Positions 1-64,000 of a DNA stretch of 64,000 bases are shown here, in pieces. The translations under genes were made by a program, and so were the position numbers. The notes under the pieces were generated by a model. The model was not told where the DNA came from and searched no databases. It saw only the letters and a program-made list of their open reading frames with translations. Source of the DNA: Tridacna crocea. Taxonomy: Eukaryota > Mollusca > Bivalvia > Cardiida > Cardiidae. Location of the stretch: contig OX031071.1 in assembly GCA_943736015.1 (NCBI GenBank), positions 13,612,119 through 13,676,118 of the forward strand. The letters are read 5' to 3'. Within the stretch, counting starts at the first letter, position 1; the number at the start of each line of letters is the position of its first letter.

Positions 1-595
1 AATGTTTGGTAAATACGGACCCTGGTCAACAGCCGATAAGAACATAAGCTTCGTGGTGCTGTCTGTTACACCATTCCAAACTGTGCTGAATTATGTGTTA
101 TTTTTACCCTTTGTGGGCCTACATGTGTCAGGGAATGTGAGTGCATTTCTAGGCAGTATGTGTCTATGTTGCAAGCTTGCTTTTGTGTTTGGCAAGGGAA
201 TGTGTGTACTGAGTGTGTATGTTGTTCCTCTGTATGCCAGGTCCCATGTGCCTTTTTGTACATTCAAAATAGACCAGTCAGTATGTATATTTAAAGTTCA
301 CATATTTTTCAGATCATATTTTTATACCGCCAAATTTTGAATTTTGTAGCCACTATCCCACGTTGGATATAATGCATATAGTGCAAAGATTGTATACAAG
401 ATTTTAGTTGAGAAAAGAAACACTTCGGCAAAAGGAAAAATGTCTCTGGACGACAGTGTTTTTGCTTCCGTGTTTTCAAAGTAGTCTGCTGTACGAGGAT
501 ATAAAGTTATCAGCAGAAGATAATGAGTCACGTGCCGAATTGAGCCATGTTCTAGCACATGGGGGTTTTGTGCACCTCCTTGATGTATTACACCA
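1..595 (+). other. Region with one weak open frame, no firm gene
   Basis: No recognised domain. An open frame runs from an acceptor-like AG near 405 through 725. Its part before 596 (ending in residues HGGFVHLLDVLHHA) has a coding-like look, but the part after 596 lies in a separate inverted-repeat element, so any real exon must end near there. It could be a decayed exon or chance. I name no function. Confidence 0.2.
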
Positions 596-1002
596 TGCAT
601 CTTCGCAAGCCAAGGCTGACGATTCTCTACGTCGTTACACTACCCATGGCAGATCGAGCTTGATTTTTACATTCCCCCGATACGCTTTTTCATTGAATGC
701 AGCCAGCTCTAGCTGCAACGAATGAAATCGCTCGTAGCATTTCATCTTTGATAAAAATAGAACAAGGTCTCTACCTTTCGAATAGAAGGTAAACATGGAA
801 ACCCACGTGGATGTCTGCTAATCGCTTCATGTGTATTCGTAAGCGGTTTGTAAAACGATATTTCATTGGCTTTTAGAAATATGATGTAAAGGGGGGTAAT
901 AACCAGCATCTAATAGAGGGCGCATCGCAGGAATCTCGAAATCGGGCTCAGTCAGCCAAGGTAAGATACACGTAGAGATTGTAACCTTGGCTCGCGAAGA
1001 TG
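596..1002. mobile_element. ~407-bp terminal-inverted-repeat element with target duplication
   Basis: The left end (CATCTTCGCAAGCCAAGG) is repeated inverted at the right end (CCTTGGCTCGCGAAGATG, about 985-1002), and the inverted similarity extends some 35-40 bp inward (ATTCTCTACGT / ACGTAGAGAT). The heptamer TACACCA lies directly outside both ends (589-595 and 1003-1009), as expected of a target-site duplication; an eighth base differs (T/A). No coding capacity is seen, so this is a non-autonomous DNA element, plausibly hAT-like from the 7-8 bp duplication. Confidence 0.6.
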
Positions 1003-1046
1003 TACACCAAGCAAATCATAGCAAAATTATGGATCCATAAAACCAT

Positions 1047-1492
1047 TGTTGTTACAAACAATTGAATCCTGAGGTAGATAGGTCTTTTGACATGTCAAAC
1101 ATTTTACCAAAAGAAAAGAAGAATCGACGCAGGTCAGCCTGCACGGACCTTGCATTATACCAGGAAAATCTGGATCACAACATTCTGGGTCCATGCAATA
1201 TATTCTGTACAACAAATGGCTAAATCCTGAGGTAGACTGATCCTGTGCCATGTATAACATTTAGCTGCAGCAAAAAGTTTCGACAAGTCATCACATAATT
1301 CTAGATCCGTGAAATACATTTTGTGTAACAAAAATGGCTAAATTCTGAGGTAGACTGATCCTGTAACATGCAGAACATTTAGCCACAGCAAAAAGTTTCG
1401 ACGCAGGTCAGCCTGCGCGGACTGCGCAGGCTGACCTGCGTCGATACTTTTTGCAGATGCATTAAACCCCCTTTTCACAGAGCATGGCTCAT
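1047..1492. repeat. Tandem partial copies of the AAGCCCCC/GTCAGCCTGCGC repeat
   Basis: Two to three imperfect copies of a segment carrying 'CTGAGGTAGACTGATCCTG' and 'AAAAAGTTTCGAC'. The last copy contains a near-perfect palindrome (about 1395-1448, arms ACGCAGGTCAGCCTGCGC) and ends in GCATTAAACCCCCTTTTCAC. Related pieces occur at 6537, 24700, 25810, 38036, 49865 and 60826. Its internal TTAA is a recurrent insertion site of the TTAA-hairpin elements. Confidence 0.6.
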
Positions 1493-1810
1493 TATTATTT
1501 CTATATTATGTTGTTAGAGTCGAACACTTAACTAGTCAGATAGTTTTTACACCTGTATACAACAATAAAACATTGTTAAAAAGAGAAAAGCTTTTATTTA
1601 TACTTGCTCAACCTCGGTAACTCAGTACTTTGACTGTCTGGATTGGGTTGTGAGTTTGAATCACGGCTTTGCCATCTAAATTGAATTCTAGCGCTGATAG
1701 AAGTCAGTGAGACTGATTTCATACATCTTTCGTTTGAATTTTTTGTTTTGTTTCGTCTCTATTATATTTAGGATTCCAACTGTTGACTTAACAAGAATAT
1801 TAAGTGTAGA

Positions 1811-2000
1811 AGAGCACCAGATACAGGGAGTGACTTTGATTTCAAAAATGAAAATGTTAATTATTCTCCACTAAACCCTATGTTTTGGATATTCATTGGA
1901 ATCGGCTCGATGAAACGATTCGAATGAGTACCCACAACATAGGGTTTCAAAGAGAAATAGTGGATTTAGAAAACCATCACTTCCTTTTATCTGGAGCCCT
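1811..2000. mobile_element. ~190-bp foldback element, copy 1
   Basis: Inverted repeat: AGAGCACCAGATACAGGGAG at the left end against the complement of CTTTTATCTGGAGCCCT at the right, with a second inner inverted pair around the CCCTATGTT / AACATAGGG motifs. A second copy lies at 57646-57839 with a cleaner inner palindrome. No coding sequence. Confidence 0.6.
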
Positions 2001-2171
2001 GGTATAGTATTGGCAAAAAAAAAAACCCATCCCTGAAATACATCGAATACATGGATAGTTGCACTGCCCGTCGTGATGAAACTAAAAATACCCAGCCCGG
2101 GAAAACAGTGAAGCCCAATTTAATTCTTTACTTGACTTTACTGAAAGCATTTGCGGAAGTCTACTTCCATA

Positions 2172-2450
2172 TGGCTTGCAACACACGAAAAGGGTCATTC
2201 CGACATTTGCGTAAAGTGTCGTCTCGGATCAGCGTGTGCAGTCCGCACAGGCTAATCCGAGACGGCACTTCACGTTTTTATGTAATTTTCTGTTTTGCAC
2301 AAGTCCACTGTAGCACAAAATGTAATGTAGTCGTAAAGTGCCGTCCCGGATTAGCCTGCGCGGACTGCGCAGGCTAATCCTGGACGACACTTTACGCAAA
2401 TGTCCGAGTGCACCCTTTCGCGTGTTGCACTCCATATAGCACAACTTCTG
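2172..2450. mobile_element. Palindromic CGTAAAGTGTCGTC element, copy 1
   Basis: Long imperfect inverted repeat bounded by GCAACACACGAAAAGGG and CCCTTTCGCGTGTTGCAC. Each arm holds its own GC-rich foldback (GCAGTCCGCACAGGCTAATC type). Two more copies lie at 18541-18812 and 58836-59082. No coding capacity; a non-autonomous DNA element. Confidence 0.7.
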
Positions 2451-2507
2451 AATAAGCATTCATGTAAAAGGGTTAAAAACACTATAGGAAAAGGACAAAT
2501 TACATAC

Positions 2508-2624
2508 TTCGGTATACCTCAGATGATAGGAGCCTTCATATCCCTCGGCTGAAACTGGTGGAATGATATGCGTCAGATCGATGCGTTCGCCGCCCGGAAA
2601 TACGCCGGTATACCGTTCTGAAAA
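2508..2624 (-). CDS. Possible internal exon, unrecognised protein
   Basis: On the minus strand an acceptor (CCCTTTCAG) at 2625 and a donor (GAA|GTATGT) at 2508 bound 117 bases, 39 whole codons, open in the frame that reads FSERYTGVFPGGERIDLTHI and ends in HLRYTE. The composition (GERIDLTHIIPPVSAEGYEGSY) looks like conserved globular protein, unlike surrounding repeat translations. The frame is also open upstream to 2750, so the acceptor is not certain. I do not recognise the family and see no partner exon in the window. Confidence 0.35.
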
Positions 2625-2750
2625 CTGAAAGGGTCCTCTTACAAAAGAAAACTTGAGTTTCAATTTTCTTTCAAAATCTTTCTTACAATATTTCAGTTGA
2701 CAAACAGTTCGTACATTCATTTTTGTGGTATTTGTCGAAGACAATACCAC

Positions 2751-3470
2751 TATGAGTTCAAGATTGAATTTTGATAACCATGTATCTTATTTTGTGCAAA
2801 GCCGAAGGAAATAAACCCAGTTAAACTCATTTTTTCTCAGGCAAATGAGTTTTTCGGTGGCACTCAGATATGTAATTTTAAATGGCATATTAAAATACAT
2901 AGGGCGAGGCCATCGATCGTTGAGATACTTATTTTTTATTGAAAATAGCTTCTATCGCTCATAGCCTTTTATTGGCGTAATGATACAAATTTGCCTACTG
3001 ACGACAGACTTTTTCGTTCCAAAACCAATTCGTTACATGGCTTGTTCGTCCTATGATTGCGCGCTACTCCATTTGATTGCTCATGAATATTTATCGATCG
3101 AAGTAATTGATTGTAATGTTGGAAATTAAATTTAAAAGGCTAAAGATATTTCAAAATTATATTTTTATGGTACGTGAGTACTCTCCCTTCAACCAAAGGG
3201 GTATTCATTTGCTTAGTGGGTTGACTTTTAAGCCAGTATTTGAACTACATGTATATGTCTCTTTTTCTTTCAAACTATTAATTCCACACAATGGGTTTCT
3301 TGACAAATACGACTTCAGCGTTCTCAACGCTTTGATTTAAGGTGGTTTATCAATTTCGATTAAATTTTTCACCGACAAATAGACAGATGTAAAAAGTTTC
3401 ATCGGGGTTGTTTATGTCGTTGCTAAACAACTGTCAATGGTGCGCTATATATAGAATCACGTGATTCTCA
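2751..3470. other. No recognisable feature
   Basis: AT-rich sequence with short chance frames; no repeat family member or exon recognised. Confidence 0.4.
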
Positions 3471-3477
3471 TTTCAAA

Positions 3478-3690
3478 ATGGAAATCTCCTTGATACGGAC
3501 GAGGTTAGATGTAGGTACGGAATCGGCCGAGTTGCGACGAGTGGTGAAAAACGGTGGAAGATTGGGTTTCGTATCGTGCGGGCCGGTTTCTTTGACCATC
3601 ATAGCAAGGCTTCGTTCTTTGGTGGTTGGCTGCAAGACTTGCAGAGGGACTAAATTCAGGAGTCACATTATACAATTTCTTAATCTATAG
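3478..3690 (+). CDS. Weak 70-codon open frame with TATA-like box
   Basis: An ATG in good context (TCAAAATGG) lies about 30 bases after TATATATAG and an E-box/CACGTG, which resembles a small promoter and first exon. The product (starting MEISLIRTRLDVGTESAELR) matches no family known to me, and the frame's end runs into a palindromic repeat. It could be a chance frame. Confidence 0.15.
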   Translation: MEISLIRTRLDVGTESAELRRVVKNGGRLGFVSCGPVSLTIIARLRSLVVGCKTCRGTKFRSHIIQFLNL

Positions 3691-3853
3691 AACAAAACTA
3701 TTATTTCAAAGTCACACAATTTCTTATTCTTAAACCGAATGGTTTAGCCGAAAATAGGTTGCGTGACTTTGAAATTTAGAAAATCCTTTAGAATTGGAAT
3801 AAGAAAGCTATAAAGAATGGTTTGTGAATAAGGAAGCAGGTTGCGTTTGGCGT

Positions 3854-3934
3854 ATCGTCGGTTTACTTCAAAAACCTCGTAACTACAGCTTGGAACAAGC
3901 TGTAGTTACGATGTTTTTGAAGTAAACCGACGAT
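3854..3934. repeat. Near-perfect 81-bp palindrome
   Basis: Arms of about 37 bases (ATCGTCGGTTTACTTCAAAA and its complement, through ACTACAGCTTG) meet at TTGGAACAAG, with a single mismatch (CCTCG / CGATG). It adjoins a second inverted arrangement (3690-3850, motifs TTTCAAAGTCACRCAA and CGAATGGTTTAG), so the two may be one element of about 250 bp. Confidence 0.7.
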
Positions 3935-4463
3935 ATTGATTTGCAGACCTTGCTGGGCACGAGTCAGTTTAAGTGTGACATAATACAATATTTCATAACC
4001 AATACATTTATTAAATAATGTAATTTTGTGTCGCAAATCAAATGTCCTTCGTTATATACGTGCCACATGATTTTGGCATTTACACAAAAAACACATGAGA
4101 ATGATCTCCCTGTAAGTGACATATTCAAAGTAAAGGTTGGAATGTGACATTGACTTCACTGTGACCTGTACAGCACTGCCTTCTATATGACTTTTATTTG
4201 TCTGAAAGCAAACCGACTGAAAACAAAACTGGTACACGTAACAACATCGTAGCAAAGAAAAAAGATGGTGCCCGTTACAACCAGGATTTCTTTCTGCCAT
4301 AACACGAATTAAAAATAGCTTTGAGCACACACAATGTTTTTTATCTATTAATTTTTTAGTTAAATGAAAGCATTTACAATTTACTTGTCAAAAGTTCCGT
4401 GGGTTTTACATTTAATATAATAACAGGGTCTAATCGCCCTGGGCACGGTTTCACGAGAAAATA
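3935..4463. other. No recognisable feature
   Basis: Only short chance frames; nothing supported. Confidence 0.4.
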
Positions 4464-4692
4464 TTAAACCATTACCACACAATCCCTACTTTTGACGCCC
4501 CTGAGGAAGAAGCCTTTTGAAAACACTGTAGGAAAAGGAGAAAATGCTGGTAACCAGCATTTTCTCCTTTTCCCACAGTGTTTTCTACCCTTCATAAAAC
4601 AAATTTCAAATTTTCAGTCACTTTTATTTTGTCGTCTGCAAATACTTTCGATTTGGACAAGCCTAAAATAATGTCGTTTGGTAATGGGTTAA
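4464..4692. mobile_element. TTAA-hairpin element, subfamily A (type description)
   Basis: Bounded by TTAA on both sides (4464-4467, 4689-4692). Layout of subfamily A: a left end of type CCATTACCACACAATCCC, then TTTTGACGCCCCTGAG and AAGCCTTT; a central hairpin of arms GAAAACAYTGTGGGAAAAGG + AGAAAATGCTGG meeting at a GTTACC/GGTAACC core; then a right half with TTTATTTTGTCGTCTGCAAA, CAATTTGGACCAGTCTAAAA and a right end GTYTGGTAAAGAGTTAA. The two extremities are related inverted repeats (TTAACYCWTTACCAMAC). No coding sequence. TTAA targets and CCC/CTC next to them are typical of piggyBac-type elements (inference). In this copy the hairpin has one mismatch (TGTAGG/CCCACA). Confidence 0.85.
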
Positions 4693-5156
4693 GTCCCTTA
4701 TTTTGTTAAAATCAGCTGACGGACTAATTTTACACTTTTAAAAGTCGTTACTTTGGACACATTTTACTGGTATTAACAGACATAACTAAGATCTCAAATC
4801 TGTGTTTAAGATATTTCAGACTGAACTTGATAAAATAAACGGAATAAACTAAAGTTACAGACTTGAGTCCATTGTTAAGCCGAGTTGAGCCTGAAATATT
4901 GTGTCAACGAAGGATTTGGGAACGTTACTATTTAAGTCTGCTATTGTTATACAAATTTGAGCAAAATAGGAAACTTAAGGATTTTCTTGAAACTAAGCCC
5001 AGACAATAAAGAGGATAGTAGCTATTGTGATGTATTTTATAGAATAGAAACAAACTGAAACGGACTTTGCCATTACGTATCTATAGATAGGACCTTGCAG
5101 TGCAACATGGATTTTTTTTTTTACCAAGCGCCGTAAAGCTTACAGAAACTCGCCTG

Positions 5157-5160
<4 letters not shown>
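4693..5160. other. No recognisable feature
   Basis: AT-rich; no exon or repeat recognised. Confidence 0.4.

Positions 5161-5195
<35 letters not shown>
5161..5195. repeat. (TC)n microsatellite
   Basis: Pure run of about 14 CT units with one interruption, about 20-55 bases beyond the stop codon of the ankyrin exon, so probably inside its 3'UTR. Confidence 0.9.
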
Positions 5196-5215
5196 TCTGC
5201 TTGCTTATTTATTCA

Positions 5216-5812
5216 TCAAAAGAAACAGAACTTTACACTTGATGAATGTGGAGTGATACGCTCAAAACCGTCATACAAAACGGAAAAATCTACGCCAGAC
5301 AAATTAGCACCATGTTGTGCAAACAACTGCACTACTTTTTTGTTTCTCCGTTTCGCTGCATACATAACAGGTGTCGCCCCTGAACTGTCTTGAGAGTCAA
5401 TAAACGCCTCTTTTGATAACAAATACTCTAGAATCTTTTTATCACCACGTAAGGCCGCCATATGCAATAACGTACAGTCCTTTGGGAGACCTTCCGGCTT
5501 CCCCATTTTAATATTTACGTCAATTCCAGAACTCAAGTACACTTTCAACAACTTTCTAGATCCTCGAAGAGCGCATGCGTGCACCGGTGTCCATCCATCA
5601 AGGTCTGTTGTCAATATATCACAAGCTAAAGATCTGTGCTTTTTAATCAATGTTTTTATTTGGCGTATTAGTTTTGTTTCCTCATTGCGCATGAGCGCCA
5701 TGACGGCCATTGCAAGCTGTGTTTCTGTGCCGCCAAGTGTTTCCAAACATCCGGTTTTGACGACTTTGGCCCAACCCGTCATGTTGTGTGCTCTTGAGAC
5801 CGTATACTGTGT
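5216..5812 (-). CDS. Ankyrin-repeat protein, terminal exon
   Basis: The exon follows a good minus-strand acceptor (TTCTTTGTTTCAG, ending at 5813) and runs to a TGA at 5216-5218. The first ATG after the acceptor (5782-5780, MTGWAKVV) would give 188 residues, but the frame is open back to the splice site, so the exon may be internal with an earlier start. Three ankyrin repeats are visible, numbered from that ATG: about 62-91 (DGWTPVHACALRG), 102-130 (CTLLHMAALRGDKKILEYLL) and 135-164 (GATPVMYAAKRRNKKVVQLF). A charged helix-rich stretch precedes them (IRQIKTLIKKHRSL). Ankyrin repeats are protein-binding scaffolds; partner and location cannot be told. Upstream exons were not found. Confidence 0.75.
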   Translation of the reverse strand, partial: TQYTVSRAHNMTGWAKVVKTGCLETLGGTETQLAMAVMALMRNEETKLIRQIKTLIKKHRSLACDILTTDLDGWTPVHACALRGSRKLLKVYLSSGIDVNIKMGKPEGLPKDCTLLHMAALRGDKKILEYLLSKEAFIDSQDSSGATPVMYAAKRRNKKVVQLFAQHGANLSGVDFSVLYDGFERITPHSSSVKFCFF

Positions 5813-6536
5813 CTGAAACAAAGAAAAGAAGAATCGAATGGTAGAATCTCGAACCAGCGAAAAATAGAAAAAGAGGATCGAAAAGACGATATGATGTCCT
5901 AAACTGCATACGGACTACACTCAGCTTGGTTTCATATCTACTTGTTAAACATATTACATTATTATATTAATCCACAGCTCATTAAAAAAAACAGTTATTA
6001 CCCGCTCCAAATTTTTTTACATATGCATTAAAGGTGGGTATTTAGAATTTTCACATCACGCCAAATTAAAAAATAGATACAAACATCACTGAAATTTATA
6101 TGAAAAAAAAAAAAAATACAAATCATCAAAAATTAAAAATCATAAAATTACATTTTTTTTAATGGTATTCCCTTAAAAGGCTACATACTCTTAAGCTATA
6201 TTAAGATTTCCCGCCAAAAATCAAAAAAGCATTGTGGGAATGTTAGGTGACTGGCATGTGACTGATCAATGACGCTTAAATTCGTTAACATAGCAAGCAT
6301 GTAATTATTTTCTATAATGTCTATTTCCAGTATGTAAATGAGCTCATTTAAAAATAGACCGTGTTTCCCGTCGGTGTCGACATGGGCTGTAGTAAATCTC
6401 TAATTTGTCTTATTGTCGGATAGTTTTCGACTGCTGAGGTTTTAGGAATGAAAATCATAAGGCTTTGGGAGTATAAGGATGATTTTTATGTATTTTTGAC
6501 AGAAAAATGCGTCCCAAAATCTAAAGGGCCATCTTT
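5813..6536. other. AT-rich region upstream of the ankyrin exon
   Basis: Presumed intron or 5' flank of the ankyrin gene (minus strand). Contains A/T homopolymers; no exon recognised. Confidence 0.35.
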
Positions 6537-6836
6537 AAGCCCCCTTTTCACAGAGTATGGTTTAATAAATCTTCCCTATTTATATATGAACCATCATTCT
6601 CTGTGAAAATGGGGCTTAATACCTTTACGAACAGTAACGACCAGGTCAGCTTGCGCAATCCGCGTAGTCCGCGCAGGCTGACCTGGGCCGAAACTTTTCG
6701 AGGCTATTAGTCACTGATTTTCTGCATGTCAAAGGACAAGGGTACCTCATGATTCATTAGGTTGTTACACAAGACGGATATCAGGGATGTAGAATACTGT
6801 GATGACTTTACTGGTACCATGAATAACAGAGATGCT
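6537..6836. repeat. AAGCCCCC/GTCAGCCTGCGC repeat with inverted ends
   Basis: AAGCCCCCTTTTCACAGAG (6537) faces its complement CTCTGTGAAAATGGGGCTTA (6600-6619). Then a GC-rich foldback follows (CCAGGTCAGCTTGCGC ... GCGCAGGCTGACCTGG). A TTAA-hairpin element starts in its right part at 6837. Confidence 0.55.
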
Positions 6837-7067
6837 TTAACCCATTACCACACAATCCCTACTTTTGACGCCCCTCGAGAAAGAAGCCTTTTGAAAACAC
6901 TGTGGGAAAAGGAGAAAATGCTGGTAACCAGCATTTTCTCCATTTCCCACAGTGTTTTCTACCCTTCCCAGAACAAATTTCAATTTTTCAGTCACCTATA
7001 TTTTGTCGTCTGCAAATGCTCTCAATTTGGACCAGTCTTAATTTTTTCTCGTGTGGTAAAGAGTTAA
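6837..7067. mobile_element. TTAA-hairpin element, subfamily A
   Basis: TTAA at both ends; intact hairpin. The right TTAA continues directly as GCCCCCTTTTGTCAGAGC, the end of the AAGCCCCC repeat, so the element sits inside a copy of that repeat. Confidence 0.85.
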
Positions 7068-7226
7068 GCCCCCTTTTGTCAGAGCAAGACTCGTACACGT
7101 ACAGAGACAAACAATGCTGTGTGTAGAACGGAAGAGAGAGACATTATAATAGAATAATGCGGAATAAATCTCAAACAATGGGACGTGTTGTTCCCATTTC
7201 CTTGTACGCATTTAGAATTTGCGATC

Positions 7227-7636
7227 TTAACTCTTTACCAAACGACAAAATTTTAGACTGGTCCAAATTCAAAGCACTTGCAGACGACAAAATCAAAGTA
7301 ACTTAAAATGTGAAATTTGTTTCTAGTAGGACAGAAAGCATTGTGGGAAAGGGAGAAAATGCTGGTTACAAAATAAACGTAACTCAAAATAAACGTAACT
7401 CAAAATTTGTTTCTTGCAGAGTAGAAAACATTGTGGGAAAGGGAGAAAATGCTGGTTACAAAATAAACATAACTCAAAATAAACGTAACTCAAAATTTGT
7501 TTCTAGCAGGGTACAAAACATTGTGGGAAAAAGGAGAAAATGCTGGTTACCAGCATTTTCTCCTTTTCCCACAGTGTTTTCAAAAGGCTTCAATCTCAGG
7601 GTCGTAAAAACCAGGGATTGTTCGGTAAAGGGTTAA
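7227..7636. mobile_element. TTAA-hairpin element with a 90-bp internal triplication
   Basis: Outer TTAA sites at 7227 and 7633. Between them the left hairpin arm with its flank (TTTGTTTCTAGCAGGGTA ... GAGAAAATGCTGGTTACA) occurs three times at a period of 90 bases (marker TTTGTTTCT near 7316, 7406 and 7496). Only the third arm is followed by its complementary right arm. Confidence 0.85.
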
Positions 7637-7660
7637 GCCTTCTCCCGCTAAACAAATCAA

Positions 7661-7875
7661 ATGTGTCCGTGGATGTAAGGTGGAGCGTCGGCCTCGTAAC
7701 CAAAAGGTCCCGAGTTCGAGACCCGGGAGAAGGTGTCAATTTTTGGGATTTGTCTGTGGCCCACGCATTCGGCGCGAGTACTGGTGCAGTTCCCAGGAAG
7801 CAGAATCGAGAGAGATTAGTATAAGTTGTAAGAACTTGTTTCTCAATCGATGTAAAATAGATATGTTTAATCTTA
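7661..7875 (+). mobile_element. tRNA-derived SINE, copy 1
   Basis: The head has an A-box-like GTAAGGTGGAGCGTCGG and a B-box GAGTTCGAGACCC, with an anticodon-loop-like CTCGTAACC as in tRNA-Thr(CGT). The body continues through GGCCCACGCATTCGGCGCGA and CAGGAAGCAGAATCGAGAGA to TTTCTCAATCGATGTAAAAT. A second copy at 31639 has a better B-box. Confidence 0.75.
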
Positions 7876-7957
7876 ATAAAACTTTAAAGCCGTTTTCAAA
7901 AAATCAAAATTTTACCATTTCAACGGTATTCTTTTCGGGAAAGACGTCTCCTTATCC

Positions 7958-8019
7958 GACAGTGCAGATCAAAGATCAGACTGCACGTTCTGTGCAATCT
8001 GATCTTGGTCTACACTGTC
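7958..8019. repeat. GATC-rich palindrome
   Basis: GACAGTG-CAGATCAAAGATCAG faces CTGATCTTGGTCTACACTGTC across CTGCACGTTCTGTGCA. One of at least seven related palindromes in the window. Confidence 0.7.
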
Positions 8020-8339
8020 TGCTGGTGGTCAGTGAGTCGCGATTAGCAGCCTGTGGGTTAAAATAAATAGATGTAGAAATATTGCAGGAAAATGAACAAT
8101 TAAACAGTATAGCTACTCTTCCAACAGTATTTCCCATTCCATGGAAGAGGCACTATATTCCAACGTTTTTTTTTCTATAGTTAATGATAACCGTTTTGGG
8201 TTGATTTACAAAGAAGTCTGTGGGATAATGGATTAATTCTTAAAGAGCCTAGTACAACATCAGGTGCATGTGCTGAAAGCGTAGACTAAGATCAGACCGC
8301 AAAAATAAAGCGTGCCAGCTCACCCACACACCACAATTT

Positions 8340-8412
8340 AGTTTCCTACCGACCGTTGAACTCAACTATATAAAAAGCCGGCGTCCCGTCGTTCTTTGTC
8401 GTAAATTCCAGG
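8340..8412 (+). repeat. TATA-containing duplicated segment, copy 1
   Basis: TTTCCTACCGACCGTTGAAC followed by TCAACTATATAAAAAGCC and GTCCCGTCG; it recurs at 8882-8955. It looks like a core-promoter segment carried by a repeat. No gene follows it. Confidence 0.45.
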
Positions 8413-8423
8413 ATTTTACCCAT

Positions 8424-8651
8424 TTAACCCTTTCCCAAACAAGCCCAGGTTTTTAGGTGTCTGCAGTAAAAGTATTTTGAAAACACTGTGGGAAAAGGAG
8501 AAATTGCTCGTAACGAGCAATTTCTCCTTTTCCCACAGTGTTTTCTACCCTTTTTGAGAACTTTCTGCCACTTTCTCAATATCTAAAATTGTCGTATGCA
8601 AACTCTTTCAGTTTGGAAGAGTCCAAAATTTGTCGTTTGGAAAAGGGTTAA
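8424..8651. mobile_element. TTAA-hairpin element, subfamily B (type description)
   Basis: TTAA at both ends. Subfamily B has left end CCCTTTCCCAAACAAGCCC, then GGTTTTTAGGTGTCTGCAG; hairpin arms GTGGGAAAAGGAGAAATTGC with core TCGTAACGAG instead of GGTTACC; right half TGAGAACTTTCTGCC, GTCGTATGCAAACTCTTTC and CAAAATTTGTCGTTTGG. Confidence 0.85.
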
Positions 8652-8672
8652 TGCAGACTATAGATCTATGTA

Positions 8673-8880
8673 ATAATTTACCACACGACAAAAATTTAGA
8701 TTTTTCCAAATTCAAAGCATTTGCAGACGACAAAAAAATATGTGTCTAACAAAATAAAATGTGTTTACGTTGTAATAGAAAACGTTGTGGATAAAAGGAG
8801 AAAATGCTGGTTACCAGCATTTTCTCCTTTTTCCACAACGTTTTCAATAGCTTTCATTTTCAGGATCGTTAAAATTCAGG
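8673..8880. mobile_element. TTAA-hairpin element, A-like, right end lost
   Basis: The left TTAA is decayed (ATAATTTACC) and the right end breaks off into the TATA-containing segment. Both hairpin arms carry the same change (AACGTTGTGG / CCACAACGTT instead of ACATTGTGG). Confidence 0.7.
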
Positions 8881-8881
8881 T

Positions 8882-8955
8882 TCGTTTTCTACCGTCCGTT
8901 GAACTCAACTATTTAAAGCCTGCGCCCCGTCGTGTGTTGTCGTGATTCCGGGATT
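8882..8955 (+). repeat. TATA-containing duplicated segment, copy 2
   Basis: TTTTCTACCGTCCGTTGAAC, TCAACTATTTAAAGCCTGC, CCCCGTCG; same order as 8340-8412. Confidence 0.45.
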
Positions 8956-8980
8956 TAAACAGTTTCAGTGCACGCCATGT

Positions 8981-9178
8981 GTAACTCTTTATCAAACGAC
9001 AAAATTTTTGACTTGTCCAAATCGAAAACACTTGCAGACGATAAATAAATGTGCCTAAGAAAAGGAAATTTAGTTAGGAAGTAATCGAAAACATGTGGGA
9101 AAAGGAGAAAATGCTGCTTACCAGCGTTTTCTCCTATTTCCACGTTTTCAAGAGTTTGCACATATTAAAAGTCGAAAG
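8981..9178. mobile_element. TTAA-hairpin element, A-like, decayed
   Basis: Starts GTAACTCTTTATCAAACGAC; hairpin shortened (ATGCTGCTTACCAGCG); no right TTAA. Confidence 0.6.
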
Positions 9179-9235
9179 CTTACCAAGACTGGCTGAATAA
9201 CCTTTACGAAACAGATGAAATAGGGGTCTCAGACC

Positions 9236-9464
9236 TTAACCCATTACCACACAATCCCTACTTTTGACGCCCCTAAGAAAGAAGCCTTTAGAAAATACTA
9301 TGGGAAAAGGAGAAAATGCTGGTAACCAGCATTTACTCCTTTTCTCACAGTGTTTTCTACCCATCCCAGAACAAATTTCTTTTTTTTAGTCACCTTTATT
9401 TTGTCCTCTGCAAATGATTTCAACTTGGACCAGACTAAAATATTGTCGTTTGGTAATGAGTAAA
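9236..9464. mobile_element. TTAA-hairpin element, subfamily A
   Basis: Left TTAA intact; right one decayed to GTAA. Hairpin with few mismatches. Confidence 0.8.
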
Positions 9465-9886
9465 ATGAGTGAAAATGATGTTAACACAAAATAATTTACC
9501 CGTACATATATCCATTTTCTGAGACGAATCTAATATAAACAGGTTCCGTGCATTAGAACTGGAACCATAGTATATACCTTTATATCAGAAAACATCTGAA
9601 TGCTGGGAAACAATAATAAAACATCTAGCTTTACTTCTATCTGTAGTATAGGTGCCAACCTGTATAATTGGATATTAACTTATGTAGTAATTACTTCTTT
9701 CTGTTCTAATGAAAGACAAATAAGACGCTTTGTTCCTGTAACATCTTTCAGCGCCAAGGGCGAACACAGTTACTTTTTGAGGACTACATAGATCAAGATC
9801 AGACTGCACGTTTTGGATCCAAGCCGAACGCTATCTTATGCTAAATTATGACCAAATTTTTCCTTCATGTACAGCGGAAATCAATT
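9465..9886. other. No recognisable feature
   Basis: Contains half of a GATC palindrome (about 9790-9815); otherwise nothing supported. Confidence 0.4.
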
Positions 9887-10110
9887 TTAACCTTTACCAC
9901 ACGACAAAAATTAAGCCTTGTCCAACTTGAAAGCATTTGCGGATGACAAAATAAAAGTGAATGAAAGTTTGATATTTGTTTTGTGAAGTGTAGAAAACAT
10001 TGTGAGAAAAGGAGAAAATGCTGGAGCATTTTCTCCTTTTCCCACAATGTTTTCAAAAGGCGTCTACCTCGGGGTCGTCAAAAAGTCGTCATTGTGTGGT
10101 AGAGGGTTAA
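9887..10110. mobile_element. TTAA-hairpin element, A-like, loop deleted
   Basis: TTAA at both ends. The hairpin core is shortened so that ATGCTG meets GAGCATTTTC, leaving a hairpin almost without loop. Confidence 0.8.
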
Positions 10111-10194
10111 GTCTTTTATCACCATGCATATTACTTTCTCTTTTTCATTGGCTATAAATATAGTCACACAGCAAAGTAAAGTGGTGGGGAATGC

Positions 10195-10243
10195 AGGTCA
10201 GAGATCAGACTACACGTTCTGTGCAGTCTGATCTTGATCTACA
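10195..10243. repeat. GATC-rich palindrome
   Basis: GAGATCAGACTACACGTTC facing TGTGCAGTCTGATCTTGATC. Confidence 0.65.
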
Positions 10244-10286
10244 TTTTTCACAAAAGCTTCTGGTGTCGTCAACAGTAAGAAAAGAG

Positions 10287-10502
10287 TTAACTCTTTACTA
10301 CACGACAAATTTTTAAACTGGTTCAAATTGGAAGCATTTACAGACGACAAAATAAGGTGGCTGAAAAATTGGGAAAGGTAGAAAACATTGTGGGAAAAGG
10401 AGAAAATGCTGGTTACCAGCATTTTCTCCTTTTCCTATAGTGTTTTCAAAAGGCTTCTTTCTCGGGGGCGTCAAAAGTAGGGATTGTGTGGTAATGGGTT
10501 AA
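10287..10502. mobile_element. TTAA-hairpin element, subfamily A
   Basis: TTAA both ends; hairpin intact; the segment between the left end and hairpin is about 12 bases shorter than usual. Confidence 0.8.
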
Positions 10503-10955
10503 GAATCTAGGGGAAAAATGAATTCCAGGCTGGCGGTGAATCGAACGCGCGTTTCCTTTTATTATCATTCTTGTTGTTTTGTATTGAAGAAATATAAGAC
10601 AGAAAACAGCAAAAATATTTGTTTACATATGCCCTGAGTGAAAAACAAAACCAAAAAAAAAATGTTTATTCGATAATCTCTGATTACTGGAGAAGTGGGA
10701 TGAGGAAATTGAACCAGGAAAATTAATTGAATCATATCCTACAGTGTTTATCGTGTTGAATTTAGCAGCAGGAAAAATAGATTCAGTAAAGTTCGTTTGT
10801 ATCAATGGAAATTAAATAGCTGTAAACGTAAACAGAGATGCAGATGGTGTAGACTAAGATCAAACAATGGGTTTCGGTCGGTATAATCTCACCTAAGAAC
10901 AACACTAGACCAGACGGACAGACTCGGCGCGGATGAACCGAACCAAACCACCTAA

Positions 10956-11184
10956 TTAACCCTTTCCTATACGACAAACTTTTGGACTAGACCAAATTGA
11001 AAGCATTTGCAGACGACCATTCAACTCTTGCTGAAAATATGATTTCTGTCTATGATAGGGTGGAAAACATTGTGGAAAAAGGAGAAAATGCTGGTTACCA
11101 GCATTTTCTCCTTTTCCCACAATATTTTCAAAAGACTACTATTCCAGACCCGTAAAAACCAGGGATTGTTTGGGAAAGGGTTAA
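10956..11184. mobile_element. TTAA-hairpin element, subfamily D (type description)
   Basis: TTAA both ends. Subfamily D: CCCTTTCCTATACGACAAAC, TTTTGGACTAGACCAAATTG, CAATTCAACTCTTGCTGAAA, an A-type hairpin, then CTACTATTCCAGACCCGTAA and CCAGGGATTGTTTGGGAAAG. Confidence 0.85.
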
Positions 11185-11244
11185 AGCAAATAGAATACCC
11201 AAGGCATCTTTCATTCAAATGAATTTTTTAATTTTCCGTTTAGT

Positions 11245-11490
11245 TAAATTCGCTATAGGTTGCCCATATGGGCGAAGTCCCCGAAGACTGTACGTTTTAC
11301 TCAGGACAAAGTGCAAGATACGAGGCGAAGCCCAAGCTAAGTTAATGGCTCGTTAACCTTACCCCTGTATGGCACAGTCACTCTGGACCTAAAACTAACG
11401 TTTCATCCGAAAAACCATAAGTAATTTAGATAGCTAGCCTTGGAACTGGCCATCTCAAATTACTAATAGTCTTTCAGATGAGACAAACCT
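11245..11490. repeat. Rearranged SINE-like fragments
   Basis: GTTGCCCATATGGGCGAAG is the complement of the tail of the SINE-like copy at 26315-26585, while ATTACTAATAGTCTTTCAGA (about 11456) matches the same copy in direct orientation (26400). Two oppositely oriented pieces of one family. Confidence 0.4.
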
Positions 11491-11502
11491 CAGTGTTGTA
11501 TG

Positions 11503-11732
11503 TTAACTCATTACCAAACGACAATATTTTAGGCTTGCCCAAATCGAAAGCATTTGCAGACGATAAAATAAAAGTGACTGAAAATTTTGAAATTTGTATT
11601 GTGAAGGGTAGAAAACATTGTGGGAAAAGGAGAAAATGTTGGTTACCAGCATTTTCTCCTTTTCCCACTATGTTTTCTAAAGGCTTATTTCTCAGGGTCG
11701 TCAAAAGTAGGGATTGTGTGGTAATTGGTTAA
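11503..11732. mobile_element. TTAA-hairpin element, subfamily A
   Basis: TTAA both ends; hairpin intact apart from ATGTTGG/CCAGCAT. Confidence 0.85.
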
Positions 11733-12034
11733 CAATCACCCAACTTTTCTCGTAAAGTCCATCTCATTTACATTATTTCAGGGGAGGTAACTGTGCTAGC
11801 ATTATAAATACATGCAGTTTGATCTTGGTCTTCAGTGTCCGCCAAATTACAACTAATGTATCCTTTGGTAGGATAAATGCAGCATTTAGCATTAAAATCA
11901 ATACAAATATTGCAATCATTCCTCATCTACATGAAACTTTAGCTTTTCGCCTCTACAGGATTAATGTTGTATGTAATCAGGCCGTCTGAGTAGAAAAAAA
12001 CTAGTATAATTTAGCTCTATAGTTTACGCCATGA

Positions 12035-12261
12035 TTAACCCTTCCCAAACGACAAATTTTGGACTCTTCCAAACTGAAAGAGTTTGTAGACGACAATTTT
12101 AGATTTTGAGAAAATGGCAGAAAGTTCTCAAAAAGGGTAGAAAACACTGTGGGAAAAGGAGAAATTGCTCATTATGAGCAATTTCTCCTTTTCCCACGGT
12201 GTTTTCAAAAGACTTTTACTGCAGACACGTAAAAACCAGGGCTTGTTTGGGAAAGGGTTAA
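12035..12261. mobile_element. TTAA-hairpin element, subfamily B
   Basis: TTAA both ends, opposite orientation to the copy at 8424; core GCTCATTATGAGC. Confidence 0.85.
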
Positions 12262-12804
12262 ATAGGTTTGGTGTATATATATCACAGAACAAAATCTTGC
12301 ATCATTCTTTTTCTCTCTCAAAGCTTCACCATCTATGCCAAACAAAAAATCAGTACATGTACCACAGTCAAGATATTTGTAAATCTTCAAGATCTAGGTA
12401 AATCTTTAAAAAAAAAGGGGGGCTTTCTTAGATTTAATTGATATTTGCATGAATGATCAAATAGTATGATTCTTTTATATGCCTTGCAGACTTCTTTTAG
12501 TTGATATAATTAAAGAATAGTGTTGCAATATAAAACTTCTTATGAATAATGTTGCTCTCAATGTAGTAGATGCCCTTTTTCCTAAGACAGTGGAGCGATT
12601 CAGGGCAATCAAGGCTCTCTTCTCCATTTTTTTCCTGTCTGTTTGTTTTTCGTCTTGTATAATTCTTCTTAATACAATTTCTTTGTGCTGCATTAGACAT
12701 AAACAAAATCTGTGTCTGTCGCGGAGAAACCTTATCAAGACAGGGGTGATGCTATTTATTATTTATTTACCAAAAACAAGTGCAATGTCGTAATTTTCCC
12801 TCAG

Positions 12805-12894
12805 GTCTATTTTGCAATGGAGGAAAATTTGATGAAGATCGAAGACAAGTATGAGGCCGTACAGAATCTTTTGTCTGATCTGAAATCTACATAA
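12805..12894 (+). CDS. Possible terminal exon, coiled-coil C-terminus
   Basis: A clear acceptor (TAATTTTCCCTCAG, ending at 12804) is followed by 29 codons and TAA: VYFAMEENLMKIEDKYEAVQ then NLLSDLKST. It is strongly helical and charged with heptad-like spacing. No upstream exon of the same gene was identified, and the segment lies between repeats, so it could be an exon of a gene beginning elsewhere or chance. Function unknown. Confidence 0.3.
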   Translation, partial: VYFAMEENLMKIEDKYEAVQNLLSDLKST

Positions 12895-12911
12895 TATAAG
12901 GTACTTGATTC

Positions 12912-13173
12912 TTAACCCTTTATCACACAACGACGACTTTTGACGACCCCTGGGGTAGAAGCCTTTTGAAAACATTGTGGGAAAATCGACAGCATTTGCA
13001 GACGACAAAATAAAAGTGATTGAAAATTTGAATATCTTTTTTTGAAGGATAGAAAACATCATGGAAAAAGGAGAAAATGCTGGTTACCAGCATTTTCTCC
13101 TTTTTCAAGAATGTTTTCTATAGGGTTCTTTCTCGGGCTTGTCAAAAGTAGGGGTTATGTGGTAATGGGTTAA
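12912..13173. mobile_element. Chimeric TTAA-hairpin element with two like ends
   Basis: Both ends are of the left type (TTTATCACACAACGACGAC at the left; GTCAAAAGTAGGGGTTATG inverted at the right). An abrupt join at GTGGGAAAATCGACAGC fuses a broken left half to a nearly full second copy. Confidence 0.75.
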
Positions 13174-13200
13174 GAATGGTTGGTGAATACGGGCCAAAAG
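13174..13200. repeat. End of a palindromic element
   Basis: GAATGGTTGGTGAATACGGG matches the right end of the element at 17129-17308. Confidence 0.4.
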
Positions 13201-13528
13201 GATCTTGTCTGCAAATGCTTTCGATTTGGACCCTTGTAAGATTTTGTGGACAGATGAAACGTTCAGGCTCTATTTTCCGAGGACGAGTTATAGACTAGTG
13301 AATATGACAGGGTTCATTCCTCACTTATCACGAGTCATTGTTTCGTCGACTTGTGGGAAAGCAGCCACTGACTTGTGAATTATACTGTGCAAAGTTCTTG
13401 TAGGCCTAGTAGCTCTAAGCTCCAGGTAATCATAGAGAGGCGCAATGGCCGCCGAGTCATAATTAAAAGCAATGGTTGCTTTCCCATGCAAGAAAAATAC
13501 CGACACTATGGTGAGAGGTAAGTGAAGT

Positions 13529-13727
13529 TTAACTCTTTACCACACAACAAGATTTTAGGCTTGTCCAAATTGAAAGCTTTCACACATGACAACATAAATA
13601 TGACTCAAAAATTGAAATTCCGCTTTGAAAGGTTAGAAAACAGTATGGGAAAATGAGAAAATTCTGGTTTCCGAGAATATTCTTTCTCAGCGTCATTAAA
13701 AGTAAGGGTTGCGTGGTAAAGAGTTAA
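13529..13727. mobile_element. TTAA-hairpin element, hairpin largely lost
   Basis: TTAA both ends and both end sequences present, but the middle is reduced (GAAAATTCTGGTTTCCGAG). Confidence 0.7.
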
Positions 13728-14229
13728 ATAATGCTTGCAAAATAAGTATTTGACCCTCGGACAGAATTCTGGCTCTCAAAAACATTTGTAGCATAGCCGA
13801 TATTAGAGCTCAAAAAACCCTGTGTACAACTACACTAGCCCTTAAAATGTTTTCCGTTTCTCATACATTGTCATGACACGGAAATATATAGCAAAAAAAA
13901 ACTTTACGAACGTTTAGAATGACATAAAAAGAAAAAAAAAGGCCAAATTAAGCAGATACAACATGACAGATCACGCTTTGTGCACGTAACGTAACGTCAG
14001 GTAACACAGCGTCAAGGTGACCTTGTTCGGTGACGTCTAATGTAGTGATCATGTGACAGCTCGTAAAGGTCACGTGACATCAATTAATGAATATGTATTA
14101 CAAGGCCATGTCTGTAATGACAAGCATTACCAACCGAATGACAACTTGCAAAACATTACTTGCCTTCTTTGTCCATTTTTTTTAAAATACTCTCAATGCC
14201 ATATGCTAAAATAGGGGCGTTTGCGGACA
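13728..14229. other. No recognisable feature
   Basis: Several CACGTGA/GGTCACGTG-like motifs (about 13970-14090) but no gene seen. Confidence 0.35.
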
Positions 14230-14230
14230 C

Positions 14231-14281
14231 TATAGATCAAGATCAGACTGCACAGAACGTGCAGTCTGATCTTGGATCGAT
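14231..14281. repeat. GATC-rich palindrome
   Basis: TATAGATCAAGATCAGACTG, CACAGAACGTGCAG, then CTGATCTTGGATCGATA: near-perfect inverted repeat. Confidence 0.75.
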
Positions 14282-14337
14282 ATATACCGTTCGTCTTTAC
14301 AGACAAGTCCATTCAGATAAAAAAAAAATTAGCTGCT

Positions 14338-14577
14338 GAAAGAGTTCGTTACGTACGAGTATATGTTAGTCTGAATGACGATGATGAAAGAGTTCGTTAC
14401 GTACGAGTAAATGTTAGTCTAAATGACGATGATGAAAGAGTTCGTTACGTACGAGTAAATGTTAGTCTAAATGACGATGATGAAAGAGTTCGTTACGTAC
14501 GAGTATATGTTAATCTAAATGACGATGATGAAAGAGTTTGTTACGTACGAGTATATGTTAATCTAAATGACGATGAT
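14338..14577 (+). repeat. 48-bp minisatellite, five copies, open in one frame
   Basis: Unit GAAAGAGTTCGTTACGTACG continuing to AATGACGATGAT, five times with one to three differences per copy. The period is a multiple of three, so the frame stays open and reads ERVRYVRVNVSLNDDD five times, followed by an aspartate run. The frame begins without ATG, so expression is doubtful. Confidence 0.85.
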
Positions 14578-14784
14578 GAAGACGATGATGATGATGATGA
14601 CGGTGATGATAATGTAGGTGATAATGATAAAATAGCAATAAAAAAACTTGAAAATTAATGTAAAGCAAAAATCAAATACATGTAGACTATCACATACTTA
14701 TAACATCATACTTATTTCTGTCTAGGGTCGACATACTGCACAATAAGCTTGTATTCAGTACATCACACATACAGTATGCCACGT

Positions 14785-15012
14785 TTAACCCTTTACTCCA
14801 TAGATACTCATTTCTACGCATTGCTTGTAGGAGCGTTTGGAAAACATTGTGGCAAAAGGTGAAATTGCTCGTGACGAGCAATTTCACCCTTTGCCACAAT
14901 GTTTTCTATGCTATCAAAAGGTGTCATATACACGTAAGAAACAGCTTCATCCTTGCTGTTATTTAGGGTCAATTAGAGATATCATAGAAATGCCTTATGG
15001 GGGTTAAGGGTT
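14785..15012. mobile_element. TTAA-hairpin element, subfamily C (type description)
   Basis: Starts with TTAA, CCCTTTACTCCATAGATACT, CATTTCTACGCATTGC; hairpin arms GTGGCAAAAGGTGAAATTGC with core TCGTGACGAG; right half ATCAAAAGGTGTCATATACA, CTTGCTGTTATTTAGGGTC and TAGAGATATCATAGAAATG. Compared with A, both arms differ in step (GGG to GGC and GAG to GTG, mirrored). Confidence 0.8.
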
Positions 15013-15020
15013 AGATAATT

Positions 15021-15280
15021 GTGACTTGTCACGCGGAAAGGAACAACTTGGAAATTCCGAACGTCAATTAGATGAAAGCAGACCAAAGATGAGTGCAGGT
15101 TAAGTAAAGTTGGTAGTTCAAAAATGATTGTATAACAAGGTAGAATGACCACTTTTCATACAGAAAATATCATAAGAGCGAAAAGTGTTAACCCCGGTCA
15201 GCCTGCGCAATTCACGCAGTCTGACCAGGGTTGGCTTTTTTCGCAGTTCCCAGAGGGTCCCTTTTTGCGTGACGGGTCAC
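15021..15280. mobile_element. 260-bp GTGAC-ended element, copy 1
   Basis: Ends GTGACTTGTCACGCGGAAAG and CTTTTTGCGTGACGGGTCAC are inverted repeats; inside lies the foldback CCCCGGTCAGCCTGCGC / CAGTCTGACCAGGGTTGG. Copies of the same length at 16101 and 26038 (the last inverted). Confidence 0.8.
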
Positions 15281-15394
15281 ATTATTAATTAGTTTCAATT
15301 TGAATGATTTCAAAATACATCCTGCATCGCATGCATGTACAAGTAAACCCCTTATTCTGAAAAAGCGTCACTTTTTGGACTTTTACCAGACAGC

Positions 15395-15437
15395 GTGGAT
15401 CAAGATCAGACTAGACGTGCAGTCTGATATTGGATCT
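15395..15437. repeat. GATC-rich palindrome, shortened
   Basis: GTGGATCAAGATCAGACTAG facing CAGTCTGATATTGGATC. Confidence 0.6.
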
Positions 15438-15640
15438 AAAATGTCCGATACGGTGATTTTTGTAATGAGAAATCGGCATTTAAATCTGCAGTAGGTAGAT
15501 CTATATTTATGGTCTAAATTCTTGTAGGAAGTGTTCATTTGAGTTTATATAGTAATCAATGGGTTAAACCATTAATACACAGGCGACTTCATAATGAACT
15601 ATTGGTGTAGGGAGATTCAAAGAAAGACAATTTAAATCTT

Positions 15641-16017
15641 TATTATATACCTAGCAGTGAAAAAGTGGAATTTCCTAGTGTAATAAATTTTGATATCATC
15701 ACTAGTGATGATATCAAATTTCACTTTCACTTCCTGCCGTAATTTAGGAACTACTTTTTTCTTTTGCATTAAGCACTTATAGATAGTCTTTGTTGTTTTA
15801 CAAACGAAAAATTAAAAAATATTAATGTTAATAAGGTATATAATAAATAGAATAATCAACTAGTTATTTTTTTATATGAAAAATATCTCAGTCGGATGCA
15901 TCGTAAGGCGTTAAAAAAAACTCGTGCTGCGCACTCGTTTTTTCAACGCCTAACAACGCATCCTCGTGAGATATTTTTCATATCAAAAATAACCAGTTGA
16001 TTATCCTCTATATCTTT
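15641..16017. mobile_element. Two-hairpin element, copy 1
   Basis: Starts TATTATATACCTAGCAGTGA. First foldback at ATATCATCACTAGTGATGAT; second, larger foldback pairs AATCAACTAGTTATTTTTT / ATATGAAAAATATCTCA with its complement around a GCGTT / AACGCC stem and a CTCGTGCTGCGCACTCG tip. Second copy at 59868-60222. Confidence 0.75.
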
Positions 16018-16100
16018 GTTTTGGATGTCTGTACAGCAATTCCAAGAAATATCTTTAAAAACGATAGACGGTCTAACAGTTAGGCTACTGGAATATAAAT

Positions 16101-16360
16101 GTGACCTATCACACTAAAAGGGACCATCTGGGAATTCTGCCCATCAATTAGATGAAAACAGATCAACGATAGTGCAGGTCAGCTTAAGTTGATAATTCAA
16201 AAATAATTGTATAACAAGGTACAATGACCACTTTTAATCAAGAAAATGCCATTGAAGCGAAAAATGTCAACCCTGGTCAGCCTGCGCAATTTGTGCAGTC
16301 TGACCAGTGTTGACACATTTCGAAGTTCCCTGGAGGTGCCTTTTTAGCGTGATGGGTCAC
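16101..16360. mobile_element. 260-bp GTGAC-ended element, copy 2
   Basis: Ends GTGACCTATCACACTAAAAG and CTTTTTAGCGTGATGGGTCAC; same length and order as copy 1, at about 80-85% identity by eye. Confidence 0.8.
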
Positions 16361-16967
16361 AAATATTTAAACTCTTTTTTGCTCAATATGAAGGAGAAAT
16401 ATGAAAATTAACCTCATGAGGACTTGCCGTTTTTTCCTCACCATTTCTCATTTTCATTTTGTTGAAAAGTAGTATTGGGTTATTGAGGAACACTTATGAA
16501 ATATTGGATTTCCAAATAGACCAAAATAAAAAGGACAATTCTCTATTTCAATAAACTACATTGGAATGAACCAAAGTCATCGTCTATGCATTAGCAATAG
16601 CAACGTTGCAACTAGTGGTTTCATCAAAATGCGAGCAAATATGGCAGCACGGGTCCGCCCAATAAACATGTTCATATTTTTGACCAATCAAAAAACACCA
16701 TCTATTCATTCGTTATCAGTACCAAAACATTTGTCAAAATCAACTGCATTCAGCTTCGCCGAAAGCAAGCGCCCGGAAATAGGTTTTCGATATACTTTAT
16801 CAGGTATTTCAGTTATAATACGCTAAAAAAATCACTTATAGTAATTATACATATATCCTTGAATTCACAAGCGCTAGTCTGATGCTTTGCCAAACAGCAC
16901 CCGGTATAATTGTCTTTTTTGATCAGTTTCTCTCTTTATCAGCTGTTTCCTAATCATTTTCACAAGC
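16361..16967. other. No recognisable feature
   Basis: Short chance frames only. Confidence 0.35.
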
Positions 16968-17365
16968 TTAAAACGTTACCAAAAGAGAAAAAAAAAATGT
17001 AGACTTATCCAAGTTGAAAGCATTTTCTGACGACCATTAAAGATGAACAAAAATAAGAGAGTTTGTAGTTGATAAGGGAGAAAACATGGTAAGAAAAGGA
17101 GGCAATACTGATCACCAGGGTCCGTATTCACCAATCATTCTTAAGAACGTTCTTAATCATTCAAGATTTCAACAATGTGAAAGTGACAGAACTTCTGATT
17201 GGCTAAACCGTTTGGTTTAGTCAATCAGAAGTTCTGTTACTTCCACAGAAAAAAAATGAAGAGTAAGACTAAGAGCGTACTTGAGAATGGTTGGTGAATA
17301 CAATAATTTCAAAAGTCTTCTATCTCTTGGTCGTTAAAACTCAGGATTGTGTGGTAAAGGTTTAA
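16968..17365. mobile_element. TTAA-hairpin element split by another element
   Basis: TTAA at 16968 and 17362 with decayed ends; the hairpin core is interrupted after GATCACCAG by the palindromic element at 17129-17308. Confidence 0.65.
17129..17308. mobile_element. ~180-bp foldback inserted in a TTAA-hairpin element
   Basis: Ends GTCCGTATTCACCAATCATT and GAATGGTTGGTGAATACAA are inverted; the inner arms pair CAGAACTTCTGATTGGCTAA with its complement around CCGTTTGG. Confidence 0.75.
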
Positions 17366-17809
17366 AGCAGTGTCTTACAAAAGGTCCGGCGGAGGCTGAC
17401 TTTGACATACGTTTCGAGGTCATGAGGTCAGCTGTCATTGGAAAGGTCAGGTATTAATGACAAAGTACCATGTATGTTTCATCGCAACCAAAATATGTCA
17501 CCTTCGACTTTCCCTCCCGTGTCAAACCTAACCGTGCAGTATATCTGAGCTATGCTCTAGCTAAAAAGGGGGTAAAAATATATTTTGTCTAACAACAGAC
17601 ATGACAATGAGGTAGAATGGTCCAATGACATGAAGAAAATTCACCCGTAGAAAAAAAGTATAGTGATATGAATCGAGACTTTTTGCAGGCGCATCAAACA
17701 GAGCACAACTGTTCATTGGCGCCAGTTTTCGCTATAAGTCTAACAGAATACCTCTGTAGTCTATCTTTATGACTTCATCGTGAAACAGAGTAAGAAATTG
17801 CAATCTTCT

Positions 17810-18110
17810 TTAACTCATTACAAAGGGACAATTTTTTTTTACCCTTCACAAAGCAAATTCCAAATTATCAGTAACTTTTATTTTGTCGTGTGCAAAATGC
17901 TTTAATCCTAGTCCAAATAGAAAGCATTTGCAGACGACAATTTCAATGTCGTTCGATAGGTGCAATTTTTCTCTGAAAAGGTAGAAAACATCGTGGGAAA
18001 AGGAGAAAATGCCATGGTTTCAACCACTTTCTCCTTTTCCCACATTCTTTTTTCAAAAGGCTTCTTTCCCAGGGATGTTAAAAGGCAGCATTTGCGTGGT
18101 AAAGGGTTAA
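17810..18110. mobile_element. TTAA-hairpin element, chimeric
   Basis: TTAA at both outer ends. The right part of one copy (CACAAAGCAAATTCC ... TTTATTTTGTCGTGTGC) is followed without a boundary by a second, nearly complete copy whose hairpin core is ATGCCATGGTTTC. Confidence 0.7.
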
Positions 18111-18152
18111 ACTACCTTACCTCAGGGAAATTTCATGATACACAACAGTTAT

Positions 18153-18153
<1 letters not shown>

Positions 18154-18194
<41 letters not shown>
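18154..18194. repeat. (TC)n microsatellite
   Basis: About 20 CT units without interruption. Confidence 0.95.
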
Positions 18195-18196
<2 letters not shown>

Positions 18197-18197
<1 letters not shown>

Positions 18198-18369
18198 GTT
18201 CTAGGACTGAATTAAAAGCATAAGCAGACAATATATATAAAAAAAGTTTCCATGTCTTTGGAAGGGTACAGAAAATTCTCAGAAAAGGAGACTACCCTGG
18301 TTCTCCTTTTCCCACAATGTTTTCAAAATCCTTCCTTCTCAGGGTCGGGGTTGCTTGGAAAAGCGTTAA
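18197..18369. mobile_element. TTAA-hairpin element, decayed
   Basis: Left end replaced by the TC run; hairpin reduced to CAGAAAAGGAGACTACC / GGTTCTCCTTTTCCC; right TTAA present. Confidence 0.6.
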
Positions 18370-18540
18370 TCTGACATCTAAAATTGAAGATCGATTTCAA
18401 CATGGAAAATTCTCAAATTCCGTAAGTAGGTACGAGGATAAACACTTTATCTAGTAAACGGTCATCGACTCGAACCACAAGTCATTGGCAATCTACTCAC
18501 GATAAAATTTGTGGGGTAATAGTTCTAGGTAGATATCTAT

Positions 18541-18812
18541 ATGGCTTCCAACTCGCAAAAAGGGTAATTCGGAATTTGGACAATTGCGTAAAGTGTCGTC
18601 TCGGATCAGCCTGCGCAGTCTGCGCAGGCTGATCCGAAACGACTCTTTCCGTCTGTATGTAATTTTCTGTTGTGTCTTCTGTATCACAAAGTCTATAATG
18701 TAGTCATAAAGTGCCGTCTTGGATTAGCCTGCGCGGACTGCGCAGACTGATCCGAGACGACCCTTTACACAGATATCCGAATGGCCCTCTTCATGTGTTG
18801 CAAGGCAGATAT
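18541..18812. mobile_element. Palindromic CGTAAAGTGTCGTC element, copy 2
   Basis: Bounded by TGGCTTCCAACTCGCAAAAA and CTTCATGTGTTGCAAGG; each arm folds (GGATCAGCCTGCGCAG / CTGCGCAGGCTGATCC). Confidence 0.7.
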
Positions 18813-18833
18813 CTATGTGGAATGATATATCTG

Positions 18834-19048
18834 ATAAACCCTTCACCACACAATCTCGTCTTTTAACAACTTGGAAATGAAGACGTTTTTAAAATATTGT
18901 GAAAAAAAGGAAAAATGTTGGTAATCAGCATTTTCTTCTTTTCCCACAATGTTTAAAAAGACAATTTCTACAATTTTGATCCACACTCAATTCGTTATCT
19001 TTTGTTTGGGGAAAAAAATCTGAAATTTTGTCGTGTGGTAAAGAATTG
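18834..19048. mobile_element. TTAA-hairpin element, decayed
   Basis: Ends TAAACCCTTCACCACACAAT and GTCGTGTGGTAAAGAATTG; hairpin with several mismatches. Confidence 0.65.
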
Positions 19049-19256
19049 AATTACTTTATGCATTATCACCATCAGACGAGATTTGTTTGTCACTGCAGTT
19101 GACAAATTTAGAAAAAATATTGTGGGAAAAGTATAAAAATCATCCTGCGATCAAAATATTTACATATGCTTTGATTTTCATGAAACGTGATTCTTGATGT
19201 TTTTTTTTTAATATTTTACACGAGTGTTTTAAAATCAGTCTGTTGCATATTTGTTT

Positions 19257-19458
19257 AAAACTCATTACCAAACTACAATATTTTCGGCTCGTTCAAATCG
19301 AAAGCATTTGCAGACGATAAAATAAAAGTGACTGAAAATTTGAAATGTTTTGGTAAGGGTTAGAAACATTGTGGGAAAAGGAGAAAATGCTGATTACCAG
19401 CATTTTCTCCTTCTTCCACAATGTTTTCTAAAGGCTTCCCTCCCATCTTCAAAATTAG
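19257..19458. mobile_element. TTAA-hairpin element, A-like, right end lost
   Basis: Left CTCATTACCAAACTAC; hairpin intact (ATGCTGATTACCAGCAT). Confidence 0.7.
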
Positions 19459-19798
19459 GGATATAGACCTCTATAGATTATAAATATTCTCGATATATAA
19501 TGCGTTAAAAGAAGAATTTTTACAATCAAGTTTTTTAAGAGCCTACTTACGTGCACAATAAAATTTCCTTGTTAACTTTAAAACCTATATTCTGCAAAAT
19601 AATATTCACGAACAGAGCTACAGTTGAGTTAAAGCCATTCTTATACAGTGTAAATATACGACTGAAGTAAAACCACGTCCCGTATTGGGAAATACCTAGA
19701 GCGCTTGACGTAATAGGAACCAACCACTTCAGTTCATTTATTCATACAGCGCAATTTAGCTAAAAATAGAGTGCTGGGATTCACACGTCTCTGCAGAT

Positions 19799-20012
19799 GT
19801 TAACGTTTTACAAAACTTGTTATCTAAATGAAAACTTTTGAAAAAATAAAAAGGATGTTTTATGGGATATATGTTGTAGTTGTCGTTGGAAGGATTTTGA
19901 AAACACTATGTGAATAGGAATAAATGCTGGTTACCAGCATTTGCTCCTTTTCCCACAATGTTTTCAATAGTTTTCTTTATAAGATCACGAGATGGTCTGG
20001 GTAACGAGTAAA
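19799..20012. mobile_element. TTAA-hairpin element, decayed
   Basis: TTAACGTTTTACAAAAC start; hairpin arms diverged except near the core. Confidence 0.5.
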
Positions 20013-20289
20013 CCTATGAAATCACACTACAGCACAAGTCGGTTATCTATGCAATACTTTGAGTACTTTGCTCTTGATCTATGGCGTCACACCACACCTT
20101 ATTTGCTACAACGAAAACAAAAAAAATCGCCATCTTTGACTAGATGCTGTAGACCTTTCTTTACTAGCAACCCAGAGGATGGTTATTCTTTTGTCTATAA
20201 AGTATCTGCCTGGTTTCCAACAGGGTGGTTGTTTTTTTTTTTGTTTTGCTCGGTAAAAGATTGTGCTTTTTAGAACTCTATTTTTAATC

Positions 20290-20518
20290 TTAACCCTTTC
20301 CCAAGCGACAAACATTTGGACTAGACCAAATTAAAAGCTTTTGCAGACGACAATTCAAATCCTGCTGAAAAGATAATTTCTGTCTATGATAGGGTAGAAA
20401 ACATTGTGGGAAAAGGAGAAAATGCTGGTTACCAGCATTTTCTCCTTTTCCTACAATGTTTTCAAAAGGCTACTATTCCAGACCCGTAAAAACCAGGGAT
20501 TGTTTGGGAAAGGGTTAA
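20290..20518. mobile_element. TTAA-hairpin element, subfamily D
   Basis: TTAA both ends; hairpin nearly perfect (one C to T in the right arm). Confidence 0.85.
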
Positions 20519-20684
20519 ACGCATTGGGAAAAATTTAGATTTCAATAGGGCACCCTGGCTTATAGCCTGGCTTCCTGTCCGTTTTTTCCCCTTTTCTATA
20601 ATTCGGACGTTACACAGTAAGAAACGAGGTATTCTGCAACAATAACAGAGAAGAGAAATAGCCAAATAGAAGTAAATCCATTAG

Positions 20685-20908
20685 GCCTACCACACAATCC
20701 CTACTTTTGACAACCCTGAGAAAGAAGTTTCAAGAAAACATTGTGGGAAAAGGAGAAAATGCTGGTAACCAGTAATTTCTCATTTTCCCACAATGCTTTC
20801 TAACCTTCACAAAACAAATTTCAAACTTTCAATCACTTTTATTTTGTTGTCAGCAAAATGTTTTCGATTTATACACACCTAAAATTTTGTCGTGTAGTGA
20901 AGAGTTAA
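20685..20908. mobile_element. TTAA-hairpin element, A-like
   Basis: Left TTAA decayed; right TTAA followed directly by GCCCCCTTTTCAATGAGCATG, the end of the AAGCCCCC repeat. Confidence 0.75.
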
Positions 20909-20950
20909 GCCCCCTTTTCAATGAGCATGACTCACACAGATTAATCATGA

Positions 20951-21986
20951 TCAACCATTCTTCTGATGAGAATAAAACACGTGTATTTTTCCCGCTCTAT
21001 TTCCGATCCAAAAGTCACCCGAATAATCAATTCCTATAGAATTGATAAACCCAATCTTATCTTGGCGAGGTGATAGCACCGTCTGCATGTACTTGCCCTC
21101 TCCTGAGAGAAGGTGCACATTTTCGTCTTCATCCGCTACCACGAGGTTGTTTCCAAGGAGATCAAACTGAAGGACTCTGGGAGTTATGCCGATGACGTCA
21201 AAAATAGTTTTAAAGGAGCCCATAACGTTAAATACTGCTATTTGGCGCGTCATGGTATCAGACACAAATATTTCGTGCTTGTCATTAACGGCTACTTTGC
21301 ATGGCTGTTTCAGTACTTTTGTCCCTGATGTTTTATTTATATCTCTCAGATAATTTCCTTCTATGGTATATACTGCTATGCTTGAGGAATCTTTGAATAC
21401 TACAATAATGTTTTCCTGAACGACTGCTACGTCATTCGGTCTTGCCGGAAGTTCAAAAAGCTCGTCTTGAAGTCTATCCTCTGTCAAGCATAGTAACCGA
21501 CGTCTGCATGCAATCACAACGGTCTTACCCATAAACACCGTAGCTTCAATGACGTCATCTTCAGTTTCAACCGGCTTTCCTCGGAATCCTTGCTTGTCCA
21601 CAATTTGTCCAAATTTTCCGTAGAAGATCCATGCTTCTGACTCGGATAGAGGACATATAGCAACAATTGACGGTGGCTCTAGGGTGGGCAAAGGAAATTC
21701 CATCGCCGCCATCAAGTTTAGTCTCGTCGGTCCTTTTATCTCGAATGAACCAAGAGCTCTCGTAAGATCCTGGTTCGTTGGGGAGGCACGTGTAAATTTT
21801 ACCTCGTGTACATCGTACTCTGTAAGCGTCACTCTATCCTTGATGTCGTGGAGAACTTCCTTCATGTGCAGGTATCTCGATACGAGCTCCGCGTCCCCGG
21901 ATACTTCAACTATCTGAGAAATCGTCTGCAACGTGTTTCGCGCCCATTTTAACTTCGTTTCTGATTCATCAACTGCATGTTCATAC
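20951..21986 (-). CDS. TRIM gene exon 5 (end of coiled coil, beta-propeller)
   Basis: Acceptor CTTCATTTCACAG; the first base completes the Lys codon of exon 4. Propeller strands such as KVAVNDKHEIFVSDTMTRQI and IGIDYSGDFWIGNRAGKI end in YSHQKNG and TGA. Confidence 0.92.
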
Positions 21987-24900
21987 CTGTGAAATGAAGA
22001 GATTCGTGATAAATGAACACGAATTCTTACTGCACGTATATAAGATCTCTTATTTATAAAATTTTCAACAAAAGGCTTTCGCTCTAAATCTATAATATAC
22101 CTATTCAATGATGATCTCATTGTTGTAGAAGAACCAAAAAAGTTGTTTCTCTATGAAACCCCGACATACCCTCACCCCTCTTGCGCGTACCCTCAGGCGA
22201 CTGTTGTACTCACTTTGAGACAAGATGCTTTTCTCTATCAGTCAAACTGTCTACCATGATTCTTGACGCCTTGTCGATCTTCTCTTTCAGTTTCTCTGCT
22301 TGGTTTTCTATTTTTAGAATTTCCTCTGCCACGTCGTTTTGAAAGGTAGATTTCGAGCGCTGAATTTCTAAATATCTGTCTTCTAATGTGGAGACGAATC
22401 CCCACCCCATATCGCTGGAATCTAGATGTCTGAACAAGATATTAAAACAAGTAACTAGGACTAACAAAATTAATAAAGTGCGTTTTTTTTAACTTGTTTT
22501 TTTTAGAATAACATTTTTCTCCTTCCTCAACATAATTTAGGTTATATCACGGCAGCAACTCACTTATTCATGTCTTTCAATCGACTAACCAAACCCTCCT
22601 ATTGCCGTGTAGCTATGTTAAAAATTCATTTAAAAAAATACATAATAAGATAACCATGGTGATCCATCATGGTTCATCTCAGGATGCCTAGGTGCATTCC
22701 TTAAGACCGGCTACTAGTATTACTTGAATACTATCGAAATAGCTCTAAACACTTTCAGAGCAGACAGACTGAATTTAACAGAAGACATGGTATTTGCAAC
22801 GGAAGAAGCACGACAGACCATAATCAACTCTAAAAATGCGTGTGAAACTTATTTTCTACTTAAAGCAAGTAAGAGATGACACACTTTACCCTCGGAGTTC
22901 ATTCCTGTACGCATGCGCAATAGTGGCGACATCTACACAAGTATGGCGGCCATGTCCATCGATAACACATTTACCGCATATTACCATGGCGCAGTCTCGA
23001 CAGAAATAACTCAGTTTCTTGTTGCGATGAATTTTACAAAACAGTTTTGGGGTCAAATTTGATTCCAGACCGTCACTGGCCACTAAACTCAGATGGTGGC
23101 CCTGTTTACAACAGAAATTGATGGAATACTTTTGTATTTCTATGCAAATCTTATACAGATCAGTTTAGATTATTTACAGAAACAAATTACACAATTCAAA
23201 CATTCTATCGTTGTACAAATTAAATAAAAAAAACATCTATTTAATGATTTCTTTGAATCACATAAAAAAACTAATTTTAATGTGGTATTTTATACATTTT
23301 TTCTCCTTCTTCAGTATCTGGCTATTACAAATATCAATTACCAGACATGTTTCAAAACAGATTTACCAATGCTACTTTAAACTGTAAAGCAGGAAAATCA
23401 GATAATAGTTATAGCGTAATTTTCGTCTACTACTGTATACTATTTTCGTTGTAAGTGAGCAAACTATATATATAACGTGAAAATGTATTCTAACCTTAGA
23501 ATTAGCCATATTTAAATGGATGCGAGCGCAGGACTGACAGTAGTTTTGACAACATTCTAAACACCGTGTTTTTCCTTCTTTCTCTGCACATGCCTGGCAC
23601 TTCGTGAACTGCCTGTTTCCGGTGTTGTAGTAAATGTTGTCCTGAAATAGTAAATGAACTCCTTAAATCGATTACCATACAATACATATTACGCCTGTGT
23701 ATTAGGCCCTAAAGGCCCTACGCCTAGCAAATTTGAAAAAAAAAATATTGTTCAAAAGCATCACATTTTGTTTTTGAACAAAAAGCTCCTTTCTGTTAAT
23801 AGTACCATAGTGTTAACAATCATAGTTTTCTTTCCCTCAGGTGTCAGTCATTTGTTCAACTTGCAATTAATTCTGGAGGGAAAAAAAATCAGTCCAGTGA
23901 TGGACGACCTTTGGAACTTTAACTTTAGACCAGTAATGAAAAGGTTTTCGGGAAGCATCCATTGACAACAATCAGCCATCAACAATAATCAGAATTTGTT
24001 GTTGACTTTTTCAAAAGCATTGTAAATTACCCAGAGCCAGTACACTGCTATAGCTTATTAAGGTAAGACCTATGTCATGCACTTTCGGTGAACATTGGGC
24101 AAAAATTCCAATTGGTTGTTAGATAAGAATAAATAAGGATTTATGCAGAAATAATATTTTTGCACATTTCTAGATTCAGAAATTCCGTTTATGTCTATCT
24201 TGAAACTATTTTTTGATACTTTGGCTTGTTTTCTACAAAGGGAGGTAATTATTATTTCTTTTTCAATTGAGAATATAGCGGTTTTAGATTTATAAATAAT
24301 AATTCAAAGTAGGAAAAAAATGAAAAAATGAAAAGGTGAAAATAGTTCAATAATACTCACTTTTTTGCACGATGATGTTTTAGTGGAAATACCTGTTTTC
24401 CATTACACAGGTCTTACCTTAATGTAAGCGTTTACAAATGAACGCAAGTGTATGAAAATAGCCCCTCACTACCTGTGAAATGTAATTTTAGTAGCAGTAG
24501 AAATCGGGTAGTTGTCTCAAGAAAATCGTGGACGGGTTGAGAGAAACCTCCATCACCTTTGTTTGCCTATGCAGATTCGACAGAAATATTTAATATACGA
24601 GCTGCACTCTGAGAGAAAGGGTGACATGCGTCTTCCTGGTGCAGTGTAGTAAGCAAGTCGTTTTTGCACCAGAAGAATTCATACTGCCAAGAAATGAACT
24701 AAATCGTAAAGTAGAATTGTCCTTCGGCATGCAGAAAATTTACCGATTGCAAGAAATTTCGGATCAGGGCAGCCTGCACGGATTGCGCAGGCTGACATGA
24801 GTCGATAATTTTTGCAAATGCATCCAACCATTTTTTCCTCAGACCATTTATAACGTTACCTGTGTGGTTCAAATCATACCTACCTCAAATCCGCTGGCGC

Positions 24901-25465
24901 CATTTCTCGGTTCCGGTATTTCACGTCTGCAGAGCGGACACTTGAAGAATCCTCTATTCGAGTTTGAGTTGATATGCTGCTGTAGACAGTGGCGACAGAA
25001 GGAATGCATACATGGCAATAGCTTGGGTAACTGCTGGTCTTCCAGGCATATTCCACACGTGATGCGTCCTGACGTCACCGAACTGGCCCTGTCGTCTGGC
25101 CCTTTTCCGGTTCTTTCAGATGTCCAACGTAAACCAGTTTGCGCTTTGAAATTTATCTTTGCCGCATCATCTTGTCCCGTAATAGGCGTAGCTTCAATTT
25201 TGTCTTGAGGTATTTGAGAAATTTTACTCGCGGTTAATGTTTGTTCTTTCACATGGCTTTGTCGCAAATGAAACGTTTCTGCGAATGACGAAGCTGTGTG
25301 AGTCTGGTTCCCGCCATGTTGAAACTTTTCTCTAAACGAGGCTGTGTGAGCCTCGTTTCCGGTTTCTATGATTTCGTCCAGGTAGTCATCGTCCTCTTCG
25401 TCATCAATGAAGCTTTGTTCCTCCGAGAACTCACTTATTGGACTGAAAATTCCCTCCGGGTCCAT
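20951..25465 (-). CDS. TRIM-type E3 ubiquitin ligase (RING, two B-boxes, coiled coil, beta-propeller), five exons
   Basis: Five minus-strand coding exons (25465-24884, 23641-23495, 23101-22890, 22429-22214, 21986-20951) join in phase with GT-AG introns and give 730 residues. The ATG at 25465 is chosen because the open frame before it has no ATG. Order: an unusual 136-residue leader with an acidic run (FIDDEEDDDYLDE); C3HC4 RING at 137-179 (CGICLED ... CMHSFCRHC ... CPLC); B-box 1 at about 208-246 (CQAC ... CLECC ... CQSC ... H ... GHH); B-box 2 at 265-296 (CKIH ... CRDC ... CGKC ... HGRH); coiled coil across exon 4 and early exon 5; then NHL/TRIM56-like beta-propeller blades to the C-terminus. 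Such proteins transfer ubiquitin, often in innate immunity, and bivalves have many. The precise member cannot be named. Confidence 0.9.
22214..22429 (-). CDS. TRIM gene exon 4 (coiled coil)
   Basis: Acceptor ATCTTGTTCAG, donor AAA|GTGAGT. Heptad-rich (EEILKIENQAEKLKEKIDKA). Confidence 0.9.
22890..23101 (-). CDS. TRIM gene exon 3 (B-box 2)
   Basis: Acceptor TTGTAAACAG, donor GAGG|GTAAAG; 70 codons plus two bases, GHHLSLVASDG to HAYRNELR. Confidence 0.9.
23495..23641 (-). CDS. TRIM gene exon 2 (B-box 1)
   Basis: Acceptor TACTATTTCAG, donor AAG|GTTAGA; exactly 49 codons, beginning DNIYYNTGNRQFTKCQAC. No ATG-initiated frame marks it, so it is easily missed. The last zinc ligands (GHH) come from exon 3. 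Confidence 0.88.
23642..24883 (-). other. Intron 1 of the TRIM gene
   Basis: 1,242 bases, GT-AG. Holds a fragment of the GTCAGCCTGCGC repeat (about 24700-24830, GATCAGGGCAGCCTGCACGG). Free of TTAA-hairpin elements, unlike most introns here. Confidence 0.7.
24884..25465 (-). CDS. TRIM gene exon 1 (leader and RING)
   Basis: 194 codons from MDPEGIFSP to GFE; donor GAG|GTAGGT. An alternative donor seven bases further (GTATGA) would break the frame to exon 2. Confidence 0.9.
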
Positions 25466-25557
25466 GGTAGGGTACAAATGGTAGAATCTGCGTTTATTGG
25501 TCCTTCCTCATGTCTGCGATCAAATATGAAAGCTTTTCACTACGCCAGTTTTTTTGT

Positions 25558-25788
25558 TTAATCCTTTAACAGATAATCCCTGGTTTTTACGACCATCAGA
25601 AAGAAGCCTTTTGAAAACATTGTGGGAAAAGGAGAAAATGCTGGTAACCAGCATTTTCTCCTTTTCCCAAAATGTTTTAGATACCTTGCTTGAAACAATT
25701 TGCAATTTACGAGTTACATTTTATTCTGTCGTCAGCAATTGCTTTCAATTTGGACCTGTCTAATATTTAGTCGTTTGGTAAACAGGTG
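25558..25788. mobile_element. TTAA-hairpin element upstream of the TRIM start
   Basis: Left TTAA 93 bases from the TRIM ATG; right end decayed (GTAAACAGGTGACC). Hairpin intact. It must lie in the TRIM promoter or 5'UTR. Confidence 0.8.
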
Positions 25789-25809
25789 ACCGATCATAAA
25801 ACAATTCAG

Positions 25810-25935
25810 TCATACTTTGTGAAAAGGGGGCTTAACGCATATCTGCGCAGGCTGGTACGTGTTGAAACTTTTTGCTATATGTAACTCTTCCCCACGTTCA
25901 TGGACCATTCTACCTCATGATTCAGTAAGTAGTTC
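25810..25935. repeat. AAGCCCCC repeat, inverted fragment
   Basis: CATACTTTGTGAAAAGGGGG then CTTAACGC, GCGCAGGCTGGTACG and GTTGAAACTTTTTGC. Confidence 0.5.
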
Positions 25936-26037
25936 GACAAAAGGAATTCAATTGACCCATAACTATGTTATTACTTGTTTGGTTTCACGCAAAGAGGGAA
26001 TTCATTAACTACGCTTTTGCCTGAGTGGAGCTCAAAT

Positions 26038-26297
26038 GTGACCCATCACGTAAAAAAGGGCCTTCTGGGAAATGCGAAAAGTGTCAACTCTGGTCCGACT
26101 GCGCGAATTGCGTAGGCTGGTTAGGGTTGACACTTTTCGCTTTAATGACATTTTTTTGTATGAAAAGTGGTCATTGTACCTTGTTATACAATCATTTTTG
26201 AATTATCAACTTAAACTGATCTGTACAATCGTTGATCCGTTTCATCTAATTGATGTACAGAATTCCCAGATGGTTCCCATTTTGCCTGATATATAAA
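26038..26297. mobile_element. 260-bp GTGAC-ended element, copy 3 (inverted)
   Basis: GTGACCCATCACGTAAAAAA at the left; reads as the complement of the copies at 15021 and 16101 throughout, including GTCATTGTACCTTGTTATAC. Confidence 0.75.
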
Positions 26298-26314
26298 CTT
26301 TCGTGCCACGGTCA

Positions 26315-26585
26315 GCCGATATAGCTCAGTAGGTAGAGCGTAGGACTCGTGAACATAATACTACAGGTTGTGGATTCGAATCCCCGGCTGGCGAACTAGA
26401 ATTACTAATAGTCTTTCAGATGAGACATTAAACCGAGGTCCCGTGTGACGGTGCTATACGCCGAGCACGTTAAAGAACCAGGCGAAGCTTTCAGTAGTTT
26501 CGACCTGTATCCTTGCACTATCCCCCGTAACAACTGACCGTCTTCTGGGGGCGTCGCTCAGATGGGCAACCGGTAGCGACGATAA
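26315..26585 (+). mobile_element. tRNA-headed SINE with a conserved central domain
   Basis: The head GCCGATATAGCTCAGTAGG, TAGAGCG (A-box) and GGATTCGAATCCCC (B-box) is tRNA-like but has extra bases in the anticodon arm, so it is not a tRNA gene. The body contains CATTAAACCGAGGTCCCGTG and GAGCACGTTAAAGAACC, a central motif I associate with the MetaSINE superfamily of invertebrates (from memory). Confidence 0.6.
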
Positions 26586-26753
26586 ATAAAACGGGAATAA
26601 CCAATCAGCCTCGTATTATAGGTTTTGAAATCATTAAATAAATAGAAACAATAATTCAGTAATTGCTTTCTTCAAAGTAAAAAAATATTTGCCATCTCAT
26701 TGAAAAGAACGTTTTCCTTAAAATAAATGTGTTGCACTTGCGCTTCATGTAGT

Positions 26754-26981
26754 TTAACCCATTACCACACAATCCTTATTTTTGACGACCCTGAGAAAGA
26801 AGCCTTTAGAAAACATTGTGGGAAAAGAAGAAAATGCTGGTAAACAGCATTTTCTCCTTTTCCCACAATATTTCTACTCTTCACAAAACGAATTTCAATT
26901 TTTCTGTCACTTTTATTTTGTCGTCTGCAAATGCTTTCGATTTGGACAAGCCTAAAATATTGTCATATGGTAACGAGTCAA
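26754..26981. mobile_element. TTAA-hairpin element, subfamily A
   Basis: Left TTAA intact, right decayed (GAGTCAA). Core GGTAAACAG. Confidence 0.8.
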
Positions 26982-27246
26982 AGATTGGCAAGTATAAAAC
27001 AACCTTATGTTAACAGATTTATATTCCCACAGCTACAGATCATTTCCATGAATAGATAGATAAAAGAAAAAAATATATATATAATGATTTAACTGTCTGT
27101 ATAAATCCAATTAACTCCAGAAATAGCCAGTGCCAAAAGTCCTTACTAAAATATTACTTTGCCATTCAAATCCATAATCAAAGAAAGAAACAAAAGAAGT
27201 GAAATCTGATACCAGATTATAAACAAAAGATATTGAAATCAAGAGT

Positions 27247-27476
27247 TTAACCCATTACCACACAATCCCTACTTTTGACGCCCCTGAGAAAGAAGCCTTT
27301 AGAAAATATTGAAGGAAAAGGAGAAAATGCTGGTAACTAGCATTTTCTCCTCTTCCCGCTATGTTTTCTACCCTTCACAAAACAAATTCCAAATTTTCAG
27401 TCACTTTTATTTTGTTGTCAGCAAAATGCTTTCAATTTGGACCAGTCTAAAATATTGGCGTTTGGTAATGGGTTAA
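27247..27476. mobile_element. TTAA-hairpin element, subfamily A
   Basis: TTAA both ends; several mismatches in the outer hairpin. Confidence 0.85.
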
Positions 27477-27535
27477 CCTAATTCACTCCATGGATTATGG
27501 CGTAAAACTAAAAGTTGGTTTTGTAGACAATATAC

Positions 27536-27582
27536 ATGAAGATCAGACAACACGAAACATGCAACCTGATCTTGAATCTACA
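27536..27582. repeat. GATC-rich palindrome, diverged
   Basis: GAAGATCAGACAACACG facing CAACCTGATCTTGAATC. Confidence 0.55.
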
Positions 27583-27766
27583 CTGCCTGTTTAGACATCA
27601 TATTACAGTCGAAACAGCTTCGAAATTGCAATATCATCTTTAACCTTTTACCAACTGACAATATTTGAGATCTGCCTAAATTGAAAGCATTTGAAGTCGA
27701 AAACTTACGTGAAGCTTAAAGGATGGTAGCTATCTTTGAAACGGGAGAAAACATGGTGGAATGAAT

Positions 27767-27772
27767 TTGTGT

Positions 27773-27803
<31 letters not shown>

Positions 27804-27806
27804 GGA
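27767..27806. repeat. (TG)n and G-run
   Basis: About 10 TG units followed by about 19 G. Confidence 0.95.
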
Positions 27807-27889
27807 AGGGGTATAAGGGAGGTCACTCTATATAAATTTACTTGCTGGTTGTATGGGTTTTCTCCCGTAGACAACAGAATTAATCTCTC

Positions 27890-27930
27890 CCTCTCCCCCC
27901 CCCCCTTTTTTTTTTCAAAAAAAAAAAAAG
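27890..27930. repeat. C-run, T-run and A-run
   Basis: CTCTCCCCCCCCCCC, then about 12 T and, after CAA, about 11 A; a short foldback-like simple repeat. Confidence 0.9.
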
Positions 27931-28427
27931 GTCTCTTGCTCATATTTAATTGTTTTATAACTACTGAAACTGAATAGTATATAATACAAAACGAAGCACC
28001 CAAGGCAACAGACCACTTAAATAATCATTCTGGCAAAAGAAGAAATTGTTTGTGATAATCATTTTTTTTTTGCAACTAAGTTGTTTACATAAATTTCTTG
28101 AGTATATTTTTTACTTATTATTCTTATTCTACACTAAAACTTAGAGATCTTATAACTTGACCAATATGAACCAAAATTGTTGGCAAAAATTTGTTTCCTA
28201 AGGTTTTTACTAAACTGTATTTCCCAACAAAGTTGTATATATTATGATCTTGAGGGAAAGTTTCTAAAAAACATTCCAAGAAAATGAAAAACCAGTAACA
28301 AGCATTAAAATTCCTGCTAAAAGCAAACTGTTCCTTTTTTCAGCATTTTTTTTATCCAATTAAAGACAATTAATCCCAGCATTTGAGCCATATTAAATCT
28401 TGAGCCATATTAAATCTTACAAAAACT
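27931..28427. other. No recognisable feature
   Basis: AT-rich with remnants of a hairpin element near 28290 (ACCAGTAACAAGCATTAAA); nothing bounded. Confidence 0.35.
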
Positions 28428-28648
28428 AAACCATACAGTGATGACTTTTAACACCATTGAGGAAGAAACCTTTTGAAAACATTGTGGGAAAAGGAGAAAA
28501 TGCTGGTAACCAAAATTTTCTCCTTTTTCCACAATGTTTTCCACCTTTCCCATATTGAATTTCCATTTTTGATTCACATTTATTTTGTTGCCTGCAAATG
28601 CTTTTAATTTGGATTAGTCCAAAATTTTGTCGTTAGGTAAACGGTAAA
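28428..28648. mobile_element. TTAA-hairpin element, A-like
   Basis: Both TTAA decayed (CTAAACC, GTAAACGG); hairpin recognisable (CTGGTAACCAAAATTTTC). Confidence 0.7.
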
Positions 28649-28783
28649 GTAATGCAGTTTGTCTTTGAAGGATAGAAAACATTGTAGAAAAGGGATCTGC
28701 TTTTTTTTTTCCTTTCCAAACAGTTTTTTTTCAAAATGCATTTTTGGCAGCATAATTGGAACATGGTATTGTGTTGTGAATGA

Positions 28784-29001
28784 TAAACCCTCTAATACAC
28801 AATCCTAAAGCTTTACCATCCCCCAGAAAAAAGCTATTGAAACCATTGTGGGAAATGGAGAAAATGCTGACCACCAGCATTTTCTCCTTTTCCCACACTG
28901 TTTTAGCCTTATAAAAAAAAAAAAAAAAAAATCATATTCTGGGTAACATCTAAATTGTCATCTGTACATGCTTTCAATTTGGACAAATCAAAAAATTTTT
29001 T
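28784..29001. mobile_element. TTAA-hairpin element, decayed
   Basis: ATAAACCCTCTAATACAC start; core GACCACCAG; A-run in the right half. Confidence 0.65.
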
Positions 29002-29004
29002 TGT

Positions 29005-29219
29005 TTAATCCTTTACCACACAATCCCGGCTTTAAACGACTCTGAGGTAAAGGCCTTTTGAAAAAATTGCAGAAAAAAGAGAAAATGCTGGTAACCAGCA
29101 TTTTCCCCTTTACCCTCAATGTTTTCTACACTTCCCAATGCAAATACAAGTATTGAGTCATGCTTATTTTACTTTTACTTTAGACCTATCTTCTGTTTTG
29201 TCATTTGGTAAAGGGTTAA
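29005..29219. mobile_element. TTAA-hairpin element in the 3'UTR of the DHHC gene
   Basis: TTAA both ends (29005, 29216). On the gene's strand it starts seven bases after the stop codon, so the transcript must contain it unless polyadenylation occurs at once. Confidence 0.8.
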
Positions 29220-29226
29220 TAATATG

Positions 29227-30219
29227 CTAAGCTGCCTTTCGATTGAGATCCCAGGACAGACCATTGCCATCTAGTACAACAAAAGGTATTGGAAAAATAA
29301 CACCAAAGAAACTAGTTGGTCCAAGAGTCGCCTGAAAGTTTCTAGCTGGCCCTTTGTCATACTGCTTTGTTCTTTTTAGGGCTTCAACACTGGTCTGCCC
29401 ACGATATGTAATAAACATTTGCCACCAGAAATAATATGCAGCTCCAGCTGAACTTGTTATTTGAATGTAAAGTAAGAACACCATGAAAAATTCAAAAAGA
29501 CTAATGTATCCAAATGTAACTGCAATGAAGCAAAATGGCAGAAAGTAACGATAAAAGCCAAGGCTGAAAAATGTTGTATAATTTGCATTCAGATATGTTG
29601 CAAAGTTATATGCTCCCCAAAAACCGGCTGTCATTCCAAAAAATGCCATTGCAATGAAAAAGCGTTGATTATAAAATCCAATACAGCACGCAGTGAAAAA
29701 ACAGTGGTGGTCCCTCTTAAGGATGCAGGTTTTACAAATTGCACAATGACGAGCTCGTGGTGGTACTTTCATTTCACAGTGCCTGCATTTCTGCCAATAG
29801 AAACTTTGATCAGTATTTTCTGCATAGCTGTCATCTTGATTTGACCAATGAGGAAGCCCCATTCCATTTGATGAAGTAGTTGGTAGCTCTCCTTTTCCTA
29901 CAGAAGTAAAACGGGATTTCTTTGCATACATAATCACACAAATAAAGTTGATAAGACCACTACCACATAAATAGTACATAAGTAATTGTAAAAGAAACAG
30001 TTTACTTCCATTGTCTTCATACATAAATGGCAATGCTAGGCGGGTTGAGGTGAAGCATACAACTCCAGTGATGAACAACATATATGTCAACCCAAGAATG
30101 TGTAGAAGCTGGATTTGTCTCTTGGTATCATTCCAAAATTTTTTCTTGTTTCTGTCATCTCCAGATGCATATTCATCCAGTCGATTTGGTTTTGTTAGAA
30201 TAGACCACAACGTTTGCAT
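29227..30219 (-). CDS. DHHC palmitoyltransferase, ZDHHC22-like
   Basis: Uninterrupted frame of 330 codons from an ATG at 30219 to TAG at 29227. Such enzymes transfer palmitate to protein cysteines in the Golgi or ER membrane through an acyl-enzyme on the DHHC cysteine. Seen: two N-terminal membrane segments (about 37-57 and 76-97), the cysteine-rich domain at 145-195 with CRHC, HCAICKTC and DHHC at 170-173, two further membrane segments (about 187-208 and 226-258), and TSVE at 276-279 in the place of the TTxE motif. DHHC is followed by FFTACCIG rather than the usual PWxxNCIG; the FF is what I recall for ZDHHC22. An acceptor (TTCTTTCTTATCAG) lies 14 bases before the ATG, so at least one 5'UTR exon is expected upstream. 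Confidence 0.88.
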   Translation of the reverse strand: MQTLWSILTKPNRLDEYASGDDRNKKKFWNDTKRQIQLLHILGLTYMLFITGVVCFTSTRLALPFMYEDNGSKLFLLQLLMYYLCGSGLINFICVIMYAKKSRFTSVGKGELPTTSSNGMGLPHWSNQDDSYAENTDQSFYWQKCRHCEMKVPPRARHCAICKTCILKRDHHCFFTACCIGFYNQRFFIAMAFFGMTAGFWGAYNFATYLNANYTTFFSLGFYRYFLPFCFIAVTFGYISLFEFFMVFLLYIQITSSAGAAYYFWWQMFITYRGQTSVEALKRTKQYDKGPARNFQATLGPTSFFGVIFPIPFVVLDGNGLSWDLNRKAA

Positions 30220-30233
30220 CTTTTTAGCTCTAC

Positions 30234-30247
30234 CTGATAAGAAAGAA
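30234..30247 (-). other. 3' splice site in the 5'UTR of the DHHC gene
   Basis: TTCTTTCTTATCAG, pyrimidine-rich, ending at 30234. Implies an intron separating the ATG exon from a noncoding first exon that I could not locate. Confidence 0.5.
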
Positions 30248-30769
30248 GTAAAATAATGACAGGAATTTTCTGAAAATTTCTCATATAGAGGTCATGTGAC
30301 CCCCTTCAAATTAAGAAAAGAAGGACAAAAGTTAAATTTTGGGGGACATTTTAGAAAATTCTGAGATCCAAACAGAGGTCAGGGATACCTATCAGAGACT
30401 GATAATGCTAAACATTATCAGGGATAATAGATCTATATCTAATTATCCCGGGGAAAAAATTCATAATCCCATAGAAAAAAGGGTTGTTTATGGTCTGCCT
30501 TAATTTTCTAGGTTTAATATACAGTATTAAAAGCTTTAGCAAGATTTTTTACCAAACAACAAGTATTTGGACTAGTCAAACATGCGCGGTTCCAGATATC
30601 TTTCTCAGGGGGGGGTCCCACCGAAAACGCACTCGTCTAATTATATGATTGTTTGATTTCCGGATTTCAGTGGATGTTAGCCGTTTACAAGAAAAGTCAA
30701 GGTCGAAACTTTTTACAACTGGTCAACTTTCTGTTTGTCACCGGACCAGTCTACCTTGTAATTAAGTTG

Positions 30770-30999
30770 TTAACCCTTTACTCCATAGATACTCATTTCT
30801 ATGCATTACTTGTAGGAGCCTTTGGAAAACATTGTGGCAAAAGGTGAAATTGCTGGTGATGAGCAATTTCATCTTTTGTCACAATGTTTTCTATGCTATC
30901 AAAAGGTGTCACATACCCATAAAAAATGGCTTCATCCTTGCTGTTATTTAGGGTCAAATTAGAGATACCATAGAAGTGTCCTATGGGGTAAAGGGTTAA
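30770..30999. mobile_element. TTAA-hairpin element, subfamily C
   Basis: TTAA both ends; hairpin GTGGCAAAAGGTGAAATTGC, right arm with two changes. Confidence 0.85.
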
Positions 31000-31129
31000 A
31001 AAAGTGGCTCCTATGAATAAATCCATTATTATTTGAAAACTTGGTCTAGTATGGTGTAACTGAGGTACATTAAGCACCCTTTTGTAAGAGAATGACTCAA
31101 GTTTTGAGAGGAGGGAAAACTAACAGATT

Positions 31130-31358
31130 TTAACTCTTTACCAAACGACAAATTTGTAGACTGGTCCAAATTGAAAGCATTTGCGGACGACATAATAAAT
31201 GCGACTGAAAAATTGAAATTTGGTTTGGGGAGGGTAGAAAACATTGTGGGAAAAGGAGAAAATGCTGGCTACCAGCATTTTCTCCTTTTCTCACAATGTT
31301 TTCAAAAGGCTTCTTTCTCAGGGTCGTTAAAAGTCGGGATTGTGTGGTAAAGAGTTAA
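31130..31358. mobile_element. TTAA-hairpin element, A, first of a joined pair
   Basis: Its right TTAA (31355-31358) is also the left TTAA of the next element. Confidence 0.85.
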
Positions 31359-31575
31359 CTCATTATCAAACAACAAAATTTTAGGTTTGTTCAAATTGAA
31401 AGCATTTGAAAATGACAAAATAAAAATTACTTAATTTGAAATTTGTTTTATGAAGGGTAGAAAACATTGTGGGAAAAGGAGAAAATGCTGGTTACCAGCA
31501 TTTTCTCCTTTTCCCACAATGTTTTTAAAAGGTTTAGTTCTCAGGGTCGTCAAAAGTAGGGTGGTAATGGGTTAA
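31355..31575. mobile_element. TTAA-hairpin element, A, second of a joined pair
   Basis: Same orientation as its neighbour; hairpin perfect over about 60 bases. Confidence 0.85.
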
Positions 31576-31638
31576 TGAGAATACAGAGCTGATGGTGGGC
31601 ATTGTCTCTTATTGATTAACCCTATACAAAATATATGT

Positions 31639-31865
31639 GGTGTCCGTGGTTGTGAGGTAGAGCGTCGGCCTCGTAACCAAAAGGTCCTGAGTTCGATTCC
31701 CAGGAGTGGGTGTCAACTTCAGGATTTCACATTGGCCCACACATTCGGCGCGAGTACTGGTGTAGTTTCCAGGAAGCAGAATCGAGAGAGATAAATATAA
31801 GTTGTCAGAACTTGTTTCTCAATCGATGTAAAATAAATATGTTTAAACTAAACTAAACTAAACTA
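31639..31865 (+). mobile_element. tRNA-derived SINE, copy 2
   Basis: Head GTTGTGAGGTAGAGCGTCGG, B-box GAGTTCGATTCCC; body as at 7661; ends in a (TAAAC)n tail at about 31840-31862, the usual 3' signature of a SINE. Confidence 0.8.
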
Positions 31866-32070
31866 TAAAATTGAAAGAACTTGCAGAAGATAGATCAAAT
31901 ATTAGATCTGCTCAAAATGTAAGATTTGTCTATCAAAAGGTAGACAATACTGTAGGTAAAAAAGAAATGCTGGTTATCACATTTTTCTCCTTTTCTCAAA
32001 ATGCTTTTGAAAGGCTCTTTCCCTTGAGTCATTTAGACTCTGAAGAGATTGGTAAAGGGAAAAATGTTGT
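31866..32070. mobile_element. TTAA-hairpin element, left end cut by the SINE
   Basis: Starts within AAATTGAAAGAACTTGCAGA directly after the SINE tail; hairpin with mismatches. Confidence 0.6.
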
Positions 32071-32500
32071 TTGAGGCTATCTCTGAGTGATGCATCTTTT
32101 GAGCCTAGATAATAAAATTTAAAAGTTAGCACTGTTCACATTTTCTCCAGACAAAAAGAAAAAGAAACTGCGCAGTCATTGTTTTATCAAATGGATGTCA
32201 TACAAAGCAGTTATGTAGGAAAGGATCTATATGCAATAAACAATAAAGTGTAGGATACTAAGACAAAGTACATGTAAGACTAGAATATGTGATATGTTGT
32301 AAGTGTAGGACTCAATGTGCGGGGAAATGTTAACATCAACACCGCGTTCAAAGTAAAACATAAAATAGATACATTTAAATTATAACTGATCCAAAATATG
32401 ATAGCGTGCTTAAAATGTTGCCATGAATGACTGCGTTTTTGTCACAATTGTTAAATGAAAAGGAAATCGAATGCTACTTTCAGTTTTGTTTTCTATAACG
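32071..32500. other. No recognisable feature (5' flank of the PRDM15-like gene)
   Basis: AT-rich, free of TTAA-hairpin elements. Confidence 0.35.
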
Positions 32501-32523
32501 CTCTACCTATTTTGTGACTGCAG

Positions 32524-32533
32524 TGCGCATGCG
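32524..32533 (+). promoter_or_regulatory. NRF1-like palindrome TGCGCATGCG
   Basis: Perfect TGCGCATGCG, the NRF1 core, typical of TATA-less promoters of broadly expressed genes. It lies just upstream of the inferred first exon of the PRDM15-like gene and is the only copy seen in its flank. Confidence 0.45.
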
Positions 32534-32534
32534 T

Positions 32535-32589
32535 GATAATGGCGTCCTGTAGGAAGCGGAATGACCTTGCTCAAAACTAGTTTAAATAT
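32535..32589 (+). other. Inferred noncoding first exon of the PRDM15-like gene
   Basis: A segment beginning near GATAATGGCGTCCTG ends in a strong donor (ATAT|GTAAGT, exon end 32589). It contains a 13-codon upstream frame (MASCRKRNDLAQN, stop TAG). The next plus-strand acceptor leading to the ATG exon is at 34969. The exact start is unknown. Confidence 0.4.
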
Positions 32590-33476
32590 GTAAGTTTTGG
32601 CATACAGATTGTGTATAAACCTTGCCTCAAAAACCAAAAATTTATATTGAACCGCTAAATATTAATTCAACCATATAAATGATTGCATTAAAAATTTTGA
32701 TGCTAATAGCACGCGAACTTCAACCAGCTAAAATTCCCAGATTCCGCCACGATTTAATTCTTAAAGAAAGTTAACCATGTAAACAAACACACGTGCATAT
32801 CGCTGTCAGATATAAGCTGTCATAGAGCAAGTTGTTCCCTACAGTATTGTATTTATAAGATCTACAGATAAAATGGCAGTTTAAAAAATAACTTTCTTTT
32901 CACTCAGTCTGAATTCTTATCTTTTTAGGATGGTCCTGTATGGTACCGCGGTTCTTAATTTTGCCGAAAATTTACAACAAGAGAGAGAACTAATTTGGAA
33001 AATCATTAAAATGATCTACTGAAGTTTTTTTCTGGCGATGACTATGATGCCACAGCAGATGACTTTCCAAGTTGTCAAAAATGAATAATTGGTTTGATGA
33101 AGAGTAGGGGGTAATTATTTTCAAAACATGGAAGAAGATTGTGCTTTATTGTAGCAATTTGTGAATATTGAAAGTAACTTACCATTTATGAAGACATACC
33201 TATTGTTTTTAACCGATGTGATACAAAAACACTTCTGCATTTGATTTGATGGAGTAAACAGTAGTTAGATGGCGCTACATGTGCAAATTAGGTAATTTTT
33301 GGATTATCGCTGTATCATAGATGACACGGTACTCAGCAAGGACGACCATATAACATAACATCCAATTTTCTTCACTATAACAGGACTAGTTGTTCTTTTG
33401 ATAAAAGCCATAATATGAGCTTCATTTGTAGCAGTTGTCCCTGAAAAGCATGAAATCATAGCTTATCAGGATAGAG
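32590..33476. other. Presumed 5'UTR intron, nothing recognised
   Basis: AT-rich; no repeat family member recognised until 33477. Confidence 0.35.
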
Positions 33477-33703
33477 TAACTCTTTAATTGACTAGAAAAA
33501 TTATAACTTATCGACAATGAAAGCAGATGCAGACATAAATTTAAGCATTTATATGCGACTCAAATGAGGAAATTTGCCTATTATAGGGTAGAAAATGTTG
33601 TGGAAAAATTCTGGTTGCCAGCATAATTTTCACCTTTTTCCAAAATTTTTTCAAAAGGCTTCTTCCATGGGGTCCATAGAAGTGTGCAATGTGTGGTAAA
33701 GGG
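33477..33703. mobile_element. TTAA-hairpin element, decayed
   Basis: GTAACTCTTTAATTGAC start; hairpin with internal deletions; end GTGTGGTAAAGGGG. A further remnant follows to about 33935. Confidence 0.55.
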
Positions 33704-34301
33704 GGCAAATCCTACTAAAAAGAAATACTTGTTGATAGTGAAAGCATTTACAGTTGAAAATTTTTGTTGCTGAAATAATGGAATTTGCTGAAGTTGATAT
33801 CAGGTAGGAAGGACACCCGTAAAACCCTTTTTTATACAAGGAAGAAGCATTTTGGAACATTGTGGGTAAAGGAGTCAGTGATAAAAAGCAGCATTGTCTC
33901 CTTTTCTCAAATTGTTTTCTGCCTATTGAGGGTACGACATTAACAAGGTTTTTATCTGGACCAGTGGTCCAGTACTTTTTGCAATTTTCACTGGATGACT
34001 TTTGGCTTCTACCATTTTGCAAAATGAAAAGAAATGTAAAGTAGATTAAAACTTGTATTTCTTATTAATAGATCTATACCAAAATTGCAATGAAAATCAA
34101 TATTACAATGTGACGATAAGTAATGGTCAATAAATCTTTCCGCTTTAATTATCTCAATAATGATTTCTTGGCCCTTTAGCAGAGGGCAACAATTTAGATT
34201 TACCTATTTTTTAGAGCAATATTGCAGACAACATAATTATTAGTCTCACTGAGGCTCAGTTTACAGAATTTGTGGTTTGAAGGATAAAAACATTGTGGTA
34301 T

Positions 34302-34506
34302 AAATCCCATTACCACACACAATCCCTATTTTTGATGACCCTGAGAAAGGAGCCTTTAGAAAACATTGTGGTAACCAGCAGTTTCTCCTTTTCCCACAAT
34401 GTTTCCTACTCTTCACAAAACAATTTTCAAATTTACAGTCACTTTTATTTTGTTGCCTGCAAATGCTTTCAATTTGGACTGGTCCAAAATTTTGTCGTTT
34501 GGTAAA
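34302..34506. mobile_element. TTAA-hairpin element, left arm mostly deleted
   Basis: AAAACATTGTGGTAACCAGC shows the inner left arm missing; right arm complete. Confidence 0.7.
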
Positions 34507-34579
34507 TTACCAGAGTTAAATCATGATAACAAAATGTGTACATTAGTAGATTAAATGATTGATATTTCCTCTAATTTGA

Positions 34580-34787
34580 TTAACCCATTACCACACAATC
34601 CCTACTTTTGACGCCCCTGAGAAAGAAGCCTTTTGAAAACACTGGTAACCAGCATTTTCTCCTTTTCCCACAGTGTTTTCTATCCTTCCCAGAACAAATT
34701 TCAATTTTTCAGTCACCTTTATTTTGTCGTCTGCAAAAGCTTTCAATTTGAACCAGTCTAAAATTTTGTTGTGTGGTAATGAGTTAA
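34580..34787. mobile_element. TTAA-hairpin element, A, left arm deleted
   Basis: TTAA both ends; GAAAACACTGGTAACCAGC lacks the middle of the left arm. A similar loss to the copy at 34302. Confidence 0.8.
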
Positions 34788-34981
34788 TTTTATATTCCCT
34801 CTTAACAATCACTAAAACGCAAAGAAATACAAAATTGCACAGACTTTTTGCCTTGCAAATTGGGTAGAAATGAAAGGCTCTCTATCTATGTTTTGCATAG
34901 CTCTCAGAAGCTTTTATTGGGAGATAGACTGTTATTCTTTGAACATGTTTTACACAATTCTTTTTTCAGAGCAAATCCAAG

Positions 34982-35027
34982 ATGGAAACGTCTGAAGAAA
35001 TAACAGAGGTTGTTGATATATACAACT
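34982..35027 (+). CDS. PRDM15: PRDM15-like coding exon 1
   Basis: Acceptor TTCTTTTTTCAG at 34969, 12 bases of leader, then METSEEITEVVDIYN; donor ACT|GTAAGT leaves one base. Confidence 0.8.
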
Positions 35028-38000
35028 GTAAGTACTACTTCCTTTTTGTTTTTGCATATAAATTATAAACCATTGTCTTTTTCTGATACATGTACCTTTA
35101 TGTCCCATAAGGGTGAGGGGAAGGTTGAGGGATGTAATTGACTTTGGTGGTCTGTCTGACAACACTGCTTTTAGCTCCGCTGGCCTAAGGCCAGCGGGCT
35201 TATGTCATTGCCCGGTGTCCGTGCGTGCGTTGACTTTTATTTCAAACATCTTCTTCTCTGAAACTACCGATCCAATTAACCAATTTTGATGAAACTTCAC
35301 AGAAATGATCCTGCCTTGATCTTCTTAAGAATTCCTTGAAAGAATTTGATTCCTTCAAAAACTCTGGTTGCCATGACAACAAAACTGAAAAATTTTGAAA
35401 ATCTTTGAAAATCTTTTTGTCTGAAATTGTAAGGCCAAGGGCTTCCAATTTGGCATATAGCTTTATCTAGTGAACCTCTACCAAGTTTCTTCAAATTATA
35501 GTAGGTCTCTACCAAGGATGCACATATTATTGCCCTGGGCTCTAATTTCCCCAGGCCGCGGGGATCACAAATTTTACGTGTGCTTATGTAGGGAAGCTTT
35601 AAAAGTCTACTCTTATGTAGCCATAAGGCCTAGGGCTACAAAATCCTTCATGTTGTAGCTTTATCTAGTGGGTTTTTACCAAGGGTGCCTAAATTATAGA
35701 CCTAGGGTCAAATTTTGCCCTGCCTTTGGGTCACAAGTTTTACATGGGCTTATGTAGGAAAACTTTAAAAATCTACTCGTACATAGCCATAAGGCCTAGG
35801 GCTAACCTGTCTCATGGGTCTCATGTTTTACAGGGCCTTTTATTGAGTAAGCTTGTTTTACAGGGCCATCTATTGAGCAGCTTTAAAAATCTTCTTGTTT
35901 ATAACCACACATTCTAGACCTGTTTTATTTGGTATGGGGCTGTATCTTGTGGACTTCCACCAAAATTCAAGTAATTGAAGCTTTGTGGCCTAAAATGGCT
36001 TTGGCCTGGGGTAATAACTTTCTCGTAGGATTTTATAGAAGAAAAGTTTGTATGTCTTCTAGTTTAAAACCAATTGGTCAAGTATTGTAAGGTTTTGCTT
36101 GTTTTAGTTTTTTTTTTATGTATTAGCCAGTGGAGCGATACAGGGCCTTCATGGCCCTCTTGTTTTTCTTTCTCCTCTATTTAAATCATAAAAAAGTGGC
36201 AACCTAATCTTCATGAGAACTTGTCCACCTACAATTTTTCTTGCTTCTTGAACTTTTTACAAATCCAGCAGCAAGTTAAACTTTTCACCACACATTCAAG
36301 GGTTTTAATGACCTTGAAGAAAAAGTGTTTTGAAAATGCTGTTGGAAAAGGAGAAAATGCTGGTAACTAGCATTTTCTCCTTTTCCCACAATCTTTTCCA
36401 CCCTTTGCAATACACATTTTAAATTTTGATTCACAGTTATTTTGTCTGCGAATGTCTGAAAATGCTGGTTACAATGTTTTCCACCCTTTGCAATACACAT
36501 ACCAGTACTTAATGGTCAGGGGCATAGAACTACATGTACTAATGGAAAATATCATTACATGTATATTCTAATAAAGACAATGAAGTAAGTGTTTGTTAGT
36601 TGGTTGTTATATTTTGTAGGTTGTGATGTGTGTGGGGAGGATCATTCCACTGAATTGTGCCCTGAGTTAGGTGAAATTCCTGTGGATGCCGGGTTAGGCG
36701 GACATATTACCAGGTATAGATACATTTTTGAAATGATATTCTAATCACTTTGGTGAAAGACTTATATTTGCCATGACAAGGAGGACTAAAGCGCTTGAAA
36801 GCATTATAGAAAAAAGAAAAAAAAAATGCTTCAACTTAAACAAGTCCTACTACAGTCAAATCTGTGTACAGCAGCCAGTTAAGGGATGTGCCCAAATTGG
36901 CTGCTGTACACATATTGGCTGCTGTTCACAGTGCTTATTTCTTGCACATTATTATCAGACTACAGTTGGTACTTTGCAGTATTGTACGATGTTCTAGCTT
37001 GTTGAATCATCTTTTGTATGTCACAATGAACTTCTGCCTCGCATTATTTACAATAAAAGACTTGAATAAAAGGATTTTATTTCAAAGATTTATTTTCCTT
37101 TTCATTCCTTTTCCATTATATTTAACAATAACAGTGCTCACAAGTTTCATTTGCTACTGTATTCATCTAAAGTGTTTGCAAGAAAGCATGGTTTGCAACA
37201 AAGCAGCAAGATTAGGACAGCAAATACAAGTTGTCAGTTTAGCAAATAGCAGTTATAAAAATGAAATATTCAAGTTGTCACTTTGCCTATCATTTGACTG
37301 GATCGAAATACAAAAAAATTTAGGACACACAAATACATGAATAGTGACCACTGAATAACAGAAATGTGGCTGGACTGGTTAAAAAAAAAAAGACACAAAC
37401 AAGAAACAGCTGAGAGAGACAGGGATCTAGAGATCAAGATAAATCTGAAGACTGTCCTACAGTTAAACTAACATACAGATATTATTTGGATGTAATTTTG
37501 TCTTACCAAACTTTCCTATGAGTCTTATATCTGTTTCACACAGGGCCAGATTAACTTTACCCAGTTATTTAGAAGTATCTGACAACAAAATCGGTACAGT
37601 TGGTGTAATTGCAAGGGAGATAATATCAGCCAAAACACAATTTGGTCCCTTTGAAGCAAAGAGAACAACCCATATTTTTGATGATACAGGTTTTTTTACG
37701 CTAAAGGTACTAAAAATGTTTCTGATGCTTCAGAGTTGTAGATCTATAGGTACTAAATCTGTTAGGTAATACATATAACTGAGCCAAGCTGTTTGAAAAA
37801 AGGGGTTTAACCCATTACCACACAATCCCTACTTTTGATGCCCCTAAGAAAGAAGCCTTTTGAAAACACTATGGAAAAAGGAGAAAATGCTGGTAACCAG
37901 CATTTTCTCCTTTTCCCACAGTGTTTTCCACCCTTCCCAGAACAAATTTCTATTTTTTAGTCACCTTTATTTTGTCGTCTGCAAATGCTTTCAATTTGGA

Positions 38001-41000
38001 CCAGTCTAAAATTTTATTGTGTGGTAAAGAGTTAATGCATTTGCAGATAGTGTCCACCCCGATCAGCCTGGGCAATATTGGCTCGGGCTGATCTGGGTGA
38101 ATCTTTTTGCCTTTAGTTCTGTATGTCAAAGGACAACTCTACCTTATAACTCAGTTGGTTGGTAGACAAATAGATTTTATGGATCTATTATAATTATGAT
38201 GACTTGCTCGGTATGATGTACCATGGATTGCATTAACCCTTTACCCCATAAGGCGTTTCTGTGGTATCTCTAATTGATCCTAAATAACAGCAAGGATGAA
38301 GTCATTTCTTATGTGTATATGACACCCTTTGATAGCATAGAAAACATTGTGGCAAAAGGTGAAATTGCTCATGACGAGCAATTTCACCTTTTACCACAAT
38401 GTTTTCCAAAGGCTCCAACAAGTAATGCGTAGAAATGAGTATTTATTGAGTAAAGGGTTAACTCTTTTCCAAACGACAAAAACTTAGACTGGTCCAAATT
38501 GAAAAAATTTGCAGATGACAAATTAAATGTAGCTGGATTGATGACTTTAGTTCTGGATCGGGTAGAAAATATTGTGGGAAAAGGAGAAAATGCTCGTTCC
38601 TAGGATTTTGTCTTTTTCCCACGTTATTTTCAGAAGCCTTCTTTTACAGGGTCGTTAAAACTTGGGATCATGTGCTAATGGGTTAATCCTTTACCACACA
38701 AAAAAAATTTAGAAATGTCCAAACCAAAAGCATATGTAGAGATCAAATTAAATGTGACCAAAATTTTTGAAGTTGTCTTTCATAGGAAAAATGTAGGAAA
38801 AGGAGAAAATGCTGGTCAGTAGCATTTTCTCCTATTTTCCACAATAGTTTCAGAAGGATTACTTCGCAGGGGTGTTAAAAGTCATCATTGTGTGGTAAAG
38901 GGTTAAACTACCTTTTGCTAGAGCATGGGACAGTCTGTCTTCTTTGAGACAAATCTGAAGAGAAAATAATTCTTGTTTATTTTGGATAATCGATATTCAC
39001 CCAGTTTCAACTCTCTATCAGATGACACAGTTTTAGACTTGTCTAACTTGAAGACAGTAGAAGGCAGCAAACTGGATGTAGCTCAGATGTTGTGATTTCT
39101 GCTTAACCCTTTCCCAAGCGACAAATTTTGGACTCTTCCAAACAAAAAGAGTTTGCAGACGACAATTTTAGATTTGGAGAAAATGGCAGAGAGTTCTCGA
39201 AAAGGGTAGAAAACACTATGGGAAAAGGAGAAATTGCTCGTTACGAGCAATTTCTCCTTTTCCCATAGTGTTTTCAAAAGACATTTACTGCAGACACGTA
39301 AAAACCAGGGCTTGTTTGGGAAAGGGTTAACTCTTTACCACACAATCCCGACTTTTAACGACCCTGAGAAAGAAAGCCTTTGAAAACATTGTGAGAAAAG
39401 GAGAAAATGCTGGTAACCAGCATTTTCTCCTTTTCCCACAATATTTTCTTCCCTTTCCAAATCAAATTTCATTTTTTGATCCTCATTTATTTTGTTGTCT
39501 GCAAGTGCTTTCAATTTGGACTGGTCCAAAATTTTGTTGTTTGGTAAAGAGTTAAAGTTATAGGAAACATTATGGGAAGAATTCTGCTTCTCCTTTCACC
39601 TATGTTCTAAATGATGTAACACAGAATTAACTCTACCAAATGACAAAATTTATGACTAATCCAAATTGCAGTTACAGATGACAAAATGATTTGGCTCCAT
39701 GGAAGTTTTTGTCTTTGAAAGGTTAGAAAAACATGTATAGAAATCACACAATGACTCTTTGAATTCGGTAGGGAATAATTAAAACAATATGAAAACTAAC
39801 TAGAACATTTCTAGAGGGATAAAGTGTTTCTAGCTCTTGAAAAAGGCAATAGCCGAAATATTGAACAATAGAGTGTTAGTTTTCGTAGTGTTTATGGGAA
39901 TAGGATGAAATGCTGGTTTCCAGTATTTTCTCCTTTTCCAACCCTGATTACAAAACCTTCTTTGTCACAAGATCATTATAATTGGGAATTGTGTGATAGA
40001 GGGTAAAATCAGTTGACCCTCTGCCAGACGACAAAATTTTAGACTTGTACAAATTGAAAGCATTTGCAGACGACAATATAAGTGTGGCTTAGATGGTGCG
40101 AACTTTCTTTGATAGGATAGAAAATATTGTGGGAAAAGGAGAAAATGATGGTTTATCAGCATTTTCTCCTTTTCCCACAGTGTTTTCAAAGAACTTCTTT
40201 CCCAGGGTCGTTGCAAGTCGGCCTTATGTGGTAATGGGTTAATCAGCTTTTTTTACCTCCTAACATTAGCTGGTGACAATAGATGGAAACGCTGTGTGTT
40301 TGGACACCACTGATGAAAATGAGTGCAACTGGTTGTCTTTGGTTCGTCCTGCTGTTAATGAAGAATCACAGAACTGTATGGCTTATCAGCTGGGAACAAA
40401 CATATACTACAACACAACACGAATTATTTACCCTGGGGAAGAGTTACAAGTCTGGTACACTGCTTCATATGCAAGAAAGCTTAGTAAACCAGTCATACCA
40501 GATGGCATTAGTCGAGGTATAGCTGAATGGAAAAGGTTTTTTTTTTGCCTTTTTTCAAGTAATTATAAGAGCAGTACTGGTTTAATGCAGAGAAATGACC
40601 CTCCCCTACAGAATGACCCGTGGGTCGTTTCTCTACGTAGAGGAATGACCAGGGTCATTATTCTATGTAGAGAAATGACCCCAGACGGTCATTTCTCTAT
40701 GTAGAATAATGACCTGGGTCATTCCTCTACATAGTGAAATGACATCTGGGGTCATTTCTCTATGTAGAATAATGACCAGGGTCATTTTGTGGGGAAGGTC
40801 AATTCTCTGCATTACACTGGCTAAGCATTGCTGCTAGCAGTGCTTTGTTTTTCTATTGAAAACAGAATTTCAGACTTACTCATATTAAATGCAGTCACAG
40901 AGAATTCATGAATAGTGTCTCAGATGAAAAGGGGGAATGAGAAAACATTTTGGAAAAAGGAGAAAATGCTGGTTACCAGCATTTCCTCCTTTTCCCACAT

Positions 41001-44000
41001 TGGTTTCAAAGGCAATTTTTCCTTGGGGGGTCAAGGAATGTAATTGTTTTATTAAAGATTACTTTTTCATCCTTTTTTATATTTAATTTCCAAAAGAATC
41101 TACAAATGTCACAGTAGTTTGAGCTCTAGATATTTAATCCATTATGCCTAGTTTTGATCCCTATTGGTGTCCACAGGAAATTACCTTCCTGGATGAGACA
41201 CTGTAAATATTAAATCTTTACCAAATGACAAATTTTTGGACTGGATTAACTTGAAAGACAACAAAGTAAAGATGAATAAAAAATTGAAACTTTATTTTAG
41301 AAGAGTAGAAAACATTGTATAAAAAGAGAAAATGTTGGTTACCAGCATTTTCTCCTTTTCCCACAATGTTTTCTAAGACCTTCTCTTTCAGGGTCATTAA
41401 AAGACGGAATTGTGTGGTTAAGAGTTAAGTCCAGTAATGGTTAATTCTATATGAACCCATTCATTAAGGACTTACTGGCAATATTGTTTAACACTGTGCA
41501 CATTTTGCAATTGTAATACCGGTAGTTATGATTACATAAGTGGTCCCTATTTCAATTATCTTCACATAAAGGGCCTTTTATATAAGAATCAAGATAAAAC
41601 ACTTTACGTAATGCACCTTTTTTGTAAAAACAAAGATAAGATGCTTTATATAATGAGCCTTTTACATAAAAATCAAGATAAAAGTCTTTACATAGTGAGC
41701 CTTTGGCACAAAAACCAAGATAAAAGCCTTTACATAGTGAGCCTTTGACATAAAAAGCAAGATAATAGCCTACACATAGTAAGCCTTAACATAATAATCA
41801 AAATTCTTTACACAGTGAACCTTTGACATAAAAATCAATGTAAAAGCCTTTGCATAGTGAGCCTTTGACATAAATTCAAGATAAAAGTCTTTACATAGTG
41901 AGCCTTTGACATAAAAATCAAGATAAAAGCCTTTACATCAAGATTAAAGTCTGTACATAGTGTGCCTTTGACATAAAAATCGAAAGCCTTACATAGTGAG
42001 CCTTTGACGTAAAAATCATGTTAAAAAAGTGGGAGGCGGGGGGGGTTTGTTAAAATCAGTTTTTTTTTTTTAAGATTTTATTTATGTGTGATAAATCAGC
42101 TTGTCTGAAAACATAAAAAATGACACTTGAAGTTTATATCCTATAATCTCTTATTTTTCAATAAATGCCTTATTTTGTTCAAAACAATGTTGACATTAAC
42201 ATTAATCTTACTATGGGCAAAAAAAAACTGTATATGCATTTTCCACAGACTTGTAGTTCACCTCTCAAGGCAAGTAAGAATTTGTTCAATTTTAGTTAAA
42301 TGGCCTATGGACATGTAATTTGTATGGGAGTGACTACACCAAAAGTTTGGCTGACATGATGTTGAACCTCTTTAACAGAAACAGGCTCCCTGTCAGATGT
42401 CTGCCTTCAAGCATTGACAAATTATCTCTTCTTAACCCTTTACCAGACGACAAAAATTTTGCATTGTCAAAACTGAAAGTGTTTGCAGATGACAATTTCA
42501 GTGTGGCTCCAATGGTGCAAAACTATCTTTGATAGGATGGAAAACATATTTGGAAAAGGAGAAGATGCTAGTTACTGGAATTTTCTCCTTTTCCCACAAT
42601 ATTTTCAAAAGGCTTCCTTCCCATGGTCATGTAAAATGGCATCGTGTGGTAAAAGGTTAACTCTTTACCAAACAAAAAAATTTCATTAGACTTGAAAGCA
42701 TTTGCAAATGACAAAATAAAAGTGACTCATAAATATTGACATTTGTTTATAAGAGGGTAAAAATCATTGTGGAAAAAGTAAAAAAAAGTTGTGCTTATCA
42801 GCTTTTTCTTTTCCATAATGTTTTCAAAAGCCTTATTAATCAGGGTCATTGAAACTCGAAATTTTGTATTGAGGGGTTGTATGGTATGTTTGTTAGGTTT
42901 AACCCTTTTCCACACAATGACGCCTTTTAGAGAGAAGCTTGTCGGAAACATTGTAGGAAAAGGAGAAAATGCTTGTAACCAGGATTTTCTCCTTTTTCCA
43001 TGTTTTTTACTCTATCAAGGAAAAATTACGTCATTTGAGCCACTATGAAATTGTCGTCTGCAAATGATTTCAATTTGGATAGGTCTAAAATTTTGCTGTG
43101 TGGTAAAGGGTTAAATATCTGTTCTGTCTTTAGGAAGACTTGGCAAGGGGATATTTAGTCTCGTTTTTGGACAGTTTCAATTAAATTTCAGCCTTACTTG
43201 GACACAGAATAGAGCCATTACCAACTGAACTGATTTTTGAACCGCCGGCTGATCGTGTAACGAAGAACTTGCCAAATTTACACCAGACGCAGAATGTCTC
43301 TCCTAGTACAGTGAGTACTCTCCACATGTTGTGCTGGGCTATTTTCGAAGAAAAGGTCCATTTATTGTCATAGCCCTGTTGTCATTGCTATGTCATCATT
43401 GTGGGAAAAATTTTATTTTATTGTATTTTTTTTATTACTCAAGACATTTATTTTGAACTTGCTCTAGTTTTCAACTATCAAAAGGGGAATTCGTTCAACT
43501 TATTCTAGTTTTCGACTATCAAAAGGGGAACTTGTTCAACTTATTCTAGTTTTCATCCATCAAAAGGGGAACTCATTCAACAGGGGAGGTACCCATCAAA
43601 ATTCCTTTGATACAGGTATGTCCCTTTTTCGACTCTGAACTTTTCACAGTAAACTACACCTAGTCTACTTGTATTTCTAAAAGCAACTGCATTTGAGCAC
43701 TTGATATGCTGTGCTTTGTTATCTTTGTGGTGTCTTGCAGTAATCTGCCTAAGAAAATGTTGGAAAGAGAAATTTTGCTCATCATGGGTAATTTTTTTTT
43801 TTCTGCTTCTTTGCTGTACACATAATCATCTACTACACCTTATATGGGCTTATCAAGATTTTATGCCATAGTTTAATCTTTTAACCACATGACAAGATTT
43901 TTGACCTGTCTGAATTGAAAACATTTGCAGATGACAGTTTTAATGTGGCTCATATGAAATGATTTTTCTTTGATAGGGTAGAAAACATTTTGGGAAAAGG

Positions 44001-47000
44001 AGAAAATGCTGGAAACCAGCATTTTCTCCTTTTCCCACAATGTTTTCAAAAGCCTTCTCTTTCACGGGTGTTAAAAGTTATCATTGTGTGGTAAAGGGTT
44101 AGAGTATTTATAAAACATAGATAAGTCAGAGTTAACTCTTTGTGAAAGGGTAAGGATAGAAAAAATTAACTATCAAAACATGTGATTGGATTTTGCGAAA
44201 AGATATTTGAATAGTTTGTGATGATACTATTCTGTGATGATAACTAGCAGAATCCAGTAATTCACAAACTCTGTATTTCCAATTTACAGCATTATTAGAC
44301 GCAGTTTGAGATAATGAAGATCAAAAAGATGGAACTGTTAGCACGAATATTATGTATTCATTTTTCATAACCTTTTTTTTTTTTAAATGTAGGTTGAGCA
44401 AGAGAAAAGAGGAGAACTAAAGAAAGCTTTTTACTGTCCAAGATGTGGGAGTTGCTTTCCATCACAAACATCAATGGTACAGCATCTGAGAGAACACGTG
44501 ATTTCAGGCTCTAAAACTGTTTTGACTAAAACACGGAAAAGAGGCAGACCTAGAATATATCCTATAACAGGTTGGGGCTTTTTGGTCAGCTTTTGATTAA
44601 CCTATTACCACACAATCTCTGCTTTCCCTGAGAAAGAAGTCTTTAGAAAACAATGTGGGAAAAGGAGAAAATGCTGGTAACCAGCATTTTCTCCTTTTCC
44701 CACAATGTTTTCTACTCTTCACAAAATGAATTTCAAATTTTTAGTCACTTTTATTTTGTCATAGATCTGCAAGTGCTTTCAGTTTGGACAAACCTGAAAT
44801 TTTGTCATTTGGTAATGAGTTAATTGTATGATTGACACAATCAGGTGCATCTATACATGCTTTCCTGGAGTTTCTTTCACCAGGATTTCACACAATATTC
44901 CTTTTCACTTTTATTTATTCTTTAGCCACTATTTGCTTTCCCACTTAACCCACGTCAAAATAATGATCATTGAGTCCTGTCACAATGATTATCACCAATC
45001 CTCAGAAAGATTTTGTACATATGAGCCACACTGAATGTGTCTTCTATAAATGCTTTAAATCTAGTCCATTCCAAAGTTTTGGTTGTTTTGTCTTTACCAG
45101 ATGACAAATTTGTGGACTCATTGAAATTAAAAGAGTTTACAAATGACTAAGTAAGTGTCACTCAAATGACAGTACTGGTCTTTAGTAGGATAAAAAACAT
45201 TGTGAGAAAAGGAGGAAATGCTGGTTACCAGCATTTTCTCCTTTTCCTACAATGTTTTCAAAAGGTTGTTTCTTCAAGGTCATTAAAACGTGGAATTGTG
45301 TGGTAAAGAATTAAAGAGTTTTAACGAGACTTTTATCTTAACCAGGCACCATTGAACCAATCATCAAAAGACCAAGAGGAAGACCTCGTAAGATCAAGAA
45401 ACTAGATGATGAATACACAGGCACAGATGTAAGTGGGGATGTTTCAGAACTATATGTATCAGCTATTAATGATACTACCAATGTCGAAAATACTGCAGTC
45501 AGTGAAGAGTATGATAAAGTAATAAATGGAGATAAGGGTGATTTTGATCATGCTGATGATGACACAACATCGAAAGAAGTAAAGATAGAAGAAGGGACTG
45601 ATGATAAAAAAGACATTGATTATTCACCAGTAAGCCAGCCATCATCTTCCAGTCGCAGAGTACAACCCAGAAGAAGTATGAAAGGTACAAATAGACACTT
45701 GATGAAAGATTATATTGTCAGCAAAGTAAAAATAGAGCAACCTGACGTTTCCATTGTTGAAGAGGCTACAAGTGAACAGCATGCTTCTGATCCTCTACTT
45801 CTTCCAAACTTTGGTAATGAGAAGAAAAAGAGAGGGAGGCCAAAAAAAATGAATCCAGTTGATACAATGGCTGGAAATCCAAAAGAGAAACAAAAATTAA
45901 ATGTAAATGTGGCAGAGAATAAGGATCAAACTGAAGATGGAAATGAGTCTGATCATCCTGCAAATATGGATTTGACTGAGGCAGAGCAGAATGATAGTCT
46001 AGAGGTCAAGGCAGAAGATGAGGTAAGCAGATATACTGGTGAAACAAGAAAGGACAGTCCTGAAATCCAGACTGCTGAAAGAACAGATGGTCCTACAGAT
46101 ACAGATAACATGTCAAATAAAGAAGATGAAAATGAAAATAGCAGAGACAATGTTACAAGTACATATGATACAACAAATACAAGCACTAAAAATACAGATG
46201 AGAATAAAACAAAAGAAGTCGATACTATAGATAACGGTAAAGTAGTGATTACAATTGCTGTTGAAAAGTCAAATTTAGACAATAAAAAAGACTCAAATAT
46301 TGCTGTAGAAAACAGCAATTTGAACAATGGAGGAGATGCAGCAAAATCAGAAAATGATGATATCAGTACATTAGACAGATCTACAGAAGCCAGTTTTGAC
46401 CTAAAAAAAGTCAGTTGCAATGATGAAAATCAGGTTAGAGATTCAATACAGAAAGAACAAATCAATAATGAAAATCAGCTTAGAGATTCAATACAGAAAG
46501 AACAAATTATAAAACTTAATGATGGAAATGGCATGTATACTTGCAATGACAATGATCTACTGGCTAACAAGCATGTTCCAAGTCATGATCAATTACTGCA
46601 GAGTGACATTCTAAATGAGACTGAATCAAAATCAAAATCACCTGGGTCTAAACTGACCAAAAACAAGAAACCAAGTATAGCTACTCGAAAAGGAAAGAAA
46701 GCTGATAAACCAAAACTTGATGAATCAAATGAGGGACCTTTTCCTTGTGATATTTGTCATCAAGAATTCAAAACAGCACAGTATTTATATAGACACATGG
46801 TCATGCATACAGATATGTTTAGTTGTAGAGTTTGTCTAAAAACATTTTCCAGAAAGGACTCAATGCAAAAGCATGTGTTGAAATGCTGTCCAAGCGAAGC
46901 AGAAAAGATGAAAATATTGCACTGTGATTTATGCCTACGTGTTTTTTCAACGGCATCTGGTAGGAAAAAACACATGAAGCAGTGCACATTGGTACAATGT

Positions 47001-49091
47001 TCAACTTGTGGTTGTCGATTCAATTCAAAAGAGGACTTAGATGAGCACAAATGCAGAGAGGGAAGGTCAGAAGAGGTTGGTTTAGGTAGATACAGTTGTG
47101 GAAAATGTCCCAAATCCTTCCAATCTCTACATTACCTGAAACAACATTCTTTAATTCATACAAAACTGCATGCATGTTCACATTGTGGAAAAAGTTTGCC
47201 ATCCCAGGAAGAACTAGAAAGCCATTTACTGACTTGCCAGACAATGGGAGCAATTAAGTTATTAGGACAGGGGCGATGTGAGAGATGCGGGGAAATGTTT
47301 AACAGTGTGAAATCATTTCGGGAGCATGCTCTTTCACACACACATCCCTACCAGTGCAGTCATTGCTTGAGAAGATTTGTAAAGGTTGGAACATTATCGA
47401 ATCACGATTGTTCAAACAACCCAGAAAATTTTTCTTGTCAGATGTGTTCAAGGTCATTCAAAAATCAACAGAGTTTAGACAAACACATCAAAGCACATGG
47501 ATGCATGAGATATCAATGTTCTGCCTGCGAGCAGCGATTCAGAATGAAATCAGAAGCACGTGACCATAAATGTGAGGCTGAAAACCAGGAAGATCGCACA
47601 ATCTTGTATACTTCAGACAGTACAGAAGTGTGTGCAGTGTGCGGGAAATCCTTTTCAACAAGGAGCAATCTACTGAAGCACATGACCCTTCATGGAGAGA
47701 AAAACTTCCCTTGTCCACATTGTGAGAAGCGTTTCCACCTGGATGTTTACCTTAAGGAGCACATTACAAGCGTTCATTATAAGATTTATAAGTATCAATG
47801 TCAAGATTGTGGGAAATTGCTCAAGTCCAAAACTGGATTTAACATGCATGTCTCCCTGTTTCACAGACCTATTGTGGAAAGTTTTCCTTGTACAGAATGT
47901 CCAAAAATATTTAAGTCAAAAGGAAACTTGAAGGCTCACATGTATAGACATTCTACAGATAGAAAATTTAAATGTTACATTTGTAATCGAGCTTTTAAAT
48001 TCCCAGATCAGCTTAGTCGCCATAAAGTGGAACATAAAATAGTGGAGAAACTTGGTTGTATGTATTGTGAAAAACAGTTTTGTCGTAGATATGAGCTGAA
48101 ACGGCATTTACAAATATATCATAGTGGTTACGTTTATGTCTGTGGAATTTGCTCTGCAAAATGTGGTCACAGACATACTTTAGTCAGACACTACAAGCGC
48201 AAACACCAGGAGGACTATCATCTGCTATCTCAAGAGGGCTATTTGAACAGTTTAATGAAACATGTAAATGAACTGGCGGCCATGAAACAAGAGCCTGTAG
48301 CTGAACCAACTCGCAGAATACCAACTCTGCTGAAGCACAACAAACCAAATAAGCTTCTATCAAAAAGTGCAGTAAAGTTACCAGAAACTGCAGTAAAATC
48401 TTTACAAAGTATGTCTGTAGAGACATGTACCTTAAAAAGATATCAACTTTATAAAGGTGATGGGACAATGAAACTTGATGAAGCACCTGCACAACAGATA
48501 ACAGTCGCTAGTGATGGGTCTGTTTTACTAGCCCAGGATGGCAACATCCTTCAGCCACAAGCATTACTGGCACAAGAGCAGCTCCTCACACCTGCTGATG
48601 GACAAATTTCAGCGCCATGTGTCAATGAGCAAATTGGTCTAATTCAGACAACAGATGGCACCATTAACATCAATAATATCCAAGGTTTACCACAAACACT
48701 TGAAACATTGGAAGGCAGTGAAGGACAAATAGTTATACTTCAGATCGTCGAGTCCTCAGATCCCATTAACACAGACATTCCTCCAGGAGAGATAATCCAA
48801 CAAATAAAAGTTGAAGCAAATGATCCTGTTAATATTCAACAGGGTGACCTTCCAGAAATAAATGGAATACAGCAACTCCAAATGGGAGCTTCAGACCAGT
48901 TACAGATTGTGAATTATGCCGAGGGCTTGAACGTTGTTGATATTTCGGAAGTAAAGGAAGTGGATGGTGAAATGTTACAGATTCAAAATGTGATAAATGA
49001 ACAGAATGAAGAGACAGTTGATGATAGAACTGATGATGTATTACAAGTTGTTCAGGAAGAAGTGAGTGAAAATGAGACAGAAATACTGTAA
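34982..49091 (+). CDS. PRDM15: PRDM15-like PR-domain zinc-finger transcription factor, seven coding exons
   Basis: Exons 34982-35027, 36620-36713, 37544-37706, 40270-40516, 43192-43310, 44393-44570 and 45346-49091 join in phase with GT-AG introns: 1,530 residues. Order: N-terminal zinc knuckle C17-C20-H24-C29 (CDVCGEDH ... LCPEL); PR/SET domain at about 47-175 (TRARLTLP, TQFGPFEAKR, ENECNWLSLVRPA, ELQVWYTASYA), missing typical SET catalytic motifs as in most PRDMs; one C2H2 finger at 237-258; AT-hooks at 272-277 and 290-298 and a third-like one at 442-451 (KKRGRPKK); a long acidic Ser/Asn linker; 17 clustered fingers at about 748-1236, several ending in Cys; a Gln/Ile-rich acidic tail. TQFGPFE and the zinc knuckle followed by CPEL point to PRDM15, with PRDM10 the closest alternative. 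PRDM15 acts in the nucleus as a sequence-specific regulator in early development. Confidence 0.85.
35172..36170. mobile_element. ~1-kb interspersed repeat in PRDM15 intron 1
   Basis: Starts TAGCTCCGCTGGCCTAAGGC with GCCCGGTGTCCGTGCGTGC, ends GTGGAGCGATACAGGGCC / ATGGCCCTCTTG. Inside, a segment with AGCCATAAGGCCTAGGGCTA repeats imperfectly two to three times. A reverse-oriented partial copy is at about 53100-53460, and a fragment of the end at about 12590-12625. I know the GGTGTCCGTGCGTGCG start as common in bivalve DNA; class unknown. Confidence 0.6.
36276..36510. mobile_element. TTAA-hairpin element with partial duplication
   Basis: TTAA left; hairpin good; the right half is broken and CCACCCTTTGCAATACACAT occurs twice (about 36409 and 36481). 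Confidence 0.65.
36620..36713 (+). CDS. PRDM15: PRDM15-like coding exon 2 (zinc knuckle)
   Basis: Acceptor TTATATTTTGTAG, donor CCAG|GTATAG. Codes for CCDVCGEDHSTELCPELGEI and HIT. Confidence 0.85.
36855..36950. repeat. Short direct repeats GGCTGCTGT
   Basis: GTGTACAGCAGCCAGTTAAG followed by two TTGGCTGCTGT copies; a CAGCAGCC / GGCTGCTG foldback within intron 2. Confidence 0.4.
37544..37706 (+). CDS. PRDM15: PRDM15-like coding exon 3 (first half of PR domain)
   Basis: Acceptor CTGTTTCACACAG, donor AAG|GTACTA. From ARLTLPSYLEV to TGFFTLK; the AG of exon 2 completes Arg. Confidence 0.88.
37807..38035. mobile_element. TTAA-hairpin element, subfamily A
   Basis: TTAA both ends, 100 bases after the exon 3 donor. 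Its right TTAA reads on into TGCATTTGCAGATAGTGTCC, the AAGCCCCC/GTCAGCC repeat. Confidence 0.85.
38036..38232. repeat. GTCAGCC repeat segment between two TTAA-hairpin elements
   Basis: CCGATCAGCCTGGGCAA facing GGGCTGATCTGGGTG, then ATGTCAAAGGACAACTCTAC. Both of its ends are TTAA sites occupied by hairpin elements. Confidence 0.55.
38233..38461. mobile_element. TTAA-hairpin element, C, first of three joined
   Basis: Inverted relative to the copy at 14785; shares TTAA 38458-38461 with the next. Confidence 0.85.
38458..38686. mobile_element. TTAA-hairpin element, A-like, second of three joined
   Basis: Core CTCGTTCCTAGGATT shows the palindrome decayed; shares TTAA 38683-38686 with the next. 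Confidence 0.8.
38683..38906. mobile_element. TTAA-hairpin element, A-like, third of three joined
   Basis: TTAA both ends; core GGTCAGTAGC. Confidence 0.8.
39103..39330. mobile_element. TTAA-hairpin element, B, joined to the next
   Basis: Hairpin perfect, with CACTATGGG matched by CCCATAGTG (other copies have CACTGTGGG). Shares TTAA 39327-39330. Confidence 0.85.
39327..39555. mobile_element. TTAA-hairpin element, A
   Basis: TTAA both ends; one mismatch in each outer arm. Confidence 0.85.
39627..40008. mobile_element. TTAA-hairpin element split by a short foldback
   Basis: The right end decays to GATAGAGGGTAAAA. Between about 39786 and 39888 sits an insert with ends GAAAACTAAC / GTTAGTTTTC. 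Confidence 0.5.
40010..40242. mobile_element. TTAA-hairpin element, 27 bases before exon 4
   Basis: Right TTAA at 40239-40242. The pyrimidine tract and AG of exon 4 follow at once, so the branch point may lie in the element. Confidence 0.8.
40270..40516 (+). CDS. PRDM15: PRDM15-like coding exon 4 (second half of PR domain)
   Basis: Acceptor TTTTTTTACCTCCTAACATTAG, donor CGAG|GTATAG. From LVTIDGNAVCLDTTDENE to SKPVIPDGISR. Phase and length match the PRDM15 PR domain. Confidence 0.88.
40575..40820. mobile_element. Foldback element of GGTCATT repeats
   Basis: Ends TACTGGTTTAATGCAGAGA and TCTCTGCATTACACTGG are inverted. Inside, GAAATGACC / GGTCATTTC and GAATAATGACC / GGTCATTATTC units alternate in both orientations, giving nested hairpins. 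58 bases after the exon 4 donor. Confidence 0.75.
40855..41045. mobile_element. TTAA-hairpin element, decayed ends
   Basis: Hairpin ATGCTGGTTACCAGCAT intact, both TTAA lost. Confidence 0.6.
41210..41428. mobile_element. TTAA-hairpin element, A-like
   Basis: TTAA both ends; segment between left end and hairpin shortened. Confidence 0.8.
41568..42022 (+). repeat. Tandem repeat, 42-bp unit, about 11 diverged copies
   Basis: Unit AAGATAAAAGCCTTTACATA then GTGAGCCTTTGACATAAAAA, with some short units. Lies in intron 4 of the PRDM15-like gene. Confidence 0.85.
42432..42660. mobile_element. TTAA-hairpin element, joined to the next
   Basis: Core CTAGTTACTGGAATT; shares TTAA 42657-42660. Confidence 0.8.
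42657..42880. mobile_element. TTAA-hairpin element, decayed
   Basis: Left end CTCTTTACCAAACAAAAAAA; hairpin GTGCTTATCAGC; right end decayed. Confidence 0.65.
42899..43114. mobile_element. TTAA-hairpin element, 77 bases before exon 5
   Basis: TTAA both ends; core CTTGTAACCAGG. Confidence 0.8.
43192..43310 (+). CDS. PRDM15: PRDM15-like coding exon 5 (linker)
   Basis: Acceptor TTCAATTAAATTTCAG; two bases complete an Ala codon with exon 4, then LLGHRIEPLPTELIFEPPAD; donor ACA|GTGAGT. No domain. A further small exon between 4 and 5 cannot be excluded, but phases fit without one. Confidence 0.7.
43453..43581 (+). repeat. Tandem repeat, 41-bp unit, three copies
   Basis: CTAGTTTTCGACTATCAAAA followed by GGGGAACTTGTTCAACTTATT, three times. 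Confidence 0.85.
43873..44102. mobile_element. TTAA-hairpin element, A-like
   Basis: Left TTAA, right decayed to TTAG; core CTGGAAACCAG. Confidence 0.8.
44393..44570 (+). CDS. PRDM15: PRDM15-like coding exon 6 (first C2H2 finger, AT-hook)
   Basis: Acceptor TTTTTTAAATGTAG, donor ACAG|GTTGGG. Finger FYCPRCGSCFPSQTSMVQHL REH, then KTRKRGRPRI. Confidence 0.85.
44597..44823. mobile_element. TTAA-hairpin element, 26 bases after the exon 6 donor
   Basis: TTAA both ends; hairpin almost perfect; an extra ATAGATC occurs in the right half. Confidence 0.8.
45091..45314. mobile_element. TTAA-hairpin element, 31 bases before exon 7
   Basis: Left TTAA decayed; right GAATTAAAG retained; hairpin intact. 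Confidence 0.75.
45346..49091 (+). CDS. PRDM15: PRDM15-like coding exon 7 (AT-hooks, linker, 17 fingers, tail)
   Basis: Acceptor ACTTTTATCTTAACCAG; opens with GTIEPIIKRPRGRPRKIKK and is open for 1,248 codons to TAA. Linker carries a tandem of about 18 residues (ENQVRDSIQKEQI / ENQLRDSIQKEQI). Fingers from FPCDICHQEF to YVCGICSAKCGHRHTL; C2HC variants are the 2nd, 3rd, 4th, 6th, 8th and 10th of this exon. Confidence 0.92.
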
Positions 49092-49179
49092 TGTCTAAAG
49101 TGCAGACAGTTTTATTTGGGGAAAAGGGGTGGGTGGGGTTATTTAGGTTTGAGGCATGCTCTGGGAAAAGGGGGTTCCA

Positions 49180-49415
49180 TTAACCCTTTCCCACACAACA
49201 AAATTCTAGACCTATCCAAATTGAAAGCATTTGTAGGTGACAATATAAAAGTGGCTCAAATGGTGCAATTTTTCTTTGATTGTGTAGAAAACTTTGTGTA
49301 AAAAGTAGAAAATGCTGGTAACATGGTTACCAGTATTTTCTCCTTTTCCGACAGTGTTTTCAAAAGGCTTCTTCCTCAGGGTCATCGAAAGTCTCATTGT
49401 GTGGTAAGGGGTTAA
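49180..49415. mobile_element. TTAA-hairpin element, first of three joined, in the PRDM15-like 3' region
   Basis: 89 bases after the stop codon, so probably in the 3'UTR. Preceded by CATGCTCTGGGAAAAGGGGG, the inverted end of the AAGCCCCC repeat. Confidence 0.8.
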
Positions 49416-49641
49416 CCCTTTACCTAACAAAAATTTTTTTACACTTTTCCAAATTGAAAGCATTTGCAGATGATGAGATAAAACATTACACAAAAGTTGA
49501 AACCTGACCTTTGAAGAATAGAAAAAAATTGTGGGAAGAGGAGAAAATGCTGGTTACCTGTATTTTCCCCTCTTCCTGCCACAATGATTTCAAAAGCCTT
49601 CTTTCCCAGAGTCGTGAAAACCAGGGATTGTTTGGAAAACA
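49412..49641. mobile_element. TTAA-hairpin element, second of three joined
   Basis: Right TTAA decayed (AACACTTTACC at the join); hairpin broken by extra bases CCTCTTCCTGCC. Confidence 0.7.
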
Positions 49642-49864
49642 CTTTACCACACAACAAAATTTTAGACAGGTTCAAATTGATTACATTTGCAGATGACAAA
49701 TAAAGGTGACTGAAAAATTGAAATTTGCTCTGGGAAGGGGAGAAAACACTGTGGGAAAAGGAGAAAATGCTGGTTACCAGCATTTTCTCCTTTTCCCACA
49801 GTGTTTTCAAAAGGCTTCTTTCTCAGGGGCGTCAAAAGTAGGGATTGTGTGGTAATGGGTTTAA
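49640..49864. mobile_element. TTAA-hairpin element, A, third of three joined
   Basis: Perfect hairpin; right TTAA continues as CCCCCCTTTTCACAGAGC, the AAGCCCCC repeat end. Confidence 0.85.
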
Positions 49865-50022
49865 CCCCCCTTTTCACAGAGCATGGCACATTGTTATAGT
49901 GCCAAACTTCAAGATTGTTTTATCACCAGATTAAGTCAAGCAGTAAAAAGCTGGCCATCGAAAGAATTCAGTAGGAATGACAAGTTTTAAACAAAAATGA
50001 TTTTAATGTTGCATATACTTTC

Positions 50023-50213
50023 TTAACCCTTGACCAAACAATTCCTGGTACGACTCAGAGGTAGAAGCCTTCTCAAAACATTGTTGGAAAAGGAGAAAAT
50101 GCTGGTAACCAGCATTTTCTCCTTTTCCCACAATGTTTTCTACTCTTCTAGGGTCAAGTTTTAGTCAAATTTATTTTGTCATCTGCAAATTTGGACAAGT
50201 CTTCAATTTGTCC
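50023..50213. mobile_element. TTAA-hairpin element, right end lost
   Basis: Left TTAA; hairpin intact except TTGTTGG; a further remnant follows to about 50400. Confidence 0.7.
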
Positions 50214-50455
50214 TTTTTTCTCCTTTTGATCAGTGTGTTTTCAAAAGCTTTTTATGTTAAGATAACCAGTATTTTCTCCTTTTCTAACTATGATATTCTC
50301 TGTTCTCCAGTCAAGTTTCATCTTTTTAATGACATCTGTTTTGTTGTTTGCAAATACTCACTGTTTTTGGACTAGGTTATTCTTATTGCTAAACGTTTAT
50401 TCATCTAGATGCTTAACCATTCTTGCCTTGTTGGGTATGTCCAGTACTGTGACCT

Positions 50456-50684
50456 TTAACCCTCTACAAAACGGCAAAATTTTTGACAGGTCCAAATTGA
50501 TAGCACTTGCAGATGACAAAATAAACTTAGCTCAAAAATTGAAATATGTTTCCAGCAGGGTTGAAAGCATTGTGGGAAAAGGAGAAAATGCTGGTTACCC
50601 GCATTTTCTCCTTTTCCCACAATGTTTTCAAAAGGCATCTATCTCAGGATCGTAAAAACCAGGGATTGTGTGGTAAAGGGTTAA
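50456..50684. mobile_element. TTAA-hairpin element, A/D mixed ends
   Basis: TTAA both ends; right end reads GTAAAAACCAGGGATTGTG as in subfamily D. Confidence 0.8.
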
Positions 50685-50789
50685 AGAATTTCAAGGCTGT
50701 GATTTTTATACATCTTAAAATTTAACCCAGTTTGGTTGATCACTAGCAGCTGTCTTTGCAAATGGCAACTCAAATAACTTCTGAAGATG

Positions 50790-50838
50790 GTGCAGATCAA
50801 GATCAGACTGCATAGAATGTTCAGTCTGATCTTTGATT
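50790..50838. repeat. GATC-rich palindrome
   Basis: GCAGATCAAGATCAGACTGC facing CAGTCTGATCTTTGATT. Confidence 0.65.
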
Positions 50839-51163
50839 GACTCTTTCAGCTAACTGTTGCTAACCTATAACCAAAAAGATATCCAAATACAGAGCAAAAA
50901 AACAACTTTTAGGCATTTGGATAAAATTGTTTTTATTTAACTGGAAATATGATTAAACTGAATTGATTGCATGAGCATTAACTGACTATTAAAGATACCA
51001 CTGTATTTATGTTGGTTGTTTGTTTGCATGTTTGTTTGATTATCTTTTTTCATGCATGGTGTTGAACGTCATTTTCAACATTTTAGATTTATTACTGATT
51101 GCTGGATTGACCATAAATGAATCGGGATAACTGTGAAGGTCGGTAAGCAATGACAATTATCCG

Positions 51164-51248
51164 AGATAATTTCTACTGAGATAATTTCAATGCAACATAG
51201 TGTTAGCATATTGCATTGAAATTATCTCAATAGAAATTATCTCAGAAG
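51164..51248. repeat. Palindrome of GAGATAATTTC units
   Basis: GATAATTTCTACTGAGATAA and TTTCAATGCAA face their complement across CATAGTGTTAGCATAT; the GAGATAATTTC / GAAATTATCTC motif itself repeats in each arm. Confidence 0.75.
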
Positions 51249-51329
51249 AAATTACCTCAGTAGAAATTGTAACTTTATGACCACATTTCCATCTACAAAC
51301 AACTTCTTTTTTTTCAAACAGACCACTTG

Positions 51330-51395
51330 AAAAAACATTGAGGCATAAGAGAAATTTCTCATGATGAGAAATTTCTCTTCATGCCCTTTTTTTTA
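51330..51395. repeat. Hairpin related to the TTAA-hairpin core
   Basis: AAAACATTGAGGCATAAGAG then AAATTTCTCATGATGAGAAA: a foldback with the C-type spacing but no TTAA ends; possibly a remnant. Confidence 0.4.
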
Positions 51396-51565
51396 TTGCA
51401 TTGAACATGCATGTAATTTGAGTACCGGTACCTATTTTCACAAAAAGACAGTCTCTCTGGCTATCTGTAGCCTTCCCTCTCTCCCTGTCTCTCTCTCCAC
51501 TTTCTCCCTTCTGATTAATGATTAGACCATACATAAGCCCTCTGTAGCCTCTAGGTGATAACCCC

Positions 51566-51791
51566 TTAACTCTTTTCCACACAATCCTGACTTAACGACC
51601 CTGAGAAAGAAAGCTTTAGAAAACATTGTGGGAAAAGGAGAAAATGCTGGTAACCAGTATTTTCTCCTTTTCCCACAATGTTTTCTACCATTTCCAAATC
51701 AAAATTCAATTTTTATTCACATTGATTATGTCGTCTGCAGATGCTTTCAATTTGGACTACTCATAGATTGTGTCGTTTGGTAAAGAGTTAA
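51566..51791. mobile_element. TTAA-hairpin element, joined to the next
   Basis: Shares TTAA 51788-51791. Confidence 0.85.
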
Positions 51792-52016
51792 CTCATTACC
51801 GGACGACAGTATTTTAGACTGGTCCAAATTGAAAGCATTTGCAGACGACAAAATAAAAGTGACTGAAAATTTGAATTTGTTTTGTGAAGGGTAGAAAACA
51901 TTGTGGAAAAAGGAGAAAATGATAGTTACCAGTATTTTCTCCTTTTACCCACAATGTTTTCTAAAGGTGTCTTTCTCATGGGCATCAAAAATAGGGATTG
52001 TGTGGTAATGGGTTAA
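51788..52016. mobile_element. TTAA-hairpin element, A
   Basis: TTAA both ends; core GATAGTTACCAGTAT. Confidence 0.85.
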
Positions 52017-52348
52017 ACTACTAGCAATATTCAGCCAAGGACTTGGGGGGGAAAAAAGCTTGTAATTATAGGCATGTATTGCTCAGTAGTAAAATGTAGA
52101 AATGATAATCAGGAGGACCTGAATCTGAGCCGCACTGGAAGTACATGTACTGGATTTTTTTGTGGGAGTGTCCTTTGGTAAGACACTTCAGAGCCCTTGC
52201 TTAGCACTGATGAAACACAGCACATGCATAAATATGTGAGCTGTCGCTGTGATATAACTGAAATTATGCTCAATGGGGTGTAATACACCATCCAAACTAA
52301 TTAAAGTCAACATGAATTCATTTGTATTGAGTAATACAGTCTTCAGCA

Positions 52349-52577
52349 TTAACACTTTACCACACAATCCCTACTTTTGATGACCCTGAGAAAGAAGCCT
52401 TTAGAAAATATTGTGGGAAAAGTAGAAAATGCTGGTAACCAGCATTTTCTCTTTTTCCCACAATATTTTCTATTCTTCACTAAACAAATTTCAAATTTTC
52501 ATTCACTTTTATTTTGTTGTCTGGAAATGCTTTAGATTTGGACAAACCTAAAACATCGTAGTTTGGTAATGAGTTAA
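52349..52577. mobile_element. TTAA-hairpin element, A
   Basis: TTAA both ends; 16 bases separate it from the next copy. Confidence 0.85.
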
Positions 52578-52593
52578 AGAAAACAATGTGTTT

Positions 52594-52829
52594 TTAACTC
52601 TTTACCAGACTACAAAATTTTAGATTGGTCCAAATTGAAAGTTCTTGCAGACGATAAAATAAACAGAACTCAAAAATTGAGATCTGTGTCCAGCAAGGTA
52701 GAAATCGTTGTGGGAAAATGAGAAAAATTAATGCTTGTTCACCAGCATTTTCTCCTTTTCCCACAATTTTTTCTAAACTCTTCTATCTCAAGAGTCGTGA
52801 AAACCTGGGACTGTTTAGTAAACGATTAA
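52594..52829. mobile_element. TTAA-hairpin element, A-like
   Basis: TTAA both ends; extra bases (TTAATGCTTGTTCACC) in the core. Confidence 0.8.
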
Positions 52830-53099
52830 AACTGTTTTCTTCCTTTGCCACAATGTTTTCAAAAGTAGTCTGTACAAGACTTAAATTGTAATATCCACAA
52901 AAAAATTAAATCTTTCTTGATACAATTTAGATATACATGTATTTACTTCAAATCGATTGAGAAACAAGTTTTTTGCAATTTATAATTCCGGCTTGGTAAT
53001 AGATACAATAAGAGAACGTAAAATCTTTGATTTCACCCAAATAAATTTAATACAAAGGTATTTTTCTAGATACAGTCAGAGGCAGAGAAGAACATAGAA

Positions 53100-53460
53100 T
53101 CTTTGATGTCATCGAGGTAAAATTTGATGATGCTTTGTAAAGGTCCATTATATGCAGCTTTGTGCCAAATTTGGTAGCCCTAGGCCTGAGATTTTCTAAG
53201 ATTTTCAATATTTCTCAGTTTTGTTACCATCGCAACTAGATTTTTTAAAGGATCTAAATTCTTTCAAGAAATGCTGAAGAGGACAATGGCAGGATCATTT
53301 TTGTGAAGTTTCATTAAAATTGGATTGGTAATTTCAGAGAAGATATTATTTTGTAATAAAAGATAAAGTGCAGATGGGTACAGGAACTGATTGATGAACA
53401 AACAGACACCCAAAAGGCACAGGCCATGATATAAGGTTGCTGGCCTTTGGTTAGTGGAGC
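53100..53460. mobile_element. Inverted partial copy of the ~1-kb intron 1 repeat
   Basis: GAAGTTTCATTAAAATTGGA and GGTTGCTGGCCTTTGGTTAG match the complement of the start of the element at 35172. Confidence 0.55.
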
Positions 53461-53467
53461 TTCAGAG

Positions 53468-53696
53468 TTAACCCATTACCACACAATCCCTACTTTTGAC
53501 ACCCTTGAGAAAGACGCCTTTAGAAAACACTGTGGGAAAAGGAGAAAATGCCGGTAACCAGCATTTTCTCCTTTTCCCACAATGTTTTCTACCCTTCACA
53601 AATCATATTTCAAATTTTCAGTCACTTTTATTTTGTTGTCTGCAGATCCTTTCAATTTGGGCAAACCTAAAATTTTGTCGTTTGGTAATGAGTTAA
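53468..53696. mobile_element. TTAA-hairpin element, A
   Basis: TTAA both ends; right half of the AAACAAATTTCAAATTTTC type. Confidence 0.85.
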
Positions 53697-53929
53697 GACT
53701 GCTTTTGTTGTTGAAGAGGTCGAAGGAGTAGTGCCAAAAGGGAATTTGTCATGTTAAATTACTGAATACTACACACATGAAAAAAAAAAAACCAGCATAC
53801 ATATTTTGAAACCAAGGGATTTGGTACAGGAGAAATTGAATATAGGAATTAACAGAACAGTCTGAAGCATAAAACTACAGTATTTTTCGACAGCCAAATC
53901 CAGTTTGTAAGGTATGCAGAGCCACCCAA

Positions 53930-54056
53930 TCAAATCAACTGTAAAGCACGAAGGACAGGGATTTCCACATCAACATTACTGCTGTCTTCGTTGGTAAAAT
54001 AAGCCACCCAAGTATCTCTGAACAATGCTTTATCAATGTAGCCAGGTATAAACTGC
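53930..54056 (-). pseudogene. EF-hand gene exon 2, part after the insertion
   Basis: GCAGTTTATACCTGGC reads (K)QFIPGYIDKALFRDTWVAY and continues to ALQLI, TGA. It is only in frame with the upstream part if the element is absent. Confidence 0.75.
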
Positions 54057-54285
54057 TTAACCCATTACCACACAATCCCTACTTTTGACGCCCCTGAGAA
54101 AGAAGCCTTTTGAAAACACTGTGGGAAAAGGAGAAAATGCTGGTAACCAGCATTTTCTCCTTTTCCCACAGTGTTTTCTACCCTTTCCAGAACAAATTTC
54201 TATTTTTCAGTCACCTTTTTTTTGTCGTCTGCAAATGCTTTCAATTTGGACCAGTCCAAAATTTTCTCGTGTGGTAAAGAGTTAA
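54057..54285. mobile_element. TTAA-hairpin element, A, inserted in a coding exon
   Basis: TTAA 54057-54060 and 54282-54285; near-perfect hairpin; left end CCCATTACCACACAATCCC. Its good state (few mismatches) suggests a young insertion. Confidence 0.95.
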
Positions 54286-54596
54286 AATCTCCAATGAAAT
54301 CCTTATCCAACTTATCTATACCCCAGGATCTCATGGCGACGATATATTCCTCCTTCGATATTTGCCCGTCGTTATTAACATCAAAAAGATCAATACATTC
54401 GCTCAATATCTGGTACATTCTTTTGCCAAAGGCTTCCTTGTTGTCTTCATATTCTTTAGACATCTTCTCTACGAACTCGTCAGGTTCCATTTTATCTTGA
54501 CCATGTACAAACATGGAATTCCAGAATGCCCGGAAATCTGCCTTCAACTGTGCAGCTCTCTCCTCTGACATCCTATGGTGCTTACTGAACCTGGTC
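54286..54596 (-). CDS. EF-hand gene exon 2, part before the insertion
   Basis: Acceptor TTTTTAAATTTCACAG; one base completes Ala34, then TRFSKHHRMSEERAAQLKAD to KLDKDFIGD and the first base of Phe138. Confidence 0.8.
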
Positions 54597-54814
54597 CTGT
54601 GAAATTTAAAAACAAGTGTAATATGATGGAAAAGACATACTCTACATGCAGGATGATTTGTTTTGAAGATGCGAGATGCATGTATACAAGAACCTTGATA
54701 ATTTATTGCCAAATTTGGGCAAAATTATTCAACCTATTACAGTGCATTTATTTGAAACATAACAAAGCAATTCAAACTAGATACATCTGAGCCTTGCACT
54801 GGCAAAAGTGGGGC

Positions 54815-55045
54815 TTAACCCTTTCCCAAAGGACACACTTTTGGACTGGACCAAATTGAAAGCATTTGCAGACGACAATTCAACTCTTGCTGAAAAGATT
54901 ATTTCTGTCTATGATATAGTAGAAAACATTGTGGGAAAAGGAGAAAATGCTGGTTATACTGGCATTTTCTCCTTTTCCCACAATGTTTTCAAAAGGCTAC
55001 TATTCCAGACCCGTAAAAACCAGGGATTGTTTGGGAAAGGGTTAA
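54815..55045. mobile_element. TTAA-hairpin element, D, joined to the next
   Basis: In the intron of the EF-hand gene. Hairpin with TATACTGG instead of TACC in the core. Shares TTAA 55042-55045. Confidence 0.85.
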
Positions 55046-55219
55046 ACCATTACCACACAATCCCTACTTTTGACGACCCTGAGAAAGAAGCCTGTAGAAA
55101 ACATTGTGGGAAAAGGAGAAAATCCTGGTAACCAGCATTTTCTCCCTTTCCCACAATGTTTTCCAAAGCCTTTTTCTCTCAGGGTCATCAAAAGTAGGGA
55201 TTGTGTGGTAATGGGTTAA
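55042..55219. mobile_element. TTAA-hairpin element, fully palindromic (two left halves)
   Basis: 178 bases. Left half ACCATTACCACACAATCCCT, TTTTGACGACCCTGAG, hairpin arm; right half is the complement of the same left half (GGGTCATCAAAAGTAGGGAT, TGTGGTAATGGGTTAA). The whole element is one hairpin. Confidence 0.85.
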
Positions 55220-55345
55220 CTTATTTTTATTCTTTGGAGTCTACTGGAAAAAAACTCTCTTACTCAGTTACGCAGGGAAACCATTTTCTTTTGAAGAATT
55301 AAAGGACTACAACAACATGTACCAGTATTAATATAAATTTAATGT

Positions 55346-55369
55346 TTATGTACTGTACTGTACTGTACT
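55346..55369. repeat. (TACTG)n pentanucleotide repeat
   Basis: TGTACTGTACTGTACTGTAC, four to five units. Confidence 0.9.
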
Positions 55370-55457
55370 TCGTTTTTTTTATTTTGAAGAATGGAAATGC
55401 ATGTATGGCTTAAATTTGGTAAGTTAGAAAAAATGGGGGAAGGGGTAAAAAATTAGT

Positions 55458-55641
55458 TTAACCCTTTCCAAAATGACAAATTTTGGACCCTTCTAAACCG
55501 AAACAGTTTGCAGACGACAATTTTTTTTTTGGAGAAAATGGCAGAAAGTTCTCAATAAGGGTAGAAAACACTGTGGGAAAAGGATAAATTGCTCGTTACT
55601 GCAGACATATAAAAACCAGGGCTTGTTTGGGAAAGGGTTAA
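55458..55641. mobile_element. TTAA-hairpin element, B, right arm deleted
   Basis: TTAA both ends; after ATTGCTCGTTA it jumps to CTGCAGACATATAAAAACC. Confidence 0.8.
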
Positions 55642-55760
55642 ACTATAACAGTGCATTCCTTTTTAGCATCAAAAAGCAATACAAAACAAATACATTTATA
55701 TATTACATGTATTTACATTATTTACCTGCCTGCCTGCTTATTCATTCATTCATATATTTA

Positions 55761-55988
55761 TTAACCCTTTCCCAAATGACAAACTTTTGGACTAGACCAA
55801 ATTGAAAGCATTTGCAGACGACAATTCAAATCTTGCTGAAAAGATGATTTCTGTCAATGATTGGGTAGAAAACATTGTGGGACATGGAGAAAATGCTGGT
55901 TACCAGCATTTTCTCCTTTTCCCACAATGTTTTCAAAAGGCTACTATTCCAGACCCATAAAAACCAGGGATTGTTTGGGAAAGGGTTA
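55761..55988. mobile_element. TTAA-hairpin element, D
   Basis: TTAA both ends; left arm GGGACATGGAG against CTCCTTTTCCC. Confidence 0.85.
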
Positions 55989-56277
55989 ATTTATATATCT
56001 ATTTATTATTTATTCATTTTCAATCTTTTGAGTCTATAAGAAAAATATTTTCTTACTCAATTACACAATTTTTTGTTCCGACAAATTTGTGGCTGACATC
56101 AAGCAATCTCTCCTTTGCCAAAAATGAAAATTTTAGCCTGTATGTATCACTTTTGAGATTTGTTTAAATTGTATGAAAATGTGTTTAAACATGTTACAAT
56201 ATATAATGGAAAAGTGCCAAAACCTTAGACAAATTCAATTAGACAAACAAAATTCACTGGACAAAATTAATACATAC

Positions 56278-56378
56278 GCAAATAAATCGGCATCCTCCAA
56301 AGTAATAGATCCATCTTTGTTTATGTCATTGGCTTCAAAAATAGCCCTCCATTTCTTGCATAAAAAATTGCCGGCCAT
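56278..56378 (-). CDS. EF-hand gene exon 1
   Basis: ATG at 56378 three bases after an AG (TTCTTTTTATAG), so a 5'UTR intron is possible; 33 codons MAGNFLCKKWRAIFEANDIN to DADLF plus GC; donor GC|GTATGT. Confidence 0.75.
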
Positions 56379-56478
56379 TTTCTATAAAAAGAAGAATGAA
56401 TTTATTTATTGAACTTTTTTCTACATCAAACCACAGTGTTGAGGGAATAAGCAAAAAAAAATCTTTATTTAACTTTAT

Positions 56479-56544
56479 TTAATGTTTTCTAAAGGCTCCT
56501 TCATTAGGGTCGTCAAAAGTAGGGATTGTATGGTAATGGGTTAA
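56479..56544. mobile_element. TTAA-hairpin element, half copy
   Basis: Only the outer part (AAAGGCTCCTTCATTAGGG to GGTAATGGGTTAA); shares TTAA 56541-56544. Confidence 0.7.
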
Positions 56545-56755
56545 CTCTCTGCCCAATGACAAAACTTTAGACTGGTCCAAATTGAAAGCTCTTGCAGACA
56601 ATAAACAAATATGATTCAAAAATTGAAAACTGTTATGAGAAGGATAGAAAACATTCTGGGAAAAGGAGAAAATACTGGTTACTAGAATTTTCTCCTTTTA
56701 CTATAATGTTTTCAAAAGCTCTCTTCTGTGAGATCCATGACTCTCTACCAAACAT
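56541..56755. mobile_element. TTAA-hairpin element, A-like, right end lost
   Basis: Left TTAA, core CTGGTTACTAGAATT; further remnants to about 57040. Confidence 0.7.
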
Positions 56756-57076
56756 TTTCCAGATCATCTGGTTCAATATCTTACTGCATAGATTGTTCCC
56801 AATGCTTCTTTCTCAAGAAAGACATTTTTCACCATTAGTGAAATTTTATTCGTTTTTTGTACTGCCCAAAATTTTGACAATTGGTAAAAAGTTTTACACC
56901 TGAACAAACCTTCAAATAAAATGATGGTTGTGTCAAAAACATTTCGGAAAAAGGAAAAAAAATGCTGATATAAAACAGAATTTTCTCTCCTACAATGTTT
57001 TTCCACTTTTCAAATTCAAAAACAAATCCCATTTTATAAGCTACAGGTAACTATGTCCTGAGCTGGTGCTTTCATT

Positions 57077-57303
57077 TTAACCAATTACCACACAATCCCT
57101 ACTTTTGACACCCCTGAGAAAGAAATCTTTAGAAAACATAGTGAGAAAAGGAGAAAATGCTGGTAACCAGCATTTTCTCCTTTTCCCACAATGTTTTCTA
57201 CCCTTCTCGAAAGAAATTTCAAATTTTCATCTTTTCATGTTGTCATCTGCAAAGGCTTTCAATTTGGGCCAGTCTAAAATATTGTCATTCGGTAATGGGT
57301 TAA
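57077..57303. mobile_element. TTAA-hairpin element, A
   Basis: TTAA both ends. Confidence 0.85.
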
Positions 57304-57645
57304 GAGCAAAGATTTTGTCTTTGCATAAAGAGTTGATTTCTAGAACAAAACAAAATTTTTAGATCCATCAAAATGGAAAGCATTTGCAGAGAACACCTTC
57401 TATGTGGATAAAATGATAAGTGTTTCAAGGGAAAGAACACTATGGGTAAAGAAGAAATGCTATATATCATTTTCCTCAGTTTCAACAGCCCCTGCATCAG
57501 CATGAGAGTGCCGTATAAACTCAATGGATACCGCTAGTCAAGAAATAACACCCAAATACTTGCGATGTCAATTCTGTAATTTCTGAAAAAGTAACACCGT
57601 TATCATAATTACCATTATAATTATTGTTAATTTCATCATTATAGC
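57304..57645. other. Remnant of a TTAA-hairpin element, otherwise nothing
   Basis: AAAATGGAAAGCATTTGCAG and ACACTATGGGTAAAGAAG (57370-57450) are an eroded left half. Confidence 0.4.
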
Positions 57646-57839
57646 AGAGCTCTAGATAAAGCGAGTGATTTTGATGTCAATATCAAATAATTATATTAAT
57701 TTTTCTGCACTTCACCCTATGTTGTGGGTACTCATTAGAATCGTCTCGTTGAGACGATTCTAATGAGTACCCACAACATGGGGTTTGAAAGAGAAATAAT
57801 AGACTTAGAATACCATCACTCCCTCTTGTCCAGCGCTCT
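57646..57839. mobile_element. ~190-bp foldback element, copy 2
   Basis: Ends AGAGCTCTAGATAAAGCGAG and CTCTTGTCCAGCGCTCT; perfect inner palindrome around GTTGTGGGTACTCATTAGAA with core CGTCTCGTTGAGACG. Confidence 0.75.
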
Positions 57840-58107
57840 ATTGCAGCAGTAACTTTTGTAGTGAAAGAGAGCAAAAAATAGTAAATACAGTATAAGTGCT
57901 TTACCTCGTGATATCTTAAGCGTCTTTTAAACTGAATTAAAGAAACAAACCGGATATTTATATCCATGTTCACTCGTTTCTACCCATAAATATATTATGT
58001 AAACTAAATGGAATTTTTACATTGTTGTACAATGATAATTTAGGTAAAGTAGCAAAACAGGTTTTTCAACTGTCTTTTTCTTAGGTATAATATTAACATG
58101 TCCCCGT
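57840..58107. other. No recognisable feature
   Basis: AT-rich; nothing supported. Confidence 0.35.
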
Positions 58108-58370
58108 TTATCCACTATCAGACAATCTTGTGTTCTCACAACCTTGATGAAAAAGCTTGTCAAAAAACGTTGAGAGAAAAGGAGAAAATGCTGATTAACT
58201 TTAAAGTATTTGCAGATATCAAATAAAAAGTAGCTAAAAAAGTTATTTCAGTATTTGATAGAGTAAAAAACAAAAAGGAGAAAATGCTAGAACTTATTCT
58301 TTTCTCACAATGTTTTCAGAAGTCTTCTTCCACTTAGTCTTTAAAACTCGGAATTGTGTGGTCAAAGGTT
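58108..58370. mobile_element. TTAA-hairpin element, decayed and chimeric
   Basis: TTTATCCACTATCAGACAAT start; two incomplete arms (58174 and 58272); end GTGTGGTCAAAGGTTAA. Confidence 0.55.
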
Positions 58371-58535
58371 AATTTGCCATCAACTGGCAAGATCCTAAAA
58401 TCTTATCCTCTTGTGAAAAGTTAAATATTACCTTTACTGATCCGTGTTTTGATGATATTTAGGAGGGAAAGCTGCAAGTAGCTTGGGATGAAATACTGAG
58501 TGAAGTTGTTATCTGGGAAAGCAGCCTGTATATAA

Positions 58536-58761
58536 TTAACCCTTTCCCAAACAAGCCCTGGTTTTTACGTGTCTGCAGTAAAAGTCTCTTGAAAACAGTG
58601 TGAGAAAAGGAGAAATTGCTCGTATCGAGCAATTTCTCCTTTTCCCACAGTTTTCTACCCTTTTTGAGAACTTTCTGCTATTTTCTCCAAATCTAAAAAA
58701 GTCTTCTGCAAACTCTTTCGCTTTAGAAGGGTCCAAAACTTGTCGTTTAGGAAATGGTTAA
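58536..58761. mobile_element. TTAA-hairpin element, B
   Basis: TTAA both ends; core GCTCGTATCGAGC. Confidence 0.85.
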
Positions 58762-58835
58762 TACACATACTATGTGAAGCACTGGTCTAGAAAATGAAGG
58801 AAAGTATGGGCTGCTGCACTTGCTGCCTGTATATG

Positions 58836-59082
58836 GCCTGCAACACACGAAAAAGGGACATTCCTACAATTGTGTAAAGTATTGTCTCTGATCAGCCTAC
58901 GCATTCCACGGAGGCTAATCCAAAACAAAACTTTCCGTTTTTGTGTAATTTTGTGTTTGGCACAAGTCTACTGTAGCACAAAATCTAGTGTAGTCTTAAA
59001 GTGCCGTCTTGGGTTAGCTTGCTCGGACTATGCAGGCTGATCTGATACAACACTTTACGCAAATGTCCGAATGCCCTTTAAT
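58836..59082. mobile_element. Palindromic CGTAAAGTGTCGTC element, copy 3
   Basis: GGCCTGCAACACACGAAAAA left; right end shortened at CAAATGTCCGAATGCCC. Confidence 0.65.
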
Positions 59083-59167
59083 TGAAATCATGTTGAAAAT
59101 AGCATTACACACCATACAAACCAACGATAAATAACATACCACCCTCGGCTTCTTTTCCCATAAGTCT

Positions 59168-59394
59168 TTAACAGACAACAATACTTTAGAATGGTCCAAA
59201 TGTACAAATTGAAAGCATTTCCTGACGACAAATTAAAGATGACTCAAATGCTGGATTGTGTCCTTCACAGAGTGGAAAACATTGTGGGAAAAGGAGAAAA
59301 TGCTGGTTTCCAGCATTTTCTCCATTTCCCACAATGTTTTCAGAGGGTGTCTTTCAAAGACTCGTTAAAACCTGAGATTGTTTGGTAAAGGCTG
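59168..59394. mobile_element. TTAA-hairpin element, A-like
   Basis: Left TTAA; hairpin core CTGGTTTCCAG; right end TTTGGTAAAGGCTGAAC decayed. Confidence 0.75.
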
Positions 59395-59489
59395 AACTTG
59401 GTTATCAATAAATTTTTTGATTGCTAATGGTATAATTCTGCTTCAAATGACCAGGTGTTTGGCTTTACATAAAATCTCTCAGCAACCAG

Positions 59490-59717
59490 TTAACCCTTTC
59501 CCAAACAAGCCCTGGTTTTTACATGTCTGCAGTTTATGTCTTTTGAAAACACTGTGGGAAAAGGAGAAATTGCTCATAATGAGCAATTTCTCCTTTTTCC
59601 ACAGTGTTTTCTACCCTTTTTGAGAACTTTCTGCCATTTTCTCCAAATCTAAAATTGTCGTCTGCAAACTCTTTTGGTTTGGAAGAGTCTAAAATTTGTC
59701 CTTTGTGAAAGGGTTAA
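59490..59717. mobile_element. TTAA-hairpin element, B
   Basis: TTAA both ends; core GCTCATAATGAGC, perfect. Confidence 0.85.
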
Positions 59718-59867
59718 AATCAAAGATTAGACTGAATCTTCCGGATCTGTTGAGTCTGACCTGGGTCCATGGCGTCTTCAATAGCTACCGGTAGCTGTAT
59801 CATTTTGAGTGGCTGTACTGTAAAATGAATTAAAAGGCAATTGATAGATTGATGTTTTGTTTATTTT

Positions 59868-60222
59868 TATTATATACCTAGCAGTGAAATCCTGGAATTT
59901 CCCAGTGTAATAAATTTTGATATCATCACTAGTGACGTTATCAACTTTCACTTTCTGCCGTTATTTGGGAACTACTTTTTTTTTTCGACTACATTTTTTT
60001 CGACTTTCAAACGCAAAATTACAAATAATGATGTTAATAAGGTATATAATAAATAGAATAATCAACTGGTTGTTTTTGATATGAAAAATATCTCACTCGG
60101 ATACGTAGTAAGGCGTTAAAAAACTCGTGCTACGCACTCATTTTTTTCAATGCCTAACAACGCATCCTCGTGAGATATTTTTCATATCAAAAACAACCAG
60201 TTGATTATCCTCTATATCTTTG
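59868..60222. mobile_element. Two-hairpin element, copy 2
   Basis: Same order as 15641-16017. The large foldback pairs AATCAACTGGTTGTTTTTGA and ATGAAAAATATCTCAC with the complement at 60170-60215. Confidence 0.75.
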
Positions 60223-60371
60223 CCACCTGTTGCCCAAAAAGGCGACATCCCAAAAAGATTAATTGTTACTTACATTATGTTATACTTGTAGGAGACAGTA
60301 AAAGATATTGGATAAAACTCTTGCTTACTCACACCAAATTCTGTAAGTGCTCAGTCACACAAAACCTTGGC

Positions 60372-60605
60372 TTAACCCATTACCACACAATCCCTACTTT
60401 TGATGCCCCTGAGAAAGAAGCCTTTAGAAAACATTGTGGGAAAAGGAGAAAATGCTGGTAACCAGCATTTTCTCCTTTTTCCACAATATTTTCTACTCTT
60501 CCCAAATAAAATTTTGATTCTTCAGTCACATTTATTTTGCCTTCTGCAAATGCTTTCAATTTGGACCAGTCTATAAAAACAAGGGATTGTTTGGGAAAGG
60601 GTTAA
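60372..60605. mobile_element. TTAA-hairpin element, A/D chimera
   Basis: Subfamily A to CAATTTGGACCAGTCTA, then abruptly TAAAAACAAGGGATTGTTTG, the right end of subfamily D. Shares TTAA 60602-60605. Confidence 0.8.
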
Positions 60606-60759
60606 CTCATTACCGCACAATCAGCATTGTCTCCTTTTCCCACAATGTTTTCCAATCTTCACTAAACAAATTTCAAATTTTCAATCACTTTTATTTTGTT
60701 GTCTGCAAATGCTTTTGATTAGGACAAACCTAGAATATTGTTGTTTGGTAAAGAGTTAA
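60602..60759. mobile_element. TTAA-hairpin element, A, left arm deleted
   Basis: 158 bases: CTCATTACCGCACAATCAGC joins directly to the right arm. Confidence 0.8.
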
Positions 60760-60825
60760 GGCTTTTACATCCATTTTGATAAACAGTGGACTGAATCACA
60801 TGTAAGAATGATTTTTTTGACTACA

Positions 60826-61175
60826 GAAAATTTAAAGATAGCAAAAGGTATCGCCCCAGTTCAGCCTGTACAAATTGCGCAGGCTGATATGGGGTGACAC
60901 AATTTGCATATGCATTAACTCTTTAGCAAATGAAAAAATTTGAGACTGGTCCGAATTGAAAGCATTTGCAGACGACAAAATAAACATAGCTAAAAAATTG
61001 GAAATTTGTCTCCAGCAAGGTAGAAAACATTGTGGGAAAAGGAGAAAATGCTGGTTACCAGCATTTTCTCATTTTCCTACAAAGTTTTCAAAAGGCTTCT
61101 ATCTCAGGGTCGGAAAAACTAATGATTGTTTGGTAAAGAGTTAAGCCCAGGCCTTTTGAGCATGGCTGAATGATA
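60826..61175. repeat. GTCAGCC/AAGCCCCC repeat split by a TTAA-hairpin element
   Basis: Left part CCCCAGTTCAGCCTGTAC to ATTTGCATATGCATTAA (60918); right part TTAAGCCCAGGCCTTTTGAG from 61141. Compare the uninterrupted copy at 1440-1480. Confidence 0.6.
60915..61144. mobile_element. TTAA-hairpin element, A
   Basis: TTAA both ends, exact insertion in the repeat above. Confidence 0.85.
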
Positions 61176-61278
61176 ATTCGACAAATTTGAATTTGAAAAA
61201 AAAAGCAAGCCTTGTAAACTTATAAGCAAGGCAGGACAAGGTAAACCAGTCCAACTTGTTTTGAAAACTGCTGTCTCA

Positions 61279-61524
61279 TTAACTCTTTACCAAACACCAT
61301 AATTTTAGGCTTGTCCATTTAGAGCATTTACAGACAACAAAAAATAAAGTGGCTCACAAATTTAAATATACTTTGACAAGAATAGAAATCATTGTTGAAA
61401 AAGGAGAAAATGCTACTTGCTAGTTATCACTTATCAGCATTTTCTCCTTTTCCAAAAATAATCTTAAAGTTTTGTTTTTTTTTCACTGAGTTGTTCAAAG
61501 TCAGTATTGTGTGGCAACTTTTAA
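61279..61524. mobile_element. TTAA-hairpin element, decayed
   Basis: TTAA both ends; core enlarged (CTACTTGCTAGTTATCACTT). Confidence 0.65.
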
Positions 61525-61625
61525 TGACACCCCAAAAAACCCAAAACTTTTGTAAACAATATAGAAAAAAGAGAAAATGTTGGTTACCAGCATTTTCTTC
61601 TCCAATAATGTTGTCTACCGTTTTA
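61521..61625. mobile_element. TTAA-hairpin element, internal fragment
   Basis: Arms around ATGTTGGTTACCAGCAT, between two copies. Confidence 0.6.
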
Positions 61626-61851
61626 ACCCTTTACCAAACAATCCCTTGATTTTACGACCCTGAGATAAGAACTTTTTGAAAACACTGCGGGAAAAGGAGA
61701 AATTGCTGGTAACCAGCATTTTCTCCTTTTCCCACAATGTTTTCTACCCTGCTAGAAACAAATTTCAATTTTTGAGTTCTGTTTATTTTGCCATCTGCAA
61801 GTGCTTTTAATTTAGACTAGTGTAAAATTTTGTCATTTGGTAAAGAGTTAA
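61623..61851. mobile_element. TTAA-hairpin element, A
   Basis: TTAA both ends; one arm has GAGAAATTGCTGG against CCAGCATTTTC. Confidence 0.85.
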
Positions 61852-61994
61852 GGACAAATTTCATGATTTGTGTGACATCCAATTTGTTTTCTACAAGTGC
61901 TTTCAAAAAGGACAAGTCAAAATATTTGCCGAGTAGTTAAGAATTAAAACACAAGATTGCAATATATTACCCCTTTCCCACACAATGCCAAGTT

Positions 61995-62223
61995 TTAACC
62001 CTTTACCCCATAAGGCATTTCTACAGTACCTCTAATTGACCCTAAATAACAGCAAGGACGAAGCCACTTTTTATGTGTATAGGGCACCTTTTGATAGCAT
62101 AGAAAACATTGTGACAAAAAGTGAAATTGCTCGTCAGGAGCAATTTCCCCTTTTGCCACAATGTTTTCCAAAGGCTCCTACAAGCAATGCATTGAAACAA
62201 GTATCTATGGAGTAAAGGGTTAA
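61995..62223. mobile_element. TTAA-hairpin element, C, joined to the next
   Basis: Inverted relative to 14785; shares TTAA 62220-62223. Confidence 0.85.
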
Positions 62224-62407
62224 CAACCCTATGAAAGAAGTCTTTTTAAAACATTGTGGGAAAAGGAGAAAATGCTTGTAACCAGGATTTCCCTCCTTTT
62301 CCCCCTAAATTTTCTATCCTATCAAAGATAGAAATCATCATTTTGAGCAAAGACCAAATTGTTGTTTGCAACTGTTTTCAGTTCAGAATAGTCTAAAATT
62401 TTGTCAA
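62220..62407. mobile_element. TTAA-hairpin element, both outer parts shortened
   Basis: TTAACAACCCTATGAAAG: the terminal ~25 bases of an A element are absent and the TTAA is the internal one. Confidence 0.65.
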
Positions 62408-62464
62408 CAGGCTTTACCCTTTCAGCTCCATCCAGGAAAAACTTTGGGCTTTTTACAGCCGGCA

Positions 62465-62512
62465 TCAATCAAGATCAGACTGCACAGCATATGCAATCTG
62501 ATCTTAGATCTA
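62465..62512. repeat. GATC-rich palindrome
   Basis: ATCAATCAAGATCAGACTGC, ACAGCATATGC, AATCTGATCTTAGAT. Confidence 0.65.
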
Positions 62513-62594
62513 TATTGTCAACTTACTGTCTCCTTCCTGGGTGGAACAGTTTACTCTTCATTGCACAGAAAAATTACTGTTCCTTGCAGTATTT

Positions 62595-62970
62595 TTAACT
62601 CGTTACCACACAATCCTGGCCTTAACTCATTACCAAACAACAAAATTTTAGGTTTGTCCAAATTGGAAGCATTTGCAGACGATAAAATGAAAGAGGCATA
62701 AAGTTTGAAATATGTTTTGTGAAAGGTAGAAAACATTGTGGGAAAAGGAAAAAATGCTGGTTACCAGCATTTTCCCCTTTTCCCAAATTTTTTTTTCTAA
62801 AGGCTTCTTTCTCAGGGGCTTCAAAAGTAGTGATTGTGTTGTAATGGGTTACAACTCTGATGAAGAAGCCTTTATCAAAACCATTTTGGGAAAAGGAGAA
62901 AATGCTTGAAACCAGCATTTTCTCCTTTTCCCACAATGTTTTTTACCCTTTAAAACAAAAAGTTCATGAA
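62595..62970. mobile_element. TTAA-hairpin element (outer) with a second one nested in it
   Basis: The outer copy starts TTAACTCGTTACCACACAAT, CCTGGCC and resumes after the inner copy as CAACTCTGATGAAGAAGCC with a good hairpin. Confidence 0.7.
62622..62852. mobile_element. TTAA-hairpin element (inner, nested)
   Basis: TTAA left; right decayed to TTAC; sits at the internal TTAA that A elements carry in their CTTTTAACGACCC segment. Confidence 0.75.
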
Positions 62971-62972
62971 AA

Positions 62973-63200
62973 ACCCTTTGCCACACAATGATGACTTTTA
63001 ACACCTCTGAGGAAGAAGCCTTTGGAAAACATTGTGGGAAAAGGAGAAAATGCTGGTAACCAGCATTTTCTCCTTTTCCCACAAAGTTTTCTACCCTATC
63101 AAAGCATTAAGACTGCACCATTTCACCTACTTTGGAACTTTGTCTGCAAGTGCTGTCAATTTGGATTGGTCTAAAATTTTGCTGTGTGGTAACAGGTTAA
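62973..63200. mobile_element. TTAA-hairpin element, A
   Basis: Left TTAA decayed, right intact; hairpin near perfect. Fragments of further copies follow to about 63325. Confidence 0.8.
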
Positions 63201-63325
63201 AGTATCACTTGATTAATTGTATGCAAATGCTTTCCATTTCTACAAGGCTAAATTGAGTCATCTGGTAAAGAGTTAAAAGCCCTCAGGGCTAGAGACATTA
63301 AAACTTACAATTGTGTGGTAAAGGG

Positions 63326-63530
63326 ACGACATAAGTACCTGTCATTGGCTTAAACAAATCAGTTTCAAAGCATGATGAATCACATGATTATCAGGTCCAG
63401 AAGTGCTCATGATAAGACTTTTTTTTCAACCAGGTAACAAGGGAGGCTATGCCAAAGCTATCGTCATAGGTGAAGTTTCTGCAAGAAAAAATCTATCAGT
63501 TACTAGGAATTTATTGCAAATAATATAGGA
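63326..63530. other. No firm feature
   Basis: A T-rich acceptor-like site (TTTTTTTTCAACCAG, 63435) is followed by GTAACAAGGGAGGCTATGCC, possibly an exon start; too short to judge. Confidence 0.2.
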
Positions 63531-63680
63531 CTGGTTGGTTGGTTGGTTGATTGTTTGGTTGGTTAGTTGTCCTGTTTTTTTATTGGTTGGCTGGCTGGAT
63601 GGCTGGCTGGCTTGTTGGTTGGTTGGTTGGCTTGTTGGTTGGCTGGTTTGCTGGCTAGCAGGCTGGTGGATTGCTTGCCA
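63531..63680. repeat. (TTGG/CTGG)n degenerate tetranucleotide repeat
   Basis: About 35 units of TTGG, CTGG and TTGA. Confidence 0.9.
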
Positions 63681-63799
63681 CTTTTAACAGTATTTTGGTC
63701 AGACAATTTAAACCTGTTTCCTTGGTTACATATTATAGTACTAGGCCAGGACTCTGAACTTTTTTGTCAACAGACACTCTGATAGTCACATAAACCCTA

Positions 63800-64000
63800 T
63801 TAACTCATTACCAAACAACAAAATTTTAGGTTTGCCCAAATCGAAAGCACTTGCAGACAGCAAAATAAAAGTGACTGAAAATTTGAAATTTGTTGTGTGA
63901 AGGGTAGAAAACATTGTGGGAAAAGGAGAAAATGCTGGTTACCAATACTTTCTCCTTTTCCCACAATGTTTTCTATAGCCATTTTTCACAATATTGTCAA
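63800..64000. mobile_element. TTAA-hairpin element, cut by the window end
   Basis: Left TTAA at 63800; hairpin present with changed core (GGTTACCAATAC); the part after GTTTTCTATAGCC is not typical. Confidence 0.75.

Follow-up and report, generated by a model that had tools for sequence, protein, structure and literature searches.

Introduction

Target-site duplications of TTAA are made by piggyBac and Kolobok transposons, and the target of Sola3 elements is likewise TTAA. Kolobok termini next to TTAA are described as 5'-RR...YY-3' (PMC9587614), the terminal hallmark of piggyBac elements is given as CC[C/T]T (PMC2872659), and piggyBac is reported to insert at TTAA and to be known for scar-free excision (PMC7351741). 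The CMITEs of Acropora corals, which are piggyBac-derived, belong to the closest described relatives in kind of the element analyzed here. As described in PMC2872659, they are short and non-coding, are flanked by TTAA duplications, carry short terminal repeats and a conserved interior, occur as tandem copies and are found in the same genome as piggyBac elements with related ends.

Here, we characterize a non-autonomous DNA transposon (MITE) of 229 bp, too short for encoding a transposase, which is located within a coding exon of a Tridacna crocea EF-hand gene. Compared by description only with CMITEs, it shares the features listed above, but is longer (229 bp versus ca. 100 bp), contains a 67-base internal palindrome, is present at far higher density in our samples and, in the copy at the center of this study, interrupts a coding exon. 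A literature search judged by titles and abstract openings returned no publication on the 229-bp element, which is not proof that there is none. With a probability of roughly 0.9, we conclude that a gene similar to those of sarcoplasmic calcium-binding proteins (SCPs), otherwise intact, very recently received a piggyBac-type MITE at a TTAA in its last coding exon.

Gene and element structure

The window, i.e. the whole 64,000-nucleotide stretch of DNA that was analyzed, corresponds to C16:13612119-13676118 of a 1.05-Gb genome in 31 contigs. Exon 2 of the EF-hand gene is interrupted one base into codon F138 by the 229-bp element (Table 1). Read as it stands, the frame consists of 138 gene residues and 27 element residues up to a TAG within the element, and frame translation thus agrees with the initial annotation, which had described an EF-hand exon broken after residue 138 and continued by 27 element codons. 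Joining the flanks with one TTAA kept results in 101 + 311 + 4 + 127 = 543 nt and an open frame of 180 amino acids plus stop, confirming the total of 181 codons that had been calculated from the empty-site reconstruction. With the element set aside, there is no other stop or frameshift in the 180 codons. The assembly allele would make a 165-residue protein without the final 42 residues of the gene. Message decay is not expected since the TAG lies in the last known exon, although a later intron in the 3' UTR is possible.

Table 1. Coordinates of the interrupted gene and of the inserted element in the window (a slash marks an exon-intron boundary)
Feature	Position	Strand	Evidence or detail
Exon 1, coding part, 101 nt	56278..56378	-	EF-hand loop 1 DINKDGSI; donor GC/GTATGT
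Intron 1	54597..56277	-	GTATGT ... TTTCACAG; paralogue intron at same codon
Exon 2 up to element, 311 nt	54286..54596	-	start preceded by TTTCACAG; ends with base 1 of codon 138 (F)
MITE insertion, 229 bp including both TTAA copies	54057..54285	+	228/229 identical to copies on C6, C8
TTAA target-site copy, high-coordinate border	54282..54285		sequence
Right terminal inverted repeat (TTAACTCTTTACCACAC read inward)	54269..54285	-	piggyBac right end is TTAACTCATTACCACTC
Element-encoded codons added to F138, n = 27 (NSLPHEKILDWSKLKAFADDKKKVTEK)	54203..54283	-	codon 1 takes AA of TTAA
TAG stop in element, present end of frame	54200..54202	-	frame translation
Palindrome right arm	54146..54178	+	perfect, 33 nt
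Palindrome left arm	54112..54144	+	perfect, 33 nt
Left terminal inverted repeat	54057..54073	+	40 bases after TTAA vs. 7.2-kb piggyBac left end: 28/40
TTAA target-site copy, low-coordinate border	54057..54060		sequence
Stranded exon tail, 127 nt with original stop	53930..54056	-	with AA of TTAA, codons 139-180

The features named in the initial annotation, which had recognized a TTAA-hairpin element inside the EF-hand exon, were found at the places given there. The near-terminal inverted repeats are 17 nt long and imperfect (88%), the internal palindrome consists of two perfect arms with a 1-nt loop between them, and the termini beside TTAA read 5'-CC ... AG-3'. Several copies have a similar peptide (..LDWSKLKAFADDK..) encoded at one end of the element (54203-54283, minus strand), probably as a mere consequence of sequence similarity. 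When the palindrome arms (element positions 56-122) were compared among 56 near-full-length window copies, pairing was preserved despite changes on both sides in 31 of 1780 pair cells, compared with an average of 8.7 and a maximum of 19 in 2000 shuffles, and 177 cells were mismatched; common subfamily ancestry can explain part of this excess.

Homologues across the insertion site

As proposed in the initial annotation, the 180-residue product was aligned to SCPs. Searching the PDB with the joined protein resulted in matches to the SCP entry 9l5m (E 1e-18), to 1q80 (E 4.9e-11) and to calexcitin (4ndb, E 1.4e-5), and the protein also matched EF-hand families (PF00036 with 40.6 bits at a cut-off of 25.4). 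Judged by its sequence, the joined product is an SCP-like EF-hand protein. It is similar to SCPs (PDB 9l5m, 1q80/2scp) by structure-database match whereas the assembly allele differs from them in lacking the last 42 residues.

A search of ca. 5.8 billion proteins yielded 48 candidates, two of them at E <= 0.001. The first of these (P0001) aligned gap-free with residues 43-180 of the joined protein straight across the joint, 115 of 138 residues being identical. The stranded tail, whose frame contains no premature stop, matched P0001 at 34 of 42 residues. P0001 is nearer to the interrupted gene than to a paralogue of that gene in the same genome (101/138) and therefore probably represents the orthologue from a related species. 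The second protein (P0002, from ENA) aligned only up to residue 140 (65/100 identical) and then departs from the family sequence, and its part beyond residue 140 was given no weight for or against the join. Its likeness to the gene stops about two codons past the insertion point, and the sequence beyond that appears to have lost the frame and to contain an internal duplication.

The paralogue (C16:4274249-4274689) is encoded on the same contig and covers residues 34-180 in one open stretch with 70% identity. Its first exon measures 101 nt and is followed by a GT donor and an intron at the same codon as in the EF-hand gene, and its total length including the stop is 181 codons, the same as for the joined gene. 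The site likewise lies within a single stretch in four distant matches (L006, L008, L009 and L010; 24-29% identical), of which one contains a TGA. Among the 11 genome matches listed, L012 stops short of the site and the rest are pieces of the interrupted gene or first exons. The initial annotation had expected homologues to carry the two halves adjacent to each other, as is the case for both P0001 and the paralogue, and its reading of TTAA as the target duplication agrees with the gap-free alignment and the adjacent halves. Predicted structures of P0001 and of the truncated form had mean pLDDT values of 51.6 and 66.4, respectively (three-sequence alignments), a low confidence at which they are not evidence.

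A separate observation concerns the distant paralogue L006, where a copy of the MITE (locus positions 1938-2166) adjoins a likely splice acceptor, its end lying 14 nt away from the exon stretch that was matched (1501-1923).

Splicing of the element

Introners, like the element described here, can be MITE-like insertions within an exon, and the element could accordingly act as a new intron that is spliced from the transcript, with the full protein still being made. PMC9860276 describes published introners that derive from DNA transposons, some of them with 4-bp target duplications, and one family that adds codons to the protein. In our case, frame-restoring GT-AG pairs are formed by the donor AAG/GTGACT (first intron base 54214) with the acceptors TTAAG/ or GCAG/, after which the exon would resume at 54055 or 54052, respectively, both in phase 0. 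This donor, the CAG past the border and the poor acceptor tract had all been pointed out in the initial annotation and were found.

Enumeration of GT-AG introns of at least 40 bases resulted in 53 in-frame pairs. For exact removal, the donor would have to lie either within the element or within the final 60 bases of exon 2. Such a donor is present in 14 of the pairs, and none of these 14 removes the element exactly, which makes splicing unlikely. The best pair, which retains exon 2 completely and the tail almost completely, leaves 23 element residues beside the last EF-hand region, and its acceptor is preceded by TGTGGTAATGGGTTAA, without a pyrimidine tract. Further, stops are present in all three frames from a CTCAG in the element to the border. 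The locus thus differs from introners in offering no exact GT-AG removal and only a poor acceptor, and the splicing alternative raised in the initial annotation proved weak. We consider it very unlikely that the element is an intron.

Copies, age and state of the locus

Two other full-length copies of the MITE, on C6 and C8, are identical to the exon copy at 228 of 229 positions, and five further fetched copies at 226-227 of 229. All eight copies, the exon copy included, have TTAA at both ends and different flanks. In a genome search, the best 40 of 1363 first-look candidates were scored, and all of them (again including the exon copy) were full length and 98-100% identical. These near-identical sister copies suggest that the insertion probably happened very recently. 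When one TTAA is retained, the exon copy is the only one of the eight that sits in a stop-to-stop frame of more than 100 residues; the longest frames of the other seven comprise 33-100 residues.

A recent insertion could be one allele of a polymorphic site, the intact gene being present in other individuals or in the second haplotype. We regard this as fairly probable. The exon copy is extremely young as judged from its two closest sisters, the stranded tail is free of stops and still matches P0001, and a coral CMITE has been found as both an empty and a filled allele (PMC2872659). On the other hand, a search of the assembly returned only this gene copy and one 77% identical paralogue, with no second haplotype seen. 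A polymorphic site agrees with a recent MITE insertion into an intact gene and does not compete with it.

If the gene had already been a dead duplicate, the element would have fallen into a pseudogene, and the open-frame paralogue on the same contig could cover the function. This is unlikely given that the 180 codons contain no stop or frameshift besides the element and that intron 1 has intact-looking splice sites. Compared with the paralogue, codons 1-138 have a pN/pS of 0.19 and codons 139-180 one of 0.32, but with dS at ca. 1.5 (near saturation) these values average a long history and reflect old constraint, so that they can neither exclude a recent relaxation nor show that the gene was needed at the time of insertion. 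It is also conceivable that a repeat was wrongly joined into the exon during assembly since a very abundant family eases local assembly errors. However, the exact TTAA at both borders, the adjoining flanks in the homologue P0001 and the same border form in different flanks for all eight fetched copies render an artefact highly improbable.

Using the element as BLAST query, 193 alignments were obtained in the window (palindrome self-matches included), covering 19,012 bases or 29.7%. At least 215 of the 229 bases are covered by 56 alignments, with exact TTAA at both ends in 38 of the 56. None of the window copies is closer to the family consensus than the exon copy and one other, at 6.1%. At the left end the consensus reads CCCT and the exon copy CCCA; the right ends read CTCT. 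Abutting copies that have one TTAA in common, or nearly so, were seen at 31130-31575, 38331-38906, 39103-39555, 42432-42880, 49180-49646, 51566-52016 and 54815-55219, similar to the tandem CMITE arrays of corals, and probably arise by new copies entering the TTAA of old ones. Within an element-dense stretch, 3.75 kb without any element match hold a 1249-residue stop-to-stop frame (45342-49091) that by eye looks like a C2H2 zinc-finger protein.

To estimate the load elsewhere in the genome, twelve 3-kb stretches (L048-L059) were chosen by hand, without a random draw, one on each of twelve contigs at round coordinates. In these, 6,855 of 36,000 bases match the family, corresponding to 19% (bootstrap 9-30%). 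Matches occur in 9 of the 12 stretches, and 19 alignments cover at least 200 of the 229 bases. Extrapolation yields ca. 550,000 near-full-length copies (bootstrap 200,000-930,000). Three base-shuffled pieces of the window, used as a control, gave no family match. In 124 kb from 29 other loci, which had been chosen for genes and transposases, the family share was 11%; for this count, seven loci overlapping this gene or another locus were omitted, and the overlapping loci L031/L034 and L032/L035 were both counted.

Candidate source of transposase

Of the superfamilies associated with TTAA, Kolobok was rejected as the origin because the MITE termini are 5'-CC ... AG-3' and not 5'-RR ... YY-3'. 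The exon copy starts with CCCA and has CTCT at its other end, and thus departs from the CC[C/T]T hallmark of piggyBac. The 7.2-kb piggyBac element described below departs from it likewise, and AmiPB4, in the table of PMC2872659, also starts with CCCA.

The genome contains 118 listed matches to the transposase profile PF13843, of which 20 loci were cut out, so that a better partner than the one identified here may exist. One family, a 7.2-kb piggyBac element, is present in three copies (L034-L036) that are 99.6-99.96% identical over 7.2 kb, each with an intact transposase open reading frame of 486 amino acids. Two of the three have TTAA on both sides while the third is without TTAA at its left border. 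The encoded protein matched PF13843 with an E-value of 2.6e-88 and, in the PDB, the piggyBat transposase 9c0f (9.1e-40) as well as 6x67/6x68 (3.7e-36), entered as Transposase and presumably the piggyBac transposase. Its aspartates in the motifs VDE, FDN and GVDxxDQ, which we take to be the catalytic ones, align with those of piggyBat. The TTAA target is common to the MITE and the piggyBac superfamily (piggyBac, piggyBat), to which the likely partner transposase is linked by its matches to PF13843, 9c0f and 6x67/6x68; unlike members of that superfamily, the MITE is too short for transposase coding.

The ends of the 7.2-kb element (CCCATTACC / CTCATTACC; terminal bases CCCA and CTCA) resemble those of the MITE. 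After TTAA, the left end of the MITE is identical to that of one 7.2-kb copy at 28 of 40 positions, a value reached by none of 20,000 single-base shuffles. At the right ends, 14 of the first 15 bases including TTAA are identical, and over 40 bases the count is 16, which 641 of 20,000 shuffles reach. Four other piggyBac families (L016, L019, L025 and L026), in which TTAA repeats are clear and the subterminal sequences differ, were rejected as partners. The best of 16 end comparisons with them was 19/40, for the left end of the MITE against the right end of L016, a value that 46 of 20,000 shuffles attain. The ends of L020-L024 and L028 are those of L019, the ends of L027 are those of L026, and L018 has an end like that of L019 on the left only. 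L014, L015, L017 and L029 showed no clear pair of ends. L030 and L033 look like members of the 7.2-kb family, having the same MITE pattern. On the basis of these comparisons of the ends, the 7.2-kb piggyBac family is the probable, but not proven, partner that would move the MITE.

The 7.2-kb element itself contains MITE matches that sit like nested insertions: one copy of full length (92% to the consensus), another at 66%, and several fragments.

Conclusion

The mechanism is most likely the ordinary transposition of a MITE of the piggyBac type. A transposase of the piggyBac family, in all likelihood that of the 7.2-kb element, would bind the MITE ends and join them to the TTAA in the exon, repair would then duplicate the TTAA at the insertion site, and the gene product would from then on consist of 138 + 27 residues. 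If the MITE behaves as piggyBac elements generally do, its excision could leave the gene restored and free of a scar. An empty allele may exist, and seamless excision may occur. With TTAA on both sides of the insertion and a piggyBac transposase present whose frame is intact and whose element matches at the left end, a reversible switch of the gene is conceivable, in which the MITE would leave the exon scar-free in some germ-line or somatic cells and individuals or tissues would be mosaics of the 165- and 180-residue proteins; we consider such a switch to be quite unlikely.

As a kind of event, a MITE insertion into an exon is ordinary. The present case is unusually clean and comes from a very abundant family, and its intact context, recent date and family abundance lift it above the routine: for one broken exon, it was possible to find relatives that lack the interruption, sister copies that are nearly identical and a transposase that is the probable source. 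The family is remarkable in being abundant while the best-scoring 40 copies are still 98-100% identical to the exon copy, and if our sample is representative, a very large share of the 1.05-Gb genome would belong to this single MITE family. The site may be used for asking whether seamless excision repairs genes in nature.
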